Below, one piece after another: positions 1-35,967 of a stretch of DNA of 35,967 nt; within the stretch, counting starts at the first letter, position 1, and every line of letters begins with the position of its first letter. Below the pieces are notes generated by a model. The model worked only from the letters and a program-made list of their open reading frames with translations. It searched no databases and was not told the DNA's origin. Both the position numbers and the translations under genes were made by a program. The stretch lies in IMG/VR virus record IMGVR_UViG_3300029448_000156, positions 1 to 35,967 of that record; one strand, 5' to 3'. This stretch comes from a virus.

Positions 1-2
1 AA

Positions 3-101
3 GGTTTAATAATATATCCAATGATGTTTATATTTTTTATAAATGGCTTGATGTTTATTTGTTGGGCTTTTCAAAAGGAAATTGCCAAAGTTTTTAAATA
101 A
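3..101 (+). CDS. C-terminal fragment of a small hydrophobic protein (cut by left edge)
   Basis: The third plus frame is open from the left edge to a TAA at 99-101 and gives 32 residues. The fragment is strongly hydrophobic (IIYPMMFIFFINGLMFICWAF) and ends in a charged tail (QKEIAKVFK), which looks like the last membrane segment of a small membrane protein. The next gene starts 22 bases later on the same strand, so it may be the first gene of a plus-strand operon. A second plus frame is also open here but reads less like a protein. The start is outside the window and the function cannot be judged. Confidence 0.35.
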   Translation, partial: GLIIYPMMFIFFINGLMFICWAFQKEIAKVFK

Positions 102-123
102 TAATTAATTAAGGAATATAAAA

Positions 124-312
124 ATGAATTTTAGATTAATAAATGATATTACAGAGTATCAAGATTTAAAAAATCAATTAAATGTAATGAAAGATAATTT
201 ACATCTTTTTCAAGAAGATGAAGAATTTAATTTATGTTATCAGTTGATAAAATCTTCATTAACATTTTATAAAACTAAATATGAAAATAATGAAGGGACT
301 ATAAAAAAATGA
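124..312 (+). CDS. Small hypothetical protein, 62 aa
   Basis: The ATG is preceded by an AAGGA Shine-Dalgarno about 7 bases upstream. The protein is acidic to neutral, without Cys or membrane segments, and looks mostly helical (e.g. YQDLKNQLNVMKDNL). Its stop codon overlaps the start of the next gene in an ATGA junction, so the two are probably translationally coupled. I do not recognise the family. Confidence 0.6.
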   Translation: MNFRLINDITEYQDLKNQLNVMKDNLHLFQEDEEFNLCYQLIKSSLTFYKTKYENNEGTIKK

Positions 313-533
313 AAACTTATAATGGTCATAGAAGTAAAAACGCCTGGAATGTTTCACTACATTTAAACAATGATGAAGATTTATATGCAGAAATAAAAAA
401 AAGTTTAGAAAAAAATGGTTTGCAAAAAACTATTGATATGATTGTTTTTGCGCTTGAAGGAGTAAAAACTCCGGATGGATATATATATAATAAAAAATCT
501 ATTAAAGAAGCAATAGAAGGTATGGTTGAATGA
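309..533 (+). CDS. Conserved small phage protein (NGHRSKNAWNVSL type), 74 aa
   Basis: The N-terminal pattern NGHRSKNAWNVSLHLNND resembles a small family of unknown function recalled from many marine phages, with the pattern N-G-x2-S-x-N-A-W-N-V-x-L-W-x2-N-D. The middle is helical, and the C-terminus carries TPDG followed by a tyrosine-rich turn and a final helix, also as recalled for that family. It starts within the stop codon of the upstream gene. It ends in TGA at 531-533, exactly where an 8-bp tandem repeat begins, and a strong terminator follows. The family match is from memory; its function is unknown. Confidence 0.65.
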   Translation: MKTYNGHRSKNAWNVSLHLNNDEDLYAEIKKSLEKNGLQKTIDMIVFALEGVKTPDGYIYNKKSIKEAIEGMVE

Positions 534-566
534 TTATATGATTATATGATTATATGATTATATGAT
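532..566. repeat. 8-bp tandem repeat, four copies of GATTATAT
   Basis: Four perfect GATTATAT units run from 532 to 563, followed by GAT. The array starts inside the TGA stop of the upstream plus-strand gene and ends just before the terminator hairpin. A related, less perfect array begins on the stop codon of another plus-strand gene at 4803-4805. Confidence 0.85.
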
Positions 567-568
567 AG

Positions 569-604
569 AAAAAAGGGCGCTATGGTTAAGCGCCCTTTTT
601 TTTT
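569..604. terminator. Bidirectional intrinsic terminator
   Basis: Perfect arms AGGGCGCT (574-581) and AGCGCCCT (589-596) enclose a 7-base loop. An A-run at 569-574 and a T-run at 596-604 make the hairpin work in both directions. It sits between convergent genes (309-533 plus, 603-860 minus), and the minus gene's stop codon overlaps its T-run. It is the only textbook terminator seen in the window. Confidence 0.93.
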
Positions 605-860
605 AGTCTAATAAAACCATGTATTGCTCGGGAAAATGTTTTCTAAACCAGTCCAGGGCTTTATTATAATGTTTATAATTTCCGGTCATTTGGCAGCCGT
701 TTATAAAATCATAAACAGAAGCTGCAAATTGCGGCACCTGGGCAGGTTCACCAGAAAAAATATTTTTAATGGTTACCATTGACAAAGGTTTCTTTGAATA
801 GTCCAGGTCATCGAATGGTAATTTAATTTCTTTATTATTGTATGTAATAATGTTTGACAT
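603..860 (-). CDS. Conserved small phage protein, 85 aa
   Basis: The start is supported by the leader AACGAAAGG upstream of the ATG and by a sigma70-like promoter. The protein ends ALDWFRKHFPEQYMVLLD. This ending and the central VPQFAASVYDFI segment resemble a short phage protein family of unknown function that I recall only as a sequence pattern. No membrane segment or metal site is seen. The gene is monocistronic, with its own promoter upstream (896-926) and the bidirectional terminator at its 3' end. Confidence 0.7.
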   Translation of the reverse strand: MSNIITYNNKEIKLPFDDLDYSKKPLSMVTIKNIFSGEPAQVPQFAASVYDFINGCQMTGNYKHYNKALDWFRKHFPEQYMVLLD

Positions 861-895
861 TTTTTTCCTTTCGTTAAGTTATTATTATGTCACTT

Positions 896-926
896 ATTAT
901 AATATAATATAATAAGATAATGTCAA
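896..926 (-). promoter_or_regulatory. Sigma70-like promoter for the 603-860 gene
   Basis: Reading the minus strand, a perfect TTGACA -35 (926-921) is followed after 16 bases by TATTAT (904-899), or after 19 bases by TATAAT (901-896). The leader then carries AACGAAAGG before the ATG at 860. Confidence 0.65.
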
Positions 927-936
927 GCACTTTTTT

Positions 937-1089
937 TTAATTTTTTAGTTTTTCGAGTTCTATTCTAACTTCATCAGCTATTTGGTCGCAACCAACAAAA
1001 GATTCAATAGTTTCCTGGGCCACGTCAATACAATCATCAACGGCGCAATTATGCCAGAATTTCTCTTTTTGTTTTAACTTTATATTCAT
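937..1089 (-). CDS. Small hypothetical protein, 50 aa
   Basis: It begins MNIKLKQKEKFWHNCAVDDC and ends EVRIELEKLKN. The ATG overlaps the stop of the upstream gene (ATGA junction at 1089-1086), and an AAGG lies just upstream, so translational coupling is likely. It contains three Cys without a clear metal-binding pattern and is otherwise helical and acidic. The family is not recognised. The coupling and the in-frame coding region are the main evidence that it is real. Confidence 0.55.
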   Translation of the reverse strand: MNIKLKQKEKFWHNCAVDDCIDVAQETIESFVGCDQIADEVRIELEKLKN

Positions 1090-1340
1090 TTTAAGGCCTT
1101 GTTTTTATGGTTAGTATTATATATTGGGTAAAATTTACCACCTTTAACGTAATTGTGTAATGATGATAATATGTCATTATAGTATTTATCATCTTTATAT
1201 ATATCTAAATCTAAATCATGCATAAGATTTTCAATTACATACTTATATCCGTCTTTATCTAATTCCATATTATAAAAACCTTCATAATATTTTATATATC
1301 TTTTTACATCTGATATTTTAATTTTTAAATATTTACTCAT
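1086..1340 (-). CDS. Hypothetical protein, 84 aa
   Basis: The ATG is preceded by ACGAAAGGA and by a sigma70-like promoter at 1375-1403. The protein is rich in Tyr, Lys and Asp (for example IKYYEGFYNMELDKDGYKYV), probably soluble and helical, with no Cys. It is the first gene of a two-gene operon and its stop overlaps the start of the 50-aa gene. I do not recognise it. Confidence 0.65.
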   Translation of the reverse strand: MSKYLKIKISDVKRYIKYYEGFYNMELDKDGYKYVIENLMHDLDLDIYKDDKYYNDILSSLHNYVKGGKFYPIYNTNHKNKALK

Positions 1341-1374
1341 TTTTTTTCCTTTCGTTTTTGGTTAATATAATATG

Positions 1375-1403
1375 ATAATAAGATATGATAATATGATAAT
1401 CAA
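1375..1403 (-). promoter_or_regulatory. Sigma70-like promoter for the 1340-937 operon
   Basis: On the minus strand TTGATT (1403-1398) and TATTAT (1380-1375) are separated by 17 bases. The usual AACGAAAGG leader of this genome follows before the ATG at 1340. The sequence between them is an imperfect run of ATATGATA units. Confidence 0.6.
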
Positions 1404-1465
1404 GCTTTATTTAAAAAAGCTATGATTAAATAAATAACTACTAATATTTTCACTATGATTATCAT
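1400..1465 (-). CDS. Possible 21-aa hydrophobic peptide
   Basis: A short frame reads MIIIVKILVVIYLIIAFLNK plus Ala, essentially one membrane helix with a Lys near each end. Its ATG lies two bases after the stop of the 40-aa gene, and GGG lies 4-6 bases upstream. Its stop overlaps the -35 box of the next promoter. Reading frames this short arise easily by chance in A+T-rich DNA; position and composition are the only support. Confidence 0.25.
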   Translation of the reverse strand: MIIIVKILVVIYLIIAFLNKA

Positions 1466-1466
1466 G

Positions 1467-1589
1467 TTAACCCTGGTTTATTTTTTTAAAAAACTTTTCA
1501 CAATTTTTTAAATATGATTGAGTCAAGGTCCTATGGTCACAAGTAAAATAATTTAATAAATTATTGCGCTTCGATATGATTTTTTTCAT
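1467..1589 (-). CDS. Micro-gene, 40 aa, related to its upstream neighbour
   Basis: The product starts MKKIISKRNN, contains TLTQSYLKN and ends KKINQG. It is basic. An AAAGGA lies 9 bases before the ATG, and the ATG overlaps the stop of the 45-aa gene (ATGA). The start region GAATATATAAAATGAAAA is repeated at the start of the 45-aa gene, and the LTQSxLK motif is shared, so the pair looks like a tandem duplication. The function is unknown. Confidence 0.5.
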   Translation of the reverse strand: MKKIISKRNNLLNYFTCDHRTLTQSYLKNCEKFFKKINQG

Positions 1590-1723
1590 TTTATATATTC
1601 CTTTGTTAATCTCAAAAGTTTTAATTGTGATTGAGTCAAATTTTTATTTCCATTTAATCTTTTAAAACTATTTGGATTTAATAATTGATTATCTTTATTT
1701 CTATACATTAATATTTTTTTCAT
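1586..1723 (-). CDS. Micro-gene, 45 aa, related to its downstream neighbour
   Basis: The product starts MKKILMYRNK, contains NLTQSQLKLL and ends TKEYIK. Its ATG overlaps the stop of the Gp88-like gene, and its own stop overlaps the start of the 40-aa gene, giving a coupled three-gene run. Both micro-genes begin after the same AATATATAAAATGAAAA segment, which also encodes the C-terminal EYIK of the upstream gene in each case. There is no Cys or membrane segment and no recognised family. Confidence 0.5.
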   Translation of the reverse strand: MKKILMYRNKDNQLLNPNSFKRLNGNKNLTQSQLKLLRLTKEYIK

Positions 1724-2328
1724 TTTATATATTCTATGATTTGATTAATATTATTATGTTTGTAACAAATTAAACATTGTTTACATTTTGAAAAACAATT
1801 AATCTTTTTTTCTGTGAAATTTTTTGTTACATTGTTAAAAGTTTTATCAAAATATCGAGGCAATACTTCAATTGGTTTATCTAGTTGACTATTAGAAAAA
1901 ATTAAAATTAAGTTTTTTGGTTTATTGATTGTTTTAAAAACTTTGTTAATAATATCTTTTCTTTTAGTCCATAAAGTAAAAGTGCAATGTTCGTTTTTGT
2001 TAGTGATATTTATTAAATTAATTAAATGAGTATTATTAATTAATTCACCATGACTTGAAAATCTAAAAAATGCATCTAATATTGAAGGCAATAATTCATT
2101 TTGAATAATAACATTACTTAATAAATTACTGTTATGCTCCCATGAGGGAATACAATTTTTTCTCATTGTTTTCAACATATTGACCGAATAACAACTATTA
2201 CAAATTGAATTTTTGTTTTTATTTTGTTTAATGCAAAATGAATTACTCAAAGTATTTGTATTAATAGAGCGAATTTCTGCAAGTTTTCCAGATCCTTGAG
2301 AAATATTGATTCCAGTATAATTAACCAT
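1720..2328 (-). CDS. Gp88-like Cys-rich phage protein, 202 aa
   Basis: The sequence fits the phage gp88 family (Pfam 'Gene product 88') as I recall it: KLAEIRSINTNTLSNSFCI, ICNSCYSVNMLKTMRKNC, a central FRFSSHGELIN, then FTLWTKRKDI and LILIFSNSQLD, and a Cys cluster at the end (NCFSKCKQCLICY). The family role is unknown. The clustered Cys residues near both ends suggest a metal or Fe-S site, which is inference. The gene has its own promoter and AACGAAAGG leader and heads an operon with the two micro-genes. The length is about that of the family. Confidence 0.82.
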   Translation of the reverse strand: MVNYTGINISQGSGKLAEIRSINTNTLSNSFCIKQNKNKNSICNSCYSVNMLKTMRKNCIPSWEHNSNLLSNVIIQNELLPSILDAFFRFSSHGELINNTHLINLINITNKNEHCTFTLWTKRKDIINKVFKTINKPKNLILIFSNSQLDKPIEVLPRYFDKTFNNVTKNFTEKKINCFSKCKQCLICYKHNNINQIIEYIK

Positions 2329-2356
2329 TTTATTTTTACCTTTCGTTAGTTCTCTT

Positions 2357-2387
2357 ATAATATCCCATGTTATATAGGAGATGTCAA
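2357..2387 (-). promoter_or_regulatory. Probable promoter for the Gp88-like operon
   Basis: On the minus strand a perfect TTGACA (2387-2382) is followed by TATTAT (2362-2357). The 19-base spacing is longer than ideal. The AACGAAAGG leader then precedes the ATG at 2328. Apart from this promoter the 2329-2432 gap holds nothing I can identify. Confidence 0.5.
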
Positions 2388-2432
2388 TACATAAAATATT
2401 TTTTTTAAATGCCTGGAAACACCTGGCGAAAT

Positions 2433-2930
2433 TTACAAATTTTTAAGTAAAGCTTTAAACAGCTCCGATATAGATGAAGCGATCGTTTTTTGATTAAAAG
2501 ATATTGAAGCAAGAATCTCGAATCTTGGTTCAAGAATATGGTTGCTTGTGATATGATTGCGAATATGATTGTGAGTATGATTGTCAGTATGATTGCGAGT
2601 ATGATTGTCAGTATGATTGCGAATATGATTGCTCGAAATATGGTTCTGGACTCTGAGAAGTTTGAGTTCTCGTTGCTTGGTACACGAATGCAAGATAAAA
2701 ACTTTCCCTCCACATTTTTGTCGTTTTAAATGCCAATTAATTTGGAAGTTTGAAACTCCATAATTCTTGACTTGATTTGCTTTTAATTCTAACCAAAATT
2801 CCTTGCCTTCAATAAGACAGTTTACATCTGGAATGCCACGAATTGTGGCACTTTCAATTCTGCAAAAGTGCCACATTTTTTTTGGTTTTTGGAATAGGTT
2901 AATTTTACTCCAAAGTTGAGATTCATTCAT
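2433..2930 (-). CDS. VRR-NUC / PD-(D/E)XK-type nuclease with His-Asn repeat insert, 165 aa
   Basis: The N-terminal 90 residues fit a VRR-NUC-type nuclease of the restriction-endonuclease fold: Glu3, Gly-Ile-Pro-Asp at 32-35, Glu-Leu-Lys at 48-50 and Gln63 occupy the expected catalytic positions. Phage members of this family are thought to cut branched DNA. Residues about 96-131 are a run of Asn-His-Thr/Ile-x tetrapeptides encoded by 12-bp tandem repeats, followed by a C-terminal helix. Such a repeat is not part of the usual domain and looks like a later expansion or linker. The ATG overlaps the stop of the upstream gene (TAATG), making it the last gene of the 3707-2433 operon. Confidence 0.75.
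   Translation of the reverse strand: MNESQLWSKINLFQKPKKMWHFCRIESATIRGIPDVNCLIEGKEFWLELKANQVKNYGVSNFQINWHLKRQKCGGKVFILHSCTKQRELKLLRVQNHISSNHIRNHTDNHTRNHTDNHTHNHIRNHITSNHILEPRFEILASISFNQKTIASSISELFKALLKNL
2553..2632. repeat. 12-bp tandem repeat within the nuclease gene
   Basis: Six units of ATGATTGYSART lie head to tail at 2553-2624, followed by a partial seventh. On the minus strand the units encode Asn-His-Thr/Ile-x. Units alternate between two variants, so the array may have grown as 24-bp steps. All units keep the coding frame. Confidence 0.85.
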
Positions 2931-3142
2931 TACAGTTTTATGTTTGAATTTTCCTCAATAATTAACTCAAGTTCTTCGTCAGAATGAAGAAAAATATTTA
3001 AATCTCTCTTTAATTTTGAGGCATTTAAAATAATTTCTATTTTATTTTCAAAATTAGATTCTAGGAGTCGTATGTTATTTATATGAGCAAGAATATCTCC
3101 CTCTTCTTTACTTTTTTCGTCCCAAAAATATTTATCAGACAT
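2930..3142 (-). CDS. Hypothetical protein, 70 aa
   Basis: I chose the ATG at 3142 (MSDKYFWDEKSKEEGDIL) because GAAAGGAAG lies just upstream. A longer frame to 3205 runs through the neighbouring gene and lacks such a site. The protein is acidic and helical with no Cys (NNIRLLESNFENKIEIIL, then EELELIIEENSN). It overlaps the upstream gene by 8 bases and its stop overlaps the nuclease start (TAATG). The family is not recognised. Confidence 0.6.
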   Translation of the reverse strand: MSDKYFWDEKSKEEGDILAHINNIRLLESNFENKIEIILNASKLKRDLNIFLHSDEELELIIEENSNIKL

Positions 3143-3341
3143 TATTCTTCCTTTCTTTATATTGTTGATATCCTTTTTCTTCCAATTTATCCCATAATAC
3201 TCCAAATCGTATTAACCAAGAATACTGATATGGGTGTTTTATTTGGTTAGTTAGGTACATTTCATCTGCACTTAAAATTTCAGTAAATTTTTCTTTTTCA
3301 CACCATTTAATGTACAGTTTTGAGAGTAAATCTATTGTCAT
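3135..3341 (-). CDS. Hypothetical protein, 68 aa
   Basis: The start is well supported by GAGGAGG six bases before the ATG; this site is also the coding sequence of the last residues of the upstream protein. The sequence is Trp/Tyr-rich (LYIKWCEKEKF, HPYQYSWLIRFGVLWDKLEEKGY) and looks like a compact helical protein. It lies in the coupled 3707-2433 operon upstream of the nuclease. I cannot name a family. Confidence 0.65.
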   Translation of the reverse strand: MTIDLLSKLYIKWCEKEKFTEILSADEMYLTNQIKHPYQYSWLIRFGVLWDKLEEKGYQQYKERKNNV

Positions 3342-3342
3342 T

Positions 3343-3543
3343 TTATGCCTCCTCTATAAAAAGAAAACCACCACCATTACCCTCTTCATCTCGGCTAACA
3401 GATATTTTGATAGTTTCGTTACCTTTTTTCAGAATAAAAGTTGGAAAAGAATTGTCTTCATCCCCTTCTAATTTAAAACTCTTTATTGTAAATCCTTTTA
3501 ATGGACTATAATATTTGTTTACAAATTTTTCATATGATGTCAT
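3343..3543 (-). CDS. Conserved small phage protein (DEEGNGGGFLFIE ending), 66 aa
   Basis: The protein reads as a small beta-rich domain: TIKSFKLEGDEDNSFPTF, then TIKISVSRDEEGNGGGFLF. The C-terminal pattern 'S-x-D-E-E-G-N-G-x-G-F-L-x-I' is one I recall from small phage proteins of unknown role. Its ATG overlaps the stop of the upstream 55-aa gene, and GGGAG lies upstream. The C-terminal EEA codons double as the ribosome-binding site of the next gene. Confidence 0.65.
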   Translation of the reverse strand: MTSYEKFVNKYYSPLKGFTIKSFKLEGDEDNSFPTFILKKGNETIKISVSRDEEGNGGGFLFIEEA

Positions 3544-3707
3544 TTTTTTTCTCCCTTCATATCATCTAAATTATTTAAATAAAAATCTGCTAGATGGTTT
3601 AAAGTAATAATAGCCTCTTCATGAGCAACTTTATTCATTTGTAATTGACCCAGTAAATCTTCAAGGTCTTCAATAAGTGCTATATTGTCATTATATTGTA
3701 TCATCAT
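3540..3707 (-). CDS. Hypothetical protein, 55 aa
   Basis: A frame starting with two adjacent ATG codons (3707 or 3704) encodes a helical acidic protein (YNDNIALIEDLEDLLGQLQM, then HLADFYLNNLDDMKGEKK). AACGAAAGGA lies 4 bases before the first ATG and 7 before the second, so the second may be used. Its stop overlaps the next gene's start (ATGA). A good promoter lies at 3741-3768. It is the first gene of the 3707-2433 operon. The family is not recognised. Confidence 0.6.
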   Translation of the reverse strand: MMIQYNDNIALIEDLEDLLGQLQMNKVAHEEAIITLNHLADFYLNNLDDMKGEKK

Positions 3708-3740
3708 TTAATCCTTTCGTTATTTGTTAATGATATAACT

Positions 3741-3768
3741 ATATTATCAAACACAAAAAGCATGTCAA
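3741..3768 (-). promoter_or_regulatory. Sigma70-like promoter for the 3707-2433 operon
   Basis: On the minus strand TTGACA (3768-3763) is followed after 16 bases by TAATAT (3746-3741), then the AACGAAAGG leader. It is divergent from the plus-strand promoter at 3782-3810, with the -35 boxes only about 14 bases apart, so one regulator could control both. Confidence 0.65.
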
Positions 3769-3781
3769 TAAAAAAAACATC

Positions 3782-3810
3782 TTGACTCATGATTTATGGG
3801 AGGCTACTAT
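3782..3810 (+). promoter_or_regulatory. Sigma70-like promoter for the 3852-4805 operon
   Basis: TTGACT (3782-3787) and TACTAT (3805-3810) are separated by 17 bases. The leader carries AACGAAAGG (3835-3843) before the ATG at 3852. Confidence 0.68.
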
Positions 3811-3851
3811 CAACTGTAATATAATTTTAATTTTAACGAAAGGTAAATAAA

Positions 3852-4079
3852 ATGAGATTTATAGTATCAAAACAAAAAGATATGGTAGTCACCATAAATA
3901 GTGTTGATGACCAAACAAAATATAATGTAGAAACTTTTGTGATTTCTAATATGTCTGGAGATACAATTTTAGTAGCCACTGATTCATTAGATGAAGTAAT
4001 TACTTTTGTTAGAGAATATGACCTCCATGTAGAAACAGATAATTTAGAAGAAAAGGAAGTTGAGGGTTATAATGACTAA
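3852..4079 (+). CDS. Hypothetical protein, 75 aa
   Basis: It starts after the AACGAAAGG leader and heads a four-gene plus-strand operon. The sequence suggests a small alpha/beta protein: strands RFIVSKQKDMVVTI and NVETFVISNMSGDTILVAT, then a helix (LDEVITFVREY) and an acidic tail (EEKEVEGYND). There are no Cys or membrane segments. The last bases contain the GAGGG ribosome-binding site of the next gene, which overlaps by 8 bases. The family is unknown. Confidence 0.65.
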   Translation: MRFIVSKQKDMVVTINSVDDQTKYNVETFVISNMSGDTILVATDSLDEVITFVREYDLHVETDNLEEKEVEGYND

Positions 4080-4395
4080 AACAAAAGTACAATATTCCCA
4101 TTTTGAGGAATGCCTTTTTACAAATAAAGATTTAAAAACCAAATTAGCAATACCCATGTTTTGGGAAGACATTTCTTATGGAAATGATGTTTGTCCAAGT
4201 TTTGCTTATAAAGGATATCAAATTTGGATTGACCACCCAGATTTTGAGCAAAGAGAAAATGGATTAGATGTTAAAAGATTTCATGTAACACGAGAAAAAG
4301 ATTATGGAGAAATTGATGTTCCACTCCTTGAAACTGATAATTTTGATATGGTTAAAAAATTAATTCAAATGTTAAACAAACAACCAAGGGAGTAA
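4072..4395 (+). CDS. Hypothetical protein, 107 aa
   Basis: I chose the ATG at 4072 (MTKTKVQYSHFEECLF), 6 bases after GAGGG. An in-frame TTG at 4060 has no good site. The protein has a Trp/Tyr-rich middle (PMFWEDISYGNDVCPSFAY, then YQIWIDHPDFEQRE), a strand with FHVTREKDYGEIDV, and a final helix (DMVKKLIQMLNK). It looks like a compact alpha/beta domain. Conserved-looking His and Asp residues are present, but I cannot assign a catalytic site. It is the second gene of the operon. Confidence 0.65.
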   Translation: MTKTKVQYSHFEECLFTNKDLKTKLAIPMFWEDISYGNDVCPSFAYKGYQIWIDHPDFEQRENGLDVKRFHVTREKDYGEIDVPLLETDNFDMVKKLIQMLNKQPRE

Positions 4396-4399
4396 AAAA

Positions 4400-4699
4400 A
4401 TGGAAAAATGTTTTAAAGTTTTAAATGAGGAAGGCAAGACTATGACACCTTGTGGAAATTGGTGGTATGATGAGTGGAGTGATAAATTTAATTATGATGA
4501 AATCAAAAGGTTACTCTGTTACGAAAATTACCAAGATACATTTTATACTGATACTGTAAACAATGCCTTTAGTGCCTTAAAAAGTCAAGAAAAAGGTTAT
4601 TACTATATTGTAGAGTGTGAATCTGACGGCAGAGGAGATGTTGAACCCACTAACAAAACAACAAAATATTATTACAATGGAGAAAATAAAAATGAATAA
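4400..4699 (+). CDS. Hypothetical protein, 99 aa
   Basis: The ATG follows AAGGGAG by 8 bases. The sequence is aromatic and acidic (CGNWWYDEWSDKFNYDEIKR, LCYENYQDTFYTD) and ends KYYYNGENKNE, suggesting a small folded soluble protein. It is the third gene of the plus-strand operon and its last 8 bases overlap the next start. It is not recognised. Confidence 0.62.
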   Translation: MEKCFKVLNEEGKTMTPCGNWWYDEWSDKFNYDEIKRLLCYENYQDTFYTDTVNNAFSALKSQEKGYYYIVECESDGRGDVEPTNKTTKYYYNGENKNE

Positions 4700-4805
4700 A
4701 AAAATGAAAACTAAATTTATAAAAGAAGCAAAAAAAACTTTTGAAGACAAGAAAAAGAGGTCTATGAAAGTTGGAAATGTAAAAATAGATATAATCTCAA
4801 TATGA
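4692..4805 (+). CDS. Small basic protein, 37 aa
   Basis: The product starts MNKKMKTKFIKEAKKTFEDK and ends VKIDIISI. It is Lys-rich and helical. I chose the ATG at 4692 because GGAG lies 9 bases upstream; ATG codons further upstream in the same frame lie inside the 99-aa gene without a site. It overlaps the previous gene by 8 bases, as the other genes here do. The TGA stop is the first part of the GATTATAT-type repeat. Confidence 0.45.
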   Translation: MNKKMKTKFIKEAKKTFEDKKKRSMKVGNVKIDIISI

Positions 4806-4826
4806 TTATATGATTATGTGATTATG
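4804..4826. repeat. Second GATTATAT-type repeat array
   Basis: GATTATAT, GATTATGT and GATTATG follow one another directly. As at 532-566, the array begins inside the TGA stop codon of a plus-strand gene and lies between convergent genes. It overlaps the stop codon of the terminase small subunit gene. Confidence 0.7.
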
Positions 4827-5340
4827 GCTCAGACAAATCTTTTATTTTGTCTGGGCTTACATCTATGATTGAAGCAGAATCATTAATTTTTGTTTCTAAT
4901 TCATTTAACCTTTTTTCTAATTGATCCCTTGACATTCCCTCTAATGTTGAGTGTGTTATTTCTTTTTTATCTACAAACATTCCAGCCATTTGACCAGACC
5001 TAAATTCGGCATTTATAGCTCCAGTATATTGACCTTTAACTTCTGCACCATTTCGCAATCGTTCAAATGTTTTAAATCGTCTTAATTTATCTTTTTCGTA
5101 TTTTTCTGTCTCTTTTTGTAATTTTTTTTCTAAATATCTACAAACATGTGGATTTAAATCTGGATTTAACAACCTACTGGCGATTTCATATGGTTTACCA
5201 TTTTTAGATTTATATCCAGCTTGCTCTGCTGCATCTACTTTTTTGATTTGACCCCAATTTGCGACTAAAATATCTACAAATTTTCTTTGTTGGGCAGTTA
5301 ACTCAATAGTAGTTTTTAACGCATTTGGTTTTTTTCCCAT
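4822..5340 (-). CDS. terS: Terminase small subunit, 172 aa
   Basis: The N-terminal half fits the Terminase_2 small-subunit pattern: LTAQQRKFVDILVANWG, then KVDAAEQAGYKSKNGKPYEI with PDLNPHVCRYLEKKL, a helix-turn-helix DNA-binding region that recognises the packaging site. A basic coiled-coil-like segment follows (residues about 70-95), then MAGMFVDKKEITHSTLEGM typical of the oligomerising part, and a C-terminal LEKRLNELETKI helix. The length is normal for the family. It would bind phage DNA and bring in the large subunit, but no large-subunit gene is in the window. It stands alone between a convergent operon and a repeat-rich intergenic region. Confidence 0.85.
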   Translation of the reverse strand: MGKKPNALKTTIELTAQQRKFVDILVANWGQIKKVDAAEQAGYKSKNGKPYEIASRLLNPDLNPHVCRYLEKKLQKETEKYEKDKLRRFKTFERLRNGAEVKGQYTGAINAEFRSGQMAGMFVDKKEITHSTLEGMSRDQLEKRLNELETKINDSASIIDVSPDKIKDLSEP

Positions 5341-5441
5341 TTTTCTATTTTACTCTATATACATTACTTACAAAATAAAAAAAATAAAAAAAAATGCAAC
5401 ATTTCAGTAAAAATTTTATAAAATATGATTATTTTCCTGTT

Positions 5442-5594
5442 TTTTAGGAATTTTTCCTAAAACTTTCCTAAAACTTTTTGCAATATTTCCTTGTTTTCTG
5501 CTTGTTTTCCTGGTTTTCCTAAAATATTGCTCTATTTTACCTTTTACTTTTTTTTTTAATTTGTAAGGAACAGTATACTAGGATTTTAGGAAAA
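5442..5594. repeat. Cluster of direct and inverted TTTTCCTAAAA repeats in a 330-base intergenic region
   Basis: The gene-free stretch 5341-5672 is extremely A+T-rich. It contains TTTTAGGAA (5442-5450) facing TTCCTAAAA (5454-5462) as a near-perfect palindrome, TTTCCTAAAA (5464-5473), TTTTCCTAAAA (5514-5524) and inverted TTTTAGGAAAA (5584-5594). GCAATATTT (5480-5488) faces AAATATTGC (5522-5530). Iteron-like clusters of this kind can be replication origins, packaging sites or operator arrays. Its place directly upstream of the terminase small subunit makes a packaging site attractive, but the sequence does not decide. Confidence 0.75.
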
Positions 5595-5598
5595 TGTC

Positions 5599-5626
5599 TT
5601 GTATGCAAATATATTTATGATATGAT
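5599..5626 (+). promoter_or_regulatory. Weak promoter candidate for the 5673 membrane gene
   Basis: TTGTAT (5599-5604) and TATGAT (5621-5626) are 16 bases apart. The -10 is good and the -35 poor. Confidence 0.35.
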
Positions 5627-5672
5627 TATTGGGAGATATAAAATCTCACCTTTCGTTTAAAAGAAGGGTAGT

Positions 5673-5960
5673 GTGATTTATATAATTATGTTACCCTTTT
5701 TTATGACAATTTTCCAAATTCTTGAATTTTCGGCGGCGATTTCTGCAATTGTTTCAGTCTATTTTTATGGAAACAAAGTATGGTATGCACCATTAATTGG
5801 ATTTGTTTCACAAATTATATGGATTAGTTGGTGTTATTCTATGAATCTATATTCAATGTTTATTTTATGTTGTGGTATGATATTTGTACATTATCGAAAC
5901 ATGATTAAATTTGATACTATACTAAAACTGAAACTACTACTGTTGAAACATAAGTTGTAG
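5673..5960 (+). CDS. Small integral membrane protein, 95 aa
   Basis: Three hydrophobic segments are visible: residues about 3-30, 38-55 and 60-78, with RNMIKF and a Lys-rich tail at the end. EFSAAISAIVSVYFYGNKVW and the following GFVSQIIWISW faintly recall PnuC-type or other small phage membrane proteins, but I would not name it. The start is probably GTG at 5673, with GAAGGG about 5 bases upstream; an ATG at 5688 is the alternative. An inverted repeat (AAGGGTA / TACCCTT) followed by a T-run spans the start. The 3' end overlaps the convergent 5917-6384 gene by 44 bases. Confidence 0.65.
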   Translation: MIYIIMLPFFMTIFQILEFSAAISAIVSVYFYGNKVWYAPLIGFVSQIIWISWCYSMNLYSMFILCCGMIFVHYRNMIKFDTILKLKLLLLKHKL

Positions 5961-6384
5961 GAGTATTTTGGACCTCTTTTCTAAAATCATCTACTTTTTT
6001 TCGTTTAATTTTTCTATCAAATTTATCTTCTGCACTCAACATCATTTTGTATAAATTATCATATTTTTTCCACATAAGTTGTCGTTGATTAAACTTAACA
6101 TCATGGTTTTTTAAAGCTTTAACATAACATTCCTTCATATCATCTGGATCTAATTTACCCCAGTAACAAACTAATTGAAATTCTTTTGAATGACCTATAA
6201 TCCAGTTATGTGCAGATATTTTAAAAAGAGACATTTTTCTATCGGATAATTCAATCAATGTGTCATCAAATGCATTGACCACAACAGCTCTCCATAATTT
6301 TTGTTCACCATCAATTTCTTTATCTAAGATGCTTCTGGCAAATTTTAAGCCCATGACTTGAAGTAAATGTGGTGAGGTAGACAT
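5917..6384 (-). CDS. Conserved phage protein (LWRAVVVNAFDD type), 155 aa
   Basis: Residues about 15-90 resemble a small phage domain that I recall by the pattern LWRAV-x-x-x-A, a lysine-rich region, W-x-x-G-x-S-x-x-F-x-x-V-C and GxxDPD; here LWRAVVVNAFDD, NWIIGHSKEFQLVCYWGKL and DPDDM. The repeated short helices could form a DNA-binding helix-turn-helix, which is inference. A basic tail follows (KFDRKIKRKKVDDFRKEV), then a hydrophobic C-terminus. It is the last gene of the 6844-5917 run; its ATG touches the previous stop. Confidence 0.65.
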   Translation of the reverse strand: MSTSPHLLQVMGLKFARSILDKEIDGEQKLWRAVVVNAFDDTLIELSDRKMSLFKISAHNWIIGHSKEFQLVCYWGKLDPDDMKECYVKALKNHDVKFNQRQLMWKKYDNLYKMMLSAEDKFDRKIKRKKVDDFRKEVQNTPTTYVSTVVVSVLV

Positions 6385-6620
6385 CAGTGAGCAAAATTTT
6401 TTACTAATTCTGATATTATCATTTTGTAATTTTTAAGTATTTTAAGAGGAGGTTTTTTCTGCGCTAAAAAATACATGTAATCAACATATAAACCTTCTAT
6501 TAATTCATGTCTTTCATCAGAAGACATTTTGGTAGGATCTAAAAACACTGTTTCTTTTGTCTCTGTCACTTCTTCAATTATTTTTTTCCAATCAAATTTC
6601 TTTGCCATTTTTTCTATCAT
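6384..6620 (-). CDS. Hypothetical protein, 78 aa
   Basis: The ATG at 6620 overlaps the stop of the upstream gene (ATGA); an internal ATG four codons in (MAKKFDWKKIIEEV) could be used instead. The protein is helical and charged, with FLDPTKMSSDERHELIEGLY and a C-terminal LKNYKMIISELV helix. There are no Cys. It lies in a three-gene operon with its neighbours. The family is unknown. Confidence 0.6.
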   Translation of the reverse strand: MIEKMAKKFDWKKIIEEVTETKETVFLDPTKMSSDERHELIEGLYVDYMYFLAQKKPPLKILKNYKMIISELVKNFAH

Positions 6621-6844
6621 TTTTTAAAACCATCAATCACTTCAAACAATTTATGAGCCGTGGGCCGTGTACCAGGTTTCGTTTTTATAGAATCGGGGTG
6701 CTCGGCATATTCACTCATGTCTAAAAAAAGTGGATGTCCTAAATTAATTTCTAACATTAGGTCTACAATATCAACATAAGTTGTATGATCAAGATTCTCG
6801 GCTAATAATTTAAAAAGTTTTTCTATATTCTCCTGGTCAGACAT
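6617..6844 (-). CDS. Hypothetical protein, 75 aa
   Basis: It starts 7 bases after a good AAGGAG. The protein is acidic and helical at the N-terminus (NIEKLFKLLAENLDH, YVDIVDLMLEINLG) with a loop of Pro, Thr and Arg (KTKPGTRPTAHKLFEVIDGF) at the end. It is the first gene of the 6844-5917 run, 21 bases after the HNH gene. It is not recognised. Confidence 0.62.
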   Translation of the reverse strand: MSDQENIEKLFKLLAENLDHTTYVDIVDLMLEINLGHPLFLDMSEYAEHPDSIKTKPGTRPTAHKLFEVIDGFKK

Positions 6845-6865
6845 AAATACTCCTTGAAAAAAGGT

Positions 6866-7180
6866 TTATTTTGATTCGTCATTCATGTCTCGTTGGTACT
6901 TAATATTTTTAGACTTATAGGTAGGCAGTTGACTATCGCAATTTGAACAAACAAGTCTTAGGTTATTAATCCTATTATCTTTATTATTACCATTGATGTG
7001 ATCTAATACAAGAGAAAGTTTTTTTCCTTCCCAAACCCCTTTATTTTTACAAATAGAGCATTCATATTTAAAGTTAAATTCTTTAAGTAGACGTTCCTTG
7101 ATGCGTGTTCGATTAGTGTAAGTAGAATTTTCTACAAACAAATCTTCATTAGAAATGCGATTATGTTTATTGTACCCCAC
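6866..7180 (-). CDS. HNH endonuclease, about 104 aa
   Basis: The core is a phage HNH domain with two zinc-knuckle CxxC pairs: ECSICKN, then LSLVLDHINGNNKDNRINNL, LVCSNCDSQLPTYKSKN. The Asp-His pair and the Asn of the second motif are present. The last motif is N-C-D where most relatives have N-C-H, so one metal ligand may be substituted. No in-frame ATG lies upstream of the domain. GTG at 7180 has GGAAG close upstream and is my choice; GTG at 7207 gives 9 more residues but has no site. It may be a free-standing homing nuclease or a packaging-associated HNH protein. Confidence 0.8.
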   Translation of the reverse strand: MGYNKHNRISNEDLFVENSTYTNRTRIKERLLKEFNFKYECSICKNKGVWEGKKLSLVLDHINGNNKDNRINNLRLVCSNCDSQLPTYKSKNIKYQRDMNDESK

Positions 7181-7325
7181 GTCTTCCGGACCCTTTACAT
7201 TGGTCACATGCGATCGTTTGTAAAATTTTTGGTTTTCGTATTCTTACACGTTTGGTAATAAAGTACCCATAACCTCTACAATGGCTGCAAGGTTCATAGA
7301 TTTCATCTTCATCTCTTCTTACCAT
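7167..7325 (-). CDS. Small DnaJ-type zinc-finger protein, 52 aa
   Basis: The product has two CxxCxGxG-like motifs, CSHCRGYG and CDQCKGSG, separated by a basic stretch (TKRVRIRKPK). These are the signature of the DnaJ central zinc domain, here without a J domain. It overlaps the 45-aa zinc-ribbon gene by 17 bases and runs into the HNH gene's start. There is no obvious ribosome-binding site before the ATG, so coupling to the upstream gene is likely. Free-standing DnaJ-like zinc fingers are common in phages; the role is unknown. Confidence 0.65.
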   Translation of the reverse strand: MVRRDEDEIYEPCSHCRGYGYFITKRVRIRKPKILQTIACDQCKGSGRRGVQ

Positions 7326-7446
7326 TTGTTTGTACTGTACAAAAACGACATGTCACCCCATTTTTTGTAGTATAACTACTTAAGTGATAGTCTACCTTAC
7401 AATTTTTACAAGTAAACATGCCTGTCCAACAGTCTTTGGAGGACAT
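7309..7446 (-). CDS. Small zinc-ribbon protein, 45 aa
   Basis: The sequence begins MSSKDCWTGMFTCKNCKVDY and continues to a second pair, CRFC, forming a two-knuckle (CxxC, 18 residues, CxxC) zinc ribbon. Its ATG overlaps the stop of the upstream 50-aa gene (TAATG). Such ribbons bind DNA, RNA or protein; no partner is evident beyond the neighbouring DnaJ-like and HNH genes. Confidence 0.6.
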   Translation of the reverse strand: MSSKDCWTGMFTCKNCKVDYHLSSYTTKNGVTCRFCTVQTNGKKR

Positions 7447-7598
7447 TACTTGTTTTTCAACACAGTATAGTATTTAAGGTATTCTTTGGGCACTTTGACA
7501 TAACTGCCAGAACTTGTTTTAGCTCTATGTCCTCTTTCATCACAGACGTAATGATCTTCGGTGATGTAAGTTAAAGTGGGTGTTAATGAATAAACCAT
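7446..7598 (-). CDS. Small hypothetical protein, 50 aa
   Basis: The product begins MVYSLTPTLTYITEDHYVCD and ends LKYYTVLKNK. It starts 2 bases after the stop of the 68-aa gene and ends in a TAATG overlap with the zinc-ribbon gene, so it is part of the same tightly coupled run. It has one Cys and no clear domain. No ribosome-binding site is obvious, which fits coupling. Confidence 0.5.
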   Translation of the reverse strand: MVYSLTPTLTYITEDHYVCDERGHRAKTSSGSYVKVPKEYLKYYTVLKNK

Positions 7599-7600
7599 AC

Positions 7601-7807
7601 TTACACATACACTCTTGACTTCACTTCGTAAAGCAAAGATTTTTCTTTTAAAAATCGTGCAGAGATTTCTGCGATTAAAAGGTCGGCTTGTTGTGATGAA
7701 ATTTTACCAGAATCATAGAATTCATAAATTTCATTTACAAAATAATGCATGGTATCTGCGCTAACATGTTTATGTTTTTTGATTCGTTTTTTGTATGCTT
7801 GTATCAT
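7601..7807 (-). CDS. Hypothetical protein, 68 aa
   Basis: It has a basic N-terminus (AYKKRIKKHKHVSADT) followed by two helices (MHYFVNEIYEFYDSGKIS, SSQQADLLIAEISARFL). The ACGAAAGGAAATAAA leader before the ATG is inside the coding end of the previous gene, and the two overlap by ATGA. The length and helix pattern suggest a small soluble protein, possibly nucleic-acid-binding because of the basic start (inference). Confidence 0.62.
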   Translation of the reverse strand: MIQAYKKRIKKHKHVSADTMHYFVNEIYEFYDSGKISSQQADLLIAEISARFLKEKSLLYEVKSRVYV

Positions 7808-8118
7808 TTTATTTCCTTTCGTTGTAAAGGTTGAAGTGGTTTGGGCATGGGTGTGGGCAAGTGTTCTCTCATATCGTTTATGAACTTTTCTTCTGCCGGA
7901 TTTGGTTTTCGTTGAAATTTTTTTCGTGCAGTAAACGATTGACTATCAATACATATGTACCCAGAGATTATTTTTTCTCTATATTTATGACTTTGTTTTG
8001 CTTTTTTTAAAACATCGGCCGCATCCAAACAAGATGGAATGCGACCAATGTAAGCCTCTTCATAAGAGTTACCTCCTCCAATTAAGAGAAACAAAAACAT
8101 GGATGTTTCTTTAATCAT
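7804..8118 (-). CDS. Hypothetical protein with hydrophobic N-terminus, 104 aa
   Basis: The first 17 residues (MIKETSMFLFLLIGGGN) are hydrophobic enough to be a short signal or anchor. A region with two Cys (IPSCLDAADVLKKA, SGYICIDSQSF) and a Pro-rich tail (MPKPLQPLQRKEIK) follow. The C-terminal codons double as the ACGAAAGG ribosome-binding region of the next gene. It overlaps the upstream gene by 8 bases. It may act in the cell envelope, but this is inference. Confidence 0.6.
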   Translation of the reverse strand: MIKETSMFLFLLIGGGNSYEEAYIGRIPSCLDAADVLKKAKQSHKYREKIISGYICIDSQSFTARKKFQRKPNPAEEKFINDMREHLPTPMPKPLQPLQRKEIK

Positions 8119-8311
8119 CGTTTTTCACACATTTTTGTTTAAAATAAACTTTTCCAAAAACAGTAATGGCAGGATCTTGAGGGGGTCGTGCCTCAATATT
8201 TACCCATTCACAATTCATGGTTTTTTCGGCATGTGCTTTTGCATGAAAAAAATCAATGTTTTTAACTGTCCATATGTTAAGGATGGCTCCTAAAATTAAC
8301 GATTCTAACAT
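8111..8311 (-). CDS. Hypothetical protein with hydrophobic N-terminus, 66 aa
   Basis: GAAGGAG lies 7 bases before the ATG. The start MLESLILGAILNIWTVKN is hydrophobic, followed by a His/Ala segment and a Cys pair (MNCEWVN, FKQKCVKND), so it may be exported or membrane-anchored. Together with the next gene it could form an envelope-related pair. It overlaps the genes on both sides. The family is unknown. Confidence 0.58.
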   Translation of the reverse strand: MLESLILGAILNIWTVKNIDFFHAKAHAEKTMNCEWVNIEARPPQDPAITVFGKVYFKQKCVKNDD

Positions 8312-8580
8312 TGGTTAGCTCCTTCTTTAAGTTTACAAAATATATATTTATGATTTTGAAAATGGACACAGTTTTGAACATGTATGGCTTTCATGGAATT
8401 ACCACCATAATCAAATTCAGAATCCATTTCAATATTTAAATAGTTAGGCGCAGAGATATGAATACCTTTTTTGTAATCAGTATGCTCTAACGAATCATCT
8501 CTATACGATTGAGCATACTTTCGATCCTCACACACCAAAAGAAAAGGTGCCCATCTTTGATCAACCATTGACATGACCAT
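8305..8580 (-). CDS. Hypothetical protein, 91 aa
   Basis: It is a soluble-looking protein with WAPFLLVCEDRKYAQSY near the start, HISAPNYLNIEMDSEFDYGG in the middle and Cys residues at the end (IHVQNCVHFQNHKYIFCKL). Three ATG codons lie close together (8580, 8574, 8568) and none has a clear ribosome-binding site. Translation is probably coupled to the upstream ribbon-helix-helix gene, which it overlaps by up to 20 bases. The last codons provide the GAAGGAG for the next gene. Confidence 0.58.
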   Translation of the reverse strand: MVMSMVDQRWAPFLLVCEDRKYAQSYRDDSLEHTDYKKGIHISAPNYLNIEMDSEFDYGGNSMKAIHVQNCVHFQNHKYIFCKLKEGANQC

Positions 8581-8764
8581 TCATAAGTTTCTTTTTTAAA
8601 GCTTCAGGTTTAATCTTATCCTTTTCTGCTACATAATTTATATAATCGTTCAGTAATTTACCAATCATCGCTGCTGGCGCTCTATATTTAAGGTCACATA
8701 AACCTTTCAATAAGTGATAGTCTTCAATGCGAACTGCAACTGATTTCCATTTAGTAATATCCAT
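8561..8764 (-). CDS. Ribbon-helix-helix (Arc/MetJ-type) DNA-binding protein, 67 aa
   Basis: The order strand-helix-helix is clear: KSVAVRIEDYHLLKGLCDLK, then RAPAAMIGKLLNDYINYV. The alternating residues of the strand (SVAVRI) fit the ribbon that reads DNA in Arc-type repressors. The length is typical. It heads the long 8764-5917 leftward run and faces a divergent promoter region at 8765-8884. It may autoregulate and control the plus-strand gene (inference). AAGAAAGGA lies upstream of the ATG. Confidence 0.72.
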   Translation of the reverse strand: MDITKWKSVAVRIEDYHLLKGLCDLKYRAPAAMIGKLLNDYINYVAEKDKIKPEALKKKLMNGHVNG

Positions 8765-8834
8765 AAGGATTGTCCTTTCTTGTTAAGTTATAATATATCA
8801 TACAATCAGTTTACATGGGATATGTCAAGGGATA

Positions 8835-8862
8835 TTGACAAAATCAAATTATTTTGTATCAT
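8835..8862 (+). promoter_or_regulatory. Promoter for the 8885 gene, in a divergent region
   Basis: TTGACA (8835-8840) and TATCAT (8857-8862) are 16 bases apart, followed by ACGAAAGGAG and the ATG at 8885. A TTGACA in the opposite direction (8828-8823) may belong to the divergent 8764 operon, but its -10 is not well placed. Confidence 0.55.
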
Positions 8863-8884
8863 GAACTACGAAAGGAGTAAAAAA

Positions 8885-9052
8885 ATGGAACCATTAGTCG
8901 CACAAAAAATGCTTTTAGAATCGCAATGGAATGCAAGTTATACTACAACTGGCGTATATTCTATCGAGATGAAACATATTGAAAAAAAAATTGATGCTAT
9001 TAAACAAGTTTTAATTTTAAAAGATATCAGTAAAGCAAAACAAATTAGGTAG
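8885..9052 (+). CDS. Hypothetical protein, 55 aa
   Basis: I chose the ATG at 8885 (MEPLVAQKMLLESQWNASYT) because TACGAAAGGAG lies upstream. The frame is open to 8780, but that part overlaps the promoter region. The protein is helical with a C-terminal IEKKIDAIKQVLILKDI heptad-like stretch. Its 3' end overlaps the end of the DNA polymerase gene by 8 bases. The family is unknown. Confidence 0.6.
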   Translation: MEPLVAQKMLLESQWNASYTTTGVYSIEMKHIEKKIDAIKQVLILKDISKAKQIR

Positions 9053-10916
9053 CTTCTCCGAAGTCTTTGCCTAAAGCAATGTCTATTACACTTGGAACCT
9101 TCAGTTTCACGCAACCCTCCATCTCTCTCACGATTTTATCTACTTGCTCTTGACTCTCAATATTAAAACACAGTTCATCATGAATTTGTAATAAAGGAGT
9201 GAACCCTAACTCATGACACGAAACAACTGCTTGTTTTGTTTGATCGGCCGCAGATCCTTGAATCAATCGGTTTAATGCTTTGTAAGTAAAAGCCCGTTTT
9301 ATATTATGTGAACCATATTTTGCAGAAGCATTCTCAAAAGTTTCTGGATTATAAATGCCAAAGTCTCTGGGTTGCCACATATTAAAACGACACTTACGTC
9401 CCAGTTTTGTTCTAATAATGCCTTCACTCTCAGCTTTTTTCATACACCGATCTGATAACAGTTTAACAAAAGGAACTTTTTGATTGTATTGATCAATTAA
9501 ATTTTTAGCCTCCACAAACTCTAACCCTAACATATTTGCTAATTTATTTTTACCCATGCCATACATTAAACCTAATCCAATTGTCTTTGCTTGTTTTCTT
9601 TCAATACCACAAATGTCTGCAACAGTTTGGTGAAAATCTGCATCGGCATTTGCATAAGCTTCTACTAACTCTTGCGAACCTTGATACCCTTCTCCGATAG
9701 AAGCAGCATAGTGAACCACGAGCCGTGGTTCTTGTTGCGAGTAGTCAAAACTGCCCCACTTACATCCTTCTTCCGGTAAGAAGAGACCTCGAATCAATGG
9801 ACCAAACTCTTTGTTTCTTGCCGGTAATTGTTGCAAGTTTGGACTAGACATAGACAAACGACCACTTACTGTTCCTCCAGAGTCTGAGCGCAATTGATTG
9901 ATTTCGGCATGGATTCTACCTTTATGCGCAAATTTCATAATAGAATTTAAAAATGTGTTATGAAATTTATTGACCTCCCTTGCCTGGACAATCAACTTAC
10001 TAATTTCATGAGGGTTATTACTCAACCAATTTTGAGTAAAACTAGGTTCTTGAGTTTTAATTGTTTTAGGATATTCAATATCTAATTTATCAAAAGCAAA
10101 ACCAATTTGTCGAGCATTCCAAATATCAATGTCTTTGCCCACTAATTTTTTTATTTTTAATAAGATTGTTTTTTCTTTAGAAGAAAAATCTTTTTGTAAG
10201 ATCGATGCTTTTTCTGTATCCACTCGAATACCTTTCATTCTCATTTTAATAAGTATAGGCAACAGTTTACTTTCTAAATCCCAAATAGTTTCTAAACTTT
10301 GAGAAGCAATTTCATGTTTAAAGCGTTGCCATAAAAGATACGTGAGCCGTGCATCTTGTTCTGCGTAATATCCCACATGTTCTGCCGGTAACATCCACAT
10401 TTCTCCTTTTGGATCTACTCCATGCGCTTTAGCGGCTTCTCTTAAATCAGTTTCAGCTTTTAACTCTCCTAAATAATCCTTGGCTAAAGCATTCAACTTA
10501 TAAGTATATCTATTCTCATCAATCAAAGCGCCTGCAATCATGGTATCAACAATCGAACCTTTAACATCTATTCCATAAGCTTGAAGCCATCCTACATCGT
10601 ATTGAGCATTGTGAAATATTTTTGTGCAAGGTAGTTTACAAACATCATGCATGTAGTTTAAAACTTGTTCTTTAATTAAATTACCCCCTCCAAAATGACC
10701 GAAGGGATAATAACCCTCCCAACCTTCGGTAGCAACTGCAAACCCAATAATCTCTCCTTTTTTAGTAGCCCAACCTGCTCCTCGACCACTGTTAATCCCT
10801 TCATCTCTTGTTTCTAAATCAATTGCAATTTCTTTAGCCTCACGCAAATCTTTATACTCAATTGGCGCGGCCCAAATATTTTTTTTAAAATTAAAGTTTA
10901 ATTGTAATGCTGTCAT
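9045..10916 (-). CDS. polA: Family A DNA polymerase with 3'-5' exonuclease, 623 aa
   Basis: This replicative polymerase carries a DnaQ-like proofreading domain: Asp33/Glu35 in IDLETRD, Asp107 in FHNAQYD, Tyr184/Asp188 in YAEQD. The palm and fingers follow: motif A SFDYSQQEPRLV with Asp391, motif B RKQAKTIGLGLMYG with Lys444 and Tyr452, motif C QIHDE with Asp580. There is no 5'-3' exonuclease domain, as usual for phages. Leu448 occupies the place of E. coli Pol I Phe762, a substitution tied in the phage literature to slower, more accurate synthesis and a less strictly lytic life style. The ATG overlaps the methyltransferase stop (ATGA). Confidence 0.97.
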   Translation of the reverse strand: MTALQLNFNFKKNIWAAPIEYKDLREAKEIAIDLETRDEGINSGRGAGWATKKGEIIGFAVATEGWEGYYPFGHFGGGNLIKEQVLNYMHDVCKLPCTKIFHNAQYDVGWLQAYGIDVKGSIVDTMIAGALIDENRYTYKLNALAKDYLGELKAETDLREAAKAHGVDPKGEMWMLPAEHVGYYAEQDARLTYLLWQRFKHEIASQSLETIWDLESKLLPILIKMRMKGIRVDTEKASILQKDFSSKEKTILLKIKKLVGKDIDIWNARQIGFAFDKLDIEYPKTIKTQEPSFTQNWLSNNPHEISKLIVQAREVNKFHNTFLNSIMKFAHKGRIHAEINQLRSDSGGTVSGRLSMSSPNLQQLPARNKEFGPLIRGLFLPEEGCKWGSFDYSQQEPRLVVHYAASIGEGYQGSQELVEAYANADADFHQTVADICGIERKQAKTIGLGLMYGMGKNKLANMLGLEFVEAKNLIDQYNQKVPFVKLLSDRCMKKAESEGIIRTKLGRKCRFNMWQPRDFGIYNPETFENASAKYGSHNIKRAFTYKALNRLIQGSAADQTKQAVVSCHELGFTPLLQIHDELCFNIESQEQVDKIVREMEGCVKLKVPSVIDIALGKDFGEAT

Positions 10917-11983
10917 TTCTCTGCTTCTATTATAGCTAAACCAAATTCATAAACAACCTGGGGAACTATAGAGTTTCCAAGGGCTTTTATTCTGTGGACT
11001 CTATTTTTGTCCAAGTCGTAGGATATCCCATGAGGAAGCTCACGAAGTCTGCATTCAGCTTGCCACCATGTGTATTGTTCTTTAGAACTTGATTGGGTAA
11101 TGTTTTGTCTCGATGGGGTCTCCAATTTGGATTGTAAGCTATATCCTTGTAGTCCCTTGCTCTTGGAGTGGGTAGCATCTCTGTCTCCAATTTGTTCACT
11201 ACATCGTTTAGTTTTGCTCCGAATCGTGTCCCTGATTTCTTTCTCGTTACTGTCCAACCGCTTTTGTTTTGTTTCACTGTTTCCGGAGATGCCACTACAT
11301 CCATTTGACAACTGACTGTCGGTGTTGGATACATTGTATGTGCCTCTTTCTGAACTGCATGTCGTAGAGCATAATGCAGATTGATCCCCTCTTTTTTCTT
11401 CTTCTCTGCTCTCTTCTCCCAATTCTCTATATCCTCTGCTGGATTGGTCGCTCCATCGTTGGTGTTGGGTGTTGGATACATTGCCATTGTCTGCGGAGTA
11501 GCCAATAATCCAAACTCTGTTTCTTTGGTGCCAAGCACCTTTGCCTGAAGCTGGAATAACGAAACATTGGACTTCGAAACCTTCACTTTCCAAGTCATTG
11601 TGCACCTGTCGGAGAACCATGCCGTTCTCGATGTTAATAATACCTTGCACATTTTCCCCAATAACCCACCTTGGTTTAACCTCGGAAATGACTCGAAACA
11701 TTTCTGGCCAGAGATAGCGCTCGTCACTTGTTCCTTTTTGTTTTCCTGCTTGACTGAACCCTTGACATGGGAACCCTCCAGTAACGACATCTGCTTTAAT
11801 TTCTTTTCCATTGATACTCCTTATATCTTCATATATTTTAATATTAGGAAAATTTTTTGCCAATACTTTTTGACAAAATTTATCCATCTCACAAAATCCA
11901 ACAGTTTCAAAATGACCGGTAGATTCTAAACCATAACTGAAACCACCAATACCAGCAAACAAATCTAACACTTTAAGTTTCAC
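10913..11983 (-). CDS. dcm: C5-cytosine DNA methyltransferase, 356 aa
   Basis: It transfers methyl from S-adenosylmethionine to cytosine C5. Motif I is DLFAGIGGF (7-15), motif IV GGFPCQGFSQAG with catalytic Cys73, motif VI ENVQG (110-114), motif VIII QRNRVWIIG (153-161), and motif X RIKALGNSIVPQ near the end. The region between VIII and X (about 165-325), the target-recognition part, is unusually rich in Ser, Glu, Arg, Asn and Gln with NT repeats (VSNTQHQRW, NVSNTDSQLS). The same DNA is open in another frame along this stretch (see nested gene). There is no cognate restriction enzyme next to it, so protection against host restriction or a modification role is likely. Confidence 0.95.
   Translation of the reverse strand: MKLKVLDLFAGIGGFSYGLESTGHFETVGFCEMDKFCQKVLAKNFPNIKIYEDIRSINGKEIKADVVTGGFPCQGFSQAGKQKGTSDERYLWPEMFRVISEVKPRWVIGENVQGIINIENGMVLRQVHNDLESEGFEVQCFVIPASGKGAWHQRNRVWIIGYSADNGNVSNTQHQRWSDQSSRGYRELGEESREEEKRGDQSALCSTTCSSERGTYNVSNTDSQLSNGCSGISGNSETKQKRLDSNEKEIRDTIRSKTKRCSEQIGDRDATHSKSKGLQGYSLQSKLETPSRQNITQSSSKEQYTWWQAECRLRELPHGISYDLDKNRVHRIKALGNSIVPQVVYEFGLAIIEAEK
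10987..11811 (-). CDS. Out-of-frame gene nested in the methyltransferase gene (PTP-motif protein), 274 aa
   Basis: A 274-codon frame lies wholly inside the methyltransferase gene on the same strand, shifted by one base. Its ATG (11811) is preceded at exactly 5 bases by AAGGAG (11822-11817). The translation is protein-like: RTAWFSDRCTMTWKVKVSKS, LLATPQTMAMYPTPNTNDG, MYPTPTVSCQMD, MLPTPRARDYKD, and GGKLNADFVSFLMGYPTTWT at the end. I recall similar sequences ('LPTPTARD ... LNPxFVEWLMGFPxGWT') annotated in other phages and bacteria, often mislabelled as methyltransferases. The NT-rich methyltransferase segments are the one-base-shifted reading of the TP motifs. Its function is unknown, and it could still be a by-product of the methyltransferase code. 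Confidence 0.55.
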   Translation of the reverse strand: MEKKLKQMSLLEGSHVKGSVKQENKKEQVTSAISGQKCFESFPRLNQGGLLGKMCKVLLTSRTAWFSDRCTMTWKVKVSKSNVSLFQLQAKVLGTKETEFGLLATPQTMAMYPTPNTNDGATNPAEDIENWEKRAEKKKKEGINLHYALRHAVQKEAHTMYPTPTVSCQMDVVASPETVKQNKSGWTVTRKKSGTRFGAKLNDVVNKLETEMLPTPRARDYKDIAYNPNWRPHRDKTLPNQVLKNNTHGGKLNADFVSFLMGYPTTWTKIESTE

Positions 11984-12188
11984 TTGGATAATCTCTTTCT
12001 TTGATAAACTCTAGGTAATGAATTGCTTTATCAATATCTGCTGCTCCTTTGCCAGTAGGCTTATCATGCCTACATGTATATTTTATAACATTACCCTCTG
12101 CAAACAATAATTTATTTTCATTTATAAATTTAACAGGTTGTATTTTTAATAATTTGTAGTGTGCACTACCCTTTTTGTATAGGCTCAT
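11973..12188 (-). CDS. DUF3310 protein, 71 aa
   Basis: The sequence fits DUF3310, a small family in phages sometimes labelled nucleotide kinase without proof: HYKLLKIQPVKFINENKLLF, EGNVIKYTCRHD and DIDKAIHYLEFI. The conserved His, Tyr, Glu and Arg positions are in place. AAAGGA lies upstream of the ATG. It overlaps the oxygenase gene by 23 bases and the methyltransferase start by 11, so the three are co-expressed. Confidence 0.85.
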   Translation of the reverse strand: MSLYKKGSAHYKLLKIQPVKFINENKLLFAEGNVIKYTCRHDKPTGKGAADIDKAIHYLEFIKERDYPSET

Positions 12189-12681
12189 AGTTTTCCTTTA
12201 TTTCATTAAATAATTGATCGTAAGAGAGTTTTGTTTTGTCTTCATCAAACTCTATTGTAAATAAGTATCGAGTCTCTGATAGGTTAACAACCATGTGATC
12301 CATTTGATTATTAAATAAATATCGAGCCCCTCGTATATATTTTAATTCAGTAAAAAAATGCGCTACTTCCTCACTATCTCTAAATAAACAATGACTGTCA
12401 CCTAAATTATAGTCAATTAAATGATTAATACACACTCCACGCATAGAATCTTTATGCCAGTTATAAACAGTGTTTGGTGGTAGTCTTAATATACCTCCTG
12501 TAAAAGTATGCTCCTCATAAAGCCATTCATAAAAAGGATCTTTTGTAATTATGTTAGGAAACACACGAACTGCGTCAAAATTATAATATTTAATCCATTG
12601 TGTTTTAGGGTTTTTAATTATCTTTATAAACTTAGGTTCATAATAATCGTTAAAAGGTAATTTACAAAAATATTTATTCAT
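12166..12681 (-). CDS. 2OG-Fe(II) oxygenase-like protein (Asp/Asn hydroxylase type), 171 aa
   Basis: The double-stranded beta-helix iron site is visible as His76-x-Asp78 in NTVYNWHKDSMRGV and His129 in MDHMVVN, with Arg138 in SETRYLFTIEF as the probable 2-oxoglutarate anchor. This layout resembles the aspartyl/asparaginyl beta-hydroxylase branch of the superfamily, which hydroxylates protein side chains. The assignment rests on motifs only. It lies between the UvrD helicase and DUF3310/methyltransferase genes, joined by overlaps. The target is unknown; a nucleic-acid substrate cannot be ruled out. Confidence 0.65.
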   Translation of the reverse strand: MNKYFCKLPFNDYYEPKFIKIIKNPKTQWIKYYNFDAVRVFPNIITKDPFYEWLYEEHTFTGGILRLPPNTVYNWHKDSMRGVCINHLIDYNLGDSHCLFRDSEEVAHFFTELKYIRGARYLFNNQMDHMVVNLSETRYLFTIEFDEDKTKLSYDQLFNEIKENYEPIQKG

Positions 12682-14291
12682 GCGCTTTCCCTTAAGTAAG
12701 TAAAATAATCTTTGCCTATTGGATAATTGTATCTGTGGTCTGTACTCAATATATGCAAAGTATCCCTCGCTCTGGTAACTCCAGTATAGTATACCCTTTT
12801 TTCGTCAGACTGTTCAAGTGTGTTTTTGTGAGAAAAGGAGGCAGGCCAATTTGTTTTTGAATAAATTAAAACATTGTCGGCTTCACCACCTTTTACGGAA
12901 TGAATAGTATCAATCACAATAGAAGGTATTTGATCTAAAGTTTTTTGACCATATCTTTGTAGTAAACGTGTAAAATAAACAGTTTGTTCTGGTTTAAAAT
13001 TTCTTTTTAATATCTTCCACCAAGGCTCTCTTTGAAATTCATCTGTAACATCTAAACCCATCCATTCTTTCAACTCTTTAAAATTAAACATATCTTCTCT
13101 AGGAATATCTTGCCAAAATTTAGGAGTTCTAAATTTTAAATCCTTTAACTGCCTAATGTACCTATACATATTTTCAGCTTGATCCCTTGTAATTTTTTTG
13201 TTGTTGGCTAAAACAGTCCATGCTTTTATACTTTGCCATTGTTTAGAATCAAAAGATTTATTTCCTTTATTATCCGCATAATATAAACCCAAACTTTTTG
13301 CAGCCATTTTTAATTCAAGAACTGTAGAATGTACTCTACCTAAAAGATACCAAGAACCTTTTAACTTAGTAAAGGGAACTTCATTAAAGTTTAGATATCT
13401 TTTGACATATCCTTTCTTGTTTAAATACTCATAATCTTTTTTAACACTATCTAATATACCCCTTCTAATAATTTGAGAAAAGTGATGAATTTGTTTTCCA
13501 AACCTTCTTGTTTTTCTTAAAATAACTTTTCTACCCGGAAAGTAAGTTGTAAAATATTTTGGATCTGCCCCATTCCATTTGTAAATACCTTGATCATCAT
13601 CCCCGGCTAAATAAATTCTTTTTACTTTATCTGACATTTTATAAATTACAGACCATTGTAATGGAGTAAAATCTTGAGCTTCATCTAAAATTAAAACCTC
13701 TAAAGACGGAAAGTCAACTTCGTTAATAGTTCTCTCAATCATGTCAGTAAAATCTATAAAAGAGTCTTTTTTGTAATGTTCATAAGTATCTATTTTTCGT
13801 AGGAAAATATCCATATTGTCTTTTTTGTAAGACTCTTGTTTATAAATAAGTTTTGGATCTTGCAACATGTTCCTAGCTTTGTCGTAGACACCTAAAGACC
13901 AATCTTTATATAAAAACCCATCTTCTGATAATCTACTATCAGAACCTTTAATAATTTTTGCTTGTAAGGCATAATCTAACATACAGTTCTTTGGATCAAA
14001 GACTTCTTCATCAAAGTATCTTCTACAATATTTGTGAAGGGTCTTGAACCGAGCAAAGTCATCCTCAGTGTATTGAGTAAAGGTAGCTAATGCTCTGTCC
14101 ATTGCAGTATTAACAGCTTTATTTGTAAATGAAATAAAAGCAATATCTTTTGGATGAACTCCTTTTTTTAAGTACCCTTTTAAAACTCTTTCAATTAAAG
14201 TATAAGTTTTGCCTGTTCCTGGTGGACCAAAAATTTTAATTGTTTTGTGGTGTAGAACTTTTTGCTTTAAATTTTCCATGATAATCTTCAT
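12678..14291 (-). CDS. UvrD/Rep-like superfamily 1 DNA helicase, 537 aa
   Basis: All main SF1A motifs are present: Walker A GPPGTGKT (22-29), Ia FISFTNKAV, Walker B LDEAQD (202-207), III AGDDDQGIYKWN, V DTIHSVKGGEADNVLIYS and VI RVYYTGVTRARD (about 499-510). It is shorter than bacterial UvrD because subdomains are reduced. It probably unwinds DNA 3'-5' at the phage fork or in recombination. It overlaps the primase gene end by 56 bases (44 if the ATG at 14279 is used). Neither start has a strong ribosome-binding site, so coupling is likely. Confidence 0.93.
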   Translation of the reverse strand: MKIIMENLKQKVLHHKTIKIFGPPGTGKTYTLIERVLKGYLKKGVHPKDIAFISFTNKAVNTAMDRALATFTQYTEDDFARFKTLHKYCRRYFDEEVFDPKNCMLDYALQAKIIKGSDSRLSEDGFLYKDWSLGVYDKARNMLQDPKLIYKQESYKKDNMDIFLRKIDTYEHYKKDSFIDFTDMIERTINEVDFPSLEVLILDEAQDFTPLQWSVIYKMSDKVKRIYLAGDDDQGIYKWNGADPKYFTTYFPGRKVILRKTRRFGKQIHHFSQIIRRGILDSVKKDYEYLNKKGYVKRYLNFNEVPFTKLKGSWYLLGRVHSTVLELKMAAKSLGLYYADNKGNKSFDSKQWQSIKAWTVLANNKKITRDQAENMYRYIRQLKDLKFRTPKFWQDIPREDMFNFKELKEWMGLDVTDEFQREPWWKILKRNFKPEQTVYFTRLLQRYGQKTLDQIPSIVIDTIHSVKGGEADNVLIYSKTNWPASFSHKNTLEQSDEKRVYYTGVTRARDTLHILSTDHRYNYPIGKDYFTYLRESA

Positions 14292-15810
14292 CCATTTCGC
14301 TTATTTCGTCTTTAGCTATAGTTTTTTTAATAGATTGATGGTTTACAAATTCTGGCATATCTACAAACCAAACATTCTTTTCACCCTCTTTATAATCTGC
14401 CCTTTCACATCCTAACATACGAAGCGCATCGGCAGTAGTATTGAAGGTCCGAGAGGCGTGTTTCTTTAAAAACCTATCTAAAGTCAATTTTTTAAAATAA
14501 CATATATTACTCTTAGAATCTAAGACTACATACCCATCTTTTAACTTATCAAATTTATCTTGTTCAATATGCGATTCAAAAAAATCTTTTAAAACCATAT
14601 AACGCTCTTCCTCAATAGTATCTACATATTGATGATCTTTTGATTCCTCGGCTTTTTCTACTATTGATTTCATTAATAGTTCAAAAGGACTTGGGCCTTT
14701 CCTTGGTTTAGGCAAGGTCAACCAATACAGTCTATGCTTTAATAGTCTTACCCTAAATGATTTTTCATCTTTCATGTCTTCTGGAGTTACTGTAATTCGA
14801 ACTCCTTTGAAGTCAAACTCATACCACACATTTTTAGTATCTTGGATATAACTGATTTTATCAAAAGCGCTAATAATTTCTGGAACAGCTTCACCAATAC
14901 CTAACCTTCTGGATTTACATAATTCTTTATTACAAATTGGATTATACTCTGGGTGTTTAGGAGGACACTGAAATTGATAGCCTCCTTTGTGAACTGATTT
15001 AGCTAATTGAATTACTTCATTATTATCCAAGGGTTTATTAAATATCTGGCGATTACGTTCTTTACCTACTTCTTCTAAATTCTGTACTGTCAATGTACTG
15101 TTTTTTTTCATTTCTAAAACAAGAACATTAAACAAAAAATTATTTCTATTGTTGCCGGACCAACCCTCTTGAATTAATTTTTGCACACATGGAGGGTAAT
15201 GACTCCATTCACTTTCTGCCTCATACTCTTTGACCTTCAAACTAAAAAAATCTTTAGGTTTAATTTTTTTTTCTGCAGCTAATTCAATAAAACGACCGAC
15301 CATAATTGGTGTATTGTTATTATCAAAACCAAATTCCATTGAAGCATTCATGTTGTGGTAAGGCATATTTACGGCTTTATTACACGGAAACAATTCTTGC
15401 GCTAAAAAATATTGTTCGTTTATCTCTGATAATTTTTTTAATACTTTTTCACATTCAGCTTTTTCTGTAAAAAAAACAAAAATATGCAACCCTCCAGATT
15501 TAGACTTTACTGGAATAAACGGCAGAGTATATTTATTAATTATCTCAACATATTTTTTTTCTGAATAATCTTTATAATTATTTGGATCTACATCAATACA
15601 TGCCCACTTGCACATACCCTCTATTTCTGGGCGCAAACCTAATCTTAAACTTCCCTCTAAATGTTGTTTCCAAATGTCTGCATTCACAGATTCGTGCACA
15701 GTAACATAGTTGGCATTTCGTTTTCCTCTCTCGTCATCCTCGCCAGTTAGCGAGGATTTGAGATAGCGTGACGAATCACCTTCAAACAACTCTAACAGTT
15801 GCTTGTGCAT
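14236..15810 (-). CDS. AEP-superfamily primase (TOTE-type N-terminal domain), 524 aa
   Basis: The first 200 residues fit an archaeo-eukaryotic primase of the kind seen in TOTE elements and phages: GKRNANYVTVHESVNADIW, then WACIDVDP with metal-binding Asp73 and Asp75, SKSGGLHIFVF with His109 and NMPYHNM. A Cys-containing segment (about residues 280-305; CPPKHPEYNPICNKELC) may bind zinc as in PriCT-type domains. The C-terminal half is not recognised and shows no Walker A, so the helicase function is presumably supplied by the next gene. It lies directly after the ssDNA-binding protein gene, whose stop abuts its start. Confidence 0.82.
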   Translation of the reverse strand: MHKQLLELFEGDSSRYLKSSLTGEDDERGKRNANYVTVHESVNADIWKQHLEGSLRLGLRPEIEGMCKWACIDVDPNNYKDYSEKKYVEIINKYTLPFIPVKSKSGGLHIFVFFTEKAECEKVLKKLSEINEQYFLAQELFPCNKAVNMPYHNMNASMEFGFDNNNTPIMVGRFIELAAEKKIKPKDFFSLKVKEYEAESEWSHYPPCVQKLIQEGWSGNNRNNFLFNVLVLEMKKNSTLTVQNLEEVGKERNRQIFNKPLDNNEVIQLAKSVHKGGYQFQCPPKHPEYNPICNKELCKSRRLGIGEAVPEIISAFDKISYIQDTKNVWYEFDFKGVRITVTPEDMKDEKSFRVRLLKHRLYWLTLPKPRKGPSPFELLMKSIVEKAEESKDHQYVDTIEEERYMVLKDFFESHIEQDKFDKLKDGYVVLDSKSNICYFKKLTLDRFLKKHASRTFNTTADALRMLGCERADYKEGEKNVWFVDMPEFVNHQSIKKTIAKDEISEMDEDYHGKFKAKSSTPQNN

Positions 15811-16608
15811 TTAAAAAGGAACGTCTTCTTTTATCGGTGCTTTGGTTTGTGTTTTTTCATCTTTAAAATCCACTTTACCAAAAATATCAGATTCCATAGC
15901 ACTCTCATAAAAACTTTTCGTAAGTTTTAAAATACCAGAATGCTCTGGTTTATCTAAATAAGAATCAAAAGCCACAGACCATCCTGGCCAGTTGCCTTTT
16001 GAGTTAGATTCTTGAACAGTTCCTAATCTGTATACTGTTGCCCAAGAAGGTGGTGTAAAAAAACCTTTTTTGCCTTCAAGTCTCCTACTTTGCATCATTG
16101 AATTCCAAAGTTTAGATTTCTTTTTTTGTGTAGACTTCATTGTAATTAAAGCTTGTTCAATTGGTGTATAATTTTTATCCAATATATAAACAAAGTGATT
16201 ACCAGTGTCTTCTACATAATTACCATTTTGTAAACGATCTCTTCCATCATCTCCTCTTTGAGTTTGATTTATAATAGAGGCATCTCTATGTATTTGAATA
16301 GGTCTGCCTGGACTATCTCCTCGATCTGCCCATTCGTTAAAGGTATTCATATACAAACAAGGCACCACTAAAACACCTTCGTTACCTCTGTATAAAGAGT
16401 TTGTTATTTCATTGTATATATCTCCTTGTTTTGCTTTTTCATTATATTTTGCATCACTTGGATTTAACACTGGAGAGTTGCTGCTTAATAGTTTAAGTAT
16501 TGGCAACTTTGTATCTCTAGCTGTAATATATTCTTGCCCTTGACCGGAAAACTCTTCTAAGCTTACTGATTGAGGCAAGGTTTGTTTTTTATTTGCTACT
16601 TGGTTCAT
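15811..16608 (-). CDS. Probable single-stranded DNA-binding protein, 265 aa
   Basis: The C-terminus is acidic and ends KEDVPF, matching the SSB tip (D-D-x-P-F) through which such proteins recruit partners. The body (GDIYNEITNSLYRGNEGVLV and NTFNEWADRGD, then NHFVYILD, SWATVYRLGT) resembles a phage family I recall as ssDNA-binding or recombination-associated, though without a classic OB signature I can point to. It lies between the primase and a coiled-coil gene often found beside phage SSB genes. AAAGGA lies 6 bases before the ATG, inside the previous gene's end. Confidence 0.62.
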   Translation of the reverse strand: MNQVANKKQTLPQSVSLEEFSGQGQEYITARDTKLPILKLLSSNSPVLNPSDAKYNEKAKQGDIYNEITNSLYRGNEGVLVVPCLYMNTFNEWADRGDSPGRPIQIHRDASIINQTQRGDDGRDRLQNGNYVEDTGNHFVYILDKNYTPIEQALITMKSTQKKKSKLWNSMMQSRRLEGKKGFFTPPSWATVYRLGTVQESNSKGNWPGWSVAFDSYLDKPEHSGILKLTKSFYESAMESDIFGKVDFKDEKTQTKAPIKEDVPF

Positions 16609-16610
16609 TG

Positions 16611-17156
16611 TTAGTCCTTTCTTGTTATTTTAGTTTTGTTAGCAACATATACCCCAAATAGATCCATTGGCATTTCTTGACCCCCTTGTATTTGTTCTCT
16701 TACAAATGCTTTAAGAGTCATTGGTTCCACTTTTTCTTTTTGAGATACATTATGTCCTTTACTTCTTAAATCTTGTACAAGTGATTTAGCCACATTGTCT
16801 TCAGATTTTCCAAACGATAAAGTAACATTATTTTTTATTAAATCCCCATATCCTTTACCTCTTAGCCAATTAAAAGCTTCTTCGGTTCTAGATGTAGGAA
16901 TTTTAGCGGCATAAAAAGGTTTAACTTCAACGGCAGAGCCGTCTGAAAGTTTCAACATACTTATACCAGATTGTTGCATCAAGTTAGGAATAACTTGCTC
17001 AGAAAGATTTCGCTCTGTGTCTTCTAGCTTTGCCAGATTTTCTTTACACTTCACAATTTGTTTCTGAGTATCCAATAACTTGTTGCAAGATTGAGCTATA
17101 TCCGAAGATAAGCCCGTGTCCACTTTGATACTAGCGGATTCTGCTTCTAAGTCCAT
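16611..17156 (-). CDS. Conserved phage protein with N-terminal coiled coil, 181 aa
   Basis: Residues about 20-60 are a coiled coil (CKENLAKLEDTERNLSEQVI). A conserved domain follows: MLKLSDGSAVEVKPFYAAKI, FNWLRGKGYGDLIKNNVTLS, EPMTLKAFVREQIQGG, MPMDLFGVYVANK. I recall this arrangement from many phages, where the gene lies beside ssDNA-binding or recombination genes; its role is not known. GGAGG sits 5 bases before the ATG, and a promoter lies at 17178-17206. It starts the long leftward replication operon that ends at 9045. Confidence 0.75.
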   Translation of the reverse strand: MDLEAESASIKVDTGLSSDIAQSCNKLLDTQKQIVKCKENLAKLEDTERNLSEQVIPNLMQQSGISMLKLSDGSAVEVKPFYAAKIPTSRTEEAFNWLRGKGYGDLIKNNVTLSFGKSEDNVAKSLVQDLRSKGHNVSQKEKVEPMTLKAFVREQIQGGQEMPMDLFGVYVANKTKITRKD

Positions 17157-17177
17157 AAGACCTCCTTTTCATTTTAG

Positions 17178-17206
17178 AGATTAATTTTTTTTCTTTACAT
17201 TGTCAA
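17178..17206 (-). promoter_or_regulatory. Promoter of the leftward replication operon
   Basis: On the minus strand TTGACA (17206-17201) is followed after 17 bases by TAATCT (17183-17178). GGAGG and the ATG at 17156 follow. It could drive the whole 17156-9045 operon. The divergent SNF2 gene starts 37 bases away. Confidence 0.58.
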
Positions 17207-17242
17207 ATAAAAAATTTAAGATGTCATCAATCGTGATAAGAT

Positions 17243-18649
17243 ATGCAGAAATACACATATAAAACAAAACCTTTTGAACATCAAAGAACAGCTCTTATAC
17301 AAGGAGCAGAAAAAAAACTGTTTGGATATTTTATGGAAATGGGCACAGGTAAAACAAAAGTCTGTATTGACAACATGACTTATTTGTACCAAACAAAAAA
17401 GATAAATTTAGTATTAGTAATTGCTCCAAACTCAGTGTATTTTAATTGGAAAACTGAAATACAAACTCATTGCCCAGAAGACGTTTATGTACATACATAT
17501 AAAAAAGATAAAAAATTTGAGTTTAAAAAAGACCAATTAAATTTTTTTTTAATTAATGTGGAGGCTTTTTCGCACTCATCAGGAGTTAAAATTGTTAAAC
17601 AATTAACAGATCAATTTTGTGAAACAATGGCCATAGTCATAGATGAATCTACAACTATAAAGAATAGGTCAGCCAAAAGAACAAAAAATATAATCCAGCT
17701 ATCCACAAAAGTACCTTACAAAAGAATTTTAACAGGCTCTCCAATTACTAAATCTCCTTTAGACCTTTATAGCCAATGTGGATTTTTATGTCCATCTTTA
17801 TTAGGATTTACTAATTTTTATGTATTTAGAGCAAGATATTCTATTATGAAAACCATTCAAGTTGGAGGTAACAAAAATTTGATGATACCCTTATACTATA
17901 CCAATTTAGACGAGTTAGAAAATAAAATAAAAGGGTTTACATACAGAGTAAAAAAAGAAGATTGTTTAGATTTACCTGCAAAAATATATCAAAAAAGGTT
18001 GATTAATCTATCTAAACAACAACAAGAAAATTATGATGAATTAAAACAATATGCAAGAACTATTATTGAAGATGAAGAAGCTTCTTATAATAATAAGTTA
18101 ACAGAAATAATTAAATTACAACAAGTTTGTAATGGTTTTATTACCACAGATGAAGGAGAAATTAAAGAATTAACCAATGCTAAATTAACAGAATTGTTAA
18201 ATATATTAGAAGAAATAGACGGAAAAGTTATAATTTGGGCAAACTATATTTATAATATAGAACAAATTATTAATACTTTAAAAAAAAAATATGGGGAAAG
18301 AAGTACAGTTGCTATATACGGAGCTGTTTCTGTAGAGGCAAGAAACTCTGCTGTAATTAATTTTCAAGAAAATAAAAATGTTAAGTTTTTTGTAGGCAAC
18401 CCCACTACTGGAGGTTACGGATTAAATTTAACTCAAGCAAATTATGTAGTATATTTTAGTAATTCCTATAATCTTGAGGTAAGACAACAATCTGAAGATA
18501 GAGCCCATAGGATAGGTCAAACAAAAAATGTTACTTATATAGATATTGTTGCAAACAAAACAATAGATGAATTTATTTTAAAAGTTTTAAATAACAAATT
18601 AAAAATTAGTGCTCAAACACTTGGTGAAGAAGTTTCCCAGTTTTTATGA
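17243..18649 (+). CDS. SNF2-like superfamily 2 helicase, 468 aa
   Basis: The SNF2 helicase motifs are in order: FEHQ (11-14), Walker A GTGKT (34-38), Ia VIAPNSVYFNW, II IDEST (Asp134-Glu135), III LTGSPI, V GGYGLNLTQANYVVYFS and VI QQSEDRAHRIGQ (arginine fingers). Such phage proteins are double-stranded DNA translocases used in recombination or replication restart. It is on the plus strand, opposite to the surrounding genes, and its 3' end overlaps the convergent nuclease gene by 37 bases. There is no clear ribosome-binding site before the ATG. SNF2 helicase beside RecB-like nuclease is a pairing I recall from HMO-2011-type marine phages. Confidence 0.93.
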   Translation: MQKYTYKTKPFEHQRTALIQGAEKKLFGYFMEMGTGKTKVCIDNMTYLYQTKKINLVLVIAPNSVYFNWKTEIQTHCPEDVYVHTYKKDKKFEFKKDQLNFFLINVEAFSHSSGVKIVKQLTDQFCETMAIVIDESTTIKNRSAKRTKNIIQLSTKVPYKRILTGSPITKSPLDLYSQCGFLCPSLLGFTNFYVFRARYSIMKTIQVGGNKNLMIPLYYTNLDELENKIKGFTYRVKKEDCLDLPAKIYQKRLINLSKQQQENYDELKQYARTIIEDEEASYNNKLTEIIKLQQVCNGFITTDEGEIKELTNAKLTELLNILEEIDGKVIIWANYIYNIEQIINTLKKKYGERSTVAIYGAVSVEARNSAVINFQENKNVKFFVGNPTTGGYGLNLTQANYVVYFSNSYNLEVRQQSEDRAHRIGQTKNVTYIDIVANKTIDEFILKVLNNKLKISAQTLGEEVSQFL

Positions 18650-19344
18650 AACTCATACACTTTTGTAAACCATTTATCTTGATATTCTTTTAAAAGATCA
18701 TCGCTAATTACAAACTTTTGAAACAACAAATCTTTTGTACAGACAAAAACAACACCTTGATATATGTTTTCAAAACATAATTTATGAGCCAAAGAATAAG
18801 CAGCAAGTTGATAATAATAATCTTCAATCCACTCTTCTCTTTTAGGTTTATTAGATTGTTTAAAATCCATAATACTTGGTTTACCATCATACACACCAAT
18901 TAAATCTGCAGTGCCTGCCCATTGTGTGTCAAAATGTAAGTTTATTTCAGTGCCCCATACCTCTGATAGTTTTCCTAAATTTTCTACTATAGTATGCGCC
19001 ATCATTCTTGGTAAGATACCTTGTTGAGATAAATTTAAATACCCTTTACCTTGGCAATACTGTTCAAGAATGTAATGCATTTCAGTGCCACGAGTTGCAG
19101 CTTGAGTCGTGATTCGTGCGGCTTCTTGATATCCGACACGTTCTCTCCACCGATCTAACCCTGCTTTTTTTTCTTCGCTCTGGGTTTCTCTAAGTATTGT
19201 GGTAACAGAAGGGACTTTGGATTGTCCAATATTATATGTTCTGGGGCCTTCGTTGTCGTTTTTTGTATAGTCGGTGTAATTGTGTCTTTTAACAATTTTA
19301 AACGCATTGATTTTAAATTCGGAGTCATTTCTCTGTATTTTCAT
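18613..19344 (-). CDS. PD-(D/E)XK exonuclease, RecB/Cas4-like, 243 aa
   Basis: The nuclease site is complete: His90 (GTEMHYILEQY), Glu133 (WGTEINLHF), Asp147 (AGTADLIGVY), Asp160-x-Lys162 (SIMDFKQSNK) and Gln179 in the QLAAY helix. This order is that of RecB-family and Cas4-like exonucleases. There is no Cys cluster, so no Fe-S domain. It probably resects DNA ends for recombination with the SNF2 helicase and the ssDNA-binding protein. I place the start at the ATG at 19344; the frame runs on to 19392 but through the neighbouring gene. It overlaps the upstream gene by 20 bases. Confidence 0.87.
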   Translation of the reverse strand: MKIQRNDSEFKINAFKIVKRHNYTDYTKNDNEGPRTYNIGQSKVPSVTTILRETQSEEKKAGLDRWRERVGYQEAARITTQAATRGTEMHYILEQYCQGKGYLNLSQQGILPRMMAHTIVENLGKLSEVWGTEINLHFDTQWAGTADLIGVYDGKPSIMDFKQSNKPKREEWIEDYYYQLAAYSLAHKLCFENIYQGVVFVCTKDLLFQKFVISDDLLKEYQDKWFTKVYEFHKNWETSSPSV

Positions 19345-20005
19345 CGTTATATAAATTATCAAAAGTTGTTTCCCAATCCATGTAACTATCATCTTTTTCC
19401 GCTGAATGTAACCATTGTGATGGAATAAAATCTGGAGCGCCTTTTCCAGTCACCCACATTGCTGGACTGGTAACTCTGACTCTGTTATTAGGTAATGCAA
19501 CAATAGCGCCTTTGTACTTACCATCAGTGAGTTCAAGAATGTGAGACTGTTTGTGTTGTGCCGGATCATCAGCTATTTCTGTACCAGTATAATCCACAGT
19601 CATATAATATTTACCTTTGTAAAATTCACCATCCACTTTACACAACCACGGACTAGAACTTGTTCTGTCTAATGCCATGACTTCGAAGTTTCGGGAACTA
19701 CAGTCCCAAGGTTGCGCAAAGTGGGTAGGTAGGGGAGGGGGCATTTCTTCTAAGGGCTCATCTGCGATTAGTGCAGTTATTGGAATTCTTGCCCACATGG
19801 CCCCACCATGTGGGTTTTCTAGTCTATTCTCTTCGTCTTCACATCCAGTAAATATTACTTGAAAACTTAAACACCGGTCAGGTATAGAAGTAACGGCCAC
19901 AGCTAAACCATGTAAATATTCTCCGTGATACTTGCGATGGTTATGTGTAAACTCTTTTCTTACCCAACATTTAAAATAAGGTATGTTACTAATTAAATGT
20001 GACAC
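19325..20005 (-). CDS. Conserved phage protein of unknown function, 226 aa
   Basis: The start (SNIPYFKCWVRKEFTHN, then HGEYLHGLAVAVTSIPDRCL) looks like a domain I recall from marine phage genomes next to RecB-like nucleases. The middle has MWARIPITALIADEP and a run of aromatic residues, and later VTSPAMWVTGKGAPDF. The start codon is GTG at 20005, the only candidate downstream of an in-frame TAG; the ribosome-binding site (AGGG) is weak and close. No catalytic motif is recognised. The overlap with the nuclease gene suggests a partner role in recombination or modification (inference). Confidence 0.68.
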   Translation of the reverse strand: MSHLISNIPYFKCWVRKEFTHNHRKYHGEYLHGLAVAVTSIPDRCLSFQVIFTGCEDEENRLENPHGGAMWARIPITALIADEPLEEMPPPLPTHFAQPWDCSSRNFEVMALDRTSSSPWLCKVDGEFYKGKYYMTVDYTGTEIADDPAQHKQSHILELTDGKYKGAIVALPNNRVRVTSPAMWVTGKGAPDFIPSQWLHSAEKDDSYMDWETTFDNLYNDENTEK

Positions 20006-20040
20006 ACCCTAATATTAATTACTAGGAATGCAAAATCAAG

Positions 20041-20352
20041 TTATTTTTTTTTCTTTGTAAACAAAGCAGGGCCAGGTGGTGTTTTCTTACCAGTCTTTTT
20101 TCCAAGAGTATATCCCATAGTTTTAGCCGCTAATCTTAAATCACTTAAACTAAGACGACCTCCTTCTTCTCTTGCTCTTGCTGTTTGCATAGCTTTCTTC
20201 ATTATGGCGCCTTTTGAATAGCCTTTTGCCATTTTACCACCTTTGGCTTTCATCATTTTTGTTCCACCTTTAGCATAGCCTTTAGCCATCTTGCCTTTTT
20301 TAGCTTTCATCATTTTAGTGCCACCTTTAGAGTAGCCTTTTGATTTCATCAT
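20041..20352 (-). CDS. Lys/Gly/Met-rich repeat protein, 103 aa
   Basis: The first 50 residues are two and a half copies of a 20-residue unit (GYxKGGTKMMKAKxGKMAK), encoded by 60-bp direct repeats. The strong positive charge suggests nucleic-acid or virion-core binding. The second half has AREEGGRLSLSDLRLAA, which also appears in the 598-aa virion protein (25524-27320), and the tail is Lys-rich (FTKKKK). Marine phages often carry such repeat proteins. GGATAAAATT lies upstream of the ATG pair. It may be a virion-associated DNA-binding protein (inference). Confidence 0.68.
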   Translation of the reverse strand: MMKSKGYSKGGTKMMKAKKGKMAKGYAKGGTKMMKAKGGKMAKGYSKGAIMKKAMQTARAREEGGRLSLSDLRLAAKTMGYTLGKKTGKKTPPGPALFTKKKK

Positions 20353-20399
20353 AATTTTATCCTTGTATTAATTAATAGTGCTTATAGTATATTAGGTTT

Positions 20400-20954
20400 A
20401 TGGTAGAAGTAAATCCAGTTCAATTATATAATAATGTTGTTGAAGAACAACTTTGTTTAAAATTAATTAAAATCGTAAACTTACTGGCCACAAAAAAATT
20501 AGGATTGGGGCAAAAAGATTTTAAAAACAAAAAACAAAGAAATGTCTATGGATATTCATTAAACTTACAAAATGAAAACGATTTAAAAATTGTTAATTTA
20601 GTATCCACACAAATCTATCAATGTCTTCTTGATTATAAAAAAAAATTTGCAGAATTAGTATTGAATGATGTAAGTCAAGTAGATTTACTTAAATATGAAA
20701 AGGGAGGTCATTATGTCAAACATATTGACCAAGATCATGCAATGAATAGAATTTTATCGTTTATCATAAATTTAAACGAAGGCTATGAAGGAGGAGAAGT
20801 TTGTTTTTATAACCCACAAACAAGCAAACCTTTGCGACCGATTCCTTTAGAAGTAGGAGATATTTTGTTTTTTCCTAGTAATTTTTTATATCCTCATGCG
20901 ATTCTACCTATAAAACATAGAACACGTTTTTCTATTGTAGGATGGCTAAATTAG
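20400..20954 (+). CDS. 2OG-Fe(II) oxygenase, prolyl 4-hydroxylase type, 184 aa
   Basis: The motif order fits the P4Hc fold: LLKYEKGGHYVKHIDQDH with iron ligands His108 and Asp110, ILSFIINLNEGYEGGEVCFY, GDILFFPS, then distal His166 in YPHAILPI and Arg176 in KHRTRFSIVGWL for 2-oxoglutarate. Phage members are frequent in marine genomes, and their substrates are mostly unknown. It is on the plus strand between two leftward gene groups. AGG lies 3 bases before the ATG, which is close. The intergenic region 20353-20399 is A+T-rich and holds the divergent start signals. Confidence 0.9.
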   Translation: MVEVNPVQLYNNVVEEQLCLKLIKIVNLLATKKLGLGQKDFKNKKQRNVYGYSLNLQNENDLKIVNLVSTQIYQCLLDYKKKFAELVLNDVSQVDLLKYEKGGHYVKHIDQDHAMNRILSFIINLNEGYEGGEVCFYNPQTSKPLRPIPLEVGDILFFPSNFLYPHAILPIKHRTRFSIVGWLN

Positions 20955-20961
20955 CGGTGAC

Positions 20962-21225
20962 CTAAGAGTCATCTGACCCTTTAGATGGCTCTCCTGAAGG
21001 CTCTGAGGGCTTCGTTTTTTTGTCATAAATACGATGATAAAGCCATTTTAAGTTAGATTTGATAAAAGTTCTAAATGCTTTTTTTATATAATATTTTGCG
21101 ATACGAATAGGAATTAATAGAGGTGTAGTCAACACATCAAACAAAAGTAAAATCATATCTACACTAAAATCAATTACATTGTCCGCATCAGAAAAGCGTT
21201 GTTTTAAATCCTTTACAAATTTCAT
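20962..21225 (-). CDS. Small membrane-associated protein, 87 aa (candidate lysis cassette)
   Basis: It has one hydrophobic stretch (residues about 23-45, DMILLLFDVLTTPLLIPIRI), a basic amphipathic middle (KYYIKKAFRTFIKSNLKWLY) and a polar tail (KPSEPSGEPSKGSDDS). This could be a holin-like or spanin-like protein, but no defining motif is present. Its ATG overlaps the stop of the 36-aa gene (ATGA), which is in turn coupled to the 149-aa gene. Confidence 0.58.
   Translation of the reverse strand: MKFVKDLKQRFSDADNVIDFSVDMILLLFDVLTTPLLIPIRIAKYYIKKAFRTFIKSNLKWLYHRIYDKKTKPSEPSGEPSKGSDDS
20966..20991. other. Hairpin between convergent genes
   Basis: GAGTCATCT (20966-20974) and AGATGGCTC (20983-20991) pair over 9 bases with one G-U around an 8-base loop. 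It overlaps the last codons of the 87-aa gene. It lacks a T-run in either direction, so it is at most a weak or protein-dependent terminator. Confidence 0.45.
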
Positions 21226-21332
21226 GACAATAAATTAGTTAAATCAATATATGCAGATACATCAATAATTATCTCTACTATATGTAAAGATATTTCTATT
21301 AACAATAAGGCTATTATAATTTTATAATTCAT
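21222..21332 (-). CDS. Small hydrophobic peptide, 36 aa (candidate lysis cassette)
   Basis: The product starts MNYKIIIALLLIEISLHIVE and ends YIDLTNLLS, so it is a single membrane helix with little else. Both ends are coupled by ATGA overlaps: with the upstream 149-aa gene at 21332-21329 and with the 87-aa gene at 21225-21222. This double coupling supports translation. It may be a pinholin-like peptide or a holin modulator (inference). Confidence 0.52.
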   Translation of the reverse strand: MNYKIIIALLLIEISLHIVEIIIDVSAYIDLTNLLS

Positions 21333-21778
21333 GTTGCAAAATAATAATGATAAATGTTAAATGCAAGGCCTCCTACAATAATTACACCTAACAAAGTAAA
21401 GGTACCAACACTTATTGCTTTAATTAATTGTCTTCTTTCACGTTCTGCTTTTAATTTAGCTTCTCTTCTTTTTTTTCGTACTTCTACTCTGATAGCTTGA
21501 AACTGTTGCCACATGTTGTAATTACCATGCAACATAATCATTTCTCTTAATGCGTTCTCCATATCATCAACTTGTTTTTTTGCTAGAAAGGTATCTAAAG
21601 CTTCCTCACTGGCGCTCGTGAAGCGTGATGCTTTTTTCTTCATATGGGATTCATGCACACCATCAATGCCATTACAAAATTTAAGTAAATCTTTGTACAT
21701 GTGATTTAAGTCCTTGCCTATGGCAATTCCTTTTTTCACTGTCTCAAATGACGCTATGGCTAGAGTTAATGGATCCAT
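21329..21778 (-). CDS. C-terminally membrane-anchored protein, 149 aa
   Basis: The protein starts MDPLTLAIASFETVKKGIAI, has a charged helical middle, and a long basic helix (VEVRKKRREAKLKAERERRQ) leading to a membrane segment near the end (SVGTFTLLGVIIVGGLAFNI). I recall relatives in marine phages annotated as unknown. The topology resembles an inner-membrane spanin in reverse, but there is no partner lipoprotein. It lies in the coupled small-protein group after the 1171-aa virion protein. Confidence 0.65.
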   Translation of the reverse strand: MDPLTLAIASFETVKKGIAIGKDLNHMYKDLLKFCNGIDGVHESHMKKKASRFTSASEEALDTFLAKKQVDDMENALREMIMLHGNYNMWQQFQAIRVEVRKKRREAKLKAERERRQLIKAISVGTFTLLGVIIVGGLAFNIYHYYFAT

Positions 21779-21797
21779 GTGTCCATTTTACAACGAA

Positions 21798-22013
21798 TTA
21801 GAGAGAGAATAAACCTACTAGGGTCAAGATTATTGTCATCATGCCTCCGAGCATCCAAAACAACAATTTATCTACTTTACTTCCAATCTTATCAATGTCC
21901 TTATGCATGTGAGCTAGGTGATTATCTTTTATAGTTCTAATTTCACGTTTGCATCCTTCGATGTGTCCGTACAATGCAACTATATGTTCTTTAGTTGTTT
22001 TAGGTTCTGCCAT
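21798..22013 (-). CDS. Holin-like XhlA-type membrane protein, 71 aa
   Basis: I chose the ATG at 22013 (MAEPKTTKEHIVALYGHIEG) because GAGGTCAAA precedes it; the frame is open further up but lies inside the large virion gene. A helix with heptads (IRTIKDNHLAHMHKDIDKI) leads to a single C-terminal membrane segment (LLFWMLGGMMTIILTLVGLF). This matches the layout of XhlA-type (hemolysin) holin partners and similar small proteins in marine phages. It overlaps the virion gene by 14 bases. It is the best lysis candidate of the cassette. Confidence 0.62.
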   Translation of the reverse strand: MAEPKTTKEHIVALYGHIEGCKREIRTIKDNHLAHMHKDIDKIGSKVDKLLFWMLGGMMTIILTLVGLFSL

Positions 22014-25000
22014 TTTGACCTCTTTGTGCAATAAGTTGTCCAAGATTATCCCCTTCAAATAAACCGGCATATTTTGCGGCTTTTTGTTCTGGCGGTAAAC
22101 TTGCGATCCCCATACCTTCAGTAGGAGCCGGCATAGAAGAACTTGCCATTACTGGTTGTTGAACCACTGGTTCTTGAGCCGTGGGTGGTGGCGTTTGTTC
22201 TGCAAATATATTTACATCTGGCGAAGTCAGAGATTCTATTTTAGTTTGGGGTTTTACAACTATTTCAGGAACTTTTAGAGGAACAGTATCTAAATCTTTC
22301 ATGCTCTCAAATTCATCCTCTGGATCAATCTCATAATCTACTTTAAAAGGTAGACCTAAAGAAATATTCATAGCTTTTTTAAATGCCTCTGACCTAACAG
22401 GTTTACCCGCCGCCTCTAAATATATATCAAGTAATTTTGGATTAGTCATCATATCTGCCATTCTTTCATCCATAGCCAGTCCAGCATATTTTAAGATTGA
22501 TGTAAAAACTTTACCTTCACGACTTAAAGGCCTAAATAGTATACCCCTTGCCATATCAATAGCATATTGAGGAATTTCTGCCGCGGTTGTGCTTTTAGGA
22601 GCGCCCTTTTGTATACGAGATCGAGTCATTATCTGTGAGGCTTTTCTTACTTTTTCTAAATTTTTTAAATATTTTCTTCCCTCTTTATCATTAAAAATAT
22701 ATTTTAAGGTTTCTCCAAATCCATCGTCTTTATCTAAAAATTTATTTAAATCAGCAACACCTTTAACAGTCATATTACCTCTTTCGTCAATTAAAGTTTT
22801 ATAAACTTGTTGCACAACTTTATTTTTTAGTTCGGCTTTTACCTCTGGAGAGTCTTGCAAAATTGACATGACCTTACTTGCTTGAGTTGGATTATTTTTA
22901 TCCATCAAATAATCATAAACCTGGGAAGGTTTTTTAGATAAAAGCTGTCCTTTTGTTGACTTTTCAAGATTTTTTAAAACTCTTTCTGATTTAACTTTTT
23001 TTAATTGGTTTACTTTTGTTAGATCACCTAATGAATTTATTCTTGCATAATCTGCCTCACCAAAAAATTTTCGTAAGGCATACCCATAACCCTCTTCATC
23101 ATCCATAAAACTTTTGTGTGCTTTTGGATTTGGTAAACCAGTGTCAGCATTAATTACTTCTCTACGATATTTACTTTCAATAGCATCTCTTACAATATCT
23201 AAAGTCTCTGGTCTTCTTTCTAAAACCTGATAAGTCAAGTCAACATTTGTTCTATCTGCTTTTTCTGTTCCCTTTTTAAAAACTTGTTTAAAAACATCTT
23301 CATCACCTATTTTAACAGTACCCTCTCCAATTTGAACAACATCCGCTAAACTACCCATAAAATCTTTGTTAAATTTTTCATATTTTTTAGAAAGGTCTAT
23401 ATATTCTTGAAGCCAAGGATCATTATCTCCAAGTTGATTTTTTAGTTCTTTTTTATATGCTTCAATTAGATTGTTTGGATAGCCTTCTATTTTATAAAAA
23501 TCCCCATCTCTTCGCATTAGTGATGTAATTGTTTTTTTCATTGTATCTAGAGTTCTTACTCCAGAATCCCCTTTACCAATTTTTCTCATAGGATCTTTTA
23601 AAAGTTCATTTATTGAGGACTCTGGAACATCATTGGCGATTAATTTATCTTTTAATTCTTTGTAAGCCGTCATAACTGGTCCATTTTCTTCAATTTTAAT
23701 TTTTCTGGCTTTTCCTAATTCAAACAAATTTGCATATTCGGCAGTTATATTTTGTTTTTCTGTTTTGTATAAATCTTTTACAATTGAACTTATTTCAACA
23801 CCCGCAGCTTTTGTGTCTCCTGATTTCAAATTTAAAACTTTATTTGTCAAATTTATATCAGTATCTTCCATAGTTTTTATTGCAAGTTTTCTACGAGGGT
23901 TTAATCTTTTTTCAACTACGCCTTGAATTAATTTACCAATTTTTTCTTTATGCAAAGGACTGGTTTGCATATAATCTGAAAACCCTAAATTTTTTGCTTG
24001 TAACATTAAATATGCTTTGAGGGCTTCTGCTCTTTCTTCGTTAAAAGTATCTAAGCGACCTTGAAAACCATAGTTTTCATTATCTTCAAATCTTTTTTGT
24101 TTTCTTAATTGTTTAGGGTCATTTATAGCCTCGCCTAAAGAAAACTTTAAGTTTTGTTTTACTTTTCCTAACTTCAATGTTTCATTCATATCTTTAACTA
24201 AATCATTAGCTTCTTCAGTAGACATTTTTTTTTTCTTTATCTCGTTAACAATTTTAGGATCAATTCTATTGCCTTTAACGATATTTTTTATAAGGCCAAA
24301 AGTCTTTTCCATACCTAAACCAGAACTTGTAACAATTGCATTTAAGTTATCAAATTTTCCTTGTTTCTTTAAAGCATCCGTCCAATTTTCGTAATCGTTA
24401 CCTTCGTCATCTTTGTTAATACCATATAATCTGTTGCCTAAATAAACTCTTGTGGCATCTCCAAATGCCGTACCATATCCAGAACCCAAACCTGCGCCCA
24501 TTAATTCGCCAAATCCCGGACTTATCATGTTAGTTCCTAAACCTGCTAGTGTTCCCAAAAATGCACCAGAACCGCCTGCACGATCATAACCTGTAGCTCC
24601 TCCTAAAGCTGCTGCTCCAATTCCAGTTCTACCTAAAACTGCGCCCATAAATGCCCCTACAGCATCAGGAATTAAAACTAAAGCATTTCCTCCTTGTTCT
24701 GCAATATCTTCCATACCAAAAGAAGAAGGTGGATCCACTAAAGTTTTCAAACCAGTTTCTGGATTATTAAAAACTAATTCTCCGACTACATCATCCATAT
24801 AAGTTTTAGTTCCCTTACCATATTTTGCTTCTAAAACTCTATCTACACCATCAATACCATCTTGATCAGTAACACCTAAAGTTTTAGCAAAATTAGCAGA
24901 AGCGGCACCTTCATATACATCTGTGCCATAACCATATTTGTCTGCTATTTCTTTAACAGTATATTCTGGACTTAGCTGACTTTGAGTATCTAAAAATTCT

Positions 25001-25515
25001 GTAGGTGAATACGGAATATTTTCTTTAACTCCTCTTGGTTTACTTATAAAAATATCAAAAAATTCATTAAAAGTTTTTTTAGTTTTTCGTGGCATATCAA
25101 CAATTCGTTGTTCATCCCCTATTCCCATTTTTTTTTTATAGGGGCTTTGTATTTGTTTATACACAAATTCAGCTAATTGAAAGTCATTCATGTTTTGAAT
25201 TTCAGGTATATCCTTACTAAAAGTTTCAATATATTTTTGTTGATTTGACAAAGGCCCTGATGGGTCAAACTCAAGATAAAAATCTAAATAATCAGTATTT
25301 GGATCATCTATTTTTTCAAGCTCGTATAAATAATTTGTAAGGTTGTGCCTTTTAATACCTTTAAATTTTTCATTGACTTGATAAGCTTGATCTGTATTTT
25401 TATAAATGTTATATCGGTTATCGCCTAGTATAGCTCGTCTACCCGCAGAAATGCTTTCTTTTAACGAATCTTTAATTCCTAAACTTTCTAAATTTTTTTG
25501 TGTTGCTTTGGTCAT
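22000..25515 (-). CDS. Large internal virion / ejection-type protein, 1171 aa
   Basis: The length, charge and position after the other virion genes fit a podovirus-like internal core or ejection protein. Most of the chain is helical and Lys/Glu-rich. A Gly/Ala-rich hydrophobic stretch at about 265-355 (ALVLIPDAVGAFMGAVLGRT, AAALGGATGYDRAGGSGAFL) could cross or perforate a membrane. The C-terminus has a Pro-rich segment (PPPTAQEPVVQQP). I see no lytic transglycosylase or other enzyme motif. It starts 8 bases after the 598-aa gene's stop. Confidence 0.72.
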   Translation of the reverse strand: MTKATQKNLESLGIKDSLKESISAGRRAILGDNRYNIYKNTDQAYQVNEKFKGIKRHNLTNYLYELEKIDDPNTDYLDFYLEFDPSGPLSNQQKYIETFSKDIPEIQNMNDFQLAEFVYKQIQSPYKKKMGIGDEQRIVDMPRKTKKTFNEFFDIFISKPRGVKENIPYSPTEFLDTQSQLSPEYTVKEIADKYGYGTDVYEGAASANFAKTLGVTDQDGIDGVDRVLEAKYGKGTKTYMDDVVGELVFNNPETGLKTLVDPPSSFGMEDIAEQGGNALVLIPDAVGAFMGAVLGRTGIGAAALGGATGYDRAGGSGAFLGTLAGLGTNMISPGFGELMGAGLGSGYGTAFGDATRVYLGNRLYGINKDDEGNDYENWTDALKKQGKFDNLNAIVTSSGLGMEKTFGLIKNIVKGNRIDPKIVNEIKKKKMSTEEANDLVKDMNETLKLGKVKQNLKFSLGEAINDPKQLRKQKRFEDNENYGFQGRLDTFNEERAEALKAYLMLQAKNLGFSDYMQTSPLHKEKIGKLIQGVVEKRLNPRRKLAIKTMEDTDINLTNKVLNLKSGDTKAAGVEISSIVKDLYKTEKQNITAEYANLFELGKARKIKIEENGPVMTAYKELKDKLIANDVPESSINELLKDPMRKIGKGDSGVRTLDTMKKTITSLMRRDGDFYKIEGYPNNLIEAYKKELKNQLGDNDPWLQEYIDLSKKYEKFNKDFMGSLADVVQIGEGTVKIGDEDVFKQVFKKGTEKADRTNVDLTYQVLERRPETLDIVRDAIESKYRREVINADTGLPNPKAHKSFMDDEEGYGYALRKFFGEADYARINSLGDLTKVNQLKKVKSERVLKNLEKSTKGQLLSKKPSQVYDYLMDKNNPTQASKVMSILQDSPEVKAELKNKVVQQVYKTLIDERGNMTVKGVADLNKFLDKDDGFGETLKYIFNDKEGRKYLKNLEKVRKASQIMTRSRIQKGAPKSTTAAEIPQYAIDMARGILFRPLSREGKVFTSILKYAGLAMDERMADMMTNPKLLDIYLEAAGKPVRSEAFKKAMNISLGLPFKVDYEIDPEDEFESMKDLDTVPLKVPEIVVKPQTKIESLTSPDVNIFAEQTPPPTAQEPVVQQPVMASSSMPAPTEGMGIASLPPEQKAAKYAGLFEGDNLGQLIAQRGQNGRT

Positions 25516-25523
25516 AATTTTTT

Positions 25524-27320
25524 TTATTCAGGGCTAGGGGGTTCAGGGCTAGGGGGTTTAGGGTTTCCTTGGTTTTCAAAAGTTTCTCCTTCATATTTCT
25601 TTATATAGAAGGGTTGGGCTTGCTTGTACAATTCAAGACTTTCGTTAAAAAATTGATACTGCTCTGGAAGTGTATCAGTGTTCATAGTTCTTTTAAAACT
25701 GTCTACTCCAAATTGTATATCATTCATTATAGACTCAGCTAATTTTTGTCTTAGGTTTGAATCACTTGATACGTTACCAATTGATTGCATAGCCGCTTGT
25801 ATATCACTAACAGAAAAACGGCCTCCTTCCTCTCTTGCTTTCGCTTTTGCATAAGCCAATTCAATAATCAAAGATTGTAAACCCGCATCTTTATTTGAAA
25901 ATTCTTCATTAAATGCTGCTATTGTTATTCTGTCACCATTCTCAGATACAAAAGACCCTTGTGGATTCTTTTCCATATTTTTTAGTTGTTCTTTCATTGC
26001 ATTCATTTCATAAGCATACCTGTTATTATACATACGCCTTGATCTATCGCCTAAACTATTAGCAACAAATTTAAATGTATCTTCAATTGTTTGTGTAACC
26101 ACTCCTGCCGCTCCTCCCCTAGCACCTTCTTTTATATACCCTAATGCTTTCAAACCTAGTTGGTCTAAACGCGCAACTTTTTCTAATTTTGCAGTTTCTT
26201 GAGTTAGTAATTTTCTTTGAGCTTCAGTTTCTTTTAATTCCATGGCAAGTTTATTTCTTAATACAATATTATCTTCACTTGCATTAGGTGCTAATTCATA
26301 TTTTCTAACGTACTGGGTATCTTCAGCTGCCAAATCTTGGTCAAGAAAAAATTCATTTTTTGTTATTTGATCTCTTTGGTTTGTTTTCTTATTAAGCACA
26401 TTTACAGTACCCAAAAAATTTTCATGTCTTATCGGATCAAAATCTTCTTTTCGAATTGTATCCACGACAATTTTGCCATCTTTTCGAAGAACAATATCCA
26501 TAGTGCCTTTTTCTTCAGTTTTAGGTTTTGTCATAGTTGTTGGATCGTATTGATCTTCATAAATTCTAACATTTTTGCCTTTACCATCCTCTGCTTTTGA
26601 ATCAAATACCCACAATTTTTTTCCTCTATTGTCTTTTGCTTTTGCCGCTTCTAATTCTGCTTCAACTTCCTTAGTTTTTCCGTAAAGAGTAGCAAAATTT
26701 CCAACACCTTCTGTAAAACCACTTGTTAAGGTAGCTCCAGGAGTTCCCAAAGATTTTGCTAACATACCTGCAAATATTCCAAATTTTTCACTTTGACTAA
26801 ATAAACCTGTCTGTTCAGCTTCTTTTTTTTTATTTTCTAAAACTTTAATTCTGTCAATTTTATCTTCTGTTTTTAACTTTTGTATTCTTTGATCTATAAA
26901 ATTTTGATTTACTGGTGGTTTAATTTGTTCATTTTTTATATTAGAAATACCAGCATTTAAATTTTGTATAACTTCTTTATCTTTTTGTTTCGCCTTACTT
27001 TCATCATAGCCTCTTATGACTTCTTTTTTTACATTTTCTTCACTAAATATTTCTTTGTCTATAGCGTTTTGCATTATATTTACATATCCTGGAACTTTAG
27101 AAATAGGGTCAACATCTTTTCTTTCAACTTGTTCTCTATAATCTGCCTCTGATTTTAAATTATTTGGATTTGGGCCTCCAGCTAATTGTGTTATGCCTCC
27201 TGGAGATCGTTGTCTTGCAATCTCTTTAAAATCTAAAATAGCACCCGTTCTAAACCCTAAAGGTTTATGTGTTTGTAATGCTTTTTGTCTAAATAATTTT
27301 CTTGATAATATAGGATCCAT
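25524..27320 (-). CDS. Virion structural protein, 598 aa
   Basis: It begins MDPILSRKLFRQKALQTHKP and carries long coiled-coil stretches (residues about 120-180, and KLAMELKETEAQRKLLTQET). A segment KAREEGGRFSVSDIQAAMQS near residue 500 matches the small repeat protein at 20041-20352. It ends in a duplicated PPSPE. Size and position between two other virion genes point to an internal or tail-related structural protein. The ATG lies 4 bases after the previous stop. No enzyme motif is seen. Confidence 0.68.
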   Translation of the reverse strand: MDPILSRKLFRQKALQTHKPLGFRTGAILDFKEIARQRSPGGITQLAGGPNPNNLKSEADYREQVERKDVDPISKVPGYVNIMQNAIDKEIFSEENVKKEVIRGYDESKAKQKDKEVIQNLNAGISNIKNEQIKPPVNQNFIDQRIQKLKTEDKIDRIKVLENKKKEAEQTGLFSQSEKFGIFAGMLAKSLGTPGATLTSGFTEGVGNFATLYGKTKEVEAELEAAKAKDNRGKKLWVFDSKAEDGKGKNVRIYEDQYDPTTMTKPKTEEKGTMDIVLRKDGKIVVDTIRKEDFDPIRHENFLGTVNVLNKKTNQRDQITKNEFFLDQDLAAEDTQYVRKYELAPNASEDNIVLRNKLAMELKETEAQRKLLTQETAKLEKVARLDQLGLKALGYIKEGARGGAAGVVTQTIEDTFKFVANSLGDRSRRMYNNRYAYEMNAMKEQLKNMEKNPQGSFVSENGDRITIAAFNEEFSNKDAGLQSLIIELAYAKAKAREEGGRFSVSDIQAAMQSIGNVSSDSNLRQKLAESIMNDIQFGVDSFKRTMNTDTLPEQYQFFNESLELYKQAQPFYIKKYEGETFENQGNPKPPSPEPPSPE

Positions 27321-27324
27321 ATCA

Positions 27325-28392
27325 TTACCCCATAGGTTTTAATAAATTATAGGCGGCATAAGCTCCTAAACCAGTTGAGGCGGCTTGGGCTAATGGATTA
27401 ACGGCAGGTCCAGTTCCCGCAGTAACTTGAGAAGCGGCTGTTGGTAGAGCCGTCATAATACCTTTTTGAAACTCTATTCTTTGATAAGGTTCATAGGCTC
27501 TTGCTACATCTGTTTGTCTTTGTGCGGTTAAGGCTTGTTGCGCTAACTGTTGTTGCGCTCCCCCAGCTTGTAAAGCCGTTTGAGCGTCTTGCACATTCAT
27601 ACCTTGTTGTTGTGCGCCCATTCTAGCCAACTGCTCACCTACAGCTAAACCTGTTTGAGTTTGAAACTTTTGTTGATCTTGTGCGGCACCAAGGGCTTGA
27701 GTAAAACCTTGTTGTTGCGCCAAACCAATTTGTTGTAAACGTGCTCTTTCTGCTTCGGCTTGTTGAATACCTTCTCGACCTCCACCAAAAGCATTTGCAT
27801 CAATAGCTTGAGCAGCTAATTGATTCTGCCCAATCGCGGCTTGTCTGTTTATTTCATCAGTGACATACGATTGATAAGGGTTTAAAAAACTTGTAATGTC
27901 CGGTAATTGAGCCGCTCCAGTTTGAGCCCCTAACACAGAACCAATGCCAGAAGTAAGAGTTGGTTGACCCACTCCTATTTGACCCGCTTGAGTAAAAGCT
28001 TGTTGTTGTAAAGGAGAAGGACCTGCAACTTGATAAGCTGGAACTTCAACAGGTGTTCTGGATAACGCTAAAGCCTCATCGTATAAAGATAATTTTCTGG
28101 ACTCAATATCTGGAGCTTCTCTTGAAATTGTGGTTTGTGTTCCAGTTGATGAACTTGGAGCCGGGGCAGGAGCAGGGCCTCCGCCGCCACCACCACCAAA
28201 ATATCCTTTAAGACCAGTTTTTTTATTGACTTTACCAGTACCTCCAACAGATTTAAGTAAACTTATTTCATAAGCATTGACATGAGCTAATTCTCTATCT
28301 TCTTCTTCACCTTGATCACCGATGTCTCTATACAAAGCATCATACAATGCAATCTTTAATTTTATTGGGAGTAATTTAAGTAGCCATTTCAT
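27325..28392 (-). CDS. Gln/Ala-rich virion protein with duplicated N-terminal module, 355 aa
   Basis: The first 68 residues (KWLLKLLPIKLKIALYDALY, then ELAHVNAYEISLLKSVGGTG and TGLKGYF) match the N-terminus of the 448-aa protein at 28792-30138. A run of seven Gly and a Pro/Ala linker follow, then a Gln/Ala-rich helical body (e.g. QQGFTQALGAAQDQQ). Such bodies occur in tail-tube or core proteins. It overlaps the GNAT-like gene by 17 bases. I infer a virion component; the exact place is unknown. Confidence 0.68.
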   Translation of the reverse strand: MKWLLKLLPIKLKIALYDALYRDIGDQGEEEDRELAHVNAYEISLLKSVGGTGKVNKKTGLKGYFGGGGGGGPAPAPAPSSSTGTQTTISREAPDIESRKLSLYDEALALSRTPVEVPAYQVAGPSPLQQQAFTQAGQIGVGQPTLTSGIGSVLGAQTGAAQLPDITSFLNPYQSYVTDEINRQAAIGQNQLAAQAIDANAFGGGREGIQQAEAERARLQQIGLAQQQGFTQALGAAQDQQKFQTQTGLAVGEQLARMGAQQQGMNVQDAQTALQAGGAQQQLAQQALTAQRQTDVARAYEPYQRIEFQKGIMTALPTAASQVTAGTGPAVNPLAQAASTGLGAYAAYNLLKPMG

Positions 28393-28792
28393 AAAAATAT
28401 CCAGTTAGTTTAAAATTTAAATCATTATCGTGTATCACTTTTTCCCATCCTTTTCTTCCTAATAGTTCTAAGTGAGAACAGTTTTTTTGTTTTGCTAAAT
28501 CAATAAAAAAATCTTGTATCTCTTTAACATGTTTTATAACTTTACTGCCTCCACAAATCAATATTAACAAACATTCCGTTGCTGGATAATACAAATGCTG
28601 TGTTACATAAACTGCTTTAATATTATCCTCTTCTTTTATCAAAAACATTTCCATACTACCTTGTTTCACACATGTGTTTACTGTTTTTGCAGTATGTCTG
28701 CCGTTTGATAATTTTACTGTCTCCTCTATCCAATCTTCCACAAAAGGCCAATAAGTATTGACAAACTGTGGATCTACTTTTTTTATCTTCAT
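28376..28792 (-). CDS. GNAT-like protein (T7 gp13-like), 138 aa
   Basis: The layout matches GNAT-fold phage proteins related to the T7 internal virion protein gp13: SNGRHTAKTVNTCVKQGSME near the start, MFLIKEEDNIKAVYVTQHLY, LLILICGGSKV, then CSHLELLGRKGWEKVI. The acetyl-CoA loop (Q/RxxGxG/A) is not obvious, so it may be a scaffold rather than an active acetyltransferase. It lies between two virion genes that share an N-terminal module and overlaps both. Confidence 0.72.
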   Translation of the reverse strand: MKIKKVDPQFVNTYWPFVEDWIEETVKLSNGRHTAKTVNTCVKQGSMEMFLIKEEDNIKAVYVTQHLYYPATECLLILICGGSKVIKHVKEIQDFFIDLAKQKNCSHLELLGRKGWEKVIHDNDLNFKLTGYFYEMAT

Positions 28793-30138
28793 TAAGTAAC
28801 TAAATCATAAATTCTTTTTAATTTTGCTTGTTGATCATAAAAAAAAGCAGCACCTTTTTTTCTCATATCTTTAAAATCTTCTGGATTTGCCCCTGCCATG
28901 ATCCCTGCACCGAGGATCGCGTCTGCTCTAGAAACAAACTCGCCATCTGCTAATTGAGCCAACATTGTATCCTCATCTTTATCTCCATTACCTGTACCAT
29001 CTTCAACATATCCTTCTGCTCTTACATAATTATTTCCGTCTTTTTCATCATGATCTAGTTTACTGGGTAAATAATTTACACCTCCTTCTTTAAAACGAGG
29101 AATCGTAACGATGCCTCCTTCTTTTGCCGCCATCATACTTGGTGAACTATAAATATCATCATCTTCTTTTTCAGCATAAGGATCGTCAGCAAACCCTCCA
29201 GTATCTGTATCGTCATACTCCGCTCTTTCTCCAAGTCCTTTTACGGCTGCTTGTTGAGCTATTAAAGCATTTTCATAATCTGCGTCAGAATATCCTTGAG
29301 GAACGGCTGCTTGTTGAGCATTAGGTTGACTCAAAGCACTTACTCCAGCTGCACCTATTCCAAGAGCCATGCCCTTATTGTCTTTAATAATTTGAGGAAT
29401 GTTTTCAGTAATACCACTAAACATTCCAGGGTCTACTGGGTTCACTGGGCTTACTTGTGGGGAAGATACTACCGGTCTTGAAATTAACTTTCCCCCTTCA
29501 ACTAGATACTGCCCACCTAAACCTGCACCTCCTTGAGCAATTGGTAAAGTCGCACCGGCGGATGGGGCTAAAATTGCACCTCCTGTGCCACCAATAGCAC
29601 CACCAGCTCCAGCGGCTGAAGGAAACAATCCACCCGCACCAGCTGCAAGATTACCCGTAGTTCCCGCCGTAGTTGCCCCAGCTATGAAAGGATTTGTTGC
29701 TGCTTGAATTGCCGCCAGTTCCGTGGCAGCCGTTGTACCACCGGCTAATGCACTGTTTGATGCTGTGGTCCCAACCAAAGTACCCCCTGCGGTAGCAGTT
29801 CCACCTGCTAATAATGCAGAAATACCCGCACCACCTGCGAAACCAAGTAGACCATATTTAATAGCATTTCGTGTAGATGAACCCGTTAGTTTTGCAATAC
29901 CAAAAGCACCAATACCAATTGCCGCACCAATAAGAAAGGGATTATATTGTTTTAGCCCAGTGCGATGATGTAAAGTTCCTGCACCTCCGATGCTTTTTAA
30001 AAAACTTTGTTCATAAGAAGATAAGAAAGCAAGTTCTGTGTCCCCACAGATACCATAACTTGAAATGTCCCTATATAATTTTTTGTAAATCCAATTTTTA
30101 ATTGGTTTGGGAATGAGTTTAAGAACCCATTTGAACAT
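28792..30138 (-). CDS. Gly/Ala-rich virion protein, 448 aa
   Basis: The N-terminus (FKWVLKLIPKPIKNWIYKKL, ELAFLSSYEQSFLKSIGGAG) is the same module as in the 355-aa protein. A hydrophobic Gly/Ala-rich segment (about residues 70-230; AIGIGAFGIAKLTGS, GGTATAGGTLVGTTASNSAL) may enter membranes. The C-terminus has IPRFKEGGVNYLP and LADGEFVSRADAILGAGIM, a motif I recall from phage virion proteins. AAGGAG lies 6 bases before the ATG. It is the first gene of the virion group 30138-22000. I infer an internal or ejection protein. Confidence 0.7.
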   Translation of the reverse strand: MFKWVLKLIPKPIKNWIYKKLYRDISSYGICGDTELAFLSSYEQSFLKSIGGAGTLHHRTGLKQYNPFLIGAAIGIGAFGIAKLTGSSTRNAIKYGLLGFAGGAGISALLAGGTATAGGTLVGTTASNSALAGGTTAATELAAIQAATNPFIAGATTAGTTGNLAAGAGGLFPSAAGAGGAIGGTGGAILAPSAGATLPIAQGGAGLGGQYLVEGGKLISRPVVSSPQVSPVNPVDPGMFSGITENIPQIIKDNKGMALGIGAAGVSALSQPNAQQAAVPQGYSDADYENALIAQQAAVKGLGERAEYDDTDTGGFADDPYAEKEDDDIYSSPSMMAAKEGGIVTIPRFKEGGVNYLPSKLDHDEKDGNNYVRAEGYVEDGTGNGDKDEDTMLAQLADGEFVSRADAILGAGIMAGANPEDFKDMRKKGAAFFYDQQAKLKRIYDLVT

Positions 30139-30148
30139 ATGTTTCTCC

Positions 30149-30162
30149 TTAGTAATTACTAA
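30149..30162. other. 14-bp palindrome between two gene groups
   Basis: TTAGTAATTACTAA is a perfect palindrome 11 bases upstream of the 30138 gene's ATG and next to its AAGGAG. It could be an operator or a chance A+T-rich palindrome. A TATACT lies just beyond it, but without a matching -35. Confidence 0.35.
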
Positions 30163-30170
30163 AGTATATT

Positions 30171-30992
30171 CTACCCTTGATCCGTGGTGTTTTCAACCTC
30201 TAGGTTGGTCATTTCGTCATATAGTCTTCCTTTGTATTGATAGTCACCCACATGTGTTATGTAACTCATGATGTAACAATATAGTTTACCTCCTATATCA
30301 GACCATAATTTACAAAATGCAAAGTCCTCTCCAAGGTATCTTTTAGTCTTCGGATCATAGTAAGTATCAAAGTAATTATAAAAATGTGGCCTATCCATAT
30401 ATTTACCATCTATAGTAGTTTTTTGCACAATTTCTCTATTTGGGTAGGCTTTCTTTAATTTATCAAACACTTCTCTTTTAATCATCATACACCCTGTTGG
30501 ACAATGTGTTGCTTCAATAACACCTTTATGTATTTTAATATCCTTGTTGTCATCTTTTATTAGAAGTGGGTATTGCAACATATGATGTTCGCATTGTTCG
30601 GGTTCACTTATAAAACCCCCTTTTATCTTCATCATTAATGTATCCCATTGTGCAGTCTTCATTGGGTAAGGTATTGAAATTATTTCTTTATCTAACTCTA
30701 ATAATCTAAAAATACATTCTGGGTCAAAAGCAATGTCCGAATCTACAAATAACATATGTGTGCAATCTGTATTTAAAAAATAACTTACACAAAGATTTCT
30801 ACCCTGAGTAACTAAACTAGATTTCATTAGTTGAAATGTAATTTTAATATTTCTTTTTATACATTCTTTTTGTAACTCCAACATTGTTTGTGTGTAATGC
30901 ATAGATACATTACTATGCACAGGAGTACCAACAAACAATCGTATAGGTTTTATAGGCTTGTTCATCCATATAGGTTGATTATTTTGCATCAT
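30171..30992 (-). CDS. GT-A-fold glycosyltransferase, about 273 aa
   Basis: The first half is a nucleotide-sugar-binding domain: IRLFVGTPVHSNVSMHY, then HMLFVDSDIAFDPECIFRLL, in which Asp87-Ser-Asp89 (counted from the upstream ATG at 31001) is the metal-binding DxD. CPTGCMMIKREVFDKL and YLGEDFAFCKLW are typical later motifs of GT2-like enzymes. It probably transfers a sugar to DNA, a virion protein or a host surface polymer. GGAG lies 3 to 6 bases before the ATG pair at 30992/30989. It overlaps the GT-B gene by 14 bases. Confidence 0.85.
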   Translation of the reverse strand: MMQNNQPIWMNKPIKPIRLFVGTPVHSNVSMHYTQTMLELQKECIKRNIKITFQLMKSSLVTQGRNLCVSYFLNTDCTHMLFVDSDIAFDPECIFRLLELDKEIISIPYPMKTAQWDTLMMKIKGGFISEPEQCEHHMLQYPLLIKDDNKDIKIHKGVIEATHCPTGCMMIKREVFDKLKKAYPNREIVQKTTIDGKYMDRPHFYNYFDTYYDPKTKRYLGEDFAFCKLWSDIGGKLYCYIMSYITHVGDYQYKGRLYDEMTNLEVENTTDQG

Positions 30993-31908
30993 ACACTCCA
31001 TGTAAAAAATTTGTCCATTCGAGTTTTTTCTTTTCCCAAGAGTAATATCTTTTCACATATTTTTGTTGCTCTACTAAATGTTGATTGATTACTGGTTCGT
31101 GAAGCGTGTCTCGGCATATTTTAATCCCTTCCGCAAATTGATGAGCCAAATTTTTTAAATTAGTTTCATAGTTTACATAAACAGGGAACTCGGCTCCTGT
31201 TTCGTATAGCGCACCATAATTAGTTACAATACAATATAAACCCGCTGCCATACATTCAAGTAATGAAATGCACGATGTTTCTTCCCAAATACTTGGATAA
31301 GCAAACATATGATAATAGGGTAGTTTCTTTAATATAAAATCATTAGGACGATACCCTATGTAATTTACATTTTTTAACTCATCAGCTTGTTGATACAAAT
31401 CAATGTATTGACTATCGTTATTTTTTTTAAAGTCATCTCCATAAATTTCACAACTACTATAAACATCTAATTCTATGTTTTCTTTTTCTAACAACTGCAT
31501 AGTTGCTAATAATACATTTAAACCTCGCCAAGGTGTAGGGTGAAAAATCATTCGTAAAGTGTCACCCTTTTTATGATATTTTTTTACTGCCGGAAAAGAA
31601 GTTACTCCGTTTTTAATGACATGACATTTATGTGTAGGGACATTAAACATGTATCTATATTTTTCGTAATTCCAATGTGAATTGAAAACATACCAATCAT
31701 ACTTTTTGTGATTGTCAGGTATAGAAAACCAAGGTTCAATGTTCGGTTGGTTGGGTGCATTCTTTTGCCATAAAATATTTATCTTATCTTTGGCAAGTGG
31801 TATTTTTTCAGGTACAGATGTACAAATCTGAAACTTGTCTAAAAGTTTTTGATCTACATTTTTTGTTAAAAAGTTTTCTTGTAACTCAGTGCCACCACTA
31901 GGTTTCAT
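30979..31908 (-). CDS. GT-B-fold glycosyltransferase (GT4-like), 309 aa
   Basis: The C-terminal domain shows the GT1/GT4 donor site: MIFHPTPWRGLNVLLATM, VNYIGYRPNDFILKKLPYYH, then YPSIWEETSCISLLECMAAG with the two Glu of the EX7E motif, and LYCIVTNYGALYET. The N-terminal half has WYVFNSHWNYEKYRYMF, typical of the acceptor domain. It probably uses a nucleotide-sugar donor. The ATG at 31908 is preferred to a TTG at 31932. It overlaps the neighbouring genes on both sides and sits in the tail-protein region. Confidence 0.85.
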   Translation of the reverse strand: MKPSGGTELQENFLTKNVDQKLLDKFQICTSVPEKIPLAKDKINILWQKNAPNQPNIEPWFSIPDNHKKYDWYVFNSHWNYEKYRYMFNVPTHKCHVIKNGVTSFPAVKKYHKKGDTLRMIFHPTPWRGLNVLLATMQLLEKENIELDVYSSCEIYGDDFKKNNDSQYIDLYQQADELKNVNYIGYRPNDFILKKLPYYHMFAYPSIWEETSCISLLECMAAGLYCIVTNYGALYETGAEFPVYVNYETNLKNLAHQFAEGIKICRDTLHEPVINQHLVEQQKYVKRYYSWEKKKLEWTNFLHGVYDAK

Positions 31909-32080
31909 TTGATATCTCAAACATTGGAGCAATAACTAAAACATCTCTTTTAATATGTCTTTCTTCAGTACTCGTGTCTGAGTTTTTAATATCTTCTTGG
32001 CACTCTTCTTCATCTTTGTAAACATGCCCTGTGACCATATTTGTAATTGTTGTTTTAGTTTCGCATTTAATTACTTTCAC
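31898..32080 (-). CDS. Conserved small phage protein, 60 aa
   Basis: It starts with GTG at 32080, after GGAG at 8 bases; the G of GTG is the last base of the upstream TAG. The sequence KVIKCETKTTITNMVTGHVY, then DEEECQEDIKNSDT and RDVLVIAPM, is one I recall from marine phages next to tail genes, with unknown role. It is acidic with two Cys. Confidence 0.65.
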   Translation of the reverse strand: MKVIKCETKTTITNMVTGHVYKDEEECQEDIKNSDTSTEERHIKRDVLVIAPMFEISNET

Positions 32081-32424
32081 TAACCATTCTCCTGTGACCT
32101 GTCTAATAATGCATATGAAATTATACCTTGTATTTCATCTGCAGTAGAACACGTCATTTTAATACTATCTCCTTCTTCTAAAACTAACACATTTGTAATA
32201 ATATCCAAAGTACTATTTGCAGGAATGCTTTGATTTCCTATTCTAAAAACAGCGTTAGATGCAGAGGTATCCACTATTTGAGTCACTAAAGATAAAGCAC
32301 TATTATTTCCATTTGAGGCTTGTATTTGTTTTACTAACAATCTACCAGTTGTAGGTGCGGTCAATACTGTTGTAGAATCAGTAGTTGATAAATTAAAACC
32401 TTGATTTTTGTATTGCACAGTCAT
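32080..32424 (-). CDS. Small beta-rich virion protein, 114 aa
   Basis: The ATG at 32424 (MTVQYKNQGFNLSTTDSTTV) overlaps the stop of the upstream 54-aa gene (ATGA), which settles the start. The sequence is beta-rich with Ser/Thr/Asn (LLVKQIQASNGNNSALSLV, LVLEEGDSIKMTCSTADEI, ISYALLDRS) and looks like an immunoglobulin-like or head/tail decoration domain. I infer a structural protein from position and composition; the family is not named. Confidence 0.66.
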   Translation of the reverse strand: MTVQYKNQGFNLSTTDSTTVLTAPTTGRLLVKQIQASNGNNSALSLVTQIVDTSASNAVFRIGNQSIPANSTLDIITNVLVLEEGDSIKMTCSTADEIQGIISYALLDRSQENG

Positions 32425-32585
32425 GATAAAAACCAATTAAATATATCGCCTTGGTCTTTAATGTCTTTTTGAAAAGTAGTATTCAATTGATTTATTAATG
32501 TGTTTAACACTAAATTTGTTTGTCTTTGGTTTTCAACTAAATAGTCTTGGTTGGGTTCTGGCAATAAAACATTTATTTTTGACAT
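32421..32585 (-). CDS. Conserved small phage protein, 54 aa
   Basis: The product begins MSKINVLLPEPNQDYLVENQ and ends DIFNWFLS. It is helical after a short N-terminal strand (TNLVLNTLINQLNTTFQKDI). Its ATG overlaps the stop of the 635-aa gene (TAATG) and its stop overlaps the next ATG (ATGA). I recall a similar short protein in tail regions of marine phages. The role is unknown. Confidence 0.62.
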   Translation of the reverse strand: MSKINVLLPEPNQDYLVENQRQTNLVLNTLINQLNTTFQKDIKDQGDIFNWFLS

Positions 32586-34492
32586 TATCTTCTTCCATCT
32601 GGTCTTACGTCTGCCCTAAAAGAGTCAAATCTCCAGTTTTGTTCTGTACCTGTGTTTTCTATTTTTACAGAAGCAAATCTAGATCGTACTCTTGTGTCAA
32701 TCTTTTTTGTACTTGAAGTAATTGTAAAAGGACTGAGTATAGAATTTTTATCAGCATCTGCAGGAAAATCTTTTAATTGCATTGTAACCTGTGCATTACC
32801 TTGAAGCACTTTGAAATCAGGTACAAATCTTTTCATACTTAAAAAAATATCATTGTCGTTCTCTTTGCCCCCTAAATTAAAATCACCAGACTCTATAAAG
32901 GCAGGTATACTTGTTCTATCGCCTGTAACATTTACTTGATCTACACCACTTTCATGAGCATACAAGGTTGTTGCCCCTGATGCAGTAGCTCCATTTATTG
33001 TTGGAAAAGAAGGTGTTGCAGTTTCTCCAAACTCAGTAGCATAAGGGTTGTCATAAACTGTTTTGTCATAATATGTAGTTCTTGCTAAAGAACTGGTTGT
33101 CCAACAGTTTTCTCTATAGTTGTACGTCACACATCTATCAATTTGTGTTTGTCCTGCTTTTGGATAAAACCAATTAATTTCTGTAAACAAAGAATTGTAT
33201 CCCGCATATACGATATCTCCAGAACCATAATTAATACCCAAGTCATCTTCATCAACATTTGTAAAAACAAAATCCTCCACACTACAAGGTATTTTTTTTA
33301 CAGTACCATCAAAAGCAAAGAACCCTCCAGCTTTTGCCATCCAGTACACTACACCATCTACATGGACCATACTAAATTTTCCAATAGCCCCACAATTAGC
33401 CCCAACTTGTCTAATAGAAAAAGTAAAAGGTGGACCAACAAACTGCATGGTATAAGCTGCATTATCAGTTAGTACAAGAATATAATCTTTTGATTTAACC
33501 GCACCCACTATTCGTGTACCTGAATCAAGTTGAAAAGTACCTGCCGTATTTGTAGAGGTAGGAACATAAGTGGCTCTATCCTCTTGATCGGAAAAACGAA
33601 TAAACATTTTATTTTGTGAAGAGGCTGTACCAATGGTTGTTTCTGTACCAAGGTGTATGAGATGCCTATCTCTATCTGAAACAATTGTCATGACCGATGC
33701 AGTTGGGTTGCCAGTTGAAACTGTCGCTCTTGTTGTCAACCCATCGTTAGGATCCCATTCAAATGTTTTACCATTTTTTACTGTACCTATTAAGACAGCA
33801 CCATAATTATCAAGGCTCCAAGCTCCAGGTTCAAGAGTAAAAGAGGTTGCACTTCGTGCGGTTCCCCATGTTGTATCACCCCATGTAGACGCTCCCCACC
33901 CATACCCAACAAACTCAGTTGTTCCACCTGCCGATACATATGCAGTAAAAGATCCAGAACCCGCTGCACTTAATCCAGACCCAGTTTCATTTACAGCCAT
34001 AGTAACTTTAAATTGATTGGCGTTTACTACCTCTGTTACTTCAAATGTATTGGTTGTAAAATCACTTGCCGTTAAACTTGTTCCAGAACCAGGCATTGTT
34101 ACACTCGAAAATATAATTAAATCGCCCTCTACAACAGTATGAGAAGTTTTATTAACAGCAACCACAGCCGAACCATTTGTGGATGTAAAAGTAGCTCCTG
34201 TTTCTGTAGTTTCTAAGGGTGAGATATCATAAAAGGCACCATCGTAATATACAAATAAACCTTTGTTAGTTCCCAAAGCAATATATCTATTACTGTTTAC
34301 GTCAGTCCAAATATGTATTTCTCTTGCAACTCCTGGCAATGTCTTGCCAATATTATCTGCCCACCCTCCTATTTTTTCAGGTAAGCCATATCTAAATCTT
34401 ACAAAGTCTCCATCTACCCAAGAATAATCTGCAGATGCTTTTGTAACTTGTTTATTAAAACCAGGGCGAAAGGGTATATTTATTAAAGCCAT
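32585..34492 (-). CDS. Large virion structural protein (tail/adaptor type), 635 aa
   Basis: The start MALINIPFRPGFNKQVTKAS, then WVDGDFVRFRYGLPEKIGGW, is typical of a virion protein common in marine phages, often labelled as P22 gp10-like tail or DNA-stabilisation protein. The body is beta-rich with many short repeats (e.g. ATSFTLEPGAWSLDNYGAVL, YMQF), compatible with a beta-propeller or tail-hub fold. The C-terminal part (SMKRFVPDFKVLQGNAQVTM) is another beta domain. The ATG at 34492 overlaps the upstream stop (TAATG). Confidence 0.78.
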   Translation of the reverse strand: MALINIPFRPGFNKQVTKASADYSWVDGDFVRFRYGLPEKIGGWADNIGKTLPGVAREIHIWTDVNSNRYIALGTNKGLFVYYDGAFYDISPLETTETGATFTSTNGSAVVAVNKTSHTVVEGDLIIFSSVTMPGSGTSLTASDFTTNTFEVTEVVNANQFKVTMAVNETGSGLSAAGSGSFTAYVSAGGTTEFVGYGWGASTWGDTTWGTARSATSFTLEPGAWSLDNYGAVLIGTVKNGKTFEWDPNDGLTTRATVSTGNPTASVMTIVSDRDRHLIHLGTETTIGTASSQNKMFIRFSDQEDRATYVPTSTNTAGTFQLDSGTRIVGAVKSKDYILVLTDNAAYTMQFVGPPFTFSIRQVGANCGAIGKFSMVHVDGVVYWMAKAGGFFAFDGTVKKIPCSVEDFVFTNVDEDDLGINYGSGDIVYAGYNSLFTEINWFYPKAGQTQIDRCVTYNYRENCWTTSSLARTTYYDKTVYDNPYATEFGETATPSFPTINGATASGATTLYAHESGVDQVNVTGDRTSIPAFIESGDFNLGGKENDNDIFLSMKRFVPDFKVLQGNAQVTMQLKDFPADADKNSILSPFTITSSTKKIDTRVRSRFASVKIENTGTEQNWRFDSFRADVRPDGRR

Positions 34493-35187
34493 TAGAAGTC
34501 CAACCAACCTGTGGTGGCGTCTCCTGTATAAACTAAATTAGCACCCGTGCCAGCAACATTTAAAGTTACATCAGAAGAGGCATTTCTTATATTAGAGCCA
34601 TTTCTCGCAATAATTAAATTACCATTGTTAAAATTATACCCTTTATCAACAATCTGAACTGTGTCTCCTGCAGCTGGTGACGCAGGTAACGTAACTGTAA
34701 AACCTGAAGAAGAGGTGTCTGCTAAAATTAACGCACCGCTTTGAACTGTTTCCGATGCAGTAATGGATCGCCAGTTAGCTGTTTCATGGTCTTTAATTAT
34801 ATCAGTAGCATTAGAATGACAAATGTAATTGTTACCCTCGCACAATAAGAATCCTGTTTGTCCTGTTACTTTAAATGTAAGTGTATTACCAGCATGATCG
34901 GTTCCATCTAAAACATTAAAAAACTTTTCAGTGCCAGACGGAAAGTTTACAGTTCGGTTTGCCGCTAAAGTACCTGTGAATTGTAAGGTAATGTTTTTGC
35001 CATTTGATATCGCATGTTGGCTCATAGTTAAAGTTACATCACCAGATGCAACATCAATTGCTTGAAACCCTGCAATTGCTTGTTCTACTATTTGTAAGTT
35101 AGTATTAGTCTTCGTACCCCATGTACCCGAGTTTGCACCCGTTGCCATTAGTTCTAGTTTTAAATCTGTAGATGTAGTGGATGTCAT
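34492..35187 (-). CDS. Tail-fibre-like structural protein, 231 aa
   Basis: The N-terminus (LKLELMATGANSGTWGTKTN, TNLQIVEQAIAGF) is a motif I recall from marine phage tail or fibre proteins. The rest is beta-rich with Thr/Ser/Gly/Asn and Val/Ile alternation (GDVTLTMSQHAISNGKNITL, SSSGFTVTLPASPAAGDTVQ). This fits a fibre or receptor-recognition component, but the binding target cannot be read from sequence. AGGAG lies upstream of the ATG. It is followed by the 635-aa gene with a TAATG overlap. Confidence 0.78.
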   Translation of the reverse strand: MTSTTSTDLKLELMATGANSGTWGTKTNTNLQIVEQAIAGFQAIDVASGDVTLTMSQHAISNGKNITLQFTGTLAANRTVNFPSGTEKFFNVLDGTDHAGNTLTFKVTGQTGFLLCEGNNYICHSNATDIIKDHETANWRSITASETVQSGALILADTSSSGFTVTLPASPAAGDTVQIVDKGYNFNNGNLIIARNGSNIRNASSDVTLNVAGTGANLVYTGDATTGWLDF

Positions 35188-35215
35188 ATAATTCTCCTAA
35201 TCTAATATAACTTAA

Positions 35216-35653
35216 TTAAGCTGCAACTTCAACTTCTGTCCATGTTTGACTTGTGCCTTTACTTACATCATTCCATATTATTGAGTTTGGTGAACCAACA
35301 CTAAGTGTCCCGTCAATACCAGTGGGTGAAATTACAGCAGTACCTGTAATAGTTAAACTACCAATACTCATAGCTTGAGATAAACCTGTAACAGCATATA
35401 CAGCTACTGCGTCAACTGTACCCAGACTCATAGATGCAGCTACACCTGTTGCTTCTGCAACATTTAATAATTCTACAGTACCTACTGAAAATCCTAATTG
35501 TCCTGCAGTTGTAACATCTACAGGTGTAACTAATTGTGCACTTACTGTCCCTAATGCTGTGGTTAAAGGTAAACTCGTTGCAGTAATTACTGGATCACCA
35601 ACACCTACTGATGAAAAAGCAGATTGTCCAAAGGCAACTGTTCCGAAAAACAT
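35216..35653 (-). CDS. Beta-rich virion protein, 145 aa
   Basis: It starts MFFGTVAFGQSAFSSVGVGD and continues as Val/Thr/Ala/Gly-rich repeats with G-T-V and S-x-G-x-x motifs (MSLGTVDAVAVYAV, SIGSLTITGTAVIS), ending NDVSKGTSQTWTEVEV. Nearly no charged residues are present. I infer a structural, probably tail-associated protein from composition and neighbours. It lies 28 bases before the fibre-like gene. A repeat with a period of about 18 residues can be made out. Confidence 0.66.
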   Translation of the reverse strand: MFFGTVAFGQSAFSSVGVGDPVITATSLPLTTALGTVSAQLVTPVDVTTAGQLGFSVGTVELLNVAEATGVAASMSLGTVDAVAVYAVTGLSQAMSIGSLTITGTAVISPTGIDGTLSVGSPNSIIWNDVSKGTSQTWTEVEVAA

Positions 35654-35663
35654 AAGCTACCCC

Positions 35664-35967
35664 TTAACTGCTAGGCTTAGTAGGAAAGTTTTTATACGAA
35701 CCATCAGTATCTCTTTCTAATTTAGTTCGTGTTTTCTCAACAGTATCTAATCCACTTGTAATATCTCTTAATTCTTGTCTGTAAGTTTTCATATCATCAC
35801 TCATAGTCACATCTGACATACCATAGAAGTCTGTTTCTTGTAACATACCTAATCTTATACTTCTTATAAATTCTAAGTTTCTGTCTTTTTCTCCATCAGA
35901 CCATGCCTTTTCTTCTGCTTCTCTTGCAGTCGTTTCAGCATCTGTCATAGCTACTTTTTCTCCATTA
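35664..35967 (-). CDS. Tail-assembly-type protein, N-terminus beyond right edge
   Basis: The frame is open to the window edge. Before the in-frame ATG at 35948 it reads NGEKVAM, continuing TDAETTAREAEEKAWSDGEK. I recall tail-assembly proteins (XkdW/DUF4376-like) with this same 'NGK-x-V-x-M-T-x-E-E ... E-E-x-x-W' start, so the true start is probably outside the window. The core RLGMLQETDFYGMSDVTMSD, then TYRQELRDIT, and the FPTKP end match that type, which helps fold or assemble tail parts. At least 100 residues are encoded here. Confidence 0.7.
   Translation of the reverse strand, partial: NGEKVAMTDAETTAREAEEKAWSDGEKDRNLEFIRSIRLGMLQETDFYGMSDVTMSDDMKTYRQELRDITSGLDTVEKTRTKLERDTDGSYKNFPTKPSS

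Follow-up and report, generated by a model that had tools for sequence, protein, structure and literature searches.

The DNA analysed here, referred to as the window, is a stretch of 35,967 nt from an IMG/VR virus record. It carries a C5-cytosine methyltransferase ORF, alpha, and within that gene, on the same strand and shifted by +1 relative to alpha, a second long ORF, beta. The features of the locus are the following:

10913..11983, minus strand: alpha, C5-cytosine methyltransferase ORF of 356 aa, GTG at 11983 (Pfam PF00145, 8e-55)
11817..11822, minus strand: AAGGAG, Shine-Dalgarno-like, 5 bases ahead of the nested ATG (seen in the sequence)
10987..11811, minus strand: beta, the nested ORF of 274 aa and the reported feature, ATG at 11811, stop at 10989-10987
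11509..11811, minus strand: beta N-terminal domain, residues 1-101, over alpha motifs IV-VIII (alpha synonymous sites depressed)
11335..11481, minus strand: beta module A, MYPTPNTNDGATNPAEDIENWEK..., residues 111-159 (module cluster 6)
11179..11334, minus strand: beta module B, MYPTPTVSCQMDVVASPETV..., residues 160-211 (module cluster 3, 32 loci)
11071..11178, minus strand: beta module C, MLPTPRARDYKDIAYN..., residues 212-247 (module cluster 2, 48 copies in 45 loci)
10990..11070, minus strand: motif IX-like C-terminus of beta, GGKLNADFVSFLMGYPTTWTKIESTE (most conserved part of beta)
11084..11485, minus strand: alpha residues 167-300, a stop-free low-complexity linker replacing the recognition domain (pLDDT; 0 stops against 12.4 expected)
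10916..11002, minus strand: motif X region of alpha, KNRVHRIKALGNSIVPQVVYEFGLAIIEAEK (conserved columns R331, L335, G336, N337 and P341; pLDDT 94-95)

A preliminary description of this DNA, which gave no strand, had reported a nested gene of 274 codons opening at an ATG with AAGGAG 5 bases ahead of it and carrying three PTP motifs. All of this was confirmed: the gene lies on the minus strand, AAGGAG occupies 11822-11817, and the motifs are MYPTP, MYPTP and MLPTP, accompanied by one LLATP, with GKLNADFVSFLMGYPTTWTKIESTE at the C-terminal end. The same description had the overlap running from motif III almost to the end of the methyltransferase gene; the nested frame in fact opens at codon 58 of alpha, shortly ahead of motif IV, and stops just short of motif X. 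The +1 relation of beta to alpha was found in all phage and bacterial loci examined in which both frames are intact. Among the relatives listed, the distance from the nested ATG to motif I was 148 nt in 84 loci, 154 in 17, 151 in 6 and 145 in 6, and both the Shine-Dalgarno-like site and the position of the ATG recurred in most of them, which answers the proposal that the conservation of AAGGAG and ATG be checked. Beta and alpha form a very long conserved same-strand overlap, of up to 604 codons, in which the two frames clearly divide the labour.

Alpha qualifies as a C5-methyltransferase, since it matches PF00145 and shows motifs I, IV (PCQ), VI (ENV), VIII and X; overall it contains motifs I-VIII and X and lacks motif IX, and its invariant residues are P72 C73 Q74, E110 N111 V112, R154 R156 and G336 N337. 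AlphaFold modelled most of motifs I-VIII with a pLDDT of 92-98, and residues 167-245 and 252-300 with a pLDDT below 50. No folded target-recognition domain was found between motif VIII and the position of motif IX in alpha: residues 167-300 are predicted to be disordered, and the nested frame is the one selected there. Most likely, the only role of this linker, which crosses the beta gene out of frame, is to get to motif X. In one relative (L207, 2501-4108) the linker contains a single alpha-frame stop (3059) and beta is open over 451 codons, which may reflect a natural split, decay or a sequencing error.

Synonymous recoding of the 102 alpha codons in the catalytic overlap produced a mean of 5.7 nested stops against 0 observed, none of 200 synonymous shuffles of alpha left the nested frame open, and the same recoding in 127 loci gave a mean of 7.0 expected nested stops against 0. 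Recoding the nested codons of the region beyond it gave 12.4 expected alpha-frame stops in the window, where 0 are observed, and a mean of 16.5 in the 127 loci. Since stops are expected under synonymous recoding of either frame and none is seen, both frames are actively kept open. When relatives were collected by methyltransferase sequence, a +1 ORF with the LMGYP ending was present in all 73 that could be analysed, while none of 69 canonical Dcm-type loci collected likewise had such an ORF. The longest +1 ORF measured 229-430 codons in the 73 relatives (median 328), with the longest +2 ORF not exceeding 69, and had a median of 48 and a maximum of 136 codons in the 69 controls. The claim of a conserved overlapping gene is borne out by this comparison, and the random stop codons in the second frame of relatives that had been named as refuting it did not occur, the +1 ORF being open in 73 of 73.

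Because the nested frame is +1, codon position 3 of alpha is codon position 2 of beta. Between the closest pairs, divergence at alpha codon positions 1/2/3 was.010/.005/.147 in the non-overlapped C-terminal end of alpha, as in a normal gene,.061/.020/.106 in the catalytic overlap, where position 3 is depressed and both frames are constrained, and.120/.030/.017 from motif VIII to the end of the overlap (the recognition region), which is the periodicity of the nested frame; each of these values pools many non-independent pairs. When the modules were aligned by their nested reading, divergence at nested positions 1 and 2 was below that at position 3 throughout, the usual coding pattern for this frame. 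For moderately to highly diverged pairs, the rate at nested fourfold sites in the modules was about 0.5-1.0 of that at the methyltransferase ends; in the closest pairs these sites evolved faster, for which module exchange could be the cause. We conclude that it is the nested frame that is under selection in the recognition region, almost to the exclusion of alpha; since its periodicity rules there, the alpha frame has little amino-acid constraint beyond the absence of stops. The frame-specific constraint that the preliminary description had proposed to look for is therefore present, as the flip of codon-position divergence to the nested frame. Its observation that the methyltransferase frame is of low complexity in the overlap also stands, but this low complexity is no symmetric compromise of two codes, alpha being a stop-free linker in the recognition region.

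Throughout the family, beta follows one plan, with an N-terminus of about 100 residues, modules opening with [MLF][YWL]PTP and a near-invariant LNPxFVEFLMGYPxxWT. In the N-terminal domain G35, L51, W74, K75 and L88 are conserved, and a beta hairpin is predicted at residues 70-92. Our survey, in which module homology was set by the PTP pattern so that counts are approximate, yielded 518 modules with a median length of 42 aa and 1-8 modules per protein. The modules are shuffled between loci: 156 distinct loci displayed 112 module architectures, and 84 module pairs were at least 85% identical despite N-terminal cores less than 60% identical. Module A of the window belongs to a cluster of 24 copies that occupy varied array positions in 16 loci, and it shares 93% identity with a module of locus L021, whereas the flanks share just 45-47%. 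Several contiguous, exchangeable modules, the mark of a multispecific enzyme, are thus present in beta, and we infer that it is these modules which recognize DNA.

The isolated beta model had a mean pLDDT of 63.7 and a pTM of 0.30, its best-predicted stretch being module B (pLDDT 85-91). A fold search with this model returned no significant match, the beta profile matched none of the sequences of solved structures, and no family match was found in Pfam or NCBIfam. Beta did match the PHROG family phrog_1008, named 'DNA methyltransferase', over residues 3-272 with an E-value of 3e-20, and its relatives match the same family with values up to 1e-73. That name fits the overlapped gene, whereas the family itself lacks motifs I-VIII, which agrees with the earlier statement that proteins similar to the nested one are often mislabelled as methyltransferases.

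The C-terminus of beta appears to be the missing motif IX, a link that draws on short alignments. In an hhalign comparison, canonical motif IX (RKLTPLECERLQTVPDGYT) aligned with the nested GKLNPxFVEFLMGYPxxWT over 20 ungapped columns (E 0.0015), and in a locus on a Megaera plasmid (L221) an in-frame LNPDWVEWLMGYPISWTD-GNAVV aligned collinearly with residues 270-314 of M.HhaI, which comprise motifs IX-X, with an HhaI domain score below 5 bits. Eight bacterial loci (L112, L123, L133, L233, L234, L235, L333 and L334) have a split form. In these, ORF1 (alpha) stops shortly past motif VIII, while ORF2, whose start overlaps ORF1 out of frame, encodes the N-terminal domain, the PTP modules, an LNxxWVExLMxxP motif and motif X. 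By its order of motifs, the split form puts the PTP modules exactly at the position of the recognition domain. Four of the split betas (L133, 2506-3636; L123, 2941-4041; L233; L234) have an extra PTP-like module between motifs IX and X. Separately, the alpha ending EPxVGRVAxGVPxRVDRLKxLGNAIVPQ, common in methyltransferases of this kind, is what the beta motif IX codons encode in the other frame, as in L004 near 2950-3030, and for this reason it may serve as a signature of a hidden beta.

A long module with the pattern EHWFRxDxxFSYP (...IEHWFRKDKCFSYPSPEDW...) occurs in the nested frame of loci L020 and L029. The same domain is found in frame in an amino-methyltransferase of Staphylococcus phage Alsa_2 (L137), between SPPY and DPFxGSG, and in frame in two marine phage Dcm-type enzymes (L138, L139), between motifs VIII and IX; placed by these flanking motifs, it holds the recognition-domain position in two unrelated enzyme classes. 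Its matches to known methyltransferases cover roughly 40-110 residues with 30-49% identity, and it is not among the window's own modules. In five further loci (L007, 474-1730; L011; L022; L026; L028) beta runs about 140 residues beyond the alpha stop and ends in an extra EHWFR-type module after motif IX.

In having motifs I-VIII and X on the large chain and motif IX on the small one, alpha and beta of the window show the same motif split as M.EcoHK31I. The coding sequences of the two M.EcoHK31I chains reportedly overlap in different reading frames, which Lee et al. are said to have described in 1995. The published prediction for that enzyme puts its recognition domain on the large chain, whereas in the window it is the small nested chain that has the recognition modules, and in the family they number 1-8 and are shuffled. 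Both M.EcoHK31I (YGGCCR), with alpha and beta chains divided as above, and M.AquI (CYCGRG), which is split within the variable region and has motifs IX-X on the small chain, are two-chain enzymes (PMC3404938). The M.AquI split resembles the bacterial loci L112, L133 and L333, but its source description contains no long out-of-frame overlap, and the window type keeps motif X on alpha. Temperate Bacillus phages of the SPbeta type have multispecific C5-methyltransferases whose arrays of recognition domains give protection from numerous restriction systems (PMC12707154); in those enzymes a single polypeptide, read in one frame, contains both the array and the catalytic core, while in the window the array is in the other frame. 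In Paenibacillus phage Diva the nested gene has been marked before as internal to the methyltransferase gene (DIVA_50, 'g49 internal gene'), but as a hypothetical protein to which no function was given, and the YdiP/BsuMI label given in phage HB10c2 looks like annotation transfer. In the open literature we found no paper describing the nested family. What is new here is the assignment of recognition modules to an out-of-frame chain, their shuffled arrays and their breadth in phages, the motif layout being that of M.EcoHK31I.

With two conserved genes under frame-specific selection, a motif split between them, modules that are shuffled and a split form in bacteria, the locus very probably encodes one sequence-specific C5-cytosine methyltransferase made of two chains, of which beta carries the recognition modules and motif IX. 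Beta would be translated from a separate start within alpha, with an ATG and a ribosome-binding site of its own, fold as most of the small (DNA-recognition) domain and join alpha; alpha would bring SAM binding, the catalytic cysteine and motifs I-VIII and X, and beta the N-terminal domain, the array of recognition modules of about 42 aa and motif IX. Swap, gain or loss of modules would then alter the methylated sites, and the changed sites would shield phage DNA from different host restriction enzymes. A more specific reading is that each PTP module of about 42 aa sets its own methylation target, the overprinted pair being a multispecific anti-restriction enzyme that evolves by module shuffling with a catalytic frame that is merely stop-free; we regard it as evenly poised between right and wrong. 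The preliminary description had guessed at a methyltransferase partner or an anti-restriction protein, and the former guess was right in kind, the evidence pointing to an integral subunit with recognition modules and motif IX rather than to a separate anti-restriction protein.

Several other explanations of the nested frame were weighed against the two-chain enzyme. A programmed frameshift, in which a +1 shift after motif VIII and a shift back before motif X would yield an enzyme made of one chain and having a normal recognition domain, agrees with the dominance of the nested frame exactly between motifs VIII and X, and with locus L134, from a metagenome-assembled Pelosinus (2302-3558), where one frame runs through motifs I-VIII, the PTP modules, IX and X; one altered base within a T-run of the assembly may explain that locus, and we set it aside as proof of an in-frame fusion. 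Frameshifting is nevertheless unlikely, as the constraint on about 100 beta residues upstream of motif VIII would be pointless, the nested ATG and the Shine-Dalgarno site lie at a fixed distance, and in the split loci no return shift is possible because motif X lies in beta. Anti-restriction proteins do occur in phages and beta has no Pfam or NCBIfam match, so a separate protein, such as an anti-restriction or regulatory factor, might have been overprinted on the methyltransferase gene; we consider this quite unlikely, since beta accompanies this type of methyltransferase in all the relatives examined, contains motif IX, occupies the recognition position and is joined to motif X in the split loci.

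Out-of-frame genes inside methylases have a published precedent in an actinobacteriophage methylase with an HNH gene in its second frame (PMC11855218). A hidden homing endonuclease of this ShiLan-like kind, also a second frame open inside a methylase gene but an insertion unrelated to target recognition, is very improbable for beta: no HNH or other endonuclease domain was found in the second frame with Pfam, PHROGs or NCBIfam, the overlap extends over catalytic motifs IV-VIII and is not a clean insertion, and, rather than being patchy, the nested frame occurs in every relative of this type. We rejected this candidate for its lack of a match and its wrong geometry. Biased sequence can yield stop-free alternative frames, and no specific result backs chance here; an open frame arising from base composition or methyltransferase codon bias has a vanishingly small probability and is ruled out by the synonymous shuffles, the Dcm control set and the flipped codon periodicity.

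As a two-chain enzyme, the system would combine the split-chain layout with a multispecific array, the array being in the other frame, and it would account for many proteins misnamed 'DNA methyltransferase' as well as for methyltransferases with seemingly junk recognition domains. It predicts that alpha expressed alone is inactive or non-specific, so that predictions made from the annotated chain would be wrong, and the bacterial split forms make an evolutionary route testable. The nested family occurs in marine phages, in phages of Paenibacillus, Bacteroides, Rhodobacter and Escherichia, and also in bacteria, with 12 hits among 200 genomes of one class and 7 among 300 of another, and a scan of viral contigs gave at least 404 confirmed relatives. 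Escherichia phage Bas70 holds a minimal version, with an alpha of 261 aa and a beta of 220 aa containing one module, which makes the hypothesis directly testable.

Elsewhere in the window, 12-bp tandem repeats at 2551-2632 encode an NHIRNHTDNHT protein repeat in the ORF 2930..2433 (minus strand), and a second open frame, 2405..2713, spans these repeats. Tandem repeats of 57 bp at 20210-20359 encode a lysine/glycine-rich protein (MMKAKGGKMAKGYSKGG), and a small HNH-endonuclease-like ORF (CSICKNKGVWEGKKLSLVLDHINGNNKDNRINNLRLVCSNCDSQ) lies at 6866-7207 on the minus strand.
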